Assembly (NCBI GenBank): GCA_001604005.1
Contig: LVAM01000010.1
Coordinates: forward strand, 209,079-273,078
Reading direction: 5' to 3'
Length of the DNA stretch: 64,000 nucleotides
Source of the DNA: Clostridiales bacterium Firm_07
GTDB taxonomy: Bacteria > Bacillota > Clostridia > Oscillospirales > CAG-272
Positions 1-64,000 of this stretch are shown piece by piece (positions within the stretch are counted from its first letter, which is position 1; the number at the start of each line of letters is the position of its first letter). Position numbers and translations under genes: made by a program. A model generated the notes under the pieces. That model was given only the letters and a program-made list of their open reading frames with translations. It was not told the origin of the DNA and ran no database searches.

Positions 1-3000
1 CGCCCCTGCCCGTCAGCACCTCGGCGCCGTTCATATCGAGAATGGTGCGCGAGTCGATCTGTTGTTTGACGGTAAACGCGATGCGCGACGGAATGTTGGC
101 TTTCAGTTTTCCCGTGATCACGTCCACGGTGGGGCGTTGCGTACCGATGATGAGGTGTATGCCCGCCGCGCGCGCCTTTTGCGCGAGGCGACAGGTATAG
201 TCTTCCACGTCGTTGTTCGGGCAACTCATAATGAGATCGGAAAACTCGTCGATAACGATCACCATATACGGCAAATGCTCGCGTTCGGGATCGTTCTTCA
301 CCGCGTTGTTGTACGCTTTGATCTCGCGCACGCCGATGGATTTGAGAAGATTGTATCGTCTCTCCATCTCCTTGACGGCGCAGGCAAGCACGCCCGCCGC
401 CTGCATCATGTCGGTCACGATCGGTGCGTAAAGGTGCGGCGCGTGGGCATAGGCGGCAAACTCCACCTGTTTGGGGTCGATGAGAATGAGCCGCAGATCC
501 GCGGGCGACGTTTTATACATCAGGGAAATGAGAATGCTGTTGATACAAACCGATTTGCCCGATCCCGTCGTACCGGCGATGAGAAGATGCGGCATCGAGG
601 CGATATCGCAAAGGCAGATATTGCCGCCGACATCCACGCCGATCGGCACTTCCAGCGGTTTTTGCGAGGCGCGTGCGGCGGGGGATTCCAGCAGGGTGCG
701 TTCATACACGGTACGACGCACGGCGTTCGGCACTTCCACGCCGATCGCGGCTTTTCCGAGGATCGGCGCCTCGATACGCACCTGTGCGGCAAGATTGAGC
801 GACAGGTCATCAGCACGGTTGACGACGGCGCGCACGCTGACGCCCGCCTCGGGGCGCAGTTCATAGCGCGTGATGGTCGGTCCGCGGGAGCACAATACGT
901 CTTCCCGAATACCGACGCCGAAACTTGCAAGCGTTTCGCGCAATATGGCGATCTTTTCTTCGTTTTCGGCGGTATAATCGACGTCGACCTCCTGCGTGTC
1001 CTCGCAAAGAAGCGAGAGCGGGGGACGATGATACGTCGTGGGCGCGGGAGGCGGCGGAGGCGTCGGCGCTTTTTCCTCGCGTACCGGCTCATTTCTGAAC
1101 GGCACCGAGGACGGCGCGGGGGCGCTTACCGCCGCGTCTTCCGCGTTTTCTTCATCAACGATTACAGGTTCAAACGCGATGCGCGTGCGCTCTTCGCCGA
1201 GCGAAAAACGCGAGGCCGTTGCCGAAAACGGCGCTTTTGCGGCATTTTCCGACGTCGCTTTTGCAAGTTGCGCGTCCTCTTCGTCCACAGCGGCGGGAAA
1301 ATCGTCGCTTCCCGATTCTTCCGCGTTCTCAAATGTTTCCGCGGGCGCGCTCTTTTCATCCGTCGCAAAAGCAAATCTCGACTCCGGAGCAATGGAAACG
1401 GTCTCCGTTTTTTTCGCTTCGTCGAAAACGTCGTCTTCGTCAAACGCGGGCTCCGCGTCGGCAGTCGCAACTTCTTCTGCGGCGATGGGACTATTTGCGC
1501 CGTATGCAAACGTATAGCCGACAACAGGCGTTTCTTTTGCGAAATCTTCTCTTTTTGTAAACGGCTCCGCACCATAAGGCTCGTCCGACGCTTCTTCCCG
1601 CGCCGCGATCCCTTCCGCTTCGGCAAAAACGTCCTCGCGCACGCCGAGCACTTCGTTTGCCGGCGCGTTTGCACTCTCCGGCGTCGTTTCTTCGGCGACA
1701 GTCGTTTCGCCCGCGGGCGCGTCGGCTTCCTCGCGCGCGTGTACCGGCGCATCGGGCGTCACCACGATGCGGCTTTTTTCCGCTTCCGCGCGGTCGCGCC
1801 TCGGCTCGGGGCGGACAGGTAACGCATAGGGCGCGTAATAGGTGCCTTCCGGCTCGTGCGTCGGGGTCGCGGGGGCTTCTTGCCGCCCCGCGTGCTGCGG
1901 CGCGGCGCCCACGGCAGTGCCGACGGTCATAGTCTTGTCGTCCGCCGCCGTTTGCGTCTCGGCAACTCTCGTGCCGCGCGCCGTTTCCGCTTCCGCGTCG
2001 CTCCGACGCATCAGGTCGGAAAGGATATCTTCCACCTCGCGCTCGTTGCGCTCCGCGCGCCCGACGTCGCGGTGCGCGGCGCTCGGTTCCATTTCGATCA
2101 CGTCGTCGGGGATATCCACCACGGCGGGCGTTTCGCTCTCGCGTTTTTCTTCTTCCGCGGCGCGCGCGCGTCTCTCGGTTTGCCGCTTGATGGCGGCGCC
2201 TTCTTTTTTGCGCTGTTCGCGCGCGCGGCGGTCGCCGATCGGTTGTTCGTCGTCGTTCTCGTCGGAGAAACGATACTCGCTTGCGCTTTCCCGCTTTGTT
2301 TCCTCGCCCGCGGGGAGCGGCGCGCGCCCTTTGTATTGCAACATCGACGGGCGCTCGGCAGCGCCGCCGAGCCTTCTTTCTTCTTCTCCGTCATAGAGCA
2401 TCGCGCGGCGTTCTTTGTGGTGTTTCGCCATCTGCGCGATCTTATAGCGCACGCGCTCGAAAATGCCGCCGGGCGTCATACCGATCAGATAGATCGACAC
2501 GATCACAAGAAGCGGGATCGCCAACAAAACAGTTCCGGGCAAGCGCAGCGTATATCCGATCCACTCTCCGACAAAGCCGCCGAAAAAGCCGCCGCCGGCG
2601 CGCGAAACGCCGTTTTGATAGAGCACGGAAGCCGCCGTATCGAGATCGGCGCGGGTCACGCGGGTTTCTTTGAAAGTATGGATAATGCCACCCAAAAGCA
2701 AAATAAACGAAGCGGACAAAAAGAGTTTTTTCTGTAAAAGCCCCGTCCGCACAAGTTTCTTCCAACGGATCGAAAGCACCACCGCGAAAATCGGCACGAA
2801 ATACGCCGCGGAGCCGAAAAGTCCGCAAAGAAAATCGGCGAAAAAGTTGCCGAAAGCGCCGGTCGCGCCCGACAGGTGGCACAGGTCGCGCAAAATGAAA
2901 CTGACGCCTGCGAAAAGCGCCAACCAAAACGTCACATACGGCACGATCTGATTGGCAAAACTTTCGGGATTGCCGCCCTTTCGGGTGCTCGATTTCCGGT

Positions 3001-3376
3001 TTCCGGAGGTGTTTTTCCCGCCCGGCGCGCGCCGCGCGGCGTCATTTTGCTCCGCCTTTCCCGCGTCGTTTGCCCGACGCGCGCGCTCGTCGGAAGATCG
3101 CGGATCGCGGCGGAAAGTCGTTTCTTCTCCGTCACGCTCGTCGCGGTCGTGATAGCGGCGTTCGTCATAGCGGCGTCCTTCGTCGCGGCGCTCGTCGCCG
3201 CGCGTTTCCCCGTCAAAGCGATCGTCAAAATCGCCGCGGCGCTCATGTTGCGCCGCGCGCTCGTCTTCTTCATCGAAAAAGCGGATACGTTCTTTTTCCG
3301 CGCGAGAGGCGTTTCCGCCGCGCGCGCCCGTGCTGGTGCGCCGCGTGACGCGCTCTTTTCTTCTGTCTTCCGGCAT
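1..3376 (-). CDS. ftsK: DNA translocase FtsK/SpoIIIE (3' end truncated by window edge)
   Basis: Open minus-strand frame from ATG at 3376 to the window start (absent from the ORF list because it runs off the edge). Charged N-terminus, TM region (YVTFWLALFAGV...), long low-complexity linker, Walker A PHLLIAGTTGSGKS near 550-600, and FtsK-like DPKQVEFAAY / VIVIDEFSDLIM motifs. Confidence 0.95.
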   Translation of the reverse strand, partial: MPEDRRKERVTRRTSTGARGGNASRAEKERIRFFDEEDERAAQHERRGDFDDRFDGETRGDERRDEGRRYDERRYHDRDERDGEETTFRRDPRSSDERARRANDAGKAEQNDAARRAPGGKNTSGNRKSSTRKGGNPESFANQIVPYVTFWLALFAGVSFILRDLCHLSGATGAFGNFFADFLCGLFGSAAYFVPIFAVVLSIRWKKLVRTGLLQKKLFLSASFILLLGGIIHTFKETRVTRADLDTAASVLYQNGVSRAGGGFFGGFVGEWIGYTLRLPGTVLLAIPLLVIVSIYLIGMTPGGIFERVRYKIAQMAKHHKERRAMLYDGEEERRLGGAAERPSMLQYKGRAPLPAGEETKRESASEYRFSDENDDEQPIGDRRAREQRKKEGAAIKRQTERRARAAEEEKRESETPAVVDIPDDVIEMEPSAAHRDVGRAERNEREVEDILSDLMRRSDAEAETARGTRVAETQTAADDKTMTVGTAVGAAPQHAGRQEAPATPTHEPEGTYYAPYALPVRPEPRRDRAEAEKSRIVVTPDAPVHAREEADAPAGETTVAEETTPESANAPANEVLGVREDVFAEAEGIAAREEASDEPYGAEPFTKREDFAKETPVVGYTFAYGANSPIAAEEVATADAEPAFDEDDVFDEAKKTETVSIAPESRFAFATDEKSAPAETFENAEESGSDDFPAAVDEEDAQLAKATSENAAKAPFSATASRFSLGEERTRIAFEPVIVDEENAEDAAVSAPAPSSVPFRNEPVREEKAPTPPPPPAPTTYHRPPLSLLCEDTQEVDVDYTAENEEKIAILRETLASFGVGIREDVLCSRGPTITRYELRPEAGVSVRAVVNRADDLSLNLAAQVRIEAPILGKAAIGVEVPNAVRRTVYERTLLESPAARASQKPLEVPIGVDVGGNICLCDIASMPHLLIAGTTGSGKSVCINSILISLMYKTSPADLRLILIDPKQVEFAAYAHAPHLYAPIVTDMMQAAGVLACAVKEMERRYNLLKSIGVREIKAYNNAVKNDPEREHLPYMVIVIDEFSDLIMSCPNNDVEDYTCRLAQKARAAGIHLIIGTQRPTVDVITGKLKANIPSRIAFTVKQQIDSRTILDMNGAEVLTGRG

Positions 3377-3618
3377 CGTGTACCCCTTTCCGTAAAATCC
3401 CAAACTCGAAAACGTATGCGAAAACCTCGCACGTGTCATAATAATCGCAACAGTATTTCCCCATATATACGAAAATTATAACACCATATTTATATTTTCG
3501 CAAGAACATATTTTAATATTTTCAAGGACTTAGCCAAACGAAAATACGGCAAAACCCGGAATCGACACCCTTTTCCCGTCTTTTTCCCGGAATGCCCTTC
3601 GTTGGTTTCGAGAGAAAA

Positions 3619-3987
3619 ATGAAACTGTTTCGGAGTAAAATTCTGCCGCTCCTCGGCGTCGGGCTGACGGCGGGTATATGCAGCGGGCTTTTGGGCGCGG
3701 GCGGCGGCGCGGTGATCGTGACGGGTCTTACGCGCGTCTTTCCGAAAGAAGATCGCCGCGCCGTTTTTGCCACCGCACTCTCCTTAACGGCGCCGCTTTC
3801 TTTTGTTTCGGCGCTGCGATACGGCGCGCTTGCCGCGTCCGGCGGCGCCCTTTTCCCTCTTTCGATCTCCGCCCTTGCCGGCGGCGTGATCGGGGGCTTT
3901 TTCCTATACCGATTGCCGCTTTTTTGGCTTTCGCGCATTTTTGCGGGCGTGCTTCTTCTCTCCGGAATTTTGATGGTGGTTTTATGA
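3619..3987 (+). CDS. Half-size TauE/SafE (TSUP) family membrane protein, subunit 1
   Basis: GLTAGICSGLLGAGGGAVIVTGL is typical of TauE/SafE; only ~123-131 aa with about 4 TMs (start could be 3592). ATGA overlap with the next gene. Confidence 0.75.
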   Translation: MKLFRSKILPLLGVGLTAGICSGLLGAGGGAVIVTGLTRVFPKEDRRAVFATALSLTAPLSFVSALRYGALAASGGALFPLSISALAGGVIGGFFLYRLPLFWLSRIFAGVLLLSGILMVVL

Positions 3988-4364
3988 AAATTCTGACGTT
4001 CATCGTCACCTTTGCGGTCTCCTTTCTTGCCGGTATGGGTGTGGGAGGCGCGGGGCTTTTGACGGTTTTCCTCATCTTTGCGCTGGGCGAAGAGCAACTT
4101 GCGGCGCAGGGCACCAACCTTTTGCTCTTTCTCTTTGCCGCCGCCGGCGCGCTCTCGGTGCATATGACCCGAACGCCGATCCTTTGGGGCGCGTTTTTGT
4201 TTCTGCTCCCGTGCGGCGCGGCAGGGTGCTTTCTCGGCGCGAAACTCGCTTTTTTCTTGCCGAAACTGCTGCTTCGCCGCATTTTCGGCACCTTTCTCTT
4301 TCTCACGGGCGTGCGCGGGTTATTCCGAAAGGAGGAAAAAAGCATCGAGCGCCTTCCGTCTTAA
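3984..4364 (+). CDS. Half-size TauE/SafE (TSUP) family membrane protein, subunit 2
   Basis: MKILTFIVTFAVSFLAGMGVGGAGLLTVFLIF... hydrophobic, TSUP-like glycine motif; translationally coupled (ATGA) to the preceding gene. Confidence 0.7.
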   Translation: MKILTFIVTFAVSFLAGMGVGGAGLLTVFLIFALGEEQLAAQGTNLLLFLFAAAGALSVHMTRTPILWGAFLFLLPCGAAGCFLGAKLAFFLPKLLLRRIFGTFLFLTGVRGLFRKEEKSIERLPS

Positions 4365-4389
4365 GCGTTTCACAAAGCGGAAACGGACA

Positions 4390-4418
4390 GCGCCCCGAGG
4401 TCGAACCTCGGGGTCGTT
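4390..4418 (+). terminator. Intrinsic terminator after the TauE/SafE pair
   Basis: GCCCCGAGGTCGAACCTCGGGGTCGTTTT stem-loop. Confidence 0.6.
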
Positions 4419-4474
4419 TTGATGTCAAGAATTTTCACGCCGAGAATTTATTTGCAAAAAATAGAAAAAAGGTC

Positions 4475-4503
4475 TTTACAATTTGTCCGATGCGTGGTAT
4501 AAT
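4475..4503 (+). promoter_or_regulatory. Sigma-70-type promoter for rpsO
   Basis: TTTACA-N17-TATAAT, with TG upstream of the -10 box. Confidence 0.7.
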
Positions 4504-4606
4504 AGCTGTGTATGACGCATACTCGGTCACGGGATACAAGTCCGCGACAGCGGCGTTCACCTGCCCGCGGCGGGGTTTGCGCAACAAAAAAGAAAGGTGA
4601 AATACT

Positions 4607-4870
4607 ATGCTGAAAGACGAAAAACAATCCATCATCGAACAGTTCAAAACCCACGAGAACGATACCGGTTCTCCCGAGGTGCAGATCGCAATTCTCACGT
4701 ATCGCATCAACTCTTTGACCGAGCACCTCAAACTCAATCCGAAAGACCATCACAGCCGCAGAGGCATGCTCAAGATGGTCGGTCACAGAAGAAACCTTCT
4801 GGGCTACTTGCAGAAAGTCGATATCGCCCGTTACCGTGCGATCATCGAGAAACTGAATCTGCGTAAATGA
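4607..4870 (+). CDS. rpsO: 30S ribosomal protein S15
   Basis: [42 protein letters not shown]...[21 protein letters not shown], canonical S15. Confidence 0.98.
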
Positions 4871-4877
4871 GATTTGT

Positions 4878-4925
4878 GTGGGCGGGGAGCAAGAGGATAT
4901 TCCTCGCTCCCCGCCCACCCTTTTT
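4878..4925 (+). terminator. rpsO terminator
   Basis: GGGCGGGGAGC-AA-GAGGA-TAT-TCCTC-GCTCCCCGCCC followed by ACCCTTTTT. Confidence 0.85.
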
Positions 4926-4946
4926 CCGTCATTCTCCCGCCGACGC

Positions 4947-4995
4947 TTAGCAGTTACATATGCGCCCGAGACTCGGACGCGTATGTAATTGTTAA
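4947..4995 (+). promoter_or_regulatory. Long RNA hairpin in pnp 5' leader (candidate RNase III / autoregulatory element)
   Basis: 18 contiguous pairs (TTAGCAGTTACATATGCG / CGCGTATGTAATTGTTAA, including G-U), then a C-A mismatch, 4 more pairs and a GAC triloop. Confidence 0.7.
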
Positions 4996-5033
4996 ACTTA
5001 GGCGGGCGAAAATAAATTTTTGGAGGATCTACT

Positions 5034-7157
5034 ATGTCCGAAAGCCCTATGAGCACCCCGATGGTGTTCAAAAACTACAAAACATTCCATTATACCTACG
5101 CAGGCAGACCGCTGATCGTCGAGACCGGCAAACTGGCGGGGCTTGCGAACGGCTCCTGCCTTGTACGTTACGGCGACACCGCCGTGCTCTGCTGCGCCAC
5201 CGCTTCGGTGCGCCCCCGCGACGGCATTGATTTTCTGCCCCTTTCGGTCGATTTCGAGGAGCGTATGTACGCCGCCGGCAAGATCCCGGGCGGTTACCTC
5301 AAACGCGAGGGCAAGCCTTCCGAAAAAGCGGTGCTCACCGCGCGTGTGATCGACCGCCCCATTCGTCCCCTTTTCCCGAAAGATCTGCGCAACGACATCG
5401 CGCTGACGCTGACCGTGATGTCGGTCGATCCCGATTGCGCCCCCGAACTTGTGGGCATGATCGGCGCTTCGATCGCCCTTTCGATCTCGGATATTCCGTG
5501 GAACGGCCCGATCGGCGGCGCCCTTGTGGGTCTTGTTGACGGTAAACTCGTCATCAACCCCACCGAAAAAGAGCAGAAAAAGAGCGACCTGCAACTCACC
5601 GTCGCCGCTTCCGCCAAAAAAGTGGTGATGATCGAGGCGGGCGCCAATCAGGTGGACGACGACACGATGTACGACGCCATTATGCTGGCGCACCGTGAGA
5701 TTAAAGACCTGCTCGTCTTTATCAACGGTATCGTGGACGAGATCGGCAAGCCCAAATTCGACTACCCCTCTTGCGAACTCGATCACGATATGTTCGACGA
5801 GATCTTCGCCTTCTGCGAGAAGGATCTGATGAACGCGCTCGACACCGACGACAAAAACGAACGCGACGCGCGCATCGCTCCCATTTACGACGCCATCGTG
5901 GAGAAATTCTCCGAGAAATATCCCGACCTTGGCGGACAGATGGAAGAACTCCTCTACAAAATGCAGAAAAAGATCGTGCGCCGCTGGCTCCTCGTCGATA
6001 AAAAGCGCGTGGACGGCCGCCGTATGGATCAGATCCGCCCGCTCGGCGCGGAAGTGGGTCTCCTCCCCCGCGTACACGGCTCCGGCCTCTTTACGCGCGG
6101 ACAAACCCAGGTGCTGACCGCCGCCACGCTCGGTATGCTCTCCGAGGCGCAAATGCTCGACGGCATCGACAGCGAAGTGAGCAAACGCTATATGCACCAC
6201 TACAATATGCCCGGTTTCTCGACAGGCGAGGCGAAAGCCACCCGCAGTCCCGGACGCCGCGAGATCGGTCACGGCGCGCTGGCGGAGCGTTCGCTCGTGC
6301 CGGTGCTCCCCAGTGAAGAAGAATTCCCCTACGCCATTCGCCTTGTCTCCGACGTCGTGTCCTCCAACGGCTCGACCTCGCAGGGCTCAGTGTGCGGCTC
6401 CACGCTGGCGCTGATGGACGCGGGCGTGCCGATCAAAGCCCCCGTTGCCGGCATCTCCTGCGGTCTGATCACCGCCGAGGACGGCTCTTGGGACGTGATG
6501 ATGGATATTCAAGGCCTTGAAGACTTTTACGGCGATATGGACTTCAAAGTCGCCGGCACGCACAAAGGCATCACCTCGATCCAAATGGACCTTAAAATCG
6601 ACGGTCTTACGCCCGAGATCATCCGCGCGGCGCTGGCGATGACCCACAAAGGTCGCGACTATATCATCGACGAAGTTCTCCTTAAAGCCATTCCCGCGCC
6701 GCGTGCGGAAGTTTCCAAATACGCGCCCAAGATGACCACGATGAAGATCGATCCCGACAAGATTCGTGAAGTGATCGGCAAGGGCGGCGCCGTGATCCAA
6801 AAGATCACCGCCGAGTCCGGCGCGAAAGTGGATATCGAAGAGGACGGCACGATCCGCATCGCCGCCGTCAATTCCGAGAGCGCCGAAATGGCGCGCAGCG
6901 CCATCGCCGCCATCGCGTACGACCCCGAGGTGGGCGCGGTGTTTACCGGCAAAGTGACCGGCATCAAAGATTTCGGCTGTTTCGTCGAATATCTGCCCGG
7001 CAAAGAGTGCATGGTCCACATCTCCAAGATTGCCAAAACGCGCATCGACAAGGTGGAAGACGTCCTCAAACTCGGCGACACGGTGAAAGTCAAATATATG
7101 GGCTTTGACCAAAAGAAAGGCCGTATGGAGTTCTCCATCAAAGACGCTCTCGACTGA
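5034..7157 (+). CDS. pnp: Polyribonucleotide nucleotidyltransferase (PNPase)
   Basis: Two RNase PH domains, KH domain ([31 protein letters not shown]) and S1 domain; RBS GGAGG. Confidence 0.98.
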
Positions 7158-7176
7158 TCATTACGAAAACGAAAAA

Positions 7177-7213
7177 GAAACCTGCGCCGTTCCGAAAACG
7201 GCGCAGGTTTCGT
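7177..7213 (+). terminator. pnp terminator
   Basis: GAAACCTGCGCCGTTCCGAAAACGGCGCAGGTTTCG inverted repeat. Confidence 0.75.
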
Positions 7214-7264
7214 ATATAAAGGAAGAAACGCGCGCACACTATCCAAAAGTGAGGCGATACCGAG

Positions 7265-8377
7265 ATGAAAAAGCGAAACTTTGCGCGCGTCAATCTCTTT
7301 TTGCTCCTTTCGGCGGGGGCTTTTTTCTTTGCGGGCGGCGTGCTCTCTCTTTTTCCCGCGCCTGCCGTCAGCGAAAGCGAAAATCGCACGCTCGCCGCGT
7401 TCCCCACGCTTGACCGCCGTCTTTTTTTCGAGGGCGAGGCGGGAGAAAAAATCAATCTGTATTTGACAGAGCGCCACCCGGCGCGCGCTTTTTTGCGCCG
7501 CTTTGACGCCGTCATCTCCCTGCTTCGCGAGGGGGAGTCGCACGGCGTTCTTCTTTGCCGCGACGGGAGCCTTATGCGCCGCCCGACGCCGAATTTTTCG
7601 ATCTATGAGAAAAATCTGCGCGTTCTCCGTACCCTCTCCGCGCGCGTGGACGAGGCGGGAAAACCCCTTTCGGTGTGCGTGCTCCCGCGCCGCGTCGACG
7701 CCGCCCCCGAACTTTTGCCGCCTTATTATGACAAGGAAGGCGACAGGGCAGTTTGGGAAACGCTTCGTTCCGCCGTCCCCCAAGCGCTGACGTTTCCTTC
7801 GCTTTACCGCGCGGATCTTTGGTATCGCACCGACCACCATTGGCAAAGCGACGGCGCCTATATTTGTTATCGGGAACTCTGCGCGCTCCGTGGCATCACG
7901 CCCTATGAAGATTTTACACGCACCGCGCTTTCCGCCGCGTTTCTCGGCACCGCCGATGCCGCCGCGGGGCTCCCCCACATCGCGCCGGACACGATTTTCG
8001 CATACCGTTTTGCGGGTGACGCCGATTTTTGCGTCACGCGGGACGGGAATCCCGCCGATTTTGCGGGGCTTTATGACGAGGCAAAACTAAACACCCGCGA
8101 CGGGTACGCGGTCTTTCTCGGCGGCAACTGCGGCGTTCTGACGGTGGACGCGGGCGAGGACGACGCGCGCGAAACACTCCTGTTGGTGCGCGACAGTTTT
8201 GCCGACGCGTTGATCCCCTTTCTCGCCCGCCATTTCCGCGTCGTCGCCGTTGATCCGCGCTATGCCGCCGTGCCCTTTTCCGATATGATCGCGCGCGCCG
8301 ACCGCGTTCTCGTCCTTTGCGGCATGCAAACGCTCTCGGAAGTCGATTTTCTCACGCCGCTCTTGCGCGCAAAATAA
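7265..8377 (+). CDS. DHHW-family (AlgX/DltD-like SGNH-type) secreted/membrane protein
   Basis: N-terminal signal anchor; SENRTLAAFP, YRTDHHWQSDGAY and LLVRDSFADALIPFLARHF motifs typical of DHHW proteins. Confidence 0.8.
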   Translation: MKKRNFARVNLFLLLSAGAFFFAGGVLSLFPAPAVSESENRTLAAFPTLDRRLFFEGEAGEKINLYLTERHPARAFLRRFDAVISLLREGESHGVLLCRDGSLMRRPTPNFSIYEKNLRVLRTLSARVDEAGKPLSVCVLPRRVDAAPELLPPYYDKEGDRAVWETLRSAVPQALTFPSLYRADLWYRTDHHWQSDGAYICYRELCALRGITPYEDFTRTALSAAFLGTADAAAGLPHIAPDTIFAYRFAGDADFCVTRDGNPADFAGLYDEAKLNTRDGYAVFLGGNCGVLTVDAGEDDARETLLLVRDSFADALIPFLARHFRVVAVDPRYAAVPFSDMIARADRVLVLCGMQTLSEVDFLTPLLRAK

Positions 8378-8400
8378 AAAACGCAGATTTTCAAAATCCG

Positions 8401-8429
8401 TTGACTTTCCCCGCTTCGCGTTATATAAT
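8401..8429 (+). promoter_or_regulatory. Promoter for the PHP-domain gene
   Basis: TTGACT-N17-TATAAT. Confidence 0.75.
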
Positions 8430-8460
8430 GAAAGCGAAAACCAAGTCAAAGGAGTTTTAT

Positions 8461-9264
8461 ATGAAATACGCGATCGACCACGACTATCATATTCATTCTC
8501 ACCTCTCCACTTGTTCAAGCGATCCCGCGCAGACGACCGCGGCGATTTTGGATTACGCCAAACAAAACCGTATGTCCACCGTCTGCATCACCGACCATTA
8601 TTGGGACAGCGCGGTGCCCGGGGCGTCGAATTGGTACCGCCCGCAAAATTTCGATCACATTGCCGAAAGTTTGCCGCTTCCGCAGAGCGAGGACACAACC
8701 TTCTTCTTTGGCTGTGAAACGGATATGAAAAAAGATATGGTGATCGGCATTCCCGCTTCGCGTTTTGACGATTTCGATTTTATCATCATTCCGACCACGC
8801 ACCTGCATATGATCGGTTTTACCATTGCGGAAGAGGACAAAGACAGCAACGAGCGCCGCGCCGCGCTGTGGGCGGAGCGTTTTGACAAATTGCTGGATCT
8901 CGATCTGCCTTTTGAAAAAATCGGCATTCCGCACATCGCTTGCAACCTCATCAACACAAAAGGGCATTTGCCGGTACTGGATCTCATTCCTTCCGAGAAA
9001 ATGGAAGAACTCTTTACCAAGGCGGCGGCACGCGGCTGCGGCATCGAACTGAACGCCTTTGATTTCACCTTTACCGAGGCCGACGCGGATCGCGCGCTGC
9101 GCCCCTTCCGCATCGCCAAAGCGTGCGGCTGTAAGTTTTATCTCGGCAGCGACGCCCACTTTCCGAAAGAATTGGTCAAGGCAATCCCGCGCTTTACCCG
9201 CGCGATCGAACTGCTTGACCTCACGGAGAACGACAAATACCACATTCCGGCAAGGAAAAAGTGA
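8461..9264 (+). CDS. PHP-domain metal-dependent phosphatase/phosphoesterase
   Basis: DHDYHIHSHLSTCSSDP...CITDHYWDS and C-terminal GSDAHFPKEL motifs; RBS AAAGGAG. Confidence 0.85.
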   Translation: MKYAIDHDYHIHSHLSTCSSDPAQTTAAILDYAKQNRMSTVCITDHYWDSAVPGASNWYRPQNFDHIAESLPLPQSEDTTFFFGCETDMKKDMVIGIPASRFDDFDFIIIPTTHLHMIGFTIAEEDKDSNERRAALWAERFDKLLDLDLPFEKIGIPHIACNLINTKGHLPVLDLIPSEKMEELFTKAAARGCGIELNAFDFTFTEADADRALRPFRIAKACGCKFYLGSDAHFPKELVKAIPRFTRAIELLDLTENDKYHIPARKK

Positions 9265-9281
9265 TTCTTGCCTCGAAACGC

Positions 9282-9314
9282 ATAAAAAAAGAGCCGCGTC
9301 GCGGCTCTTTTTTA
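9282..9314. terminator. Bidirectional terminator between convergent PHP gene and gapA
   Basis: AAAAAAAGAGCCGCGTCGCGGCTCTTTTTT. Confidence 0.8.
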
Positions 9315-9321
9315 CTTGTCA

Positions 9322-10350
9322 TCAAACTTCGGCGAAGTATTTGATGGTGCGCACCATTTGGCTGGTGTAGGAGTTTTCGTTGTCGTACCAGGAAACGACC
9401 TGCACCTGATAGGTGTCGTCGTCGATCTTGGCGACCATCGTCTGCGTGGCGTCAAAGAGAGAGCCGTAACGCATACCGATCACGTCGGAGGAAACGATCT
9501 GATCCTCGGTGTAACCGAAGGACTCGGTGCCGGCGGCTTTCATCGCGGCGTTGATCGCGTCCGGGGTGATGTCTTTGCCCTTCACCACGGCGACAAGGAT
9601 CGTGGTCGAGCCGGTGGGGGTGGGCACGCGCTGTGCCGAGCCGATCAGTTTGCCGTTCAGTTCGGGAATGACAAGTCCGATCGCTTTGGCGGCGCCGGTG
9701 GAGTTGGGCACGATGTTCTGCGCGCCTGCGCGGGAACGGCGAAGATCGCCTTTGCGCTGCGGGCCGTCCAGGATCATCTGGTCGCCGGTGTAGGCGTGCA
9801 CGGTGGTCATAATGCCGCTCTGAATGGGAGCGAAATCGTTGAGGGCTTTCGCCATGGGAGCGAGGCAGTTGGTGGTGCAGGAAGCGGCGGAAATGATCTT
9901 ATCTTCTTTGGTCAGCGTTTTGTGGTTGACGTTGAAGACGATGGTGGGCAGATCTTTGCCCGCGGGGGCGGAGATCACCACTTTCTTTGCGCCGGCGTTG
10001 ATGTGCGCCATCGATTTCTCTTTCGAGGTGTAGAAACCGGTGCATTCCAGCACGACGTCGACGTCCAGTTTGCCCCAAGGGCAGTTGTTGGCGTCTTTCT
10101 CGGCGTAGATCTTGATCTCTTTGCCGTCCACGACGATCGCGTCCTCGGTGGCAGACACGGTGTGTTTGTTCTCACCGATCTTGCCGCAGAAAGAGCCCTG
10201 CGCGGTGTCGTATTTGAGCAGGTGCGCAAGCATAGCGGGGCTCGTGAGGTCGTTGATGGCAACGACTTCGTATCCGGGAGCATCGAACATCTGACGGAAA
10301 GCGAGACGACCGATACGGCCGAATCCGTTAATGGCAACTTTGACAGACAT
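9322..10350 (-). CDS. gapA: Type I glyceraldehyde-3-phosphate dehydrogenase
   Basis: [22 protein letters not shown]...[19 protein letters not shown]...[13 protein letters not shown]. Confidence 0.98.
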
Positions 10351-10395
10351 AATAAAAATCTCCTTTTCTTTAATGATTGTCTTCCAATCGGAATT

Positions 10396-10424
10396 ATTGT
10401 ACCGCACTTTTTCCTCTTTTGCAA
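10396..10424 (-). promoter_or_regulatory. gapA promoter
   Basis: Minus strand TTGCAA-N17-TACAAT. Confidence 0.65.
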
Positions 10425-10510
10425 GAGGTTTGACGAATTTTTATCATTTTTTGGCATTCACGCACGCCTTGTCGGTCACGCGCGCGCACTTTTTGTGAAA
10501 AATGCAACAA

Positions 10511-12187
10511 TCAGCTTTCAAACACCGCGCGCATTGCCGCGTGTTTCTCCTCTGCCTCCGCTTTGTCTTTGCCGGTCACGCAATAATAGTATTTGCATTT
10601 CGGCTCGGTGCCGCTGGGGCGCACCGCCACCCAACTGCCGTCGGCAAGCAGGAAGCGGAGCACGTTGGAGGGCGGAAAGCCCTCTTTTTCCATTTCGGGC
10701 GCAAGATAATCTTCCTCGCGCACCACGGGCACGCCGCGCACCTCGCGGGGCGGGTTTTTGCGCAGTTTGTCAAGAAGCGCCGCGATCTTCGCCGATCCTC
10801 CCGCTTCCTTATGCACGACGTTGGTCTGGGCGTCAAGGAAATAGCCGAACTCGGCGTAGAGATCGTTCAGCACGTCCCAGAGCGATTTTCCTTTCGATTT
10901 ATAATATGCCGCCGCCTCGCAGAGCATCAGCGACGCCTGCACGCCGTCCTTGTCGCGGGCGAAATCGGCGATCAGACAGCCGTAACTCTCCTCGTATCCG
11001 AAAACGTACGTGCCGCCGCCCACGGTCTCATAAGTGTGGATCTTGTCGCCGATGAATTTGAAGCCCGTCAGGGTTTTGGCAACGCGCACGCCGTATTTGC
11101 GGCAAATGCAGTCGCCCAGCGTGGAGGTCACCACCGTGTTGCACATCACGGCGTCGGCGGGCAACGTGCCGTTTTCTTTGCGGAATTCCAAAATATATTG
11201 CAGCAAAATCGCGCCCGACTGGTTGCCGCTGATCAGCGCGTATTCTCCGTCCTTTTTCGCCACCACGCCCAAGCGATCGCAATCGGGGTCGGTGGTGATG
11301 GCAATGTCGGCGCCGGTGTCGTGCACGTAGCGGAGCGCCAGTTCATAGGCTTCCTTGTTTTCGGGGTTGGGGCTCTTCGTATTGGAAAAATCGGGATCGG
11401 GCGCGCATTGCTCCGTCACCGGGATCACGCGGTAACCGCAGCGCGCAAGCACTTCGCGCACCGGGATATTGCCCGTGCCGTGCTGCGGAGAATAAACCAC
11501 GGCAAAATCGTCACGCGGCACGTCGGGGCGAAGCCGTATGCTCATCACCGCGCGGTAATACGCCTCGTCCACGTCGGGACCGAGCACTTCAATGAGATCG
11601 CCCGCTTCTTCCCTCGTCAGCGATTTGATCGACAGCGGGTCGTCGATCTTTTCGATGATCGCGCCCAAAATGTCGGTGTAAGCGGGGATCAACTGACACC
11701 CCTCTTTGTCGTACAGTTTGTAGCCGTTGTATTCCGGCGGGTTGTGCGAAGCGGTGATCACCACGCCGCCCGCCGCGTGCATATAGCGCACCGAGAAAGA
11801 AAGTTCCGGCGTGGTGCGCAGGGCGTCGAAAATATACGTCTTGATGCCCTGGGCGGCAAGAACACCCGCCGTCTCAAAGCAAAACTCACGGCTCATATGG
11901 CGGTTGTCGTGTCCGATCACCACGCCGTTTTTGAGCACCGCGGGATCCGCGTACTCTTTGAGATACCGCGCGTATCCGAGCGTGGCTTTCCGCACCGTGT
12001 AGCGGTTCATACGCGCCGTCCCGGCGCCGATCACACCGCGCATACCCGCGGTGCCGAACGAGATCTCCTCTCCGAAACGCTCCGCGATCGCGGCGTCGTT
12101 TCCTTCGATGGCTTGCAACTCCGCGCGGGATTCTTCGTCAAGGTAAGGGCTGTTTAACCAAGCTGAATATGTTTTTTTCGCGTCCAT
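10511..12187 (-). CDS. pgcA: Phospho-sugar mutase (phosphoglucomutase/phosphomannomutase family)
   Basis: [66 protein letters not shown]. Confidence 0.92.
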
Positions 12188-12364
12188 ATTGCTCTCCTTT
12201 TCAAGGCGGCTGTCGTCGCTCAAACTTACTTTTTCAGTATAACATATTTTTTCCCGTTTTGCAATCTGTCGCCGATTTTTTCTTCATTATTTTATTTTGA
12301 GGCAAAAATTTTGCCCCGTCCGCCTCTCCTTTTCGGGAAAAACGCGCTTTTTTTCGCCCTTTGC

Positions 12365-12393
12365 TTGACAACGCTCCGCTTTGCGTTTATAAT
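12365..12393 (+). promoter_or_regulatory. proS promoter
   Basis: TTGACA-N17-TATAAT. Confidence 0.8.
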
Positions 12394-12424
12394 GGGAAGG
12401 AAATCAAGCCGAAAGGATCAAACT

Positions 12425-13864
12425 ATGGCACAGGAAAAGAAATTGGTGGAACAGATCACCGCAATGGACGAGGATTTTGCAAAATGGTATACCGACATTT
12501 GCAAAAAAGCCGATCTCATTGACTATTCTTCGGTCAAAGGCTGTATGGTCATTCGTCCATACGGATACGCCATTTGGGAAAACATTCAAAAAATTCTCGA
12601 TACGCGCTTCAAGGAACTCGGCCACGAAAACGTCTATATGCCGATGTTCATTCCGGAGTCGCTCCTCAACAAAGAAAAAGATCACGTGGCGGGCTTTGCG
12701 CCCGAAGTCGCGTGGGTAACGATGGGCGGCAGCGAGCAGCTCACCGAACGCCTTTGCGTGCGTCCCACCTCGGAAACGCTCTTTTGCGAGCATTACGCCA
12801 ATATCATCAAATCCTATCGCGATCTGCCCAAACTCTATAACCAATGGTGTTCGGTCGTGCGCTGGGAAAAAACCACCCGTCCGTTTCTGCGGAGCCGGGA
12901 GTTTCTCTGGCAGGAAGGACACACGATGCACGCCACGGCAGAAGAGGCGCGTGCCGAAACCGTGCAAATGCTGAACGTGTACGCGGATTTTCACGAAAAG
13001 GATCTGGCGATCCCCGTCATCAAGGGCGCAAAAACGCCGTCGGATAAATTTGCGGGCGCGGAAGACACTTACGCCATTGAGGCGCTGATGCACGATGGAA
13101 AAGCCCTGCAAGCCGCCACCTCGCACTATTTCGGAGACGGGTTTGCCCGTGCTTTCGACATCACCTATACTGACAAAGATAACAAATTGGTGCATCCTTT
13201 CCAAACCTCGTGGGGTTGTACCACCCGTATGATCGGCGGCATCATTATGACGCACGGCGACGACCGCGGGTTGGTCCTTCCTCCCGCCGTCGCGCCCATT
13301 CAGGTGGTGATCGTGCCGGTCGCCGCGCATAAAGAAGGCGTGCCGGAAGCCGCCGCGGCACTCCACGAAACGCTGAAAAACGCCGGTATACGCGTAAAAA
13401 CCGACGACAGCAACGAAAGCCCCGGTTGGAAATTCGCCGAATACGAGATGAAGGGCGTGCCGCTGCGTCTCGAAATCGGCCCGCGCGATATCGCTGCGGG
13501 GCAATGCGTGGCGGTAACGCGCCACAACGGCGAGAAAACCGTGTTGCCGCTTGACGGCATCGCCGACGCCGTGCAAGATCTTCTTGTCGCCGTGCGGGAC
13601 GGTATGTATGAAAAAGCGCTCGCCAACCGCGAGCGGCGCACGTTTGTCTGCCACAATCTTGACGAGGTGCGCTCGGCCCTCTCGAACGGCGACGGTTTTA
13701 TCAAGGGTATGTGGTGCGGCGACGAGGCTTGCGAAGACAAGATCAAAGCCGAGACCGGCGTCGGTTCGCGTTGTATGCCGCTCGAGCAGGAACATTTGGG
13801 CGATACCTGTATCTGTTGCGGAAAACCCGCCAAACATATGGTCCTTTTCGCCAAAGCATATTGA
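12425..13864 (+). CDS. proS: Prolyl-tRNA synthetase
   Basis: Class II aaRS motifs, [57 protein letters not shown]; 480 aa. Confidence 0.96.
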
Positions 13865-13952
13865 TTTTTGATCCCCCTTCCCTCGTTTCAGTCATAAAAA
13901 TGCCTTACGGTGCGTATCTTTTGACAGGAACAAAATGGGAAGGGGGATTTTT

Positions 13953-14438
13953 ATGTTCATTTATTCCATGCGAGCGGGCACGCTCCGTTTTTTCGCCGTC
14001 GTATGCGTGGCGCTTGCCGTACTTGTAGCGCTCATCGCTTTTGTACCGGAGCTGCAACCCGTCGCCGCCGCGGCGCCGCTTGACGGCGAAACCGAACACG
14101 TACGCTATGATAAAATCAAAAACAACGCGGACCGTGTCTCGTTTCTCGCGCAATGGGGCTGGCAAGTGGAAGAAGAACCGGTGGAAACGGTGACCGTGAC
14201 CATTCCGCAGGATTTCGATAAAGTTTTCGCGGCATACAACGAGCTGCAAAAAGCGCAAGGGCTGGATCTTTCCGCTTACAGCGGTAAAAACGCGGAACGT
14301 ATCACCTATAAGATCACGAATTACGAGGGCTACGACGGCACGGTTTACGCCAATCTTTTCGTATTTCGCCATCGCGTCATCGGCGGAGACGTCTCGGCGG
14401 CGGAAAAGGACGGTTTCGTCAGAGGCTTTGCCGGTTAA
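13953..14438 (+). CDS. DUF4830-like secreted/membrane-anchored protein
   Basis: N-terminal TM; FLAQWGWQVEEEPVETVTVTIPQDFDKVFAAYNELQKAQGLDLSAYSGKNAERITYKITNYEG...VYANLFVFRHRVIGGDV resembles DUF4830 (start could be 13935). Confidence 0.65.
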   Translation: MFIYSMRAGTLRFFAVVCVALAVLVALIAFVPELQPVAAAAPLDGETEHVRYDKIKNNADRVSFLAQWGWQVEEEPVETVTVTIPQDFDKVFAAYNELQKAQGLDLSAYSGKNAERITYKITNYEGYDGTVYANLFVFRHRVIGGDVSAAEKDGFVRGFAG

Positions 14439-14707
14439 GTGCCCTCCCGTATCGCTTTTCGACCTCTTGGCATCATCGGAACGGTCAGCGCTTGCTTACC
14501 GTTCCTTTTTTGTGATTTTCGCACATTATTCAGTAATATTCTAATAAAAAATCGCTCTCTTTTGTGCAAAATGTCAAATTTGAATAAAATGCAAATTTTT
14601 TTTGTTTTTTCTTCCCCGTTTTGCGATTATTATGTTATAATGTTAGATAAGCGGGGGCATTTTGCGCCTCTTCCGCCAAAACACACATTTTTGGGAGGAT
14701 CTTCTCA

Positions 14708-16570
14708 ATGAAAAAACGGATTTTCACGTACCTTTCGGTCCTGGTCGTGATGGTCGCAGCCTTGATCGTGCTGTTTGCCCTTTCGACCTCGGCGTACGCC
14801 GCCGATACCGTTGCAACGGTCACGGCCGGCAAAACAACTACCGAATATACCGCGTTGGCAGACGCATTTGCTGCCGCGGGGCAAGCCCAAAACTCGACTC
14901 TTGCACTCCAAAAATCCATCAAAAATACCGATGAGTTGGATGTCAGCGGTACATATACCTTCAATTTGAACGGTCAAACCCTTACGACCGCGACTTTGAC
15001 CGTCAAATCCGGCACCGTAACCGTTGTGGATCACTCTGCGGCTAGCAATGGTGCTATGATATGTGTCGAGGGCTCTGTTTGGCAATTGGTCGGTGGCAAT
15101 TTGACATTGAAAAATGGTAGTTACATTGCCAAAAGAGGCTATACCATTGAGAATCTCGGCACCGGCATCGTAACGCTTATCGGTGACGTAAACTTGTCTT
15201 ACGGCACCCCGGGTAAAGCGAATATACTTTTGAAATTTGCTGATACGCTTGATGTTACGAAATTCTCTACCGTACGGTATTTTTCCGTGCAGCTTGGTTG
15301 GGATTTTGAATCCGGTCAAATCGTTGCGCGCGGCGGCGAGAATAAACGAATGGCAGTCAACAACTATGACGTCACAAAATACGTTATGATCGGCGACGAT
15401 GAGGGAAATCTGATTACTCAAGGCTATGCTTTCTGGATGTGGGGCGCGGTTGCCCTGCTCTTCTTGCTCGGCATCGCCATCATTTGGTTCACCATCAGCC
15501 GTGTCCGTGCAAACAGAGAGAAGCTCTATTCCTTCTCGCTTCCCGCCTTGTTCTTTACCGCGCTCTTCTATGTTCGTATCCGTCAACGGTATGCGCTGGC
15601 AATCGCAGGCGCCTTCTGCTTGATCGCGCTCTTCCACTCCATTATGATCCTGCACCGTCAAAAGAAGCAGATCAAGGCAAAACAAGCGGAGAGAGACGAG
15701 CGCGCCGCTCTCGCGGCCCGTTATGCCGGCGGTAACGTAACGAATATTACGAACAATACCACCACAATCATCAATCAACAGCAGAAGACCGATGCGCAGA
15801 TCGCGGCGGAAGAAGCCGACGTAAGACGCGCCGCCCGCACCGCCGAACTCGCCGAGGCGACCGAGGAATCCGTTGCCGAGGAAACGGTTGAAGACGCCGT
15901 AGAAGAGGCTGAAGAAACCGTTGAAGAAGCGGTCGCGGAAGAAGTTGTTGCCGAAGAGGCCGATGACGAGGCGGACGAAGACGGCGAAGAAGATGAAGAA
16001 GACGCCGACAAGACTACGATCACGGCTGTGCCGCACGTTGCAGGCTCTTCGCACGATACCGTCCTCGTGGCGGAAACCGACGAAAACGGCGCCGTTAAAT
16101 TCTCCACCTACAAACGTTCTTTCAAGGCGCGTCTCATTCAATCCGCGGAGAATTCCGACGACGTGCAATCCTACTACGAGACCGTCAAAAACGCCCTGCT
16201 TTCCTACAAGAAAGTTTCGGCGCGTATGAGTTGGAACTACGAGTCCTTCAAGAACGGACGCAATCAATTGGCGAAATTCTCCATTCGCGGCAAGACGCTG
16301 TGCCTCTTCCTCGCGATGGATCCCGCGTCGCTTGAAAACACCAAATACAACGTCAAAGACGTCAGCGATCAAAAGAAATACGCCGAAGTTCCCTGCCGGT
16401 TGCGCCTCACTTCCGGCCGCAGTGTGAAATGGGCGCTTGAACTGATCGCCAAACTTGCCGAGGAGAAACAGCTGGTCGCCAATCCGAAATTCGAAGCGCA
16501 GGCATACCGTCTGCCCTTCGAAAAGACCGAAGCCCTCATCGAGCAAGGCCTGATCAAAAAGCCTCGATAA
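14708..16570 (+). CDS. Multidomain membrane protein: signal peptide, beta-repeat-like ectodomain, 2-3 TMs, Glu/Ala-rich acidic hinge, conserved-looking C-terminal domain
   Basis: 620-aa ORF; MKKRIFTYLSVLVVMVAALIVLFALSTSAYA signal; NLNGQTLTTATLTVKSGTVTVVD; TM WMWGAVALLFLLGIAIIWFTI; EEAEETVEEAVAEEVVAEEADDEADEDGEEDEEDA hinge; C-terminal YKRSFKARLIQSAENSDDVQSYYETVKNALLSYKKVSARMSWNYE. Confidence 0.8.
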   Translation: MKKRIFTYLSVLVVMVAALIVLFALSTSAYAADTVATVTAGKTTTEYTALADAFAAAGQAQNSTLALQKSIKNTDELDVSGTYTFNLNGQTLTTATLTVKSGTVTVVDHSAASNGAMICVEGSVWQLVGGNLTLKNGSYIAKRGYTIENLGTGIVTLIGDVNLSYGTPGKANILLKFADTLDVTKFSTVRYFSVQLGWDFESGQIVARGGENKRMAVNNYDVTKYVMIGDDEGNLITQGYAFWMWGAVALLFLLGIAIIWFTISRVRANREKLYSFSLPALFFTALFYVRIRQRYALAIAGAFCLIALFHSIMILHRQKKQIKAKQAERDERAALAARYAGGNVTNITNNTTTIINQQQKTDAQIAAEEADVRRAARTAELAEATEESVAEETVEDAVEEAEETVEEAVAEEVVAEEADDEADEDGEEDEEDADKTTITAVPHVAGSSHDTVLVAETDENGAVKFSTYKRSFKARLIQSAENSDDVQSYYETVKNALLSYKKVSARMSWNYESFKNGRNQLAKFSIRGKTLCLFLAMDPASLENTKYNVKDVSDQKKYAEVPCRLRLTSGRSVKWALELIAKLAEEKQLVANPKFEAQAYRLPFEKTEALIEQGLIKKPR

Positions 16571-16579
16571 AAATCGCAA

Positions 16580-16617
16580 AGCCGGCGGGAAGAAAACTTC
16601 CCGCCGGCTTTTTGTCA
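16580..16617. terminator. Bidirectional terminator
   Basis: AAGCCGGCGGGAAGAAAACTTCCCGCCGGCTTTTTG. Confidence 0.8.
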
Positions 16618-17073
16618 GAGAAAGCGTTTCAGCATTTCGAGATTATGCTCCTCAAAATGCACGACTTCGCGCGCGAGACGCACCGCCGCGTCGCACGCGG
16701 TGTCCCCCGCGTGATCGTTGAGCAGTTTCGTCATATCCGTGATCCCCATATTGGAGCCCTCCACCATCATTTCCGCGATATGGCTTGTGGTCGAATCCAT
16801 CATCGTATGGACCGCCATTCCCATTCGGGCGAAAAGGCGCGTGGCAAGATTTTCCTCTTTGGGCTTGACGCCGCGCTCCGTAAGAGCGCGCGCGGCATCC
16901 GCCGCGTATTTTTCATATCCGTCCAGCTGCATCGTCATAATACTGCGCAGCGCGTCCTCGCGCACGTGCGGTAATAAATTGATGATGGAATCGGCGCCCA
17001 TCTTTGTGTTTTTATAGATCTCGCTGAAAAAGTATTCGGCGCTTGTCACATCTTTTACTTTGGTAGCAGACAT
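16615..17073 (-). CDS. Hypothetical all-helical (possibly ferritin-like) protein
   Basis: 152 aa; helical EYFFSEIYKNTKMGADSIINLLPHVREDALRSIMTMQLDGYEKY... with HFEEHNLEMLKRFL. No firm family assignment. Confidence 0.6.
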   Translation of the reverse strand: MSATKVKDVTSAEYFFSEIYKNTKMGADSIINLLPHVREDALRSIMTMQLDGYEKYAADAARALTERGVKPKEENLATRLFARMGMAVHTMMDSTTSHIAEMMVEGSNMGITDMTKLLNDHAGDTACDAAVRLAREVVHFEEHNLEMLKRFL

Positions 17074-17091
17074 CGCTTGTCCCTCTTTTCA

Positions 17092-17139
17092 AAAAAATAC
17101 TGTCACGCGATAGTATGCGCGTGACAGTATTTTTTTATA
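17092..17139. terminator. Terminator downstream of dnaC-like gene
   Basis: AAAAAATACTGTCACGCG...CGCGTGACAGTATTTTTTT. Confidence 0.75.
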
Positions 17140-17142
17140 CGA

Positions 17143-18138
17143 TCAATGCAATTTTTGACGCCGCACGTCGGTGCCCGCAAAAACGAGGGGCCTAAATTCT
17201 CCCAATATGCGGCTGGCAATGCGATCCGCGTAGCGTTTGCGCAGTTCGGTTCCGGTGAGGTTGGTATTGAAGATCATCGGCAACCCGCGCGAGATGCGCT
17301 CGTTGAGAACATAGTAAAGGCACGACGACGTAAACTGATTGGTCACCTCGGTGCCGAGATCGTCTAAAATCAACAATTCGCACTCGGTAAAACGCGCGGT
17401 TTCATCTCCCGCTCCCGGCGCCAGGCGGTCTCCCCGCATCCCGTCGCTTCCCGCACCGAAGCGCACGCGCTCAAACTCGGAAAACAGTTCGATGGCGCCG
17501 ACGTACACCACGTCAAATCCCCGCTCGATCACACGGCGGGCAACTGCCGTGGAAAGGTGCGTTTTGCCCAGTCCCGTATTGCCGCAAAGAAGCAAATTGC
17601 CCGCGTTCGTCGTAAAAGTTTCGGCGTAATCCCGCAGGATCTGCAAATTTCGCTTCATCTGTTCGAGAACGAGCGGATCGTCTTTGTAAAAATCCAAGCG
17701 GAACGTACCGAAAGACTGCGTTTCAAGCAGTTTGCCGAGCCCCGACGAAGCAAGCCCCGCAAGGATCAGTTCGCGGCGCATACAATCGCACATTTTCGTT
17801 TCGACAAACCCGCTGTCCATACAGGTCGGGCACTCAAAGGGCGGCTTCGTATAATCCTTGGGATAGCCGAGCGCGGCAAGGCATGCCGCACGGCGCTTTT
17901 GCAGCGCCTCGTTTTTCTCCCGGATCTCCGAAAGCCTTTTTTCGTACGTATCGCCGCCCGACAGCGCCGCCTCCATAATGTCAAGCCCCGTGCGGTTGAG
18001 GGCGCGGTCGATCTCCTCGATTTCGGGAGAGGCGGCGTGCACCTCTCGCATACGCGCATCCGCTATGTCCTGCGCGCGCTGATATTTGGTCTGATACGCC
18101 GCGCGGATCTTGCGGTAGTTTTCTCTGTTATAAGCCAC
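17143..18138 (-). CDS. dnaC: Helicase loader, DnaC/DnaI-type AAA+ ATPase with N-terminal Cys cluster
   Basis: NLLLCGNTGLGKTHLSTAVARRVIERG, LLILDDLGTEVTNQF, CPTCMDSGFVETKMCDC zinc-binding-like motif. Confidence 0.9.
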   Translation of the reverse strand: MAYNRENYRKIRAAYQTKYQRAQDIADARMREVHAASPEIEEIDRALNRTGLDIMEAALSGGDTYEKRLSEIREKNEALQKRRAACLAALGYPKDYTKPPFECPTCMDSGFVETKMCDCMRRELILAGLASSGLGKLLETQSFGTFRLDFYKDDPLVLEQMKRNLQILRDYAETFTTNAGNLLLCGNTGLGKTHLSTAVARRVIERGFDVVYVGAIELFSEFERVRFGAGSDGMRGDRLAPGAGDETARFTECELLILDDLGTEVTNQFTSSCLYYVLNERISRGLPMIFNTNLTGTELRKRYADRIASRILGEFRPLVFAGTDVRRQKLH

Positions 18139-18147
18139 TTGTCTGCC

Positions 18148-19137
18148 TCACTTCCCTTCGGGTTTTCCGTAGGTGCGGCGCAATGCCGCTTCAAAGAAAT
18201 CGTCGGTATCAAAACTGCCCTTGTGGTCTTTTTTCTGCCGTTTGTATTCCGCGATCGCGCGATCGACGTCGCGAAGCGTGCGATATCCTTCCGCGTACCA
18301 GCGCTCCAAGATCGTGTTGGTATAAGAAAATCTTGCTTCTCCGATACTATCCACGGTGATCTCCCACGCGCGCTCGATGACGTCGTCGGCATATTGCATA
18401 CGGCAAAGCCACGATTCGATCATCTTTTTCTCTTTGGGCGTCAACGATCTGCCGGCTGCGCCGAACATCGCGCGTATCTTGCCGCTTTTTTCCGCCATCA
18501 TCTCAATATTCTGCAACCGTTCTTCAAGCGCCGCGGCGTCCACAATGCCCTCGTCGTGCAGTGAAATTGCCGTTTTCTCCACATAGCGCATGGATTTTTT
18601 ACCCATACGCACGCAGTGCGATAATATCAGCACGATGCTCTCGTCGTCAAATCCCAAATAATCCGCAAGCCCCGCGATCACGCGCACTTCGGAGGTGTTG
18701 AAGATCTTTCCGTAAACCTGTTGACACTCGTTGACAAGCGACGCGAGATTGTTGCGGCGCTCCAACACTTCGGAAAGTTCTTCCGACGAATAAACGGGAA
18801 GTCCGCCGTCCGCGATCAACTGTGGCGCGTGATCGACCGCACCGGAAGGCAACGCGTCTTTTGCCATTGTCGTCTCTTGCTTTTGCGCGTTCTCCTCTGT
18901 TACCAGAATGCCCGCGCCGCGCCAAAAGGAGAGCGCCGACTCGATCTCGCCGCGCGTGAAAGCACGCGCGGTCTCGATTTTGTCGATCGCCGCGTCAAGA
19001 TCCACGCGCGACAGCGGTTCCGCGGCAAGCGCAAACAGCACGGCAATTTCCTTTTTGCCCGCCTTTCCGACAAAAGAAACGACTTCCGCGGGAAGCGTCA
19101 AAACCTCGTTTTTATAGGAAAAGAGCAATCTTTTCAT
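18148..19137 (-). CDS. DnaD-domain replication protein
   Basis: VYGKIFNTSEVRVIAGLADYLGFDDESIVLILSHCVRMGKKSMRYVEKTA plus C-terminal DnaB/DnaD-like repeat (KKMIESWLCRMQYADDVIERAWEITVDSIGEARFSYTNTILERW). Confidence 0.9.
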   Translation of the reverse strand: MKRLLFSYKNEVLTLPAEVVSFVGKAGKKEIAVLFALAAEPLSRVDLDAAIDKIETARAFTRGEIESALSFWRGAGILVTEENAQKQETTMAKDALPSGAVDHAPQLIADGGLPVYSSEELSEVLERRNNLASLVNECQQVYGKIFNTSEVRVIAGLADYLGFDDESIVLILSHCVRMGKKSMRYVEKTAISLHDEGIVDAAALEERLQNIEMMAEKSGKIRAMFGAAGRSLTPKEKKMIESWLCRMQYADDVIERAWEITVDSIGEARFSYTNTILERWYAEGYRTLRDVDRAIAEYKRQKKDHKGSFDTDDFFEAALRRTYGKPEGK

Positions 19138-19820
19138 TGTTTTTCTCCTTTTTCCCGACAGCGCATTTCAAAGCAAAGCGTCATCAAAGAGTCACCGATA
19201 TGCACGTTTTCCACCAGCATATCGGGCGGTAAATGATCCAATTCCTTGCCGGTAAAATTCCAAAGTCCCGTGATGCCAAGCGGGATCAATCGCTCCACGA
19301 CCGATTCGATGGCTTCTTTGGGCAGTGTCAAAACGGCAATGTCCACAGTGTGATCAAGGCAAAAGTTTTCCAGTTCCGAGAGCGGCAACACCACGCCGTC
19401 TCCCACTTTTTCACCGATCACGGCGGGGGAAATATCAAACATGCCCACGATATCGACGCCGCGTTTTTCAAACATCGGATTGCGCGCAAGCGCCTTGCCG
19501 AGGTTGCCCATACCGATCACGATGGCGTGATACCCTTCGCCGACGCCCAAAAGCTCGCTGATCTTGGCATAGAGATAGTTGACGTTATATCCGTACCCCT
19601 GCTGGCCGAACCCGCCGAAACAGTTGAGGTCTTGTCTGATCTGCGACGCCGTAACGTGCATCATTTCGGAAAGTTCACCCGAACTGATCCGCAATTTTCC
19701 GTTGCGGATCAGTTCCCGCAGATATCGGAAATAACGCGGCAACCGGCGAATGACCATAGGGCTGACGCCCGTGCTTTTCGCCGCGTCGCGTTTGGTTTTC
19801 TTTTGTACGGATTTTGCCAT
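19134..19820 (-). CDS. rex: Redox-sensing transcriptional repressor Rex
   Basis: VIRRLPRYFRYLRELI...RISSGELSEMMHVTASQIRQDLNCFGGFGQQGYGYNV...AIVIGMGNLGKALARN. Confidence 0.96.
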   Translation of the reverse strand: MAKSVQKKTKRDAAKSTGVSPMVIRRLPRYFRYLRELIRNGKLRISSGELSEMMHVTASQIRQDLNCFGGFGQQGYGYNVNYLYAKISELLGVGEGYHAIVIGMGNLGKALARNPMFEKRGVDIVGMFDISPAVIGEKVGDGVVLPLSELENFCLDHTVDIAVLTLPKEAIESVVERLIPLGITGLWNFTGKELDHLPPDMLVENVHIGDSLMTLCFEMRCREKGEKQ

Positions 19821-19928
19821 ATTCCGCTCCTTTTTTGTCAAGGTGTTTTGCGCAATTTCGGAAGATTGCACAAGAAAAACTTTTTTCGTTCTCCGATAAA
19901 TTTACAAAGTAAAAATGCCGCGGAAAAG

Positions 19929-20104
19929 TTTTCCACACGGGATCATTGCATACAGTTCTCCACAGTTTCCACAAACTTTTCCACAAGAATGCCGTCAAAA
20001 TCGAGGTTTCGCGGAAATCAAACGCGAAAATCGCGCTTTTTTTGTGTATAAAATTCCGTATATTCGCGGTTTTCCACACTTTTGTGGAAAAGTGGTGTGG
20101 AAAT
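19929..20104. promoter_or_regulatory. Cluster of DnaA-box-like 9-mers upstream of rex-dnaD-dnaC
   Basis: TTTTCCACA at 19929, 19977 and 20070; TTCTCCACA at 19956; GTTTCCACA at 19965; reverse-oriented copies at 20083-20091 (TGTGGAAAA) and 20096-20104 (TGTGGAAAT). Confidence 0.6.
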
Positions 20105-20186
20105 CCGAAAATTTACAATTTACGAAAAAATTTATGCAAAGTACCGAACTCGCCCTTTTTTGCGAGTTTCCCCGAAAGGAAAGTGC

Positions 20187-21215
20187 TCACCGCGCGGCGG
20201 TCGGAAAGGGCTCGTCCTCCGCCGCGGCGTTGAGTTCGCACCCGGCGCGCTCGCCCGCAAGATAGGCAAAATAGCCCGCCGCCGCCACCATCGCGCCGTT
20301 GTCTCCGCAAAGAGACGGAGGCGGCACGATACATTTTCCCCCGCGCGCCGCAAGAAGATCGGTAAGGCGCGCGCGCAAGTGCGAATTGGCGGCGACACCG
20401 CCGGCAAGCACCAAGGTGCCGTACCCCGTGCGGTCGAGCGCCTCGGCGGTCTTCTCGGCGATGCCCGATACCACCGCCTCGGTAAAGGAAGCGGCAAGAT
20501 CGGCACGCGGGATCTCCTCGCCGCGCATTTCTTTTTGGTGCATAAAATTCAGCGCGGCGGTTTTGAGCCCACTGAAAGAAAAGTCAAGTTTTTCACCCGT
20601 AAGCGCCGGAGACGGCAAGTGGATCGCGTGCGGGTTTCCCTCTCGCGCAAGCGCGTCCATCGCCACGCCGCCGGGATAAGGCATACCCATCACGCGGGCG
20701 ATCTTGTCAAACGCCTCGCCCGCCGCGTCGTCCCGCGTCGTGCCGATCAAATGAAACGCGGTGTCGCTTGTCACGTCGAAAAGCGCGGTATGCCCGCCCG
20801 AAACGACCAGTGCGAGAAACGGGGGCGTCAGCGCGGGGTCGACGAAATATGCCGCCGCCGTGTGCGCCTTGATATGGTTGACGGGAACGAGCGGAATATT
20901 GTTTGCAAAAGCAAGCGATTTGGCAAAGTTGACGCCCACGAGCAACGCGCCGATCAGCCCCGGATATGCCGTCACCGCCACCGCGCCGATCTCGGAGAGC
21001 GGCACGGCGGCGCCGTCAAGCGCCTCGCGCGTGACGGCGCTGATCGCTTCGATATGCGCGCGGCTGGCGATCTCGGGTACCACGCCTCCGTAAAGGCGGT
21101 GGGTTTCGATCTGAGACGCCACCACATCGGAAAGGATGCGGCAAGAACGTCCTTTTGCCTCGATCACGGCGGCGGAAGTTTCGTCGCAAGAAGTTTCAAT
21201 TCCCAAAATGTACAC
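20187..21215 (-). CDS. tsaD: tRNA N6-adenosine threonylcarbamoyltransferase TsaD
   Basis: VYILGIETSCDETSAAVIEAKGR...HIEAISAVTREAL...VPVNHIKAHTAAAYF...LVVSGGHTALFDV. Probable GTG start at 21215 (ATG at 21245 also open). Confidence 0.95.
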   Translation of the reverse strand: MYILGIETSCDETSAAVIEAKGRSCRILSDVVASQIETHRLYGGVVPEIASRAHIEAISAVTREALDGAAVPLSEIGAVAVTAYPGLIGALLVGVNFAKSLAFANNIPLVPVNHIKAHTAAAYFVDPALTPPFLALVVSGGHTALFDVTSDTAFHLIGTTRDDAAGEAFDKIARVMGMPYPGGVAMDALAREGNPHAIHLPSPALTGEKLDFSFSGLKTAALNFMHQKEMRGEEIPRADLAASFTEAVVSGIAEKTAEALDRTGYGTLVLAGGVAANSHLRARLTDLLAARGGKCIVPPPSLCGDNGAMVAAAGYFAYLAGERAGCELNAAAEDEPFPTAAR

Positions 21216-21225
21216 GATCGTCACC

Positions 21226-21678
21226 TCACGCCGTCGGCGCCCCATTTAACTCTTTTCGCATCACCAGCGCATCCTCGCGCGGGTGGTGATAAAACCCCTT
21301 TCGGCAGCCGACAACGGCAAAACCGAATTTTTCATACAAAGCCTTTGCGGCGGCGTTGGAACGTCGCACTTCCAAAAACAGCGCCGAAAGTCCTCGCACC
21401 CGCGCTTCGCCCGAAAGCGCGGCAAGCACCGCGGCGGCAAGCCCGCGGCGGCGAAATGCCGGCAAGGTGGCGATATTCGTCACTTCTCCCTCGCCCGGCG
21501 CCGTCACGACGCCGCCGTAGGACACGACGGTGCCGTCCTCCACGGCGGCAAAGCCAAAGCCTCCCGCGCCCGTCAGCAGTTCAAGGGATCTCTCACTCCA
21601 CGGGAACTCAAAGACCGCCGCTTCCAAGGCGGCAAGCGACGGGAGCAATTCTTTTGTGATCGGTTCGATGCACATCAT
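21226..21678 (-). CDS. rimI: [Ribosomal protein S18]-alanine N-acetyltransferase (GNAT)
   Basis: NIATLPAFRRRGLAAAVLAALSGEARVRGLSALFLEVRRSNAAAKALYEKFGFAVVGCRKGFYHHPREDALVM; adjacent to tsaD. Confidence 0.9.
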   Translation of the reverse strand: MMCIEPITKELLPSLAALEAAVFEFPWSERSLELLTGAGGFGFAAVEDGTVVSYGGVVTAPGEGEVTNIATLPAFRRRGLAAAVLAALSGEARVRGLSALFLEVRRSNAAAKALYEKFGFAVVGCRKGFYHHPREDALVMRKELNGAPTA

Positions 21679-22172
21679 AGGATAAACAATGCGGGATAAA
21701 GGAGCGTCAGCCCCGCCCGTATCTCGGCAAGGCACGCCTCGTACCGCGCAAGATCCCCGCCGAAGGGATCGGAGATAGAAGACGGAAAAGCGTGTATTTT
21801 GGCGGCAAACTCGGGAAAACGGAAAACAAGCTCCATCGTATGCGCCGCCGAAATGCCGAAAATCTCATCGGCGTTTTCCATATCTTCGCGCGTCACCGTG
21901 TGCGCACGGTGGTCGCGGTAGGGGTTTTTCGCCGTATGCTCCACACCCGCGCGCGCAAGCGCCTCGGCGGCGTTCGGTGAGATCGGCTCGTCGTTGGCAA
22001 AAAGTCCCGCCGAGTAAACGTTGAGCGCCTCGCCTTTCTTGTTTGCGGCGTCAAGAAGAAGCGCCGCCGCCATCGGAGAACGACAGGTGTTGCCCGTACA
22101 AACGAACAAGACCGTGCGTATTTCTTTTTCGGTTTCCTCGTTTTTTTGAAGTTTCGGTTGGATGCAGGTCAT
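21675..22172 (-). CDS. Low-molecular-weight protein-tyrosine phosphatase family protein
   Basis: VLFVCTGNTCRSPMAAALL P-loop; SISDPFGGD. Confidence 0.9.
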   Translation of the reverse strand: MTCIQPKLQKNEETEKEIRTVLFVCTGNTCRSPMAAALLLDAANKKGEALNVYSAGLFANDEPISPNAAEALARAGVEHTAKNPYRDHRAHTVTREDMENADEIFGISAAHTMELVFRFPEFAAKIHAFPSSISDPFGGDLARYEACLAEIRAGLTLLYPALFIL

Positions 22173-22795
22173 GTCATTGCCTCCGCAGTCACAAATGTGT
22201 TCGCCAGTTCCGGCGAGAGACGCACCACCCTGCCGCTTTCGCGATCAAAGCAATAGGCGTCGCCGCCCTCGTAGCGGTAAAAAGACACGCAGTAGTACAG
22301 CATCGGATATTCCGCCGTCACGCACTGCAACGTGCGCACGACTGCCGCCTTTTCGGGCGGAAGTTCCGCCGTTTCCCCAGCGCCGAACCAGACCGCGCGC
22401 CACGCCGCGATGCTCTCGACGTCCTCCACGCGGGAAAACTCGACCGCGATCGCGTCCCGCACACAGACAAGGATCGCCGTGATCGCGGCGTTCTCAATGT
22501 CGGGCTGTCCTTCTCCGCTGTAATAGAGGTGCAGATATTGATCGGTCAGCCAAAGCGCGGGATCGGCGTTTGCCACCGTGTAAAACTCCAACGACAGCGC
22601 GCCTTTTTCACTCTCGGCAAATTTTTCACCTTTGCTTGCCGCCGTAAAGGCGGTCGACAAAACGGCGTAATGCACACCGCTTTTTCGGTCGGTATATCCG
22701 AATCCGTCTGCGTCGGCGCGCATCGTATGCGGCTTTGCGCAGGAAAAGAGAAGAAGCGGCAAGAGGCAAAAAAGCAAAACAAAAACGCGGCGCAT
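22169..22795 (-). CDS. Putative lipoprotein of unknown function
   Basis: MRRVFVLLFCLLPLLLFSCAK lipobox; start placed by GGAGAATGCATATG RBS. Confidence 0.65.
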   Translation of the reverse strand: MRRVFVLLFCLLPLLLFSCAKPHTMRADADGFGYTDRKSGVHYAVLSTAFTAASKGEKFAESEKGALSLEFYTVANADPALWLTDQYLHLYYSGEGQPDIENAAITAILVCVRDAIAVEFSRVEDVESIAAWRAVWFGAGETAELPPEKAAVVRTLQCVTAEYPMLYYCVSFYRYEGGDAYCFDRESGRVVRLSPELANTFVTAEAMT

Positions 22796-22876
22796 ATGCA
22801 TTCTCCTTTCCATATCGTATAGATAAATTTAGTATAACATAATCAAAAAGCAAAATCAAGAGCGCGGCAAGATTTT

Positions 22877-22915
22877 CAAAAAAGAGCCGCATTGCGGCTC
22901 TTTTTGGCGGTATTT
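22877..22915 (-). terminator. Terminator downstream of HD-domain gene
   Basis: AAAAAAGAGCCGCATTGCGGCTCTTTTTGG. Confidence 0.7.
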
Positions 22916-23370
22916 CAGCGATACTTTTTCAGCGTTTCCGCGCTCGCCACGATCTTGTCGGCAACCGATACCAGCCACGCCTCACGGTTGGCGGGCAACG
23001 TCCAGAACGTCAGCGGAAACATATGCGTATAAATGATGCGCCGCTCCGCCGCCGTCAGCGGGAAATCCGCGTCCGCGTTGGCAAGCGCGAAACGGTGGTG
23101 TTTGAACCCGTGCCAGCGAAAACCTTTGGCGGGATCGTGCCAGTCGTAGAGATAATAGTCGTGGAGCAGCGCGCCGCGCACCAGTGCGCGGCGGTCGCAC
23201 GAAATACCCCAAGCGATCGCCATACGGTACGCGGCGTACGCCACGCGGATCGAGTGTTGATAGACCGTGATGTCGGTATGCGCGTAGCACGCCTTCATTT
23301 GTGCGTATCGCGCGCTGTTGATCACCTCGCGCGCGATACGGCAAAAGGCTTCCCGTTCGGTCTTTGTCAT
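22915..23370 (-). CDS. HD-domain phosphohydrolase
   Basis: TVYQHSIRVAYAAYRMA...LVRGALLHDYYLYDWH...HRFALANA. Confidence 0.8.
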   Translation of the reverse strand: MTKTEREAFCRIAREVINSARYAQMKACYAHTDITVYQHSIRVAYAAYRMAIAWGISCDRRALVRGALLHDYYLYDWHDPAKGFRWHGFKHHRFALANADADFPLTAAERRIIYTHMFPLTFWTLPANREAWLVSVADKIVASAETLKKYR

Positions 23371-24092
23371 TCGTTTTTCCCCCACTTGCGGCGGATCTCC
23401 TCGCGGTATTCCGCCTTGTCCGCCATATATCGTTCCAAAATGCGCGTCAGTGTCAAGCGGCGCGGTTTCCCCTCTCCCGAAACACCCGCGAAATACTCCC
23501 GCGCGTTTCGTTTGAGCTGATCAAACTGTACGGCAACGCGCATTTCGGTGGCATACGTCTTGATGCGTTGCAGCAAATGGAGCGAATGCGCAAGATCGAC
23601 AAAGAAGACGCCGAGAAAGAGCCCGATCGCAAAGATCGCCGCCGGCGTGACCGACACAAAGCGCGCCAGCGCACGCGCGTGCGGATACAAAAAGAAATAA
23701 TACAGCGCCGAGATCCCGCCCCAGATCAGCGAAAATTTGGGGCATATGATGCCGAGGATATTGCCCCACTCACGCGAATAATCCCACAACCGCACGTGGT
23801 AAACGCGCAATGAGATATACCCGCCTAGGAACTCGATCGCCGTCATCACAAGGGCAGCAAACAACAGCAAAACGGCGACGCGCACCCAATTGTCGGGCAA
23901 AAAGCGCAGCCGCAGACTGCACAAAACATATAAAATCAGACCTCCGACGCCGTAGATCGGCAGAAAACAGCCGACAAGAAAGCCGGGTTTCACGATCTTG
24001 CCGTGCCGCACGGCGCGGTAGAAAAATTCCAGCACCCACCCCGCGCTTCCGCACAGGCAAAAGAGAAAGAGATATTCAAAAAGCGTTTGCAC
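23367..24092 (-). CDS. Putative ABC-transporter permease-like membrane protein (CmpB/PF06541 type)
   Basis: FLFCLCGSAGWVLEFFYRAVRHGKIVKPGFLVGCFLPIYGVGGLILYVL; WDYSREWGNILGIICPKFSLIWG. Confidence 0.75.
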   Translation of the reverse strand: MQTLFEYLFLFCLCGSAGWVLEFFYRAVRHGKIVKPGFLVGCFLPIYGVGGLILYVLCSLRLRFLPDNWVRVAVLLLFAALVMTAIEFLGGYISLRVYHVRLWDYSREWGNILGIICPKFSLIWGGISALYYFFLYPHARALARFVSVTPAAIFAIGLFLGVFFVDLAHSLHLLQRIKTYATEMRVAVQFDQLKRNAREYFAGVSGEGKPRRLTLTRILERYMADKAEYREEIRRKWGKNE

Positions 24093-24106
24093 TCCGCCGC
24101 CTCCGA

Positions 24107-25279
24107 TCAGGATTTCTTTCCTTTTTTACGGGGTTTCGCCGCCGTTTTTCCGTGATAAAACCGAAACAGTACAACAAACAGCGCCACCGCGCAAACGCCC
24201 GCCGCCGCGCCGATGATATACGGCACTGCCTCGCCGCCGCCCGCATGGATCGCGGGCAGGGCAAGGGGATCGAGCGAAGCGCCGAATTTGGTTTTTTGGA
24301 GGTGCATTTCGGCAAGCTTTGCCTCAACTTTTTCGTTTAACGTCACGAAATACGACTTGTTTTTCAGCACCTCGAAATTCTCTTCGATATACGCCGCCTC
24401 CTTGGGAAGACGCATCAGCACAAAATATCCCCGCTCGGTTTCGACCACGTCGCTCACGTCGTATTCGGCAAGCGCAAACGCCGCCGTTTCGTACGCGGCG
24501 TCCATCTCTCCGTACGTAAAGTAATATCCGTTGCCGAGCGTATCGGCATAGTCGTTGTTATATTTTCCGCCGATCGCGCGGCGCATTTCGGCAAGTCTCG
24601 CCGCCTCGTCGCCCGCGCCGCGAACGCTTTGCACGATCTCTTCGGCGTGCGCGCGATTCTCCGCCTCGGAATAAAGCCGATTGTTTTTCTCCACGAAAAC
24701 GTGGATCGTGCGCGCAAATCGGTCGCTCTCGATCAGCGCGCGCGCCGATGTGTCGGAGGTGTCAAGCTCCCCGCGTATGAGCATCTCTTTGACGATGGCG
24801 GAAGACAGATAGTTTTCAACGCCGATATATCTCCGCACGTAATGATCGGTCAGATACGCGGCGTCAAGCGAAGCGATATAGGCCTTCCGGTCGCCGCCGA
24901 ACTCGCTTTCCAAAAGATCGAGCCAATGGGCGTCGACTTGTTTGCCGAGATCGCCCTTTTCCGTGTCCAGATCATAGTCGTATCCAAGCGCGATCAACGC
25001 CTCGTTTTTGGTGACAAGATTGGCGTCGGCAAACGATGCAAGTTCCGCGCGCAGCGTCTTAGCGTCACGCACGCCGTCCGATTCCAATTCTCCCCGCTTC
25101 GTCATCACCAAATAATAATAATTCTCATAAGGGATCTTCAAATCTCCCGCCTTCGCCACCGTGCGCTCCGCGCGCGCGTTGGCACGCACCCGACGTGTTT
25201 CCCCGCAGGAAACAAGCGCGCCCCCCGCAAGGAGCAAACACAAAAGCAGCGCCATCACACGTACGAAACGTCGTTTCAT
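24107..25279 (-). CDS. Parvulin/SurA-like peptidylprolyl isomerase lipoprotein with C-terminal TM
   Basis: LLLCLLLAGGALVSCGE lipobox; YNNDYADTLGNGYYFTYGEMDAAYETAAFALAEYDVSDVVETERGYFVLMRL parvulin-like; C-terminal TM. Confidence 0.75.
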   Translation of the reverse strand: MKRRFVRVMALLLCLLLAGGALVSCGETRRVRANARAERTVAKAGDLKIPYENYYYLVMTKRGELESDGVRDAKTLRAELASFADANLVTKNEALIALGYDYDLDTEKGDLGKQVDAHWLDLLESEFGGDRKAYIASLDAAYLTDHYVRRYIGVENYLSSAIVKEMLIRGELDTSDTSARALIESDRFARTIHVFVEKNNRLYSEAENRAHAEEIVQSVRGAGDEAARLAEMRRAIGGKYNNDYADTLGNGYYFTYGEMDAAYETAAFALAEYDVSDVVETERGYFVLMRLPKEAAYIEENFEVLKNKSYFVTLNEKVEAKLAEMHLQKTKFGASLDPLALPAIHAGGGEAVPYIIGAAAGVCAVALFVVLFRFYHGKTAAKPRKKGKKS

Positions 25280-25439
25280 TTTTCGAGCGCTCCTTTCTTT
25301 TTCTGTAATGTTTTTATTATACTCTGTATTTATGAAGAATTTATGAATAACAAACATCGTCGAAAATCGAAAAAACTCTTTCAAAAAACCGCGTTTTGTG
25401 TTATACTGAATGCAAGAGATTTTTTGAAAGGAGCGCGCT

Positions 25440-26372
25440 ATGATCGAAAAATATACGATCCCGCTTTCCTCCCTTATTTCCGAGTTCGCGCTTGAACCGC
25501 TGTATCTGCCCGACGCACCGGAGAACATTCTGATCTCCAACACCGAGATCAACCGCCCCGGCCTTGCGCTGGCGGGTTTTTTCGATATGTTCAACGCCAC
25601 CCGCGTGCAGATCATCGGACAGGCGGAATATCGCTATCTTGAAAAATGTGAAGAAACGGTGCGAAACGCGCACATCGACAACTTTTTCGGATACCGTCCC
25701 GCCGCCATCGTGCTGACCACGTCGCTTGCGCCTTTCCCGCGCATGTTTGAGGCGGCAAAAGAAAACGGCGTACCGCTGCTCTCCACGAAAGAGCGCACCA
25801 GCGCCTTTATGGCGGGGCTTATCGCCTACCTCAACGTACAGCTTGCCCCCCGCATCACGCGGCACGGCGTTCTTGTCGAAGTTTACGGCGAAGGACTTTT
25901 GCTCCTCGGCGACTCCGGCGTCGGCAAAAGCGAAACCGCCATTGAACTTGTCAAACGCGGTCACCGTATGATCGCGGACGACGCGGTGGAGATCAAGCGC
26001 GTTTCCGCCAAAACGCTTGTCGGCGCGGCGCCCGCCATCATTCGGCACTATGTGGAGCTGCGCGGCATCGGCATCGTCGACGTGCGCCGCCTTTTCGGTA
26101 TGGGTGCCGTGAAAGAATCCGAGCGCATCGACCTTGTCATCAATCTCGAACCCTGGGTGCAGGGAAAAATGTACGACCGTTTGGGGCTTGACAGCCAAAC
26201 GATGAATATTCTCGACGTCAACGTTCCCGCCATCACCATTCCCGTCAAACCCGGGCGCAACCTCGCCATCATTTTGGAGATCGCGGCGATGAACAACCGA
26301 CAAAAGAAAATGGGCTATAACACCGCCGAGGAGTTCAACCGCAAACTGAAAGGACAAATGGGACTGGAATGA
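25440..26372 (+). CDS. hprK: HPr(Ser) kinase/phosphorylase
   Basis: LLLGDSGVGKSETAIELVKRGHRMIADDAVEIKR; ELRGIGIVDVRRLFGMGAV. Confidence 0.96.
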   Translation: MIEKYTIPLSSLISEFALEPLYLPDAPENILISNTEINRPGLALAGFFDMFNATRVQIIGQAEYRYLEKCEETVRNAHIDNFFGYRPAAIVLTTSLAPFPRMFEAAKENGVPLLSTKERTSAFMAGLIAYLNVQLAPRITRHGVLVEVYGEGLLLLGDSGVGKSETAIELVKRGHRMIADDAVEIKRVSAKTLVGAAPAIIRHYVELRGIGIVDVRRLFGMGAVKESERIDLVINLEPWVQGKMYDRLGLDSQTMNILDVNVPAITIPVKPGRNLAIILEIAAMNNRQKKMGYNTAEEFNRKLKGQMGLE

Positions 26373-26773
26373 AAAACGAAACTCCCGCCCCCGCGCGCGC
26401 CAAAGCCTTGCGCGCCTTGCGGCTTTTTCTCTACACCGTGCTGGCGTTTGCCCTGTATCGCGTTTTGCTCTCTTACGCGGAAAAAAGCGACGACACTTGG
26501 CCCTCTTTTCTCGTTTTCATCGCATATATGGCGCTGTTGCTCGTCTTTTCGCTTGCCTATCTCATTTACAACCGTTTTTTCTACCGACAAGGGGTGGAAA
26601 AAGAGGATCTGCCCGCCGAGTGGGACGAAGAAAAGAAAGACGCTTTTCTTGCGGACGCCGAGAAAAGAAAACGCGCTTCGCGTTGGATGCTGATGCTGAT
26701 CTTTCCTTTGCTTTTCACCTTTTTGCTTGACGCACTGGATATCTTTATCATAGACGCTTTCCTGCGCCGTTGA
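26369..26773 (+). CDS. Hypothetical 3-TM membrane protein
   Basis: ATGA-coupled to hprK; three hydrophobic segments. Confidence 0.65.
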   Translation: MKNETPAPARAKALRALRLFLYTVLAFALYRVLLSYAEKSDDTWPSFLVFIAYMALLLVFSLAYLIYNRFFYRQGVEKEDLPAEWDEEKKDAFLADAEKRKRASRWMLMLIFPLLFTFLLDALDIFIIDAFLRR

Positions 26774-26779
26774 GAACGT

Positions 26780-27544
26780 ATGCCCTGTACAGTACAAGTT
26801 TTATATTCAAGTTCAAACGGAAACGCCACGCTCGTCGCGTCGGACAAGACCGCTTTTCTCATTGACGCGGGTGCCAACGCCCGCGCGCTCACAAAAGCGC
26901 TGTGCGCCGTGGGCAAAAGCCCCGACGATCTGGCGGCGATTTTTCTGACGCACGAACATAAAGATCATACCGCCGCGCTTCCCGTCTTTCTCAAAACGCA
27001 CCCCGTTCCCGTACATATCGTCGAGGCGTCGGCAAAAAAACTGGCGCTCTCCTACGAGCGCCTCGTCGTACACCCGGAGATTTATCGGGCGTGTGTGGGC
27101 GAGTTTACGCTGACGGCATTTCCCACCTCGCACGACAGCGCGGCGTCGGTCGGTTTTTGCATTGAATATACCGAAAACGGCGTTTGCCATCACATCGGCT
27201 ACGCCACCGATCTCGGCGTCGTCACTCCCGCCGTGCTGGACGCGCTCTCGGGCTGTGAGGCGGTGGTACTGGAATCCAACCACGACGAGGAAATGCTGAA
27301 AAGCGGTCCTTACCCCGCCTTTCTCAAAGACCGCATCGCCTCGCGCCGCGGACATCTTTCCAACGCCGCGGCGGCGGAATTGGCGGCGAAGCTTGCCCGC
27401 CTCGGTATGAAAAAACTGCTTCTCGCCCACCTTTCCGAAACCAACAATCTGCCCTCTCTCGCGCTCTCCGAGATGGAAAGCGCGCTTGCGGGCACAGGGG
27501 TGCGGATCGGCGTGGCGTCGCCCGAAAAACCGACGGAATTGTGA
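26780..27544 (+). CDS. MBL-fold metallohydrolase (WalJ/YycJ-like)
   Basis: LYSSSNGNATLVASDKTAFLIDAG...IFLTHEHKDHTAAL...RGHLSNAAAAELA...LLAHLSETNN. Confidence 0.88.
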   Translation: MPCTVQVLYSSSNGNATLVASDKTAFLIDAGANARALTKALCAVGKSPDDLAAIFLTHEHKDHTAALPVFLKTHPVPVHIVEASAKKLALSYERLVVHPEIYRACVGEFTLTAFPTSHDSAASVGFCIEYTENGVCHHIGYATDLGVVTPAVLDALSGCEAVVLESNHDEEMLKSGPYPAFLKDRIASRRGHLSNAAAAELAAKLARLGMKKLLLAHLSETNNLPSLALSEMESALAGTGVRIGVASPEKPTEL

Positions 27545-27551
27545 GGATGAT

Positions 27552-28031
27552 ATGCTCCGTATCAAACTGATCGCCGTGGGCTCCTTAAAAGAGCCTTACT
27601 GGCGCGCGGCGCTCTCCGAATACGAAAAGCGTCTTGCGGCATACGCGAAATTTGAGGTGATCGAGCTGAAAGAATGCCGCATCTCCGACGCGCCATCTCC
27701 CGCCGAGATCGAAAACGCGCTTGAAAAAGAGGCTGACGCCGTCTTTGCCGCCCTCCCTCCCCGCGCCTTTCTCGCGGCGCTGTGTGTAGAAGGAAAACAG
27801 ATCTCCTCCGAAGAACTTTCCGCTCTGCTCTCGCGCGCGGGAGAAACGCACGGGGAGATCGCCTTCGTGATCGGCAGTTCTTTCGGCCTCTCGCCCCGCG
27901 TCAAGCGCGCCGCCCACTTTTCACTCTCGCTCTCCGCTCTCACTTTTCCGCACCAGATGGCGCGCGTGATTCTTGCCGAAACCCTCTATCGCTCGCTATC
28001 GATCCTCTCCGGTGGAAAATATCATAAGTAA
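27552..28031 (+). CDS. rlmH: 23S rRNA (pseudouridine(1915)-N(3))-methyltransferase RlmH
   Basis: MLRIKLIAVGSLKEPYWRAALSEYEKRLAAYAKFEVIELKE...FVIGSSFGLSPRVKRAA...SLSALTFPHQMARVILAETLYRSLSILSGGKYHK. Confidence 0.96.
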   Translation: MLRIKLIAVGSLKEPYWRAALSEYEKRLAAYAKFEVIELKECRISDAPSPAEIENALEKEADAVFAALPPRAFLAALCVEGKQISSEELSALLSRAGETHGEIAFVIGSSFGLSPRVKRAAHFSLSLSALTFPHQMARVILAETLYRSLSILSGGKYHK

Positions 28032-28066
28032 AAAGAGAAGCCCCGCGTTGCGGGGCTTCTCTTTTA
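28030..28066. terminator. Bidirectional terminator between rlmH and exonuclease gene
   Basis: AAAAAGAGAAGCCCCGCGTTGCGGGGCTTCTCTTTT. Confidence 0.8.
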
Positions 28067-29251
28067 CTCGGAGATCGACACTTCGAGTTTTTCCGTGAGA
28101 TCTTGCGCGGTCTCCTCTTTTTTTGCCTCGTCAAGGGCGGCAAGTTCCGCCGCCTCTTCGGGCGTCAGCCACGCGTCGATCTTCTTTTTCGGTTTGCGGG
28201 AAAGTTTCAGTTCGCTCGTTTCCAAAAGGTCAAACAGCACCCCGATCGGCAGGATCTCCACTTCCTCACCCGCGTCGATACGCTCGTTTGCGATACGGTA
28301 ACGATCGTCGGTCGCCTCGTCGCCGTATGTATAGAGTACGTCGGCTTCTTTGGTGCAGAGCGTATAGCGCCCGCCCGCGTCCACGATCATTTGCGCGAGA
28401 TAGAGCATCTCGTTGAAGCGGTGCCGCTGATAATTGAGACTGACCGTTACGGTGTGCCCCGATAGCACCGGCGGCGTATGCGCGCGTTTGCGCGGACGAA
28501 GATCCGCAAGATAGCGCACAAAGACACGCGCGTTGAGCGATCCGCGCTCCATTTCGTTGGCGCTGTCCTGCCGCTCTTCTTCTTTGATTTCTTCACCCTT
28601 CTTCTTTTTGGAACGGCGGCGTTTCTTTTTCTTGCCCTCGCCCTCCGGCTTTTTCCACGCGTAGTCGATCACACCGTCGTGCGTTTCGCCGCCGCAATCG
28701 GGATACATAGCGAGAATGCCGGGCAGATCGGTGTTGTGATACGCCGCGATGGCTTTCAAAATCAGCATCGTATTGTAGGCGTCTTCGTCGCTGCGGTGCA
28801 TATTCTCCGCTTCGATCCCGCACCAGGCAAGGAGAGAATCTTCCAAATTTTTGGCGGTATTGTTTTCGGGCTGACGCGCGTAGATCTGCTGTACGTCAAA
28901 AAACTTGTAGGTGAGCGGCGGCAAATGATAACGCCGGCAATCGTCGTGCAGGAAGTGCACGTCGTTCGTCACGGCGTAACCGATCACCACCGTGTCGGGA
29001 TCTTCCAGCATTTCCTTGAAACGCTCGTAAAAGTCCGGAAAGGGGGGCAAATCTCCGAAAATGCTGCGCGGGTACGCCATCATTTTTTTGGCGACATACC
29101 AGTCAAACCGGTCTTTCGGATTGATGAGGATATCCTCTTTTTCGTGCAGAATATTGAACTTTTCGTCGGTCACCACATAGCCGAGGCTGAATAGTTTGGC
29201 ACAATTGTTATAGCAGTTGGCGCACTCGATATCAAAAAATAAATACTTCAT
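28064..29251 (-). CDS. DEDD-family 3'-5' exonuclease (DnaQ/epsilon-like) with Lys-rich insert
   Basis: MKYLFFDIECANCYNN, VIGYAVTNDVHFLHDDCRRYHL, HRSDEDAYNTMLILKA; KKKKRRRSKKKKGEE segment. Confidence 0.82.
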   Translation of the reverse strand: MKYLFFDIECANCYNNCAKLFSLGYVVTDEKFNILHEKEDILINPKDRFDWYVAKKMMAYPRSIFGDLPPFPDFYERFKEMLEDPDTVVIGYAVTNDVHFLHDDCRRYHLPPLTYKFFDVQQIYARQPENNTAKNLEDSLLAWCGIEAENMHRSDEDAYNTMLILKAIAAYHNTDLPGILAMYPDCGGETHDGVIDYAWKKPEGEGKKKKRRRSKKKKGEEIKEEERQDSANEMERGSLNARVFVRYLADLRPRKRAHTPPVLSGHTVTVSLNYQRHRFNEMLYLAQMIVDAGGRYTLCTKEADVLYTYGDEATDDRYRIANERIDAGEEVEILPIGVLFDLLETSELKLSRKPKKKIDAWLTPEEAAELAALDEAKKEETAQDLTEKLEVSISE

Positions 29252-29378
29252 TTTGCTTCCTGATTTCTTCAAAATCCACGCTGTGCCGCGCCGAAGGACG
29301 CCGAAAAAAGCGGCGACGGCATAACAGCTTTATTATAGCCGAAAACCCGCCTTTTGTCAAGGTCGCGCACGAAAAGAC

Positions 29379-29407
29379 TTGCTTTTTCCCGCCTTTCGCG
29401 CTATACT
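29379..29407 (+). promoter_or_regulatory. Promoter for DUF1934 gene
   Basis: TTGCTT-N17-TATACT. Confidence 0.6.
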
Positions 29408-29435
29408 GAAAGAAGAACGCCCAAAAGGAGAGAAT

Positions 29436-29915
29436 ATGCTCAAAAAAATACGCATTCATATCGTCAGCCGCGCGTGGGAAAGCGGAAGACAACTTTTTGC
29501 GCCGAACGCGGACACGGCGGCGAAAAACGCGCCGCGCGCCGCGGAGAAGGAAATACAAAAAGAGGATCTTTTCCTTGACGCCGCGTGGCTTGACGACGGC
29601 AAACGGGTGACCGTTTCCTACCGCGAGCCCGCGGCGGCGGAAATGGGCGAGAGCTCCACCACGCTCTCCTTTTCAAAGGATGATCCCGCCACCGTGACGA
29701 TGAACCGTTACGGCGACGCGCAAACTTTTCTGCTTTTCCGCGCCGGCGCGCGGCACGAAACCCTCTACAAAACGCCGCTTTGTTCTTTCGACCTCTGCAT
29801 GGAGACCGAGCGGGTGGAAAATCGCCTTGACGGTGAGGGTGTTTTGGAACTCGTCTACACGGCGCAGCTGCGGGGCGCCGACGCCTTAAATCATCATTTC
29901 AAACTGACGATATAA
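29436..29915 (+). CDS. DUF1934-domain (calycin-like) protein
   Basis: SSTTLSFSKDDPATVTMNRYGDAQTFLLFRAGARHETLYKTPLCSFDLCMETERVENRLDGEGVLELVYTAQL. Confidence 0.75.
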   Translation: MLKKIRIHIVSRAWESGRQLFAPNADTAAKNAPRAAEKEIQKEDLFLDAAWLDDGKRVTVSYREPAAAEMGESSTTLSFSKDDPATVTMNRYGDAQTFLLFRAGARHETLYKTPLCSFDLCMETERVENRLDGEGVLELVYTAQLRGADALNHHFKLTI

Positions 29916-29948
29916 AAAACCGTGTGCGCGGCACACGGTTTTTTATTT
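29913..29948. terminator. Bidirectional terminator between DUF1934 gene and recX
   Basis: AAAAAACCGTGTGCGCGGCACACGGTTTTTT. Confidence 0.8.
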
Positions 29949-30566
29949 TTCTTCCGACACGCGGCGAAAAGCATCGACCAAATGAGTCGGATACCCGAAA
30001 TGTGCAAGCGTTCGGGCGATCGCCGCGGCGTCTTTTCCGCTTCTTTGCAGTTTTCCGATCAGGTGACAGCAGCGCGTCGTTTCCTCTTCCCGCGCAAGCC
30101 GCTCGCGCGCGGCGGCAAGTGCCTCTTTGTCGTATCCCTTTTGCGTAAGATCCGCCAAAATACGGCGATTTCCCCACAATTTTTGGAGATCGCGTTCCGC
30201 CGTGCGCACGGCGCCTTCATTTTCCCGCAACAGTCCCTGCGCGCGCAGAAACGCCGACGCCTCGGCGGCGGTTTTCGGCGAGATGCCCCGCGCGCGAAGT
30301 TTTTCGGCAAGATGCCGCTCCGAGGAGCCGCACGAGCCAAGCGACCGCAATCCCGATTCGACCGCCTTTGTCAGTTCCGCTTCTTTTCGCAAGAAAGCAA
30401 ACTGCTCCGCCGTCAGCGCGCCGGGCACGGGCAAACGCGAAAGGCGCGCCGTCAGCACGCAAAAACTTTCGCGCCCTTCCGCGCTCTCCACGTCAAGGAA
30501 AACCCGCGCGCCGCTTGCGGCGGCGCGCACGGCGACGATCGTCGCCCCTTCTTTACAGATTGTCAT
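29943..30566 (-). CDS. recX: Regulatory protein RecX
   Basis: [33 protein letters not shown]...; overlaps the recA 3' end. Confidence 0.85.
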
Positions 30567-31674
30567 CGTCGGTTTTCAGAGTTTCCAGTTCAAACGCGTC
30601 TTCCTCGTCATCCACGTCGAACGTGTCTTCTTTTGCTTCCGCTTTGCCGGCAAGTTCACGGATCTTTGCCTCGATCTCGGCAAAGAGCGCGGCGTCATTT
30701 TCAAGAAGTTTGCGCACGTTGTCTTTGCCCTGTCCCAATCGCTCGCCGTTGTAAGAAAACCACGAGCCGCTCTTTTGAATCACGTCGAGTGAAAGCCCGA
30801 TATCCACCAGTTCCCCGGCGCGGGAAATGCCTTTTCCGTACAAAATATCAAACTCCGCCACGCGGAAAGGAGGCGCGACCTTGTTTTTGACGATCTTACA
30901 CTTGACGTGGTTGCCGTATATATCGTTTCCGTTTTTCAGTTGTTCGGTCTTGCGCACGTCGATACGCACCGAGGCGTAAAATTTGAGCGCGCGTCCACCC
31001 GTGGTGGTTTCGGGGTTACCGTACATCACGCCAACCTTTTCGCGCAATTGGTTGATGAAAATGACCACGGCGTTGCTCTTGGAGATCACGGCGGAAAGTT
31101 TGCGCATCGCCTGGGACATCAGCCGCGCCTGCACGCCGACCTGCGATTGTCCCATATCGCCCTCGATCTCCTGGCGCGGCACCAATGCCGCCACCGAGTC
31201 GATCACCACGACGTCCACCGCGCCGGAGCGCACCAGCGCCTCGGTGATATCCAGCGCGTCTTCTCCGCAATCGGGCTGAGATACGAGCAGATCGTTGATA
31301 TCCACGCCCAGCGCCTTTGCGTACACGGGATCGAGCGCGTGCTCGGCGTCGATAAACGCCGCCTGCCCGCCCGCTTTCTGCACTTCCGCCACGATGTGCA
31401 GCGCCACCGTGGTTTTGCCCGAAGATTCCGGGCCGAATATCTCAATAATCCTGCCCCGCGGCACGCCGCCGATCCCCAGCGCCATATCCAGCGAGATCGA
31501 ACCGGTATGCACCGCCTGCACTTCCATATGTGTATTCTCTCCCAGTTTCATCACAGTCCCCGCGCCGTAATCGCGCTCCAACTGTTTGATGGCGGTGGCA
31601 AGCGCGCGTTTGCGCTCCTCCGCGTCGGCTCCGGCAAGGGAAGTCGTTGCTTTTTTGGCAGTCGTCGTTTTCAT
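30553..31674 (-). CDS. recA: Recombinase RecA
   Basis: [50 protein letters not shown]...; [46 protein letters not shown]. Confidence 0.99.
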
Positions 31675-31709
31675 ATGTGTTTCCTTTCTTCTGCTTCTTT
31701 GATGGTATC

Positions 31710-31738
31710 ATTATACCAGAGCACGCGGTGTTTGTCAA
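31710..31738 (-). promoter_or_regulatory. recA promoter
   Basis: Minus strand TTGACA-N17-TATAAT. Confidence 0.8.
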
Positions 31739-31959
31739 GTCTTTTTTTGATCATTTTTTCCGAAAACGGAAAAATTTTTGTATTATTTTCGATTTTTCAC
31801 ATAAGCAATACTTTCAAAATGCCGTTTTTGAAGAAGTACGGCGCTTCGTGCGCGCGCACGCGCGCCGATATATTTTGGAATGAAACGCGCAAATCCCCTT
31901 GCATTCTCGGCAAAAATATGATACAGTATAAAGGATTTGAAAACGCAAAGGAAAAGACA

Positions 31960-33567
31960 ATGAACGAACAAACGAAAAAAGAGATCGAACGGCGGCGCAC
32001 GTTCGCCATCATCTCCCACCCCGACGCCGGCAAAACCACGCTGACCGAAAAACTGCTGCTTTACGGCGGCGCGATACAATCCGCGGGGTCGGTCAAAGGA
32101 AAACAAAGCGACCGCCACGCCGTTTCGGACTGGATGGAACTGGAAAAGCAGCGCGGCATTTCGGTTACCTCGTCGGTGATGCAATTTGAATACAACGGCT
32201 ATTGTATCAATATTCTCGACACGCCGGGACACCAAGACTTCTCGGAGGATACCTATCGCACGCTGATGGCGGCGGACAGTGCCGTGATGGTGATCGACGC
32301 GGCGAAAGGCATCGAGCCGCAAACCCGCAAACTTTTCCGCGTGTGCGCCAAACGCGGTATCCCGATCTTTACCTTCATCAACAAACTCGACCACGAAGCG
32401 CGCGATCCTTTCGATCTCCTTGACGAGCTGGAACGCGAGTTCGGCATCGGCACCTATCCGATGAACTGGCCGATCAGCTGCGGCGTCACCTTCAAGGGCG
32501 TTTACGATCGCCGCGAGCGCGCCATTCACACCTTTGATAATTTTCACGGCGGAAGAGGCAAAATCGCCGCGATCTCCTGCGACCTCTCCGACACCGAAAA
32601 ACTGGACGCCCTGATCGGCGAGAATTTGCGGCGGGAGCTTTGCGAGCAGGTGGAACTCCTTGACGGCGCAAGTTTTGATTTCGACCTTGACGCCATCGCG
32701 CACGGCAAACTCTCTCCCGTCTATTTCGGCTCGGCGCTCAACAATTTCGGCGTGGAGGATTTTCTCGCCGGATTTCTTGAAATGACCGCCGCGCCCCTTG
32801 CGCGGGAGAGCGCGGACGGCACGACGATTTCGCCTTTCGACGACGCGTTTTCGGCGTTCGTCTTCAAGATCCAAGCCAATATGAACAAAGCGCACCGCGA
32901 CCGCATTGCCTTTATGCGCATCTGCTCCGGCAAATTCGAGCGCGGCGCGGAGTATTATCATATACAGGGCAAACGCCCCGTGAAACTCTCCCGCCCCCAG
33001 CAGATGATGGCGCAAGAACGCGCCGGCATCGACGAGGCGTTTGCGGGCGATATCATCGGTGTTTTCGATCCCGGCGTCTTCTCGATCGGCGACACGGTGT
33101 GCGCTAAAGAGAAAAAAGTCGCTTTTGCGGGCATTCCCACCTTTGCGCCCGAGCATTTCGCCATGATCGAGCAGATCGACTCGATGAAACGCAAACAGTT
33201 TGCAAAAGGTATGGAACAGATCGCCAAAGAGGGCGCCATACGCATCTTTTTCGAGCCGGACGGCGGCTTTGAGCGCGTTGTGGTGGGCGTGATCGGCGTC
33301 CTGCAATACGACGTACTGAAATTCCGAATGAAGAGCGAATACGGCGTGGAGTATCTCCACCGCGAACTCCCCTTTCAATATATCCAACGCATAGCCGACG
33401 ACGCGGTGCAGATTTCCAAACTGGATCTCACCTCGGACACCCGCGCGGTGCGGGACGTGATGGGGCACACGTATCTCCTGTTTACAGGACAGTGGAGCAT
33501 CCGATGGGCGCAAGAACACAACCCCTCTCTCGTGCTGCTCGATTTCGACCGGAGCGGCAACGATTGA
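31960..33567 (+). CDS. prfC: Peptide chain release factor 3
   Basis: MNEQTKKEIERRRTFAIISHPDAGKTTLTEKLLLYGGAIQSAGSVKGK...HAVSDWMELEKQRGISVTSSVMQFEY; ORF extends upstream but the start is set by this conserved N-terminus. Confidence 0.96.
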   Translation: MNEQTKKEIERRRTFAIISHPDAGKTTLTEKLLLYGGAIQSAGSVKGKQSDRHAVSDWMELEKQRGISVTSSVMQFEYNGYCINILDTPGHQDFSEDTYRTLMAADSAVMVIDAAKGIEPQTRKLFRVCAKRGIPIFTFINKLDHEARDPFDLLDELEREFGIGTYPMNWPISCGVTFKGVYDRRERAIHTFDNFHGGRGKIAAISCDLSDTEKLDALIGENLRRELCEQVELLDGASFDFDLDAIAHGKLSPVYFGSALNNFGVEDFLAGFLEMTAAPLARESADGTTISPFDDAFSAFVFKIQANMNKAHRDRIAFMRICSGKFERGAEYYHIQGKRPVKLSRPQQMMAQERAGIDEAFAGDIIGVFDPGVFSIGDTVCAKEKKVAFAGIPTFAPEHFAMIEQIDSMKRKQFAKGMEQIAKEGAIRIFFEPDGGFERVVVGVIGVLQYDVLKFRMKSEYGVEYLHRELPFQYIQRIADDAVQISKLDLTSDTRAVRDVMGHTYLLFTGQWSIRWAQEHNPSLVLLDFDRSGND

Positions 33568-33592
33568 CAAAACAGCCGTTTTGTGCTATACT
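33564..33592 (+). promoter_or_regulatory. Promoter for WG-repeat gene
   Basis: TTGACA-N17-TATACT with GTGC before the -10. Confidence 0.75.
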
Positions 33593-33637
33593 GGCGGCGA
33601 AGATCAAACACGCGTAGCGTGAGAAAGGAGCATCCCG

Positions 33638-34921
33638 ATGAACGTTTCTCCCAAAATTCCGCAAAACGTCGCAAAGACCGAACCCGAAAAGAAAACAAGC
33701 GGCAAACATATCAAGTGGATGTTTCTTGTACCGCTGCTCATCTTGCTCGGTATGGTCGCGGGCGTTATTCTGGTCGTCAAATCCGGCTTTTGGGTGCGGA
33801 AAGAAAAAGACGAACTCTTTACCAAAGGTCTTTTGCCGGTCTCGGTATACAATGAAGACGGCACCGAGAGCAAATGGGGCTATACCGACGAAAAAGGCAA
33901 TATGGTGATCGAACCGCAGTTCGACGCCGCCGACCGTTTTGCCGACAACGGGCTTGCCGCCGTTTGCATCCGTGACAAATGGGGCTATATCAACACGCGC
34001 GGCGAGCGCGTGGTCGATTTTATCTTTGACGGCGCCAAAACTTTCGGCAGCGGCGCGCTTGCGCCCGTCAAAAGCGGCGCTGTTTGGGGCTATATCGACG
34101 AGAGCGGCGTCAACGTCATTCCGCCCCGCTTTGACGCGGCGCATCCCTTCGCCGCCAACGGGCTTGCGTTGGTACAATCGGCGCAAAAATACGGATTTAT
34201 CGACAAAAAAGGCACCGCCGTGATCCCGACGCGCTACGATGACGCGCAGGGGTTCGGCAAAAACAATTACGCCATCGTCCAACTGGACGGTAAATGGGGT
34301 ATGATCGACCAGCACGGCGAAGATATCGTCACCCCGCAATACGATCTTTTCTTCTCCTTCTCCGGCAACAATCTGGCGCTTGTCAAAAAAGACGGGTTCT
34401 TCGGATATATCGACAGAGAGGGCAAAGTCGCCATCGAACTGCAATATACCGCCGCAACGCCTTTTGACGACAGCGCGCTCGCCGTCGTACGGGATGCCGA
34501 AGGGGAATATCACTATATCACCGGCGCCGGAAAAGACGCGTTTGAGCCCACGTTCGACGATGCGCGTCCTTTCGGAAAAAGCAGTTTTGCGCCGGTCTTT
34601 GACGCCCAAACCGGGCTTTGGGGCTATATCCGCCGCAACGGCGACTATGAGATCGAGCCGAAATTTCTTGAAGCGCAATCCTTCTCCGCGGGGCTCGCGC
34701 TCGTCAAGGACGCGCAAGGCTATTTCTTCATCGACCGCCACGGAAAGAGCGTTTTCCGCTGTCCCGCGGGATATACCGCCACTTCCTTCTCGGAGGACGG
34801 CTATGCCATTCTCTATTCGCCGGAGGGCGTCGCGCACATCGTGGACAAACAGGGCGAGCCGATCTCCGACGCCAAGTTCTCGGCAAAATCCTTTTCGGCT
34901 CTTCGCCCCGCCGACGATTGA
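33638..34921 (+). CDS. Membrane-anchored WG-repeat protein
   Basis: N-terminal TM then repeated 'KWGYIN..G..V..P.FD.A..F..GLA.V' units. Confidence 0.9.
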   Translation: MNVSPKIPQNVAKTEPEKKTSGKHIKWMFLVPLLILLGMVAGVILVVKSGFWVRKEKDELFTKGLLPVSVYNEDGTESKWGYTDEKGNMVIEPQFDAADRFADNGLAAVCIRDKWGYINTRGERVVDFIFDGAKTFGSGALAPVKSGAVWGYIDESGVNVIPPRFDAAHPFAANGLALVQSAQKYGFIDKKGTAVIPTRYDDAQGFGKNNYAIVQLDGKWGMIDQHGEDIVTPQYDLFFSFSGNNLALVKKDGFFGYIDREGKVAIELQYTAATPFDDSALAVVRDAEGEYHYITGAGKDAFEPTFDDARPFGKSSFAPVFDAQTGLWGYIRRNGDYEIEPKFLEAQSFSAGLALVKDAQGYFFIDRHGKSVFRCPAGYTATSFSEDGYAILYSPEGVAHIVDKQGEPISDAKFSAKSFSALRPADD

Positions 34922-34929
34922 CGATCAGA

Positions 34930-34975
34930 TAAAAAGAAGCCGCGTTGCTGTCGCAACGCGGCGTTTTTTATTTGG
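34930..34975. terminator. Bidirectional terminator between WG-repeat gene and glnN
   Basis: AAAAAGAAGCCGCGTTGCTGTCGCAACGCGGCGTTTTTTA. Confidence 0.75.
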
Positions 34976-34977
34976 AA

Positions 34978-37068
34978 TCAAAGGCGAAAGAGCAGATCGC
35001 CGTACGTGGCAAGCGGCCAGGCGTAGGATGCCGTCATCGTTTCCATTTTGTCCACCGAGGCGCGCAGTTTCGACATCAGCGGCAAAACCTTCTCCGCAAA
35101 CGCGGCGGCCTGTTCGCATACGTCTTTTTCGGCAAGCGCGGCATCGGTGGCGGCTTTCAGTTCTTCAAGCGCACGATATGCCTTACCGGTCTCGGTCGTC
35201 AGCGAGCGCAAAATCTCCTCTTCCGGCATCGTGTCGCCGTCATCGAGAACGTTTTTTATGCTCTCGATATTGCGCGCGAGATCCTTTTCATAGGAAAATA
35301 CCGCCGGCAAAATATCGCGGGACGCCATCTCGATCATCGTACCCGCTTCGATATGCACGATCTTGGCATAATGCTCAAAGAGGATCTCCTGACGCGACAG
35401 GATCTCGGTGCGGCTCATCACGCCTTGGCGCTCGAAGAGCGCGATATTCTTTTCCGCCGTAAACGTCCGATATGCCTCCACGGAGTTTTTCAGATTGGAA
35501 AGCCCGCGGCGTTTCGCTTCTTTTTCCCAGTCCGCGGCATACCCGTTGCCGTTGAAGACGATCCGTCGGTGCGCCGCAAAGGTTTCTTTAATGATCGCTT
35601 TGAGCGTGGCGTCGAAATCCTCCGCCTTTTCCAAACGATCGGAAAAATCGGCAAACACGTCGGCAACCGCCGTGTTGAGCACGACGTTGGGGAACGAAAC
35701 GTTCTGCGAGGAGCCGACCATACGGAACTCAAACTTATTGCCGGTGAAAGCAAAGGGAGAGGTACGGTTGCGGTCGGTGGTGTCTTTTGTAAACACCGGC
35801 ACCGAGGGAATGCCGAAATTCATTTTGGACGCGGCGCACCCTTGATACGTCTTCTCGTTGATGATCGCGTCGATCACCTCTTCCAGATCCTCGCCCGTAA
35901 AGACCGAAATAACGGCGGGCGGCGCTTCAAGACCGCCGAGTCGGCGGTCGTTGCCGGCGTGCGCCACCGAAAGACGGAGAAGATCCTGATAATCGTCTAC
36001 GGCGCGAAGCACCGCGGCAAGCATCAGCAGGAAAAGTTTGTTTTCCGCCGGCGTTTTGCCGGGTTTTAAGAGGTTTTTGCCCGTGTCTGTGCCGATCGAC
36101 CAGTTGTTATGTTTGCCGGAGCCGTTGACGCCCGCATAGGGCTTTTCGTGCAGCAGGCAAACAAGCCCGTGCCGCTCGGCGATCCGCTTCATATACGACA
36201 TAATGAGTAAGTTCTGATCGATCGAACGGTTGGCGGTGGTATAGATCGGCGCCAGTTCGTGCTGTGCCGGCGCGGTCTCGTTGTGTTTGGTCTTGGCGGG
36301 AATGCCGAGTTTCCAGAGTTCTGTATCGAGTTCCGCCATAAATTCGCCCACGCGCGTGGCAATGGGACCGAAATAATGATCTTCGAGTTCCTGCCCTTTG
36401 GGCGCGGGCGCGCCGAAGAGGGTGCAACCCGCAAAGATAAGGTCTTTGCGGCTGTCGTAGAGTTCTTTATCCACAAGGAAATATTCCTGTTCGATGCCGA
36501 TGGTGGTGGTGATGCGTTTCACTTCTTTGTCGCCGAGCAACCGCATCAACCGCACACCCTCACGGGAGAGGGCGTCCAGCGAGCGCAAAAGCGGCGTCTT
36601 GGTGTCAAGCGCCTCGCCCGTATAGGAACAAAACGCGGTGGGAATATACAGCGTGCCGTCTTTGACGAAAGCGTACGACGCGGGATCCCACGCGGTGTAA
36701 CCGCGCGCCTCAAAGGTGGCGCGAAGACCGCCCGACGGGAAAGACGATGCATCCGGCTCGCCTTTGATCAGTTCCTTGCCCGAAAACTCCATCACGACTT
36801 TGCCGCCCGGAACGGGGTCAATGAACGCCTCGTGTTTCTCGGCGGTGATATCGTTTAAGGGTTGGAACCAGTGCGTGTAGTGCGTGGCGCCCTTTTCGAT
36901 CGCCCACTCCTTCATCGCGTTCGCCACGGTGTCCGCAATGGCGGGATCGATCTCTTTGCCCTCCTCGATGGTGCGGGAGAGCGACTCGAAGACCTCCTGC
37001 GGCAGCCGGCGCCGCATAACTTCTTCATTGAAAACCATACTGCCGAAAAGATCCGGAATGTTTTTCAT
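34978..37068 (-). CDS. glnN: Type III glutamine synthetase
   Basis: IPDLFGSMVFNEEVMRRRLPQEVFESL...GIEQEYFLVDKELY...KHNETAPAQHELAPIYTTANRSIDQN; 697 aa. Confidence 0.95.
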   Translation of the reverse strand: MKNIPDLFGSMVFNEEVMRRRLPQEVFESLSRTIEEGKEIDPAIADTVANAMKEWAIEKGATHYTHWFQPLNDITAEKHEAFIDPVPGGKVVMEFSGKELIKGEPDASSFPSGGLRATFEARGYTAWDPASYAFVKDGTLYIPTAFCSYTGEALDTKTPLLRSLDALSREGVRLMRLLGDKEVKRITTTIGIEQEYFLVDKELYDSRKDLIFAGCTLFGAPAPKGQELEDHYFGPIATRVGEFMAELDTELWKLGIPAKTKHNETAPAQHELAPIYTTANRSIDQNLLIMSYMKRIAERHGLVCLLHEKPYAGVNGSGKHNNWSIGTDTGKNLLKPGKTPAENKLFLLMLAAVLRAVDDYQDLLRLSVAHAGNDRRLGGLEAPPAVISVFTGEDLEEVIDAIINEKTYQGCAASKMNFGIPSVPVFTKDTTDRNRTSPFAFTGNKFEFRMVGSSQNVSFPNVVLNTAVADVFADFSDRLEKAEDFDATLKAIIKETFAAHRRIVFNGNGYAADWEKEAKRRGLSNLKNSVEAYRTFTAEKNIALFERQGVMSRTEILSRQEILFEHYAKIVHIEAGTMIEMASRDILPAVFSYEKDLARNIESIKNVLDDGDTMPEEEILRSLTTETGKAYRALEELKAATDAALAEKDVCEQAAAFAEKVLPLMSKLRASVDKMETMTASYAWPLATYGDLLFRL

Positions 37069-37119
37069 CTTTTGTCCGCCTTTCTTTGTCGCGCGTTTGT
37101 CTCTTACAATATATAATGA

Positions 37120-37148
37120 ATTATACCTTTCAAACGTGCATTTGTCAA
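37120..37148 (-). promoter_or_regulatory. glnN promoter
   Basis: Minus strand TTGACA-N17-TATAAT. Confidence 0.75.
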
Positions 37149-37163
37149 GAGGCAGCAAAAAAG

Positions 37164-37190
37164 ACCCCCATACGGGGATCTTTTTTGACC
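37164..37190 (-). terminator. Terminator of the small membrane protein gene
   Basis: Minus strand AAAGATCCCCGTATGGGGGTCTTTTTT. Confidence 0.7.
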
Positions 37191-37194
37191 GAAA

Positions 37195-37467
37195 TTACTC
37201 GCCGATCGCGCGGAAGATCTGATGTTTGGTGATCATCGACACAAGATCGACGATCCAGATGACGAAACCGATGAAACCGATAAATCTCGCCGCGGGGATG
37301 AAAAAGCCGAACATCGTCAACACGAAAAGCAAACGAACAACGCCCGCCAGGGTGTTCTCTTTGAAGCGCGTAATGCAGCCGCACACAACCGATGTAGGCG
37401 GAATGATCGCAAGAATGAGGCTGACGATCCAGCTAAGACCGAAATAATCTTTTACCTTTTTTGCCAT
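37195..37467 (-). CDS. Small multi-TM protein of unknown function
   Basis: 90 aa, MAKKVKDYFGLSWIVSLILAIIPPTSVVCGCITRF...; clear RBS and its own terminator. Confidence 0.7.
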   Translation of the reverse strand: MAKKVKDYFGLSWIVSLILAIIPPTSVVCGCITRFKENTLAGVVRLLFVLTMFGFFIPAARFIGFIGFVIWIVDLVSMITKHQIFRAIGE

Positions 37468-37569
37468 CGTAAAATCTCCTTTATAATTTGATACTATTAT
37501 TATATCAAGCTCGCACACGTTTGTAAAGCGATTTGCCGAATTTTTCCGAGATCTTTGCGACAAATATCG

Positions 37570-38979
37570 TTATTCTTCGCCCGATTGGTCGTTTTTCTCC
37601 GTATGTTCGCGCTTTTGCCGCGCTTCCGTTGCCACAAGGGCGGAAAGGGCAATGAGTGCCACGGCGTTGGGCAAAACCATCAAATAATTGCAGAAGTCGG
37701 TCAGTTCCCAAACGAGGTCGTTTTGGAAGAGCGAGCCGAGGAAAACAAAGCCGACCGCCAAGATCGTGTAGACGAGAACACCGCGTTTGCCGAAGAGATA
37801 CACGGCGTTGAGTTTGCCGAAAAAGTTCCAACTGAGAATGGTGGAGAACGCGAAGAAGAAGAGACAGATCGCCACAAACGCGTTGCCGAACCCTTCCCCG
37901 AAGAGTTGTCCGAACGCCAGTTGCGCCATATTGGTCTTGCCCACGCCCGCCGCCGAGCCGCCCGCAAGAACGCCGTTGCCCGCATAGAGTGTGGAGATGA
38001 CGACGAGAGCGGTCATCGTCAGCACGATGAAGGTGTCGATGAAAACGCCGATCATCGCCGCCACGCCTTGATCGTGGGGGCGTTTCACGTTTGCCATCGC
38101 GTGTGCGTGGGGCGTGGAGCCCATACCCGCCTCGTTGGAAAAGAGGCCGCGCTTTGCGCCCTGACTGATGGCGATCTTAAATGCCGTGCCGATGCCGCCG
38201 CCGAGTATCGCTTTCGGGTTAAAGGCATAGCGGAAAATAAGACCGAACGTTTCGGGCAGATAGCGGATACGCCAGCAGATGATGACGAGGCCGCCGACGA
38301 GATAGAGGATCGCCATAAGGGGCACGATCTTTTCGGTGACCGAGGCAAGGCGCGAAACGCCGCCGAGACACACCAACGCCGTCAGCGCCGCCACAACGAG
38401 CCCGATGACCCAGGTGGGAATGCCGAAAGCGTGGTTGAAAGTTTCGCCGATCGAGTTGGATTGCACCATCGCCCCCGCAAAGCCGAGCGCGATGATGGCG
38501 GCGACGGCGAAAAATCCGGCAAGAAACTTACCGAAATTGCCGCGAAAAGCGGTGCGAATGTAGTAAACGGGACCGCCCTCGACGGTTCCGTCCTCGCCCT
38601 TGACGCGCGTTTTCTGCGCCAGCACCGCCTCGGAATAAATGGTCGCCATACCGAAGAACGCGATCACCCACATCCAAAAGATGGCGCCGGGACCGCCGAT
38701 GAGAATGGCGCCGCAGGCGCCCACGATGTTGCCCGTGCCGACCTGCGCCGCAATGGCGGTGGCAAGAGCTTGGAAAGAGCTGAGCCCTCCCGATTTCTGT
38801 TTGCCGCCCCGCAATTTTACGTTGCCGAACACGCGGCGCATACCCTCGCCGAAGCAACGCACCTGCACAAAGCGCGTGCGCACACTGTAAAAGATGCCCA
38901 CGCCGATCAGCAGTACGACCAAAATATAGTCGGAAAGATAGGCGTTGAGCGTTTGAACGATTTTCAGTACGGTATCCAT
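37570..38979 (-). CDS. Amino acid (alanine/glycine):cation symporter, AGCS family
   Basis: GLSSFQALATAIAAQVGTGNIVGACGAILIGGPGAIFWMWVIAFFGMATIYSEAVLAQ; preceded by a glycine riboswitch. Confidence 0.93.
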   Translation of the reverse strand: MDTVLKIVQTLNAYLSDYILVVLLIGVGIFYSVRTRFVQVRCFGEGMRRVFGNVKLRGGKQKSGGLSSFQALATAIAAQVGTGNIVGACGAILIGGPGAIFWMWVIAFFGMATIYSEAVLAQKTRVKGEDGTVEGGPVYYIRTAFRGNFGKFLAGFFAVAAIIALGFAGAMVQSNSIGETFNHAFGIPTWVIGLVVAALTALVCLGGVSRLASVTEKIVPLMAILYLVGGLVIICWRIRYLPETFGLIFRYAFNPKAILGGGIGTAFKIAISQGAKRGLFSNEAGMGSTPHAHAMANVKRPHDQGVAAMIGVFIDTFIVLTMTALVVISTLYAGNGVLAGGSAAGVGKTNMAQLAFGQLFGEGFGNAFVAICLFFFAFSTILSWNFFGKLNAVYLFGKRGVLVYTILAVGFVFLGSLFQNDLVWELTDFCNYLMVLPNAVALIALSALVATEARQKREHTEKNDQSGEE

Positions 38980-39058
38980 AGTCCTCTCCTCATAAAAATA
39001 AGACTGCCGCGCGGCAGCCCCGAAAAATCCCGACAGAAAAGCAAACGTTTGTTTTTCT

Positions 39059-39130
39059 GCTCTGTCCTTTGGCCTGAGAGATTCGGCTTGCGCCTTGCAC
39101 CTTCGGCACTCCGTAGAGATTCTCCAGAGC
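39059..39130 (-). ncRNA. Glycine riboswitch (single aptamer)
   Basis: Minus strand GCTCTGGAGAATCTCTACGGAGTGCCGAAGGTGCAAGGCGCAAGCCGAATCTCTCAGGCCAAAGGACAGAGC: P1 (GCTCTG/CAGAGC), core GCCGAAGGTGCAA, and CTCAGG.CAAAGGACAGAG signature. Confidence 0.9.
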
Positions 39131-39176
39131 GTCCTCCGCTTTCGGTCTTCCCGAAAGTTTCCGCGGAAACAAGGTG

Positions 39177-39205
39177 ATTGTAGCACACGAAAAACGCCTT
39201 GTCAA
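39177..39205 (-). promoter_or_regulatory. Promoter for riboswitch-symporter transcript
   Basis: Minus strand TTGACA-N17-TACAAT. Confidence 0.75.
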
Positions 39206-39233
39206 GAGCCTTTTGACATTTTTGTCGAAATCC

Positions 39234-39271
39234 GCGAAAAAGACCGTCGGAAAACCGACGGTCTTTTTCGC
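39234..39271 (-). terminator. Terminator of the YhaO/YhaN-like operon
   Basis: GAAAAAGACCGTCGGAAAACCGACGGTCTTTTTC. Confidence 0.75.
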
Positions 39272-39281
39272 AAAGCGGCAA

Positions 39282-41564
39282 TCACAAGGCGGCAAGCGGA
39301 TCGCCAAGCGCGATAAATTCCGCGCCGTTCTCGCCGAGCATTCGCCGCTCGCGCGTGTGGCAAGTAAAGAGCAGTACCTGCCCGCCCCCTTCCGCATAAC
39401 GGGAGATCACGCCGAGCAGCGAGCGCGCACGCTCGTCATCCAGACGGGAAAACGCTTCGTCGAAAAGGAGCGGCAGTTTTTCTTCCGACAACGTGGCAAG
39501 GAGCGCAAGGCGCAAAGAAAGATACGCCGCGTCGCGGCAGCCCGCGCTGAAATGCGCGATGGGCAGGCATTTTCCGTCCACCGAAAGCGAAATCGAAAAA
39601 TCGTCGCCGAGCACCAATTCCTCGTATTTTCCGTTCGTCAGCGCGGTAAAAATGCGCGCGGCGTCCTCACGCAGCCGCGGCGTCACCCCCTTGCGCAGTT
39701 CCGCGCTCGCTTCGCCGAGCGCTTCCCGCGCCATCGTCACGGCGTCGAGTTTCGCGCGCGCCGCCGCAAGCTCTTTGCCCACGCGCTCGGATTCCGCAAG
39801 AATGGCACCGAGATCGTGCGCCGTGGCACCGAGCGCCGCTTCGGTCGAGCGCGCGGTTTCCAGTTCCCGCTCGATCGCCGAAAGCGCCTCGCGCAAGATG
39901 CTTTCCTTTTCTTTCAACATCTCCGCGCTTTCGTTGCACCGCGGCAACTCGGCAAGGCGTTGCCGGAGCGCCGCTTCGTCCTCGTGCCCGATCTGACCGA
40001 CAAGCGCCTCGCGCTTGCTTTTTGCTTTTTCAAAGGAAAGATTTGCCGCGTCTCGCGCCGCCATCGCGTCCCTGCGGTGAAGAAGAATCTCCCGCAAACG
40101 TCTCTCGGCATCGTCCGCGTCCTTTGCCGCGCTCTCGCCCGCACCTTCCAAAAACGCGTTGAGCGCCGAGAACGCCTCTTCCTCTTCCAGCCGCGCCGCA
40201 TCCAGTTCGTTTTCCACGAAAGCGAGCCGCGCGTCGGTTTCGTTTTTGGAAGTCTCCTCCCGCACGCATTGTTCAAGATGCGTGCGGAGCATCGCCGCGT
40301 TTTCCACGCCGAGCGCACCGAACTTCTTTTTCTCCGCGCGCGTGACGCCCGCGAAAAACGCAAAGGAAACGACAGCCGCAAGGACACACGCGCCGCCCGC
40401 CGCAAAAAAGGCGGGAATGCTCAAGACAAAGCCGACCGCACACGCCGCAAGCGCCGCCAACGACAAAATCAGCGAGAGGAAAAGAAACGCTTTGCCTTTT
40501 TTGCGTTCTTTTCCGAGAGCGGCAAGCAGTGCCTTGGCACCGCCCTTTTCGCGGATCAGCGCCGCACCCGCGATCAGTTTTTCATCGTAAGAAACGCCTT
40601 TCAATTGCGCGCGCTCGGGGGTAAAGATCGCCGTTTGGCGTTTTGCCGTTTCGATTTTTTGGACCAGTGCGGCGGCACGCTGCAATTCTTCTTCCGCGGG
40701 AAATTTGTCAACGGTCGCTTTTTCAAATTCCAACACCCGTTCCGCCTCGCGCTCCTCGCGCTCGGCGCGGTGGCAATCGTCAAAAAGTGCCAGAACGCTA
40801 TCGATTTTCCGCGATTCCGCAAGCAGCGTCACATCACGAAGGAGCGCCTTTTTCTCCTCCGCTTTTTGCGACAGCCGAAACGCCGCCGCGCGCGCGTCCG
40901 CCAACGCCGCCGCTTCGCGGCGCGCCGTCTCCGCCTCGGCGTCAAGCCGTGCGCTCTCTCTTTCCAGCGTCGGGATCCCGCCGCCGTTTCCGCGCAGGTG
41001 CATCAGTTCGCGCCGGGCTTCGTCCAGTTTCTTCTCCGCCGCCTCGGCGTGGAGCGTGGATTCCCCGGAAAAGAGCATCGCACCCACCGCCTCGTGCACG
41101 CCCGCCGCGCTGACGCGCTCGGCTTCCGATTGCGCCAGACATAAACTGCTGTCATACAGTTGTTCCGGAAGCCCGAGAAAATATTCTCCCGCCGATTTGC
41201 CGCCGAGTGAGATCACTTCTCCCACCGTCAGACTGAAAACCTCGCTCTCCTCCGAGAGCGTGGGGTGCGCTTCGCTCCCGCGCATCGTCGTCGCGCGGGT
41301 AACGCGGAAGGTTTCGCCGCCGAAAGCGAGCGTCAGTCTCCCCGCGGCACGCTTGCCGCGCCAGGAAAGGCGTTTGATCCACTCGTCGCCGCCCTGCGCC
41401 GCCCCGCGGCGCGGAAAACCATAGAACATATAGCGAATAAAGGCAAGCAACGTGCTTTTTCCCGCCTCGTTTTTACCCTCGAAAACGTTGATGCCGCGCG
41501 AGAGGTCCACCGAGAGATTCTTGAGATTGCCAAACTCCTCGATATATAAATTTTTCAAGATCAT
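39282..41564 (-). CDS. AAA family ATPase, SbcC/YhaN-like (coiled-coil DNA-repair ATPase)
   Basis: LYIEEFGNLKNLSVDLSRGINVFEGKNEAGKSTLLAFIRYMFYGFPRRGA; C-terminal FSAGCRDAAYLSLRLALLATLSEEKLPLLFDEAFSRLDDERARSLL. Confidence 0.88.
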   Translation of the reverse strand: MILKNLYIEEFGNLKNLSVDLSRGINVFEGKNEAGKSTLLAFIRYMFYGFPRRGAAQGGDEWIKRLSWRGKRAAGRLTLAFGGETFRVTRATTMRGSEAHPTLSEESEVFSLTVGEVISLGGKSAGEYFLGLPEQLYDSSLCLAQSEAERVSAAGVHEAVGAMLFSGESTLHAEAAEKKLDEARRELMHLRGNGGGIPTLERESARLDAEAETARREAAALADARAAAFRLSQKAEEKKALLRDVTLLAESRKIDSVLALFDDCHRAEREEREAERVLEFEKATVDKFPAEEELQRAAALVQKIETAKRQTAIFTPERAQLKGVSYDEKLIAGAALIREKGGAKALLAALGKERKKGKAFLFLSLILSLAALAACAVGFVLSIPAFFAAGGACVLAAVVSFAFFAGVTRAEKKKFGALGVENAAMLRTHLEQCVREETSKNETDARLAFVENELDAARLEEEEAFSALNAFLEGAGESAAKDADDAERRLREILLHRRDAMAARDAANLSFEKAKSKREALVGQIGHEDEAALRQRLAELPRCNESAEMLKEKESILREALSAIERELETARSTEAALGATAHDLGAILAESERVGKELAAARAKLDAVTMAREALGEASAELRKGVTPRLREDAARIFTALTNGKYEELVLGDDFSISLSVDGKCLPIAHFSAGCRDAAYLSLRLALLATLSEEKLPLLFDEAFSRLDDERARSLLGVISRYAEGGGQVLLFTCHTRERRMLGENGAEFIALGDPLAAL

Positions 41565-41567
41565 CGC

Positions 41568-42677
41568 TCACACCTCCTTGCCCGACAGCGCGGCAAAACC
41601 GACGCGCAGCGCCGCCGCGGCGACAAGACGCGTCTTTTCATCGGGAGAGGAAAGACGCGGAAGCATCGCGCGATAAAAAGCGCCCCGCAGCGTGGGGTCT
41701 TTTTCCAGATACGCCGCGTCGAAAAGCGGCATCGTTTCGTCCGCAACTTCAAAGAGCGCGAAACGCGCGCCCGCCGAAAGGAGCGCGGCGGGCTCCGCCT
41801 TGCAGGAAAGCCCTACGTTGCCGTCAAGAACGAGGCGCACCGCCGTTTCGGGCGGAAACGTGCAACTTTCCGACCACCCCGAAACGCGGCGGCGGATCTC
41901 CTCGCCCGTCATCGCGCCCGTGCAATCGAGGCGCACGATCTCAAAGCGGTCGCTTTCGGTTTCAAGCGGCGTGATGCCGAGATGGCTGCCTTCGATCTCG
42001 ATCAGCAACGCTTGTCCCGCGCCGACCTCGTCAAATCCTCTGCCCGCGAAAAATCCGCTGTAAGCCGTCATCGTTTTGCCGTATTTTCTCGGCGGCAACC
42101 TCTTGTGAATGTGTCCCAGCGCGGCGTAGGCATAGCCTGACACTTCAAGCTGTCCCGAAGTGAGCGGCGCGTACGGCGAGAGGGGAGAGGTGACGTCGGC
42201 GTGCGCCAGGAGCACCGAAACGCGATTTTGCGGCAACTCCTCGGCTCTGCCGATGTCGGGGGACGACGCGAGATTTTCCCCTGTGAAAGCATAGCCGAAA
42301 ACCGTGAGCCCCAGCGCGGGAAAATCAAAAGAGGAAAGCGAGGACGCGGCAAAAACGAAGACGTTTGACGGAAGTTTCGCCCTGTCCCAAATCCCGCCCG
42401 CGCGGCGATAATCGTGATTGCCCGGCGCGATCACCACCGGCACGGGCAAATCGCCGAGCATCGAAAAAAAGCGTTCCGCCACGGCGGCGTCGGGCTCCGG
42501 CGTGTCGAAGACGTCCCCCGCAAGGAGAACAATCCCCGCGCCGCGCGAGAGCGCCTCGTCAAAAAGACGCGAGAGGGCGGTAAACTGCCGCTCGCGACGG
42601 CGCGCGGCTTCGATTTTGGAAAAAGCGGCAAACGGACTGCCAAGATGCAGATCCCCCGCGTGTAAAAAACGAAGCAT
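41568..42677 (-). CDS. Metallophosphoesterase, SbcD/YhaO-like DNA exonuclease
   Basis: MLRFLHAGDLHLGSPFAAF, LLAGDVFDTPEPD, VIAPGNHDYRRAGG, YAALGHIHKR. Confidence 0.9.
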   Translation of the reverse strand: MLRFLHAGDLHLGSPFAAFSKIEAARRRERQFTALSRLFDEALSRGAGIVLLAGDVFDTPEPDAAVAERFFSMLGDLPVPVVIAPGNHDYRRAGGIWDRAKLPSNVFVFAASSLSSFDFPALGLTVFGYAFTGENLASSPDIGRAEELPQNRVSVLLAHADVTSPLSPYAPLTSGQLEVSGYAYAALGHIHKRLPPRKYGKTMTAYSGFFAGRGFDEVGAGQALLIEIEGSHLGITPLETESDRFEIVRLDCTGAMTGEEIRRRVSGWSESCTFPPETAVRLVLDGNVGLSCKAEPAALLSAGARFALFEVADETMPLFDAAYLEKDPTLRGAFYRAMLPRLSSPDEKTRLVAAAALRVGFAALSGKEV

Positions 42678-42831
42678 AAAGACCTCCTTTTGCTTTATTT
42701 GAGTATACCATATTTTTCCCCCGCGTGCAAGCGCCTTAATCACGCCGCGATAATTTTCTTGACTTTTCCCCCCGCGCGTGGTATACTGCTATTGTTATTA
42801 TTCAATGCAATACTTACACGGAGGGCAAGCA

Positions 42832-43716
42832 ATGGAGTTTTTGGAAACGATGCGCTGGCTGATCATTCCCTTGATGAGCGCCGTGATCGGCGTTTTTACC
42901 AACTACATCGCCGTGAAAATGCTGTTTCGCCCCTATCGGGCAAAATATATCGGCAAATTGCGAATTCCGTTCACACCCGGCATTATGCCGCGCCGCCAAA
43001 GCGCCCTTGCCAAGGGTTTGGGGCAAATGGTCAGCAACTCGCTGGTACGGGAAGAGGACCTCAAACACGCCCTATCCTCGGAAGAAATGTCGCACACGGT
43101 GGCGCGCGCCATTCTCGCCTTCCCCTCGATCCGCGTTTCGGCCGAAACCTGTTTTGAGGACGGATATGAGGCAAAACGCGATAAAGTGCTCGATTTTCTT
43201 GCCGACCGCATTCTTGCCGCCATCGTGGCGATGAACGTCGGCGACGTGATCGCCGCCGAAGCGAAAAACGCGGTCAGCGGTTTTACCGCGCGCAACCCAC
43301 TGCTCTCTATGTTCGTCAACGACGCGATGATCACGGGATTGACCGCGCCCATCGGTGAAAAAGTGACCGCTTTTCTCGAAGGCGACGGAAAAGAAAAACT
43401 GCGCGCCGCGCTTGCCGAAGAGGTGAAGAAAATCGACGATAAGCCGATCGCGGAACTGCTTCGTGACAAGGACGAGGCGGAAAGAGTGCTTGTGGGGCTT
43501 TACCGCCGATTGGTCGACAAATACGCGGGCGCCATCGCCGCGCAGTTCCACATCGCCGAGATCGTGGAAAAGAAGATCAACGCGATGCCGCCGCAGGATC
43601 TCGAAGCGCTGGTGCTTTCGGTTATGAAAAAGGAACTCAACGCCGTCATTTGGCTCGGCGGCGTGATCGGTTTGATTTTAGGTCTTGTCAGCCTCTTCAT
43701 CAATCGCGGCTTTTAA
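42832..43716 (+). CDS. DUF445 family membrane protein
   Basis: RWLIIPLMSAVIGVFTNYIAVKMLFRPYRAKYIGKLRIPFTPGIMPRRQSALAKGLGQMVSNSLV. Confidence 0.88.
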   Translation: MEFLETMRWLIIPLMSAVIGVFTNYIAVKMLFRPYRAKYIGKLRIPFTPGIMPRRQSALAKGLGQMVSNSLVREEDLKHALSSEEMSHTVARAILAFPSIRVSAETCFEDGYEAKRDKVLDFLADRILAAIVAMNVGDVIAAEAKNAVSGFTARNPLLSMFVNDAMITGLTAPIGEKVTAFLEGDGKEKLRAALAEEVKKIDDKPIAELLRDKDEAERVLVGLYRRLVDKYAGAIAAQFHIAEIVEKKINAMPPQDLEALVLSVMKKELNAVIWLGGVIGLILGLVSLFINRGF

Positions 43717-43741
43717 GAATTTCAGAAAGTGAGAAAAGAAT

Positions 43742-44977
43742 ATGTTTTTTGACGAACTGCAACAATTCGACAGCGAGGTAGCCGCCGCGTGCGGCCGTGA
43801 ATTTACCCGCCAACAGCACAATATCGAACTGATCGCCTCCGAGAACATCGTCTCAAAGGCGGTGTTGCTTGCCGCCGGCACGGTATTGACCAACAAATAT
43901 GCCGAGGGGTATCCCGGAAAACGCTATTACGGCGGTTGTATATACGTGGATGAAGTGGAAGAGATCGCGCGCGAGCGCGCCAAAAAACTCTTTGGCGCCG
44001 AGCACGCCAACGTGCAGCCGCACAGCGGCGCAAACGCCAATCTTGCCGTTTTCTTCGCGCTGCTCGAGCCCGGCGACACGGTGCTCTCGATGAGCCTTGC
44101 CGACGGCGGGCATCTTTCGCACGGCTCGCCCGTCAACATCTCGGGAAAATATTTCAATATCGTCCCTTACGGGCTCTCTTCCGAAACCGAAACGATCGAT
44201 TATGACCAAGTTCGCAAGTTGGCGCTCATCCACCGCCCAAAACTGATCCTCGCGGGTGCCAGCGCATATCCCCGCGTCATTGATTTCGCGCGTTTCCGCG
44301 CCATCGCCGACGAGGTCGGCGCCTATTTGATGGTCGATATGGCGCACATCGCGGGGCTCGTCGCGGCGGGGCTCCACCCCTCCCCCGTCCCCTTTGCCGA
44401 CGTCGTCACCACCACCACGCACAAAACCCTGCGCGGTCCGCGCGGAGGGTTGATCCTTTGCCGCGAACAGTACGCGAAACAAATCGACAAAGCCATTTTC
44501 CCGGGCACGCAGGGCGGCCCCTTGATGCACATCATCGCCGCCAAAGCGGTGGCGCTGGGCGAGGCGTTGACCGAAGATTTCAAAGTTTATCAAAAACGTA
44601 TCGTGGAGAACGCCGCCGCGCTGGCAAACGGTCTGCTTTCGCGCGGATTTCATCTCGTGTCGGGCGGCACGGACAACCATCTGATGCTGCTCAATCTCTG
44701 CGGCACGGGCATCACGGGCAAGGAACTGGAAAAGCGGCTGGACGAAGTGCATATCACCGCCAACAAAAACGCGGTTCCGAACGATCCGCAAAGCCCCTTC
44801 ATCACAAGCGGCGTGCGCCTCGGAACGCCCGCCGTCACCTCGCGCGGTTTCGGCGTGCCCGAAATGGAAAAGATCGCGGGGTGGATCGCGGACGTCGCCG
44901 CCGACTTTGAAAGCAATCGCGCGCGTGTGTGCGAAGAAGTGACCGAACTCTGCCGCCACTTTCCCATTTATCAATAA
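43742..44977 (+). CDS. glyA: Serine hydroxymethyltransferase
   Basis: [43 protein letters not shown]...[16 protein letters not shown]. Confidence 0.98.
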
Positions 44978-45030
44978 GCAATCGCCGTAAAAACAAGAAG
45001 CAAAGCGAAAAGAAAGCGAGAAAACAGGCA

Positions 45031-46569
45031 ATGACGATCGAACTTGTCGGCAGGATCGACTCCAACAATGCCGCTCAATTTGAGAAAGAAGTCGAGGAGC
45101 GCATCGGCAAAGCGCCGGGCGAACCCATTGTTTTGGACGCCGCCGATTTGAACTATATATCCAGCGCGGGGCTGCGCGTAATATTGCATCTGAAAAAGAT
45201 CAACAACGATCTGAAACTCATCAACGTCAATTCGGACGTATACGAGATCCTCGATATGACGGGCTTTACCGAAATGATGCCCGTTGAAAAGGCTTACCGC
45301 GTCGTATCCGTGGAGGGTTGTGAAGAGATCGGGCGCGGAGCCAACGGAACGATATACCGCATCGACCATGACAACGTCGTGAAAGTGTACAACAACGCCG
45401 ATGCGCTGTCGGACATCAAACACGAGCGCGAAGTCGCCAAACTCGCCCTGATACTTGGCATACCCACGGCGATCTCCTATGACGTGGTGCGCGTCGGCAA
45501 CAGTTACGGCTCGGTGTTTGAACTGCTGAACGCCAGATCCTTTTCCAAGATCCTTGCCGACGAACCGGACAAGATGGATTGGTGCGTCAAAGAATACGTG
45601 GGAATGTTGCATAAAATACACGATACGGTCGTCCCCGCGGGGAAACTGCCCGATATGAAAGAAACCGTTCTTTCGTGGGCAACGGCTTTGCGCGACCATC
45701 TGCCGCGCGAAGCGGGCGAAAAATTGCTCTCTCTTGTCAACGCCGTGCCCCACGACGACCATATGATCCACGGCGATTATCACACCAAAAACCTCGAACT
45801 GCAAAACGACGAAGTCCTCATCATCGATATGGATACGCTGGCGGTGGGCAATCCGATCTTTGAACTTGCCAGCATATATAATGCGTTTATCGGCTTTTCG
45901 GAGATGGATCACGAAGTCGTCAAACACTTCCAAGGGTTTGATTTTGAGATTTCAAAGACCTTTTGGCACAAAGCGCTTGCCGCATATCTGGGCACCGCCT
46001 GTGAAACCAAGATCCGTGAGGTCGAAGACAAAGCGCGCGTCATCGGCTATACGCGCCTGATTCGCCGCGCCATCCGTCGTCACGAAGCGCAAGAGATGAT
46101 CGACCATTGGAAAGAAGAACTGATCGAATTGCTGAAAGAAACCGACACGCTCCTTTTCGATCGGAACGAACTTGACGTCATCGCTTCCGCGGAAAATCTC
46201 TCGGAAGTACAAAGCTTTGTGGAAGAGCGTTTGGAAGCCGCGAATTGTTCTCCGAAGGTGATGATGCAAATCGGCGTCGCCGTGGAGGAGATTTTCGTCA
46301 ATATCGCAAACTATGCCTATGCGCCCGAGAAAGGAAAAGCCACCGTGCGCGTGGAAGTTTCGGGCGACCCGCTTACCGTTTCGATCACCTTCATCGATCA
46401 CGGTACGCCTTACGATCCGCTTGCGAAAAACGATCCCGACGTCACCTTGTCGGCAAAAGAAAGGCAGATCGGCGGACTTGGCATCTTCATCACAAAGAAA
46501 TTTATGGACGACGTTCTTTATGAATATAAGGATGGACAAAACATTCTTACTTTGAAGAAAACGGTCTGA
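45031..46569 (+). CDS. Tri-domain partner-switching protein: STAS + APH/choline-kinase-like (TIGR02172-like) + HATPase_c_2 (RsbW/SpoIIAB-like)
   Basis: STAS: VLDAADLNYISSAGLRVILHLKK. Kinase: IGRGANGTIYRI and MIHGDYHTKNLELQNDEVLIIDMDTLAVGNP. HATPase: MQIGVAVEEIFVNIANYAY and ITFIDHGTPYDPLAKNDPD...RQIGGLGIFITKKFMDDVLYEYKDGQNILTLKK. Confidence 0.88.
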   Translation: MTIELVGRIDSNNAAQFEKEVEERIGKAPGEPIVLDAADLNYISSAGLRVILHLKKINNDLKLINVNSDVYEILDMTGFTEMMPVEKAYRVVSVEGCEEIGRGANGTIYRIDHDNVVKVYNNADALSDIKHEREVAKLALILGIPTAISYDVVRVGNSYGSVFELLNARSFSKILADEPDKMDWCVKEYVGMLHKIHDTVVPAGKLPDMKETVLSWATALRDHLPREAGEKLLSLVNAVPHDDHMIHGDYHTKNLELQNDEVLIIDMDTLAVGNPIFELASIYNAFIGFSEMDHEVVKHFQGFDFEISKTFWHKALAAYLGTACETKIREVEDKARVIGYTRLIRRAIRRHEAQEMIDHWKEELIELLKETDTLLFDRNELDVIASAENLSEVQSFVEERLEAANCSPKVMMQIGVAVEEIFVNIANYAYAPEKGKATVRVEVSGDPLTVSITFIDHGTPYDPLAKNDPDVTLSAKERQIGGLGIFITKKFMDDVLYEYKDGQNILTLKKTV

Positions 46570-46599
46570 CGGCATACCGACGATAGCGAGGTAAAAAAC

Positions 46600-47460
46600 G
46601 TGTTTCCAGGCATAAAGATCGATCTCCATATGCACACGTCCGTCTCCGACGGCAGCGATACGCCGCGCGAGATCGTCGATCGTGTGAAAGAGGCGAATAT
46701 CGACGTTTTTTCCGTGACCGATCACGACGCGACCGAAGCCTGCCGCATCGTGCGGGATCTTTTGAAAAAAGGTGATCCGCACTTTATCTGCGGCGCGGAG
46801 TTTTCGTGCAAAGACAAGTTGGGACAATATCATATTTTGGCATATCATTACGATCCCGACGCGCAACCGATCGAAGACCTTGTCGAAAAAGGGCATCGGT
46901 TGCGTATGAAAAAGGTCACCGCCCGGCTGGACTTTGTCCAAAATGAATTCGGTTTTGTCTTTCCGAAAGAGGAGATCGAAGCCCTTTTGGCTCTCGACAA
47001 TCCCGGAAAACCGCACATCGGTAACTTGATGGTCAAATACGGCTACGCGGAAAATAAAGAGGTCGCGATCCGGAACTATATAGACAAATTACACTTTTCA
47101 GATGAATATATCAAACCGGAGGAAGCGATCGAGAGCGTTTTGCGTGGGGGCGGCATCCCCGTGCTTGCCCACCCCTTTTTCGGCAACGGCGATCAACTCG
47201 TCATCGGAAAAGAGATGGAAGACCGCCTGAAACGATTGATGGATTTCGGGCTTATGGGCGTGGAGGCGTTCTATTCCGGCTTTACACCCAAACTGACGAA
47301 AGAAATGCTCGATTTCGCAGACCGTTTCGGCTTATTGATCACGGCGGGCAGCGATTATCACGGGGAAAATAAGCTGGTTCGCCTCGGCGAAACGGGGTAT
47401 AAAAACAGCACAAGTTTCCCCTCTGGACTTCTGAAATTTTTGGAAGCCTGCGGGCTGTAA
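46600..47460 (+). CDS. PHP-domain phosphoesterase (TrpH/YciV-like), GTG start
   Basis: IDLHMHTSVSDGSDTPREIVDRVKEANIDVFSVTDHDATEAC; AGSDYHGENK. Confidence 0.88.
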   Translation: MFPGIKIDLHMHTSVSDGSDTPREIVDRVKEANIDVFSVTDHDATEACRIVRDLLKKGDPHFICGAEFSCKDKLGQYHILAYHYDPDAQPIEDLVEKGHRLRMKKVTARLDFVQNEFGFVFPKEEIEALLALDNPGKPHIGNLMVKYGYAENKEVAIRNYIDKLHFSDEYIKPEEAIESVLRGGGIPVLAHPFFGNGDQLVIGKEMEDRLKRLMDFGLMGVEAFYSGFTPKLTKEMLDFADRFGLLITAGSDYHGENKLVRLGETGYKNSTSFPSGLLKFLEACGL

Positions 47461-47497
47461 ACGAAGCCGCCGCGTGTTGCGGCGGCTTTTCGCTTGA
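47460..47497 (+). terminator. Terminator after PHP gene
   Basis: GAAGCCGCCGCGTGTTGCGGCGGCTTTTCG. Confidence 0.65.
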
Positions 47498-47576
47498 CAC
47501 AACGAAAAAAGCGCGATATACTGAAAATATGCGCGAGAGGATCCCCGCGTATGAAAATACAAATAAAGGATACGAT

Positions 47577-48743
47577 ATGCCCGAGAACGAAAAAGCGTTG
47601 GAACTCTATCTCCATATCCCCTTTTGCGTGCAAAAATGCCGCTATTGCGATTTTTATTCCGCGCCCGCCGACAAAGAAGAACGCACAGCGTATGTGGACG
47701 CTCTGCTCGCCCATTTGCGCCACAGCGCCTCCCGTTGCCGCGATATGCGGGTGGATACCGTCTTTTTCGGGGGCGGCACGCCGAGTTTGCTTTCGGGCAA
47801 GGATTTTTTCGATCTGCTGGATTGTATCCGGCAAAACTATCAACTTTCAAAAGACGTCGAGATCAGCGCGGAATGTAACCCCGAAAGCGCCGCCCCCGCA
47901 CTGCTCGCCTCGATGAGAGAAGCGGGTGTCACACGCATCAGTTTTGGATTTCAAAGTCTTTCCGACACGGAACTTGCTCTTTTGGGGCGCATACATAGTG
48001 TGAAAAATGCCATTTCCGCCTTTGGGGCGGCGCGCGCGGCGGGCTTTGGTAATATCAATGTCGACCTGATGTTCGGCATTCCCGCGCAAACGCCCGATTC
48101 TTTCGGCAAAACATTAGACGGCGTCATAGCGCTTGCTCCCGAGCACATCTCGGCATATGAACTGCGCATCGAGGAAGGCACGCCGTTTTTCCGATCACAA
48201 AAAGATCTGCCGCTCCCCGACGAGGACGCGACGTGCGATATGGCAAAGCTCCTCACCGATCGTCTGTCGGGCGCGGGATACCGCCATTATGAGATCAGCA
48301 ACTTCGCAAAAGAGGGCTTTGCCTGCCGCCACAATCTCGGCTATTGGCGCGGCGTTCCCTATCTCGGATTCGGCCCGGCTGCGCACTCCTTTTGGGGCGG
48401 CGTGCGTTTTGAGGCACCCCCGTCAAAGGAAGCGTATATCACTGCCGTTCGCGCGAAGAAATGGCAGGATATTGAGGTAAACGCGCACCGTATCGGGGGT
48501 AAAGAAGAAATGGACGAATACGTGATGCTTCGTATGCGCCTTGCCGAAGGTGTTGATACGCAAGATTTTTCCCGCCGTTTCGGTTGCGATTTTGAGACGC
48601 TGTATCACCCCGATAAAGTCCTTTTTGACGGCGGCTTTTTGCAAAAAACGCCGCAAGGCGTGGCTTTTACCGAGCGCGGTATGCGCGTATCGAACGCCAT
48701 TCTTTCGGATTGGCTGGATTTCGGAGGAAACAAAGATATATGA
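47577..48743 (+). CDS. hemW: HemW-like radical SAM protein (coproporphyrinogen III oxidase-like)
   Basis: LYLHIPFCVQKCRYCDFYSAPAD; VFFGGGTPSLL; HISAYELRIEEGTPF. Confidence 0.92.
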   Translation: MPENEKALELYLHIPFCVQKCRYCDFYSAPADKEERTAYVDALLAHLRHSASRCRDMRVDTVFFGGGTPSLLSGKDFFDLLDCIRQNYQLSKDVEISAECNPESAAPALLASMREAGVTRISFGFQSLSDTELALLGRIHSVKNAISAFGAARAAGFGNINVDLMFGIPAQTPDSFGKTLDGVIALAPEHISAYELRIEEGTPFFRSQKDLPLPDEDATCDMAKLLTDRLSGAGYRHYEISNFAKEGFACRHNLGYWRGVPYLGFGPAAHSFWGGVRFEAPPSKEAYITAVRAKKWQDIEVNAHRIGGKEEMDEYVMLRMRLAEGVDTQDFSRRFGCDFETLYHPDKVLFDGGFLQKTPQGVAFTERGMRVSNAILSDWLDFGGNKDI

Positions 48744-49813
48744 CACGACTTACGCGATTTCGCGAGAAACTTTCGGAAAATGCCGACGCCGCGCTTATTT
48801 CCTCGCCGCAAAATCAGTTTTATCTATCCGACTTCCATTTTTCGGACGGATTTTTGCTGATCTTTGCCGACGCCGCGTATCTCCTGACCGATTTTCGCTA
48901 TGCGGAAGCGGCAAGAGCTTCGGCAAATGCCGAATTTGAAATCCTGACGCCGCAAAAAGCACACACAGCCGCCATAGCGGAACTCTGCCGCAAACACGGC
49001 GCCGCCGCGCTTTGGACCGAGGAAGAACACCTGACGCTCTCGCTTTATGGAAAACTGTCGGACGTTCTCGAAGGCATCAAGATCACAGGCGGTGCAAGCT
49101 ACGCGCTTTCCTCGATGCGCGCGCGCAAAGACAGTCGGGAAATTGCCGCGATCCAAGCAGCGCAAGCTCTGACCGACGCCGCTTTTTCGCACATTCTCGG
49201 ATATCTCAAAAAGGGCGTACGCGAGATAGACGTTGCGCTGGAACTGAACGATTTTATGCTCCGCAACGGTGCCGCGGGCGTGGCTTTCGATACCATCGCC
49301 GTTTCGGGCAGCGCCTCATCGCTCCCGCACGGTGTCCCGCGCGATCTGCCTTTGCAAAACGGTTTTCTTACCATGGATTTCGGCGCACGATACGGGGGAT
49401 ATTGCGCGGATATGACGCGCACCGTCGTCATCGGGCGCGCCGACGAAGAGATGCGGCACCTCTATGACACCGTGCTCACGGCACAAAAAAGCGCTCTTGC
49501 GGCGGCGCGGGCGGGCGTTTCTTGCCGCGCTCTTGACGCCATCGCCCGCGACGTGATCGACAATGCGGGATACGTCGGCGCTTTCGGGCACTCTCTCGGG
49601 CACGGCGTGGGCATCGACGTGCACGAAGCGCCGAATCTCTCTCCCAAAGCACCGCCCGAAAAACTTCTGGAAATCGGAAACGTCATCACTTTTGAGCCCG
49701 GCATTTATCTTGCCGGCAAATACGGTTGCCGCATCGAAGACCTCGTCGTCATCAACGAAGACGGCGATCCCCTTGATCTCACGCAAAGCACTAAAGAACT
49801 CTTGGAGATCTGA
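48740..49813 (+). CDS. Xaa-Pro aminopeptidase family (M24) peptidase
   Basis: FDTIAVSGSASSLPHGVP, MDFGARYGGYCADMTRTVVIG, FGHSLGHGVGIDVHEAP, ITFEPGIYL; ATGA coupling with hemW. Confidence 0.93.
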   Translation: MTRLTRFREKLSENADAALISSPQNQFYLSDFHFSDGFLLIFADAAYLLTDFRYAEAARASANAEFEILTPQKAHTAAIAELCRKHGAAALWTEEEHLTLSLYGKLSDVLEGIKITGGASYALSSMRARKDSREIAAIQAAQALTDAAFSHILGYLKKGVREIDVALELNDFMLRNGAAGVAFDTIAVSGSASSLPHGVPRDLPLQNGFLTMDFGARYGGYCADMTRTVVIGRADEEMRHLYDTVLTAQKSALAAARAGVSCRALDAIARDVIDNAGYVGAFGHSLGHGVGIDVHEAPNLSPKAPPEKLLEIGNVITFEPGIYLAGKYGCRIEDLVVINEDGDPLDLTQSTKELLEI

Positions 49814-49847
49814 ACACAAACAAAAAACACATATGATATTTGCCATT

Positions 49848-49982
49848 TTAACCGATGCGTGCCAAACTATCCGTGTCTATAATTTCTTTCTTCATAAATA
49901 ATTCTCCGATCGCGGTCTTTGGGTCTTGACCGGCAGTTCTCTTCCATTTTACCGCACACCGGAGGATTTTTTCATCGGTTAA
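49848..49982. repeat. Short intergenic block bounded by a perfect 10-bp inverted repeat
   Basis: TTAACCGATG at 49848-49857 and its exact reverse complement CATCGGTTAA at 49973-49982. Confidence 0.5.
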
Positions 49983-49990
49983 CCTTTTGG

Positions 49991-50022
49991 GAACCACGTG
50001 GCTGTCGCGTGGTTTTCTTTTT
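49991..50022 (+). terminator. Terminator following M24 peptidase gene
   Basis: AACCACGTGGCTGTCGCGTGGTTTTCTTTTTT. Confidence 0.6.
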
Positions 50023-50043
50023 TCTTGAAAAAGCGTGCCGCCC

Positions 50044-50072
50044 TTGCAATCCGGGGCGCTTTGTGCTATAAT
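50044..50072 (+). promoter_or_regulatory. Promoter for PqqD-like operon
   Basis: TTGCAA-N17-TATAAT with extended GTGC. Confidence 0.75.
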
Positions 50073-50117
50073 ACCTATAATACTATGTCGTACAGCGATC
50101 AAGATTGGAGTTTAACA

Positions 50118-50387
50118 ATGAAACTACGCTATGAATTTGCCATTATGGATATGGGCGGAGAATATGCCGCCGTGCCCGTCGGAAAAGACGCGACCGAATT
50201 TCACGGTATGCTCAAACTCAACGCGGTTTCCGCCGATATCCTCGCACAGCTGAAAGAAGACACCACGCCGGAAAAGGTCCACGCGTATCTGCGGGGAAAA
50301 TATCCCGAATCGACCGACGATGAGATCGGCGCGAATTTGGTGAAGTTTTTGAACCAACTTTACCGCGAAGGGCTTTTGCAAATATAA
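50118..50387 (+). CDS. PqqD-family peptide-binding (RRE-like) protein
   Basis: 90 aa; MKLRYEFAIMDMGGEYAAVPVGKDATEFHGMLKLNAVSADILAQLKEDTTPEKVHAYLRGKYPESTDDEIGANLVKFLNQLYREGLL matches PqqD-like pattern; RBS GGAG. Confidence 0.85.
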   Translation: MKLRYEFAIMDMGGEYAAVPVGKDATEFHGMLKLNAVSADILAQLKEDTTPEKVHAYLRGKYPESTDDEIGANLVKFLNQLYREGLLQI

Positions 50388-50393
50388 GCGACA

Positions 50394-50867
50394 ATGAGCG
50401 CAGAATATACGTCGTTTGAAGACGAACTGAACGCGAGCGGCAAATTGATCTATACGAACGTCGGCGTCAGTATGCTACCGCTGCTGCGCCAAAATCGCGA
50501 TGTGATGGTCATTGAAAAACGCGTCGGAGCGCCCCGAAAACTGCAAGCCGTGCTCTTTCGCCGAGACGGTGTGAAAGGACGGGGCAGATATGTCGTTCAC
50601 CGGATCGTAAAAACGAAAAAGGACGGTCAATATTTCATCGCCGGCGACAATTGCACCGAGGGCGAATGGGTAAAAAAAGACAATATTCTCGGCGTCCTGA
50701 CAGCCGTCATACGCGACGGCAAAGAGATGGATTTCGGCGGCATACGGTATCGAATATATCTTCATTTTTGGTGCGCGCCCTATCACCTGCGCTTCTTTTT
50801 GTTGCGCGCCAAACGAGGGCTCAAAGCCTTCTTTTCCGCCGTGCGGTATAAACTTTTCGGTAAATAA
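50394..50867 (+). CDS. S24/S26 signal-peptidase-like protein
   Basis: YTNVGVSMLPLLRQNRDVMVIEKR ... AVLFRRDGVKGRGRYVVHRIVKTKKDGQYFIAGDNC. Confidence 0.8.
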   Translation: MSAEYTSFEDELNASGKLIYTNVGVSMLPLLRQNRDVMVIEKRVGAPRKLQAVLFRRDGVKGRGRYVVHRIVKTKKDGQYFIAGDNCTEGEWVKKDNILGVLTAVIRDGKEMDFGGIRYRIYLHFWCAPYHLRFFLLRAKRGLKAFFSAVRYKLFGK

Positions 50868-50886
50868 CTTTTTCGGAGTCTCTCTT

Positions 50887-51621
50887 ATGGATTTTACGAT
50901 TTCTCTTGCCGGCGTAAACATTGAAATTCACAGCCTTTACGGCGCGGTATATGAACTTTGCCGCGATTATCTGACTGATCATCGCCCCGATTTTACCGTT
51001 TCCATCGCTCCGGCGGACATCGAGTTCGAGCGGGAGAAGTCGGTTCTTGAAGCCGCGCGCGAGGGCAAGCCTTACGGCAATTTTACGGCGGATTATCTGG
51101 AAACGCTTGCCATTTACCGCAAGATCTCCGAAAACATACTGCGATACGACGTGTTTTTGATGCACGGTGCCGTGGTGGCGCTTGACGGCGCGGCATATCT
51201 GTTTACGGCGCCCTCGGGGGTGGGCAAAACGACGCACACACAGTTTTGGCTGAAAAAATACCCCGACGCCTTTATCGTAAACGGCGACAAACCGCTCTTG
51301 CGCGCGGTCGGGGGTCAAATTTTCGCCTGCGGATCCCCTTGGGCGGGAAAAGAAGGACAAAACCGCAACGTCATGCTGCCGTTGAAAGCCGTTTGCGCCC
51401 TTTTCCGCGGCAACGAAAACAGCATCCGGCGCATTGCGTTCGACAAGGTCTTCCCGCTCGTCATCGCGCAAAGTTACCGTCCGAGCGGTGAAGCGGAGAT
51501 GATGCAAACCCTTAGACTGATCAAAATTTTGGGAGAACATACTCGTTTTTACGCGCTGTCCTGCAATTTGGATCCCGACGCGGCGCGGGTGGCAAAAGAA
51601 GGGATGGACAACGATGAATAA
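50887..51621 (+). CDS. HprK-like (SerK/PadeK-type) kinase
   Basis: FLMHGAVVALDGAAYLFTAPSGVGKTTHTQFWLKKYPDAFIVNGDKPLLR...FACGSPWAGKEGQNRNVMLPLKAVCALFRGNENSI. Confidence 0.82.
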   Translation: MDFTISLAGVNIEIHSLYGAVYELCRDYLTDHRPDFTVSIAPADIEFEREKSVLEAAREGKPYGNFTADYLETLAIYRKISENILRYDVFLMHGAVVALDGAAYLFTAPSGVGKTTHTQFWLKKYPDAFIVNGDKPLLRAVGGQIFACGSPWAGKEGQNRNVMLPLKAVCALFRGNENSIRRIAFDKVFPLVIAQSYRPSGEAEMMQTLRLIKILGEHTRFYALSCNLDPDAARVAKEGMDNDE

Positions 51622-52759
51622 AGCCGAACTTACCCTTGCCGAACTGATCCGCGCTTCCCTCTTCGGTCTTCCGGCGATATTTGACGAAGACGTTGACTGG
51701 AACGACGTTTTGGCAGAGGCTGAAGCGCAGGCGGTTGTTGCGCTTGTGGCGGGCGCGGTGCCCGCCAAGGCGGCAAAATCGTGGCAAACGCCCGCGGATC
51801 AAAGCAAAGCGTACTTTATGCGCGTGCTCTATGAGCAAACCAATCTTACGGCACTGCTAAGCGGCGCCGATATTCCGTTTATCGTCTTGAAAGGTACCGC
51901 CGCGGCGATCTATTATCCGATCCCCTGCAACCGCACGATGGGCGACATCGACATTTTGGTGCCCGAGGGATATTTCGACGCCGCTTTTGCGTTGCTCCAA
52001 GAAAACGGCTACGAGTTTCGGCGCGATTTCGGCGACGATCGGGATTATTCCTTTTCAAAAAGCGGCGTGATCTTTGAACTGCACCGCAAATACAGCGATC
52101 AAAAGAACGATATCGAGGAGTATATGCGCGACGGTATGCGACACGCCGAAACGCACACGCTCTATGGGAGCGCCTTTCCCGCGCTCTCGAAAGCCGAAAA
52201 CGGACTGGTGCTTTTGGATCACATTCGTCATCACCTTTTCGGCGGTCTCGGACTGCGGCAGATCTTGGATTTTATGATGTTTGTCAACTCCGAACCGGAC
52301 GAGAAAAAGTTTGAAAGCGATTTTCTGCCCTTTTTTGAAAAAGCAGGGCTCGGCACGCTGGCAAAAGTGATCACCAAAATGTGCAAAAAGCACTTCGGAT
52401 TGCCCGTGGACGCCGCTTGGTGCGAAACGGCGGACGACAGGACCTGCGAAGAACTGCTTGAAACCGTGTTTTCCCGCGGCAATTTCGGCAGAAAAGATCC
52501 TTACGTATACCGCCCAATGCAATCTTTCGCCATGGGCGCCAAAACGGACGGCTTTTTCCGAACCTTGCAAAGGGCGGGGGTGGGAACTTGCAAAGTTTTC
52601 CAAAAGCACAAATTTCTGCGTCCCTTTGCGTGGCTGTATCAATTGTGCAAATGCGTCAAACGAGCGCTCGCGGCGCTGTTTCGCGGAGAGAAACTGTGGC
52701 GCGACGTCTCCGTCGGCAAAAAGCAAGCCGATTTCTACAAGCGCTTGGGGATCGAGTAA
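51614..52759 (+). CDS. Nucleotidyltransferase family protein (NTP_transf_5/PF14907-like)
   Basis: FIVLKGTAAAIYYPIPCNRTMGDIDILVPEGYFDAAFALLQENGYEF...ELHRKYSDQ; overlaps the upstream kinase gene. Confidence 0.85.
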   Translation: MNKAELTLAELIRASLFGLPAIFDEDVDWNDVLAEAEAQAVVALVAGAVPAKAAKSWQTPADQSKAYFMRVLYEQTNLTALLSGADIPFIVLKGTAAAIYYPIPCNRTMGDIDILVPEGYFDAAFALLQENGYEFRRDFGDDRDYSFSKSGVIFELHRKYSDQKNDIEEYMRDGMRHAETHTLYGSAFPALSKAENGLVLLDHIRHHLFGGLGLRQILDFMMFVNSEPDEKKFESDFLPFFEKAGLGTLAKVITKMCKKHFGLPVDAAWCETADDRTCEELLETVFSRGNFGRKDPYVYRPMQSFAMGAKTDGFFRTLQRAGVGTCKVFQKHKFLRPFAWLYQLCKCVKRALAALFRGEKLWRDVSVGKKQADFYKRLGIE

Positions 52760-52803
52760 AAATCAAAACGCGAGCGGACGCAAGACGCCCGCAAAACAAC
52801 ACA

Positions 52804-52845
52804 AAAACAGCGGTTTGTCCATCGGACAAACCGCTGTTTTTGTGG
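52804..52845. terminator. Bidirectional terminator between the PqqD operon and tRNA-Arg
   Basis: ACAAAAACAGCGGTTTGTCCATCGGACAAACCGCTGTTTTTGT. Confidence 0.85.
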
Positions 52846-52919
52846 CGCGGCATGGGGGATTCGAACCCTCGACCTACTGGTTCGTAGCCAGGCACTCTAT
52901 CCGGCTGAGCTAATGCCGC
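52843..52919 (-). tRNA. tRNA-Arg (anticodon ACG), CCA encoded
   Basis: Minus strand GCGGCATTAGCTCAGCCGGATAGAGTGCCTGGCTACGAACCAGTAGGTCGAGGGTTCGAATCCCCCATGCCGCGCCA; acceptor GCGGCAT/ATGCCGC; loop CTACGAA; one mismatch each in anticodon stem and T stem by eye. Confidence 0.9.
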
Positions 52920-52985
52920 ATTCTGTTTGACGCCTATATATGTTAGCACACCCGCTTTGATTTGTCAACTACTTTTATAAATTTT

Positions 52986-53028
52986 TTTGATTTTTCGGGG
53001 GAGCCGTTTTGGCTCCCCCGAAAAAGAT
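52986..53028 (-). terminator. ddh terminator
   Basis: TTTCGGGGGAGCCGTTTTGGCTCCCCCGAAAAA. Confidence 0.8.
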
Positions 53029-54011
53029 CAAAGCAGTTTGGCGCGCAGTTCTTCCGGCGAGAGCGGGGAGAGGAGCGCGGGCGCAATATCCAGCGCCGTG
53101 CGACAGCCGCTCTCGCCGCGGTCGGCAAGACGCTTTGCCGCGCGGGCGTACGCCACAAGCACGGACGAGGTGAAGGCGGGATTGGACGCGAGCGTCAGAT
53201 CGTATTCGATGGTATGACGGTATTTGCCGTCCCCCGTCACGCCGGAGCGAATGACGCACCCGCCGTGCGGCATTTCGGCGTGGTCGCGGCGCATTTCCTC
53301 TGCGCTGATGAAATGCACGGTCGTGTCGTAATCCGCAAAATAGTTGGGCATCTCTTTGATCTCGCGCTCGATTTGCGCGCGGTCCGCCCCCTCTTCGGGC
53401 ACGACGAAACATTCTCTTGTGTGCTTTTGCCGCGCGGTCAGTTCGGGCATATCGCCGCGGCGCACCGCTTCCAGCGCCGTCGGCACGGGCACGGTATATT
53501 GCTTCGCGTCCGCCACGCCTTTGATGCGGCGGATCGCGTCGGAGTGCCCTTGGCTGACACCCTTACCCCAGAAAGTGTAATCTTTACCCTCCGGCAAGGC
53601 GGCGCCGGCAAGCACGCGCTGTACCGAGAAAAGTCCGGGGTCCCAACCGACCGAGATCACCGCGATATTGCCCGCCGCCTTTGCCGCCGCGTCCACCGCC
53701 GCGAAATGCTGCGGGATCTTGGCGTGCGTGTCGAAACTATCCACCACCGAGAAAAGCGCGGCAAGCGCGGGGGTTTGCACCGGCAAATCGGTGGCGCTGC
53801 CGCCGCACAGGATCATCACGTCGATCTTGCCCTGAAATTTTGCCGCGTCCTCGGCGCGGCAGACCGGAACGCCGGAGGTCTTGATGGTAAGCGTGGCGGG
53901 ATCGCGGCGCGTGAAAACAGCCGCAAGTTCGGTGTCGGGGTTTTGCAGGATCGCCGTTTCGACGCCTTTTCCGAGATTGCCGTATCCGTATATACCGATT
54001 CTTGTCTTCAT
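53028..54011 (-). CDS. ddh: meso-Diaminopimelate dehydrogenase
   Basis: RIGIYGYGNLGKGVETAILQNPDTELAAVFTRRDP...MILCGGSATDLP...SVGWDPGLFSVQRVL...FWGKGVSQGHSDAIRRI. Confidence 0.95.
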   Translation of the reverse strand: MKTRIGIYGYGNLGKGVETAILQNPDTELAAVFTRRDPATLTIKTSGVPVCRAEDAAKFQGKIDVMILCGGSATDLPVQTPALAALFSVVDSFDTHAKIPQHFAAVDAAAKAAGNIAVISVGWDPGLFSVQRVLAGAALPEGKDYTFWGKGVSQGHSDAIRRIKGVADAKQYTVPVPTALEAVRRGDMPELTARQKHTRECFVVPEEGADRAQIEREIKEMPNYFADYDTTVHFISAEEMRRDHAEMPHGGCVIRSGVTGDGKYRHTIEYDLTLASNPAFTSSVLVAYARAAKRLADRGESGCRTALDIAPALLSPLSPEELRAKLL

Positions 54012-54181
54012 AAAAACCTCCGTTTTTGTGTTTTTTTTATTGTACAGCGAAGGCGGCTTTTTTGTAAAGAGGAAGAAAAGATTTTTTCGGTTTTGCCACA
54101 TTTCGGCGCCGCGTTTGACTGCCGATACGGCAAATTTCACGAAAAAATCAAAAAGGCGCGCGAAAAGCGACGCGCAAACGG

Positions 54182-54210
54182 TTGATTCTTGACAAAAAAT
54201 GTGCTATACT
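54182..54210 (+). promoter_or_regulatory. Promoter for ABC operon
   Basis: TTGATT-N17-TATACT with GTGC before -10. Confidence 0.55.
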
Positions 54211-54260
54211 ATAAGTTGTCTTAATGTTGTTTCGGCAACCTTTGAAAGGAACAAAACAAG

Positions 54261-55331
54261 ATGATTGAAGTTGAACATTTGGTTAAATATTACGGCGGGA
54301 ACTGCGCGGTGGACGACGTGAATTTCAGCGTCGCGCAAGGCGAAATCGTGGGGCTTCTCGGCCCAAACGGCGCGGGCAAAAGCACCATTATGAACATTCT
54401 CACCGGCTACCTTTCCTCGTCCGCGGGCAGGGTGAGCGTGGCGGGGCTCAACGTGCTGGACGACCCGCTGGAAGTCAAGCACCGCGTGGGCTATCTGCCC
54501 GAGCAACCGCCCCTGTATTTGGATATGACGGTAGAGGAATACCTCATCTTTGTATATAACTTAAAAGGCTGTACCTTTAACCGCACCAAACATTTGGCGG
54601 AGATCTGCGAGGTCGTCAAGATCCAAGACGTTTATCACCGATTGATCCGCAACCTCTCTAAAGGATACCGCCAGCGCGTGGGAATTGCCGAGGCGCTGAT
54701 CGGCAACCCGCCTGTCGTCATTTTCGACGAGCCGACGGTGGGGCTTGATCCCAAACAGATCATCGAGATCCGCAACCTGATCCGCACACTCGGAAAAGAT
54801 CACACCGTGATCCTCTCGACGCACATTTTGCAAGAAGTACAGGCAGTTTGCGACAGAATCATCATTCTGAATAAGGGACGCATCGTGGCGGACGAGCGCA
54901 CCGAAAACATCAACCGCGCGGTGGAAAGCACGCGGCGTTACCGCCTGCGCGTCTGCGGACCGCAGCGCGACGTAGCGGCGCTTTTGCGCTCCCGCCCCGA
55001 CGTCACCTATGTGGAAACGCTGCCGGAGCGCGACGACGACGCATATTGCTATTTGCTGGAAAGCAAAACCGGCGTGGACGTGCGCAAATCGCTCTTTTTC
55101 GCGCTTGCCGAGCGCGGATGGGCGATCATCGGGCTGGAACCGATGGGCGTGAGCCTGGAAGACGTTTTCCTTGCGGTGGTGGAAAGCGAAGAAAAAGACG
55201 CGCGCACCGCAAAGAAACAGCGCCGCCGCGGCGGCGCCGGCGTCGGTGCCGAAAAAGACCTGGCGCAATCCATTCTCGACGAAACGGCGAAAAAGCAGGA
55301 AGCCGTCGCGCCGTATGACGGAAAAGACTGA
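54261..55331 (+). CDS. ABC transporter ATP-binding protein (GldA/CcmA-like)
   Basis: [55 protein letters not shown]. Confidence 0.93.
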
Positions 55332-55355
55332 TGTGAAGGAGGCGAAAAAGACACG

Positions 55356-56099
55356 ATGTTTGCGATCTTCAAAAAAGAGATGCGCGCGTATTTCACATCG
55401 CCCGTCGGCTATGTTTATACCGGCATTTTCCTTGCCGCCGCCGCGCTGATCTGCGCGTTTACCACGATCCAGCGCGCAAGTTACGACACCACTTCGTACT
55501 TTCAGTATATGCTCTTCTCGTTTATCATTCTTATTCCGCTCCTGACGATGCGCCTTTTCTCGGAAGAGCGGCGCAACCGCACCGAGCAGCTGCTGCTCAC
55601 CTCTCCCATCACCATCACGGGTATGGTGCTGGGCAAATTCTTTGCGGCGTTCGCGCTTTTCTCGGCAACGATGTTCGCCTCGCTCATCAATCTCTTCCCG
55701 CTTGTCGTCTATTCGATCCGTGAGCAGAAATCCGCCACATCCGGCGCGCATATCGGTCTTGCCGGCGCGCAGGTGATGGGGTGTTTTATCGGCTCGCTTC
55801 TGGTGGGCGCCGCCTTTATCGCGGTGGGCATCTTTATTTCTTCGCTCTCCGAAAATCAGTTGACCGCCGCCGTCATCACCGTCGCCGCGATCGCCGCGAT
55901 GATGCTTGCGGGCATTTTCAACACCTATATCGGCGTCACTTGGATCCGCACCGTACTGGATTGGATCTCGGTGCTCAGTCGTTTTGACTATTTCGCCTAC
56001 GGTTATTTTGATTACGCCGCACTGCTCTATTATCTCTCGATATCGGGCGTTTTCATCTTTTTGACGGTGCGCGTATACGAAAAGCGCCGTTGGGGTTAA
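55356..56099 (+). CDS. ABC transporter permease (GldF-like)
   Basis: MFAIFKKEMRAYFTSPVGYVYTGIFL; MRLFSEERRNRTEQLLLTSPITITGMVLGKF. Confidence 0.88.
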   Translation: MFAIFKKEMRAYFTSPVGYVYTGIFLAAAALICAFTTIQRASYDTTSYFQYMLFSFIILIPLLTMRLFSEERRNRTEQLLLTSPITITGMVLGKFFAAFALFSATMFASLINLFPLVVYSIREQKSATSGAHIGLAGAQVMGCFIGSLLVGAAFIAVGIFISSLSENQLTAAVITVAAIAAMMLAGIFNTYIGVTWIRTVLDWISVLSRFDYFAYGYFDYAALLYYLSISGVFIFLTVRVYEKRRWG

Positions 56100-56112
56100 G
56101 GAGGGTGCCGCT

Positions 56113-57651
56113 ATGAATATTCTGCATTCCAAAAAATTCCGTTACGGCAGCCTTTCGCTTTCTCTCACGATCGTATTGATCGCCGCCGTGATCCTCTTTA
56201 ACGCCATCATCGGCGCGCTGGCACGCCGTTACGGTTGGTATTCGGATATGACGCCGCAACGCCTTTATACCCTCTCCGACGAGGCAAAAACTTATCTGGA
56301 TACGATGGACACCGACAAAGAGGTGGAGATCATCTTCTGCACACCCGCCGACACGATGGAGGCGACCGCCGGCGCGCGCGACGTGCTGGAAACCGCGCGG
56401 GATATCGAACGCCGTTATCCCAACGTCAAGCGCCGCCACGTGGATATCCTGACCAACCCCACCGCCGTTGCCGCTTATAAGGCAAAATCCCGTGAGAATA
56501 TCACCTCGCAAAGCGTGATCGTGGCAAGCGGCACGGAGTGCCGCGTCTATACCCTCGGCGCCCTCTTTTCTTACGGCTCTTCCTCGGAGATCGTCGGCTA
56601 CAACGGCGAGCAACGCCTTGTTTCCGCCATTCTCGCGGTCACGCAGGACGAAAAACCGCTTGCCTGCGTGACAACGGGACACGGCGAAGCCGAAGGTCTG
56701 CTGCAAAACACGGGGCTTCTTGCCACGATGGAAGAAATGGGCTTTGACGTGCAAAATATCGACCTCAAACACGAGGAGATCCCCGAAAAATGCCGCCTGA
56801 TCGTGATTTTCGACCCGCAAACCGACTTTTTGAGCAGAAGCACCGTGCAGGACATCGCGGAAATCCCGAAACTGGACGCGTTTTTGCAAAAATCCAAATC
56901 TCTGATGGTTTTCTTTGACAACGAAACGCCGAAATTGCAAAATTTGGAAGACTTTCTCTCGAAATGGGGCATCGCCATCTCGCGCGACGGGGACGCCGCG
57001 TATCTCATTGAAGACAAAGCGCACTCCTTTACCGCGAACGGCTACACCAACGTGGCGGAATACGTCACCACGGGGCTTGGCGGCAGTATGACCGAAAAAC
57101 TCTGGAAGAATATCAGTTACCCGAAGAGCGTGGTCTTTCCGTACGTTTCTGCCATCGCCACGCCAGATTCTTACGAAAAACTGCACGAGGACGAAGAGGG
57201 CGCGGCGGAAAACGACTATCGCTACTATTATTTCAAAAACGGCATCACGCGCTATGCTTATGACGTTTTCCTGTCTTCCGGCGACGCGACGGCAATGGCG
57301 AACGGCCGCGCCGTGACGGGCGCCGACAGCCCGTACGTCTATATGCGCGTGACGACAGAACCGCAGGACGAAAGCGCGGCGTACGTGTTGGCGTGTGCTT
57401 CCACGGACTTTGCTTCCGCCGCCGCGACCGAAGGCGGTTACGGCAACCACGCCGTGCTCTCTTACGCCTTTGCGGTAATGTCACGCGAGGTCGTGCCGGT
57501 CTCTCTTGACACCAAATATTACACCGCGACCGAGATCAGCTCGATCACTTCCAGAGCGGCAAATCAATATACGGTGGTGTTTGCCGTTATTCCCGCCGCC
57601 GTCATTTTCATCGCCGGCATATACGTGATGGTGAGGAGAAAATACAGATGA
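56113..57651 (+). CDS. GldG-family (ABC-type uncharacterised auxiliary) protein
   Basis: N-terminal TM; RYGWYSDMTPQRLYTLSDEAKTYLDTMDTDKEVEIIFCTPAD; C-terminal TM. Confidence 0.85.
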   Translation: MNILHSKKFRYGSLSLSLTIVLIAAVILFNAIIGALARRYGWYSDMTPQRLYTLSDEAKTYLDTMDTDKEVEIIFCTPADTMEATAGARDVLETARDIERRYPNVKRRHVDILTNPTAVAAYKAKSRENITSQSVIVASGTECRVYTLGALFSYGSSSEIVGYNGEQRLVSAILAVTQDEKPLACVTTGHGEAEGLLQNTGLLATMEEMGFDVQNIDLKHEEIPEKCRLIVIFDPQTDFLSRSTVQDIAEIPKLDAFLQKSKSLMVFFDNETPKLQNLEDFLSKWGIAISRDGDAAYLIEDKAHSFTANGYTNVAEYVTTGLGGSMTEKLWKNISYPKSVVFPYVSAIATPDSYEKLHEDEEGAAENDYRYYYFKNGITRYAYDVFLSSGDATAMANGRAVTGADSPYVYMRVTTEPQDESAAYVLACASTDFASAAATEGGYGNHAVLSYAFAVMSREVVPVSLDTKYYTATEISSITSRAANQYTVVFAVIPAAVIFIAGIYVMVRRKYR

Positions 57652-59639
57652 CCGACGAAAAAAGATTCCCGGAGATCCCCAAAAAGAGTCGCGCACTCAT
57701 CAAAAGGCAACGCCTTGCCGTCGTGATTACGGCGGCAGTGGTGGTGCTTCTTGCCGTCACCTTTGCGCTCGTTTGGTTTTTCACCACACGCGTTACCTTT
57801 ACCGACGTGGACGGTACCAAATACTACGCGGTGAAAAAAGAGGGAGAATACGTTTTCCGGGATACCGATAAAAACGTCTGCCTGCAAAACACCGTCGGAA
57901 ACTATATCACCGCCGCGGGTACCGAGGTCTACGTGGACAAAGACAGCGGCAAGTGCCGCATCGTCGCCGTGGTGCTGCGCGAGGGCGAGGACAAAATTTT
58001 CGACGGCTATACCGGCGCTTATGACATTTTGCTCTTTCCGGAACTGGAACGCTATGACAGCGACACCGCCGCCGCCGCGGAAAAGCGCGGACAAAGCGAG
58101 GCTTATCGGGCGCTTGTGATCGCCTCCATCGAGGTGCGCAATGAAACCGATTCGTTTGCTTTTCATCTAAACGACAACAAAGATTACGAGATCACCGGCA
58201 ACCCCGGCATCGGATATAACGACTATATGTTCGCCTCGCTTGTGGTGAGTTGCGGCTATACGCGCACGGTGGCGCGCCTCGATCTCTCCCCCGAAAATCC
58301 CGGCGCCCAAGGTTACAGAGAGCACGGATACGCCGAATACGGCTTGCCGGAGATAGGAGAAACGCCTACGGTCTCTTTCACCGTCACGTCTCTCGCGGGC
58401 GCGCGGCACACCATTGTTTTGGGTGACGAAACGCCTTCCGGCGACGGCTACTACGCGCGCTACGAAGGGCGCGACGACGTATACGTCCTGCGTATGGGCG
58501 AGAGCAGTGAGTATTCCTATCCCGTTTCGGAAACGCTTTTCGGCAGACTTGAAGATTTCGTCACGCCGCTGGCGCTGATGCCGATGAATTTTAATAACTA
58601 TTTTGACATCACCGATTTCCGGCTCATTGACGAGCGCGGCGACACAAGCACATTGGTGGCAGGCTTTTCCTTCATCCCCACGGTTCTGCGCAAAGGCACC
58701 TACCTGCAATTCACCCCTTATGAGGGCATCGGACTGCTTGCCGATTTCGGCGCGAACGACTACCACATCGACGATTGCCTGCAAAATCTGCAAATGATGA
58801 CGCCGCTACGCACGATCCTGCTTGACAACGCGACCGAAAACGCGATGGACCCCGACATTTTCAAAACGACGTACGGCGTGGATTTTGAACTTTGGTTCAC
58901 CTACAACGCCGAGCGTGACTCCAATGGCAACGTCAAAGCCGGGGCACAATATCCGCAGACCATCTATATCAGTCCCAAAAACGAAAACGGCACGCGCTAT
59001 CTCTACAACGAGATGTTCGATATGGTGGTGGAAGTCAGCGATATGTATTTGGAATTCCTCTACTGGACGCCTTTCGACTGGATCAAGCCAGATCCCTTTA
59101 CGGGCGAGATCGGATACGTGCAAAAGATCGAAATGCAGATTCCCGACGGCACAACGGCGGGACTTACCGATATCACCGACATTTTGCTTACGCTGGACAA
59201 TTCCGCCTCTCCCGAAAGTCAAACGGACAGCGGCACGCGCGACACCTCGGCGCTGGCGGTATATGCCGATTACGGGGACGAGCGCGGCAAGAGTTTGTCG
59301 GTCTCTCTTTTCCGCAATTTTTACGCGACCTTGCAATATTCTTCCCTTGAAGGTATGGCAAAATGCACCGAGGCGGAAGCCGAGGCGATGCGCGCGGCCG
59401 GGGACGCCGGCGCGTCGCTGATCATGCGCATCACGCGCGAGGGCGCCGACGGCGCGCCGCAGGAATTCGTCTACCGATTTTACGAATACGGCGGGGGCGA
59501 ATACTCTTTTGCCACCGTCAACGGGCACGGCAGTTTCCATATGCTCCGTCAGCGTGTGGATAAGATCATCAGCGACGCGGGCAGGCTCCTTGCCGGCGCC
59601 GAGATCGACCCCCGCGCGATGGACGGCGTGCGGCAATGA
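57648..59639 (+). CDS. DUF4340-domain membrane-anchored protein
   Basis: 663 aa, N-terminal TM, last gene of GldA/F/G-like operon with ATGA-type coupling; DUF4340-like arrangement. Confidence 0.7.
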   Translation: MTDEKRFPEIPKKSRALIKRQRLAVVITAAVVVLLAVTFALVWFFTTRVTFTDVDGTKYYAVKKEGEYVFRDTDKNVCLQNTVGNYITAAGTEVYVDKDSGKCRIVAVVLREGEDKIFDGYTGAYDILLFPELERYDSDTAAAAEKRGQSEAYRALVIASIEVRNETDSFAFHLNDNKDYEITGNPGIGYNDYMFASLVVSCGYTRTVARLDLSPENPGAQGYREHGYAEYGLPEIGETPTVSFTVTSLAGARHTIVLGDETPSGDGYYARYEGRDDVYVLRMGESSEYSYPVSETLFGRLEDFVTPLALMPMNFNNYFDITDFRLIDERGDTSTLVAGFSFIPTVLRKGTYLQFTPYEGIGLLADFGANDYHIDDCLQNLQMMTPLRTILLDNATENAMDPDIFKTTYGVDFELWFTYNAERDSNGNVKAGAQYPQTIYISPKNENGTRYLYNEMFDMVVEVSDMYLEFLYWTPFDWIKPDPFTGEIGYVQKIEMQIPDGTTAGLTDITDILLTLDNSASPESQTDSGTRDTSALAVYADYGDERGKSLSVSLFRNFYATLQYSSLEGMAKCTEAEAEAMRAAGDAGASLIMRITREGADGAPQEFVYRFYEYGGGEYSFATVNGHGSFHMLRQRVDKIISDAGRLLAGAEIDPRAMDGVRQ

Positions 59640-59677
59640 CACAAAAAAGAAGCGGTGTAAACCGCTTCTTTTTTTAT
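59640..59677. terminator. Bidirectional terminator
   Basis: AAAAAAGAAGCGGTGTAAACCGCTTCTTTTTTTA. Confidence 0.75.
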
Positions 59678-61053
59678 CTTTTGTCGATCGGGATATATTC
59701 TTTTGCGGGGGTGATGCACTTGTAAGCGGGGCGAATGATCCGCTTCGCCGTGCAATATTCTTCCATACGGTGGGCGCACCAACCCGACACGCGCGCAATG
59801 GCGAAAAGCGGCGTGTAGAGATCGACCGGAATATCGAGCATACGGTAGACCATACCCGAATAGAGATCGACGTTGGCGCACATCTCTTTATCCAAACCTT
59901 TATACCGCCGGAAAAGATCGGGCGTCAGGCGTTCGATCGCTTCCAGCAGGGCAAAATCTTCCGCAAAACCCTTTTTCTCGGCAAGTTCCTCGGCACAGCG
60001 TTTGAGTATCACGGCACGGGGATCGGACTTGGTGTAAATGGCGTGCCCCATACCGTAAATGAGGCCGCTTTTGTCGTTTGCCTCGCCGCGCAGAATTTTC
60101 AGCAGAAACGCCGAAAGTTCCTCATCGTCCGCGGGATCGCGCACGTTCTCTTTGATGCAATCGAACATCTCCTGCACCTTGATATTGGCGCCGCCGTGAC
60201 GGGGACCTTTGAGCGATCCGATCGCCGCGCTGATGGCGGCATAAGTATCGGTGCCGGAAGAGGACAGCGTGCGGCAGGCAAAAGCCGAGTTGTTGCCGCC
60301 GCCGTGCTCGGCGTGGACGACAAGGCAGAGATCCAGCAGTTTGGCTTCTTCCTCGGTATAGGTCTTATCCGGGCGCAGCATACGCAAAAAGTTTTCCGCC
60401 GTGGAAAGCGAATGTTTGGGGTTGTGTAAATTGAGACTGTGTCCTCCGAAAACGTTGCGGTTGACGGCATACGTGTGCGCGGCGATGACCGGCAAACGCG
60501 CCACCAACTGCATACTTTGCCGCAACATATTGGCAAGCGTGGTCTCATCGGGATTTTCGTCGTAAGCATACAGCGCCAACACCGCCGTGGACATCTTGTT
60601 CATCACAGAGCGCGAGGGGGCTTTCATCAAAATATCCTCGTCAAAGCGGGGAGGCAACGCGGCATAGTGATCGAGCAAGCGCGTGAAATGCTCCAACTGC
60701 TCGGCGGTGGGCAGATGCCCGAAAAAGAGCAGATAGCAACACTCCGCAAAGCCGAAACGCTTTTCCGAGAGGAAGTTTTCGCAAATATCCCGCATACGGT
60801 AGCCGCGATAATAAAGCTCTCCGTCAACGGGAACACGATCACCGTCTTTGATCATATAGCCGTGAACGTTGGCGATACGCGTAACGCCCGCCATCACGCC
60901 GGTTCCGTCCGGTTCGCGCAGACCGCGCTTGACGTGATAGTTATCGAAAGCGGCGTTCGGAATGGTGTATTCGGACTCGGATTGTGCCAACATCTCCTCG
61001 AGCAGTTCTTCGTCTTGTGCGTCGAGCGTTTCGTCGCGTTTCATAAAATCCAT
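59674..61053 (-). CDS. gltA: Citrate synthase (citrate/2-methylcitrate synthase family)
   Basis: HGYMIKDGDRVPVDGELYYRGYRMRDICENF...LCLVVHAEHGGGNNSAFACRTLSSSGTDTYAAISAAIGSLKGPRHGGAN...GMGHAIYTKSDPRA. Confidence 0.93.
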   Translation of the reverse strand: MDFMKRDETLDAQDEELLEEMLAQSESEYTIPNAAFDNYHVKRGLREPDGTGVMAGVTRIANVHGYMIKDGDRVPVDGELYYRGYRMRDICENFLSEKRFGFAECCYLLFFGHLPTAEQLEHFTRLLDHYAALPPRFDEDILMKAPSRSVMNKMSTAVLALYAYDENPDETTLANMLRQSMQLVARLPVIAAHTYAVNRNVFGGHSLNLHNPKHSLSTAENFLRMLRPDKTYTEEEAKLLDLCLVVHAEHGGGNNSAFACRTLSSSGTDTYAAISAAIGSLKGPRHGGANIKVQEMFDCIKENVRDPADDEELSAFLLKILRGEANDKSGLIYGMGHAIYTKSDPRAVILKRCAEELAEKKGFAEDFALLEAIERLTPDLFRRYKGLDKEMCANVDLYSGMVYRMLDIPVDLYTPLFAIARVSGWCAHRMEEYCTAKRIIRPAYKCITPAKEYIPIDKR

Positions 61054-61100
61054 TACGGTGACCTCCTTTTCTAACCAGATTTTAAGGGTATTAGAATGAC

Positions 61101-61129
61101 ATTATACCTTATATGGGTATATTTGTCAA
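61101..61129 (-). promoter_or_regulatory. gltA promoter with inverted-repeat operator candidate
   Basis: Minus strand TTGACA-N17-TATAAT; TATACC-N7-GGTATA (61103-61121) lies inside the spacer/-10. Confidence 0.7.
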
Positions 61130-61144
61130 GTTTTTGCGTGATTT

Positions 61145-61987
61145 TCAGAGATAAATGAGCAAAAGCCCGGCAAGAACGCCGACAAACGCAGCGGCGGCGG
61201 GGGCTTTGGAACGCCACATTAAGATCGCTTCCGGCAACAGTTCCCCCAGCACGACATAGAGCATCGCGCCCCCCGCAAAGCCGAGAGACAGCGTGAGAGC
61301 AAGCGGCGAGAGCATACCGAAATAATAGCCGATCACGGCGCCGAGCACCGTGGGCGCGCCGCTTGCCGCCGCCGTCAGCGCGGCGAGCGTGCGTTTGCCT
61401 CCCCCCGACACAAGCGGCACGGCGACCGCCATACCCTCGGGGATATTATGAAGACCGATGACAAGCGCCATACGAAGGCCGCTCTGACCGCCGTTTGCCA
61501 GCGCGTCTTTCGCGTAAGACGCGCCGATCACGATGCCCTCCGGCAAATTGTGGAGCGCAATGGCGCACGCCATAATGACGCCCGCTATAAAGAGACCGTT
61601 CTTCTGTCTCTTGTGATATTGCAGATGTTCCGAGTGAATGAGCTCGTCAAGGTCATCCGCGGTCTTGGGGTGTTCTCCCGCCGTGTGCGGATTTTGTTTG
61701 TTCGTGTGGCGGTCGATGGCAAGATTAAACAAAAAAATGACCATATATCCCACCGAAATACCGGCAAGCGACAGGAAAAGTTGTCTTGCGTCCACCGTAT
61801 CGCCGAGCGCGTCCTCAATGAGATCGAAGCAAACCACGCTGAGCATCACGCCCGCCGCAAGTCCGAGCAGCAAACTGACGATGCGTTTGGAATCCCGGCG
61901 CAGCACCGCGCCGATCACGCCGCCAAATCCCGTGCCCGTGATGCCCGAGAGCGCGGTGATACATATAATTGTCCAAATCCCTGTCAT
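61145..61987 (-). CDS. ZIP family divalent metal transporter
   Basis: ITGTGFGGVIGAVLRRDSKRIVSLLLGLAAGVMLSVVCFDLIEDAL...ALHNLPEGIVIGASYA...LHNIPEGMAVAVPLVSGG. Confidence 0.92.
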   Translation of the reverse strand: MTGIWTIICITALSGITGTGFGGVIGAVLRRDSKRIVSLLLGLAAGVMLSVVCFDLIEDALGDTVDARQLFLSLAGISVGYMVIFLFNLAIDRHTNKQNPHTAGEHPKTADDLDELIHSEHLQYHKRQKNGLFIAGVIMACAIALHNLPEGIVIGASYAKDALANGGQSGLRMALVIGLHNIPEGMAVAVPLVSGGGKRTLAALTAAASGAPTVLGAVIGYYFGMLSPLALTLSLGFAGGAMLYVVLGELLPEAILMWRSKAPAAAAFVGVLAGLLLIYL

Positions 61988-62080
61988 ACGGTCACCTCCG
62001 AGATGAGAATTTATTATATCATATCTCACCCGAAAAGTCAAGTTTCGACGATTATTGTCGATCGTTTTTCCGAAAAAAAT

Positions 62081-62109
62081 TTGACAGGCGCCTCTTTTTT
62101 GTGTATAAT
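62081..62109 (+). promoter_or_regulatory. pth promoter
   Basis: TTGACA-N17-TATAAT. Confidence 0.8.
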
Positions 62110-62181
62110 GAAAGGCAGTTGGAAATGGCGTCGGCGCGAGAAGTTTCGCGGCGGCGTTTGTCTGCTTGCAAAGGAGCGTTT

Positions 62182-62814
62182 ATGGCGGATATTTTTGAAC
62201 TGTTCCGAAAAATCGGGAAAGAAGAAGCGCGGGGGGGCGGTGCGCCCGAATGGATCCTCGCGGGGCTCGGAAATCCCGGGCGCGAATATGCGAACACGCG
62301 GCACAACACCGGCTTTCTGATTTTGGACGCCATCGCGGCAAAACAGGGGGCAAAGATCGACCGCGCTCGTTTTCGCGCGCTCACCGGCGACACCGTGATC
62401 GCGGGGAAGCGCGTTTTGCTCCTGAAGCCGCAAACTTTTATGAATTTATCGGGCGAATCGGTGCGGGAAGCGGCGGCTTTTTACCATATCCCGCCCGAGA
62501 AGATCCTTGTGATCGTGGATGATATCAGTTTTCCCGTTGGCAGAATGCGCTTGCGCGAGAGCGGCAGCGACGGCGGGCACAATGGGCTGAAAAACATCAT
62601 TTATCAACTCTCCTCCGATCGTTTTCCGCGCATTCGGGTAGGCGTAGGCGGCAAGCCGCACCCCGATTACCCGTTGGCGGATTTCGTCCTTTCGCCTTTC
62701 GATGAAGAAGATCTCAAAACTCTTTCGGAACTTTCGGCGCGCGTGTTTGACGGCGTGGAGAAGGTGCTTGGCGGCGACGCGGCGGGCGCGATGCAGCTCC
62801 TCAACGGGAAGTGA
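62182..62814 (+). CDS. pth: Peptidyl-tRNA hydrolase
   Basis: ILAGLGNPGREYANTRHNTGFLILDAIA; LLKPQTFMNLSGESVREAAAFY; SDGGHNGLKNIIYQL. Confidence 0.97.
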   Translation: MADIFELFRKIGKEEARGGGAPEWILAGLGNPGREYANTRHNTGFLILDAIAAKQGAKIDRARFRALTGDTVIAGKRVLLLKPQTFMNLSGESVREAAAFYHIPPEKILVIVDDISFPVGRMRLRESGSDGGHNGLKNIIYQLSSDRFPRIRVGVGGKPHPDYPLADFVLSPFDEEDLKTLSELSARVFDGVEKVLGGDAAGAMQLLNGK

Positions 62815-62818
62815 CGCG

Positions 62819-64000
62819 ATGCTGATCTCTTCGCTTCTTCGCGCCGATCGCGAATATACCGAACTCTCCACCGACTTTTGCTCCGCCGCCGGCACACGTT
62901 CTCTCCCGTTTTTGGCAAGCGGACTCTGCGACGGGGCGGCAAAAGCCCTGATCACCGCGCTGATCGAAGATCTGAAAAGCGCGCGACGCGGCGCCGCGCT
63001 TCTCGTTTTGCCCGAAGAAAAGCAGTGCGTCGCCCTGCAAAACTATCTTGCCGCAAACGGACTTCACGCGGCGTTTTATATTGCCCGCGATCTCAATTTT
63101 TACAATATCACCGCCTCGCACGATTATGAATACGAGCGGCTTTTCGTGTTGCGCGGACTGCTTGACGGTGAATTTGACGCGGTACTGACCACGCCCGACG
63201 CCGCGCTCGGCTATACCATCTCCCGCGAAAAACTGCGTCAAAACACGCTTTCCATCTCCGCAAACGACCGCATTACCCCACAAGCGTTATGCGAAAAACT
63301 GCTTCTTGCCGGATATACGCGTGTGGAAATGGTCGAGGGCGCGGGGCAGTTTGCCGCGCGCGGCGGCATCGTGGATATTTTTGCGCCGCGTTTGCGCGCC
63401 ATATCCGGTCGCACCGAGACCGTGAGCGGCGCACTGCCGCTGCGCATTGAGTTTTTCGGCGACGAGATTGACCGTATGGGGGTTTTCGACGTCGACAGTC
63501 AGCGCGTACACACGATGATCACCGACTGTGAGATCCCCCCTGCGCGCGAAGTATTGATCGACGGCGCGGCGCGGGAAAAAATCCGAAAAGCGGTTGCGGA
63601 ACGCCTGAAAAAATGTACGGACGAGCGCGCCCGCAAAGAACTGCAAGAAGAAGCGGAAGCTCTGCAAAACGCGGCGGAACTGCGCTTTGCCGACAAATAT
63701 ATGGCGCTTGCGGAAGAGAGCCGCGAAACGCTGCTTTCCTATTTTCCCGATTACGCGCCCGTCGTTTTGCGCGGCAGTAACGCCGTGCGCGAGAGGCTCC
63801 GCGGCGCGCTCCGTCATCAGGAAGCAATGCTCTCCGACCTCTTGGAGAGCGGCACGATCTCCGGCAAGATCGCCGCGTATTCTTTGCCGGAAACGGCGTT
63901 CTCGGCGTTTCTCGATCGCTCGGTGGTGCTGTATGCCGACTCGATCGCGGAAGGGCTTTCCGGAAAACGCTTTTCGGCAATGTTCTCTTTTTCCACCAAA
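62819..64000 (+). CDS. mfd: Transcription-repair coupling factor (N-terminal part, truncated by window end)
   Basis: YTRVEMVEGAGQFAARGGIVDIFAPRLRAISGRTETVSGALPLRIEFFGDEIDRMGVFDVDSQR, UvrB-like D2 region; conserved pth-mfd order. Confidence 0.93.
   Translation, partial: MLISSLLRADREYTELSTDFCSAAGTRSLPFLASGLCDGAAKALITALIEDLKSARRGAALLVLPEEKQCVALQNYLAANGLHAAFYIARDLNFYNITASHDYEYERLFVLRGLLDGEFDAVLTTPDAALGYTISREKLRQNTLSISANDRITPQALCEKLLLAGYTRVEMVEGAGQFAARGGIVDIFAPRLRAISGRTETVSGALPLRIEFFGDEIDRMGVFDVDSQRVHTMITDCEIPPAREVLIDGAAREKIRKAVAERLKKCTDERARKELQEEAEALQNAAELRFADKYMALAEESRETLLSYFPDYAPVVLRGSNAVRERLRGALRHQEAMLSDLLESGTISGKIAAYSLPETAFSAFLDRSVVLYADSIAEGLSGKRFSAMFSFSTK

Follow-up and report, generated by a model that had tools for sequence, protein, structure and literature searches.

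At positions 50118–52759 of the window, by which we mean the whole analysed stretch of 64,000 nucleotides, four open reading frames lie on the plus strand, spaced by 6 bp and 19 bp and then overlapping by 8 bp, just as tightly packed as the preliminary description had reported. In order, they encode an 89-aa RiPP recognition element (RRE) of the LppB (PqqD) type (50118–50387), a 157-aa signal-peptidase-like protein of the LppS leader peptidase type (50394–50867), a 244-aa LppK-type kinase with a predicted HprK/PEPCK fold (50887–51621) and a 381-aa LppN-type NTP_transf_5 transferase (51614–52759). A GGAG precedes the start codons of the first (PqqD) and the third (kinase) gene. The promoter proposed upstream is present as a TTGCAA-17-TATAAT site with an extended -10 element on the plus strand (50044–50072), which a consensus scan alone scored 10/12; such sites occur near chance frequency (8 per 8 kb vs 4.6 expected), so that the site is insignificant on its own. 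Behind the operon, a hairpin with a 20-bp stem (52800–52844, listed on the minus strand and read here on the plus strand) stands before a convergent tRNA-Arg and is likely the terminator region; the tRNA-Arg(ACG) gene itself covers 52843–52919. The G+C content of the block (52.8% vs 55.9% for the window) shows no clear sign of recent transfer. The genome carrying the window, G000, is a metagenome-assembled genome (MAG) that is 82% complete.

Two of the four proteins pass Pfam cut-offs, while the other two fall into no Pfam family. The 50118 protein is indeed PqqD-like (PF05402, 38.3 bits, cut-off 23.4), and the RRE profile (A4) matches the crystallised LppB structure 9x8z at E 1.3e-5 and also 9x90. 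The 51614 protein is an NTP_transf_5 member (PF14907, 126.5 bits, cut-off 31.2) that carries the MGDIDILV motif quoted earlier. A second PF14907 gene of G000 (L273, G000:C16:116610-117335) lies away from both kinase sets of this genome.

For the remaining two proteins we turned to AlphaFold models built from alignments of homologues. The 50394 protein gave only a weak sigpep_I_arch match (21.6 bits). Its model (pLDDT 91) retrieved signal peptidase I, SEC11 and LexA with Foldseek at probability 1.0 and E-values of 2.5e-3 or worse, and the predicted structure thereby settles, at the level of the fold, the signal-peptidase-like character that had been proposed for the second gene. The best PDB profile matches are SEC11C/A. 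Ser26, His69, Asp85 and Glu91 are invariant across 14 homologues, and in the profile alignment the catalytic Asp of SEC11 falls on Glu91. Compared with the Ser-His-Asp arrangement of SpI-like enzymes, the fold agrees, Ser26 and His69 are present and the acidic position appears to be the invariant Glu91. LppS (WP_029196374.1), which needs S29, H68 and D93 for leader removal (PMC13381572), would differ in this acidic residue, the comparison with LppS itself being made by description.

The 50887 kinase has no Pfam match, and HprK_rel_A stays below threshold. Its model (pLDDT 96) matches PEPCK and HprK/P folds at E 1e-6 and 3e-5, so that the modelled fold bears out the earlier assignment as an HprK-type kinase. 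The quoted GSPWAGKEGQNRN motif is present. Additional motifs are His93, the P-loop SGVGKTTH, NGDKP and GSPWAGKEG; His93, Lys114 and Asp134 are among the invariant columns. The HprK-related kinase A family TIGR04352 (12.6 bits vs a cut-off of 200) and ScmC of the SynChlorMet cassette, TIGR04249 (11.7 bits vs 125), have only the HprK-like P-loop region in common with it.

The block had been described as possibly uncharacterised. This is out of date: in May 2026 Popov et al. reported this set of genes as the machinery for linear polyphosphorylated peptides (LPP), a class of RiPPs for which kinase, leader peptidase and RRE were tested experimentally (PMC13381572). A prior description of the four-gene block was among the outcomes that the preliminary description had named as refuting its proposal. 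For LppA of Paenibacillus, RRE binding, phosphorylation of Ser3 and leader cleavage were shown; the kinase polyphosphorylates the core Ser3, and the SipW-like LppS, assisted by the RRE, cuts the leader off. No activity was detectable for LppN in the published host (PMC13381572). The LPP clusters contain one to three precursors each, with the leader YxxPxVLxHQxIxFETxxS, and are linked to capsule loci in Bacilli (PMC13381572). The authors state that the biological role is unknown, and Clostridia do not appear in the text of the paper (PMC13381572).

The window block shares with the lppA-K-B-S-D-N cluster of Paenibacillus alginolyticus the discrete PqqD-type RRE, a peptidase that is SipW-like in its modelled fold, the PF14907 transferase (126.5 bits), the kinase of HprK-like modelled fold and an MsbA-like exporter, here at a distance of about 100 kb (PMC13381572). 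Neither system has a lasso cyclase, and the leader-core precursor of LPP, like the putative one here, carries Ser as the third core residue and varies at its C terminus. This likeness is one of families and folds, with LppS, LppK and LppN set beside our proteins by description.

The block is no chance assembly. When gene neighbourhoods were tabulated, as the preliminary description had proposed, the same genes recurred, variously ordered, in the majority of some 110 related loci. Across 80 named loci, which come from Ruminococcus, Oscillospiraceae, Lachnospiraceae, Kandleria, Coprococcus and other groups, kinase, PqqD and S26 peptidase stand together in several orders, and an ABC exporter and a PF14907 gene frequently accompany them. 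In the kinase tree the window groups with L063 (support 0.997) within a clade supported at 0.973, most loci of which have the S26 gene before the kinase gene. G000 holds a second, diverged kinase-PqqD-S26 set (L037 8147-9582, G000:C19), flanked by glyS-like and topoisomerase-subunit (gyrA/parC-like) genes, a position that is conserved through the genus; exporter, NTP transferase and adjacent precursor are missing there. The window block looks lineage-specific, because G000 has two kinase matches, compared with a single match in every other kinase-positive congener of the sample (13 genomes). In L057-L060 (G048, G033), more distant HprK-like kinases have radical SAM and capsule-type genes as neighbours and possibly represent another RiPP type. 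The system also appears on records titled Alistipes, Paludibacteraceae and Synergistaceae (L118, L135, L142); each of these is a contig of a MAG and might be Clostridial DNA that was binned in error.

A candidate for the substrate of the window operon is a 139-aa open reading frame at G000:C10:362126-362545 with the leader MKMQTTELQVVRFAADDVIATS. It is homologous over its full length to a 133-aa frame that neighbours pqqD in L065; its homology to a 108-aa frame of L063, which is also adjacent to pqqD, is less complete. Downstream follow a 649-aa ABC exporter (ABC_membrane PF00664, ABC_tran PF00005) and then an acyltransferase-3-like gene (28.1 bits, just below the cut-off of 31), so that the group spans G000:C10 362126-365875, on the same contig about 100 kb downstream of the block. 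In the closest relatives, L063 and L065, precursor, ABC and acyltransferase-like genes are all beside the block, and the exporter adjoins it in L064 and L065. Thus, the LPP pathway is split in G000. Among the targets considered earlier, a trans-encoded peptide is, judged from the sequence, the most likely one; a stand-alone module is contradicted, since exporter and precursor exist and are merely unlinked in G000, and there is no need to invoke a non-RiPP target.

The window-type precursors have no match in Pfam, and their profile (type II, A6) found no convincing relative in 287 other genomes of the class, from which we conclude that this subtype is rare or fast-diverging. At -17 of their leaders, Met or Ile takes the place of an aromatic residue in five of five precursors, and position -14 is P, T or A, while D(-3), V(-2) and Ser+3 are kept. 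In the G000 precursor both Tyr(-17) and Pro(-14) are missing, and the core far exceeds type-I cores in length. In LppB, D70 hydrogen-bonds the leader Tyr and N33 fixes the Pro kink (PMC13381572). Asp occupies the D70-equivalent position in 63 of 81 other RREs, whereas the seven full-length window-type RREs all have N, S, L, M, A, F or Y there; the N33 equivalent is kept. Since the sequences are interrelated, these counts are not fully independent. Residue mapping places Asn at the D70 equivalent of the window RRE itself, with the N33 equivalent again retained. This paired change, of Tyr in the leader and Asp in the RRE, amounts to a natural experiment on leader recognition as modelled in the published work.

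A second precursor family (type I) emerged from the loci at large. A regular-expression hunt gave mostly noise, yet it exposed three short frames upstream of kinases, and the profile seeded with these found 37 peptide frames within the loci; NCBIfam has no model for them. The peptides occur in 40 of 288 class genomes, and 37 of these 40 carry one of 45 strong kinases; a further 8 genomes have the kinase alone, 3 have the peptide alone and 240 have neither. Among relatives the counts are 23/4/1/31 in the same order, with 23 of 24 peptide genomes kinase-positive, phylogeny being ignored. The co-occurrence tests ignore phylogeny throughout, and the pattern within the genus agrees (11/3/1/6, p 0.016). 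The precursors are mostly trans-encoded and scattered over contigs, the richest genome having at least 26. With the cut predicted to follow D-[VI]-[ILV] as the reference point, 81 distinct peptides have Y or F at -17 (99%), P at -14 (78%), D at -3 (94%), V or I at -2 (99%) and S at +3 (98%), the rest being variable. The consensus at the predicted cut is D[VI]I|TTS, in which D[VI]I fills positions -3 to -1. This register is that of the lasso leader (Y-17, P-14, L-12) and of the phospho-Ser3 of LppA, and it predicts both the cleavage site and the phosphorylated Ser of the Clostridial precursors. The family thus combines a [Y/W]xxP leader with a Ser3 core, and it goes beyond the published LPP description.

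Taken together, we consider the operon to be one half, the tailoring part, of a pathway for an LPP-type RiPP with a trans-encoded precursor, at a probability of about 0.87. Folds, genes, co-occurrence, precursor family and motif register were observed; phosphorylation, the exact cleavage site, LppN action, acylation and the biological role we infer for this genome by analogy. LppB (50118) would bind the leader of the trans-encoded precursor, LppK (50887) would phosphorylate, perhaps polyphosphorylate, the Ser at core position 3, and LppS (50394) would cleave the leader two residues ahead of this Ser (DVI|ATS). LppN (51614) may put a sugar or a nucleotide on the phosphate, before the product would exit through the ABC exporter. 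The probable product of the pathway as a whole is a small peptide that has been phosphorylated, trimmed and given further decoration. It departs from the Paenibacillus system (PMC13381572) in the unlinked precursor and exporter (about 100 kb), in the Clostridial leader motif D[VI]I|TTS vs FET|xxS and, for the window subtype, in the loss of Tyr(-17) together with the RRE Asp that holds it.

The relationship to paeninodin-type lasso clusters that had been suggested is real as far as HprK-like kinase, PqqD-type B1 protein, NTP_transf_5 and ABC exporter are concerned, which are common to the paeninodin and pseudomycoidin systems (PadeK, PsmK, PsmN). In pseudomycoidin, Ser is phosphorylated and a hexose is added, PsmN being reported to put the hexose on phospho-Ser. 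The operon could consequently be imagined as a degenerate or split lasso cluster with cyclase and B2 protease elsewhere in the genome, and the leader register agrees with lasso rules. We hold this to be highly improbable. As noted from the sequence before, the block contains neither a macrolactam cyclase nor a B2 cysteine protease; an S26-type serine peptidase occupies the protease place, and no cyclase family is found among the clustered neighbours. G000 gave no PF13471 (B2) match, and the only one among 20 system genomes lies about 700 kb from its kinase. The strongest Asn_synthase match in G000 is a 612-aa AsnB-like frame, and a lasso origin was rejected on these grounds. The combination of YxxP leader and RRE, shown by type-I precursors and not by the window-subtype leader, is not diagnostic of lasso peptides because LPP has it in common; the paeninodin leader motif carries Trp, unlike here. 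The BsfA/BsfK lasso system of Bradymonas, whose kinase acts on Ser3 with RRE help and whose leader has Y(-17), P(-14), L(-12) and Ile(-2), possesses the lasso cyclase and B2 protease that are absent here (PMC10368454). An even slimmer chance is left to kinase and transferase acting on a polysaccharide, a lipid or another non-peptide target, with PqqD and S26-like proteins as unrelated neighbours. The distant kinases in the capsule-like and radical-SAM loci (L057-L060) and the published LPP clusters within capsule loci would fit such a role, but most loci keep kinase, PqqD and S26 as a unit, and these genes co-occur with the family of precursors.

The LPP reading leaves room for an added role, to which the neighbours of the precursors point. 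For 40 of 44 distinct precursors (40 loci) a same-strand gene lies upstream at a distance of at most 250 bp. Among these upstream genes, 39 of which are distinct, the median gap is 19 bp and the median length 744 aa, and a simple signal-peptide rule classifies 31 of the 39 as secreted vs 31 of 156 other genes (p 6e-12). Many of these partners have C-terminal domains in common. The largest such domain, A7, for which Pfam gives single weak matches only, occurs in 9 of 288 genomes, all of them peptide-positive; 19 of 23 A7 places have a peptide (>14 bits) within 1.5 kb, one of them, in L257, on the opposite strand. Three A7 places had served as profile seeds, and among independent places the count is 15 of 20. 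From this gene arrangement we read the linkage as a functional coupling, which suggests that the peptides have a job at the cell surface. Clostridial LPP could then be a surface-protein system, with one lpp machinery, many peptides and a co-transcribed secreted partner for each, through whose C-terminal domain the exported peptide would be bound or otherwise coupled; the LPP chemistry would be kept. The enrichment of secreted upstream genes and the restriction of A7 to peptide-positive genomes speak for this tentative proposal. However, its basis is genetic linkage, the window-subtype precursor of G000 is not behind a secreted-protein gene, and the partner domains form at least four groups with no similarity detected between them. 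A genome-wide set of trans-encoded phosphopeptides, each coupled to its co-transcribed secreted protein via a C-terminal domain, with the window operon as a subtype of changed leader and RRE, is consequently a possibility that we rate somewhat below even. If true, it would be a previously unrecognised route for decorating, anchoring or regulating surface proteins.

The window block is hence a member of the known LPP kind, and the dispersed precursors behind secreted-protein genes, for which the text of PMC13381572, to the extent searched, gave no counterpart, are among the features that go beyond the published account. With dozens of precursors, mostly directly behind a large secreted protein, these Clostridial genomes offer a concrete lead on the role of LPP, and their carriers are common gut and rumen bacteria. 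Because of this pairing, the role is testable by co-expression, binding and localisation. Cluster-based RiPP mining would probably miss such precursors, since they are far from the tailoring genes. In G000, a probable type-I precursor (MKERYQKPSALILPLFSVDVIATSPGGG..., L204 5707-5841, G000:C5) lies 64 bp before a lipoprotein-like gene and is probably served by the G000:C19 set. Precursor-like peptides also occur in G312, G116 and G276, which have no strong kinase match; G312 additionally encodes several A7-domain proteins with peptides behind them.
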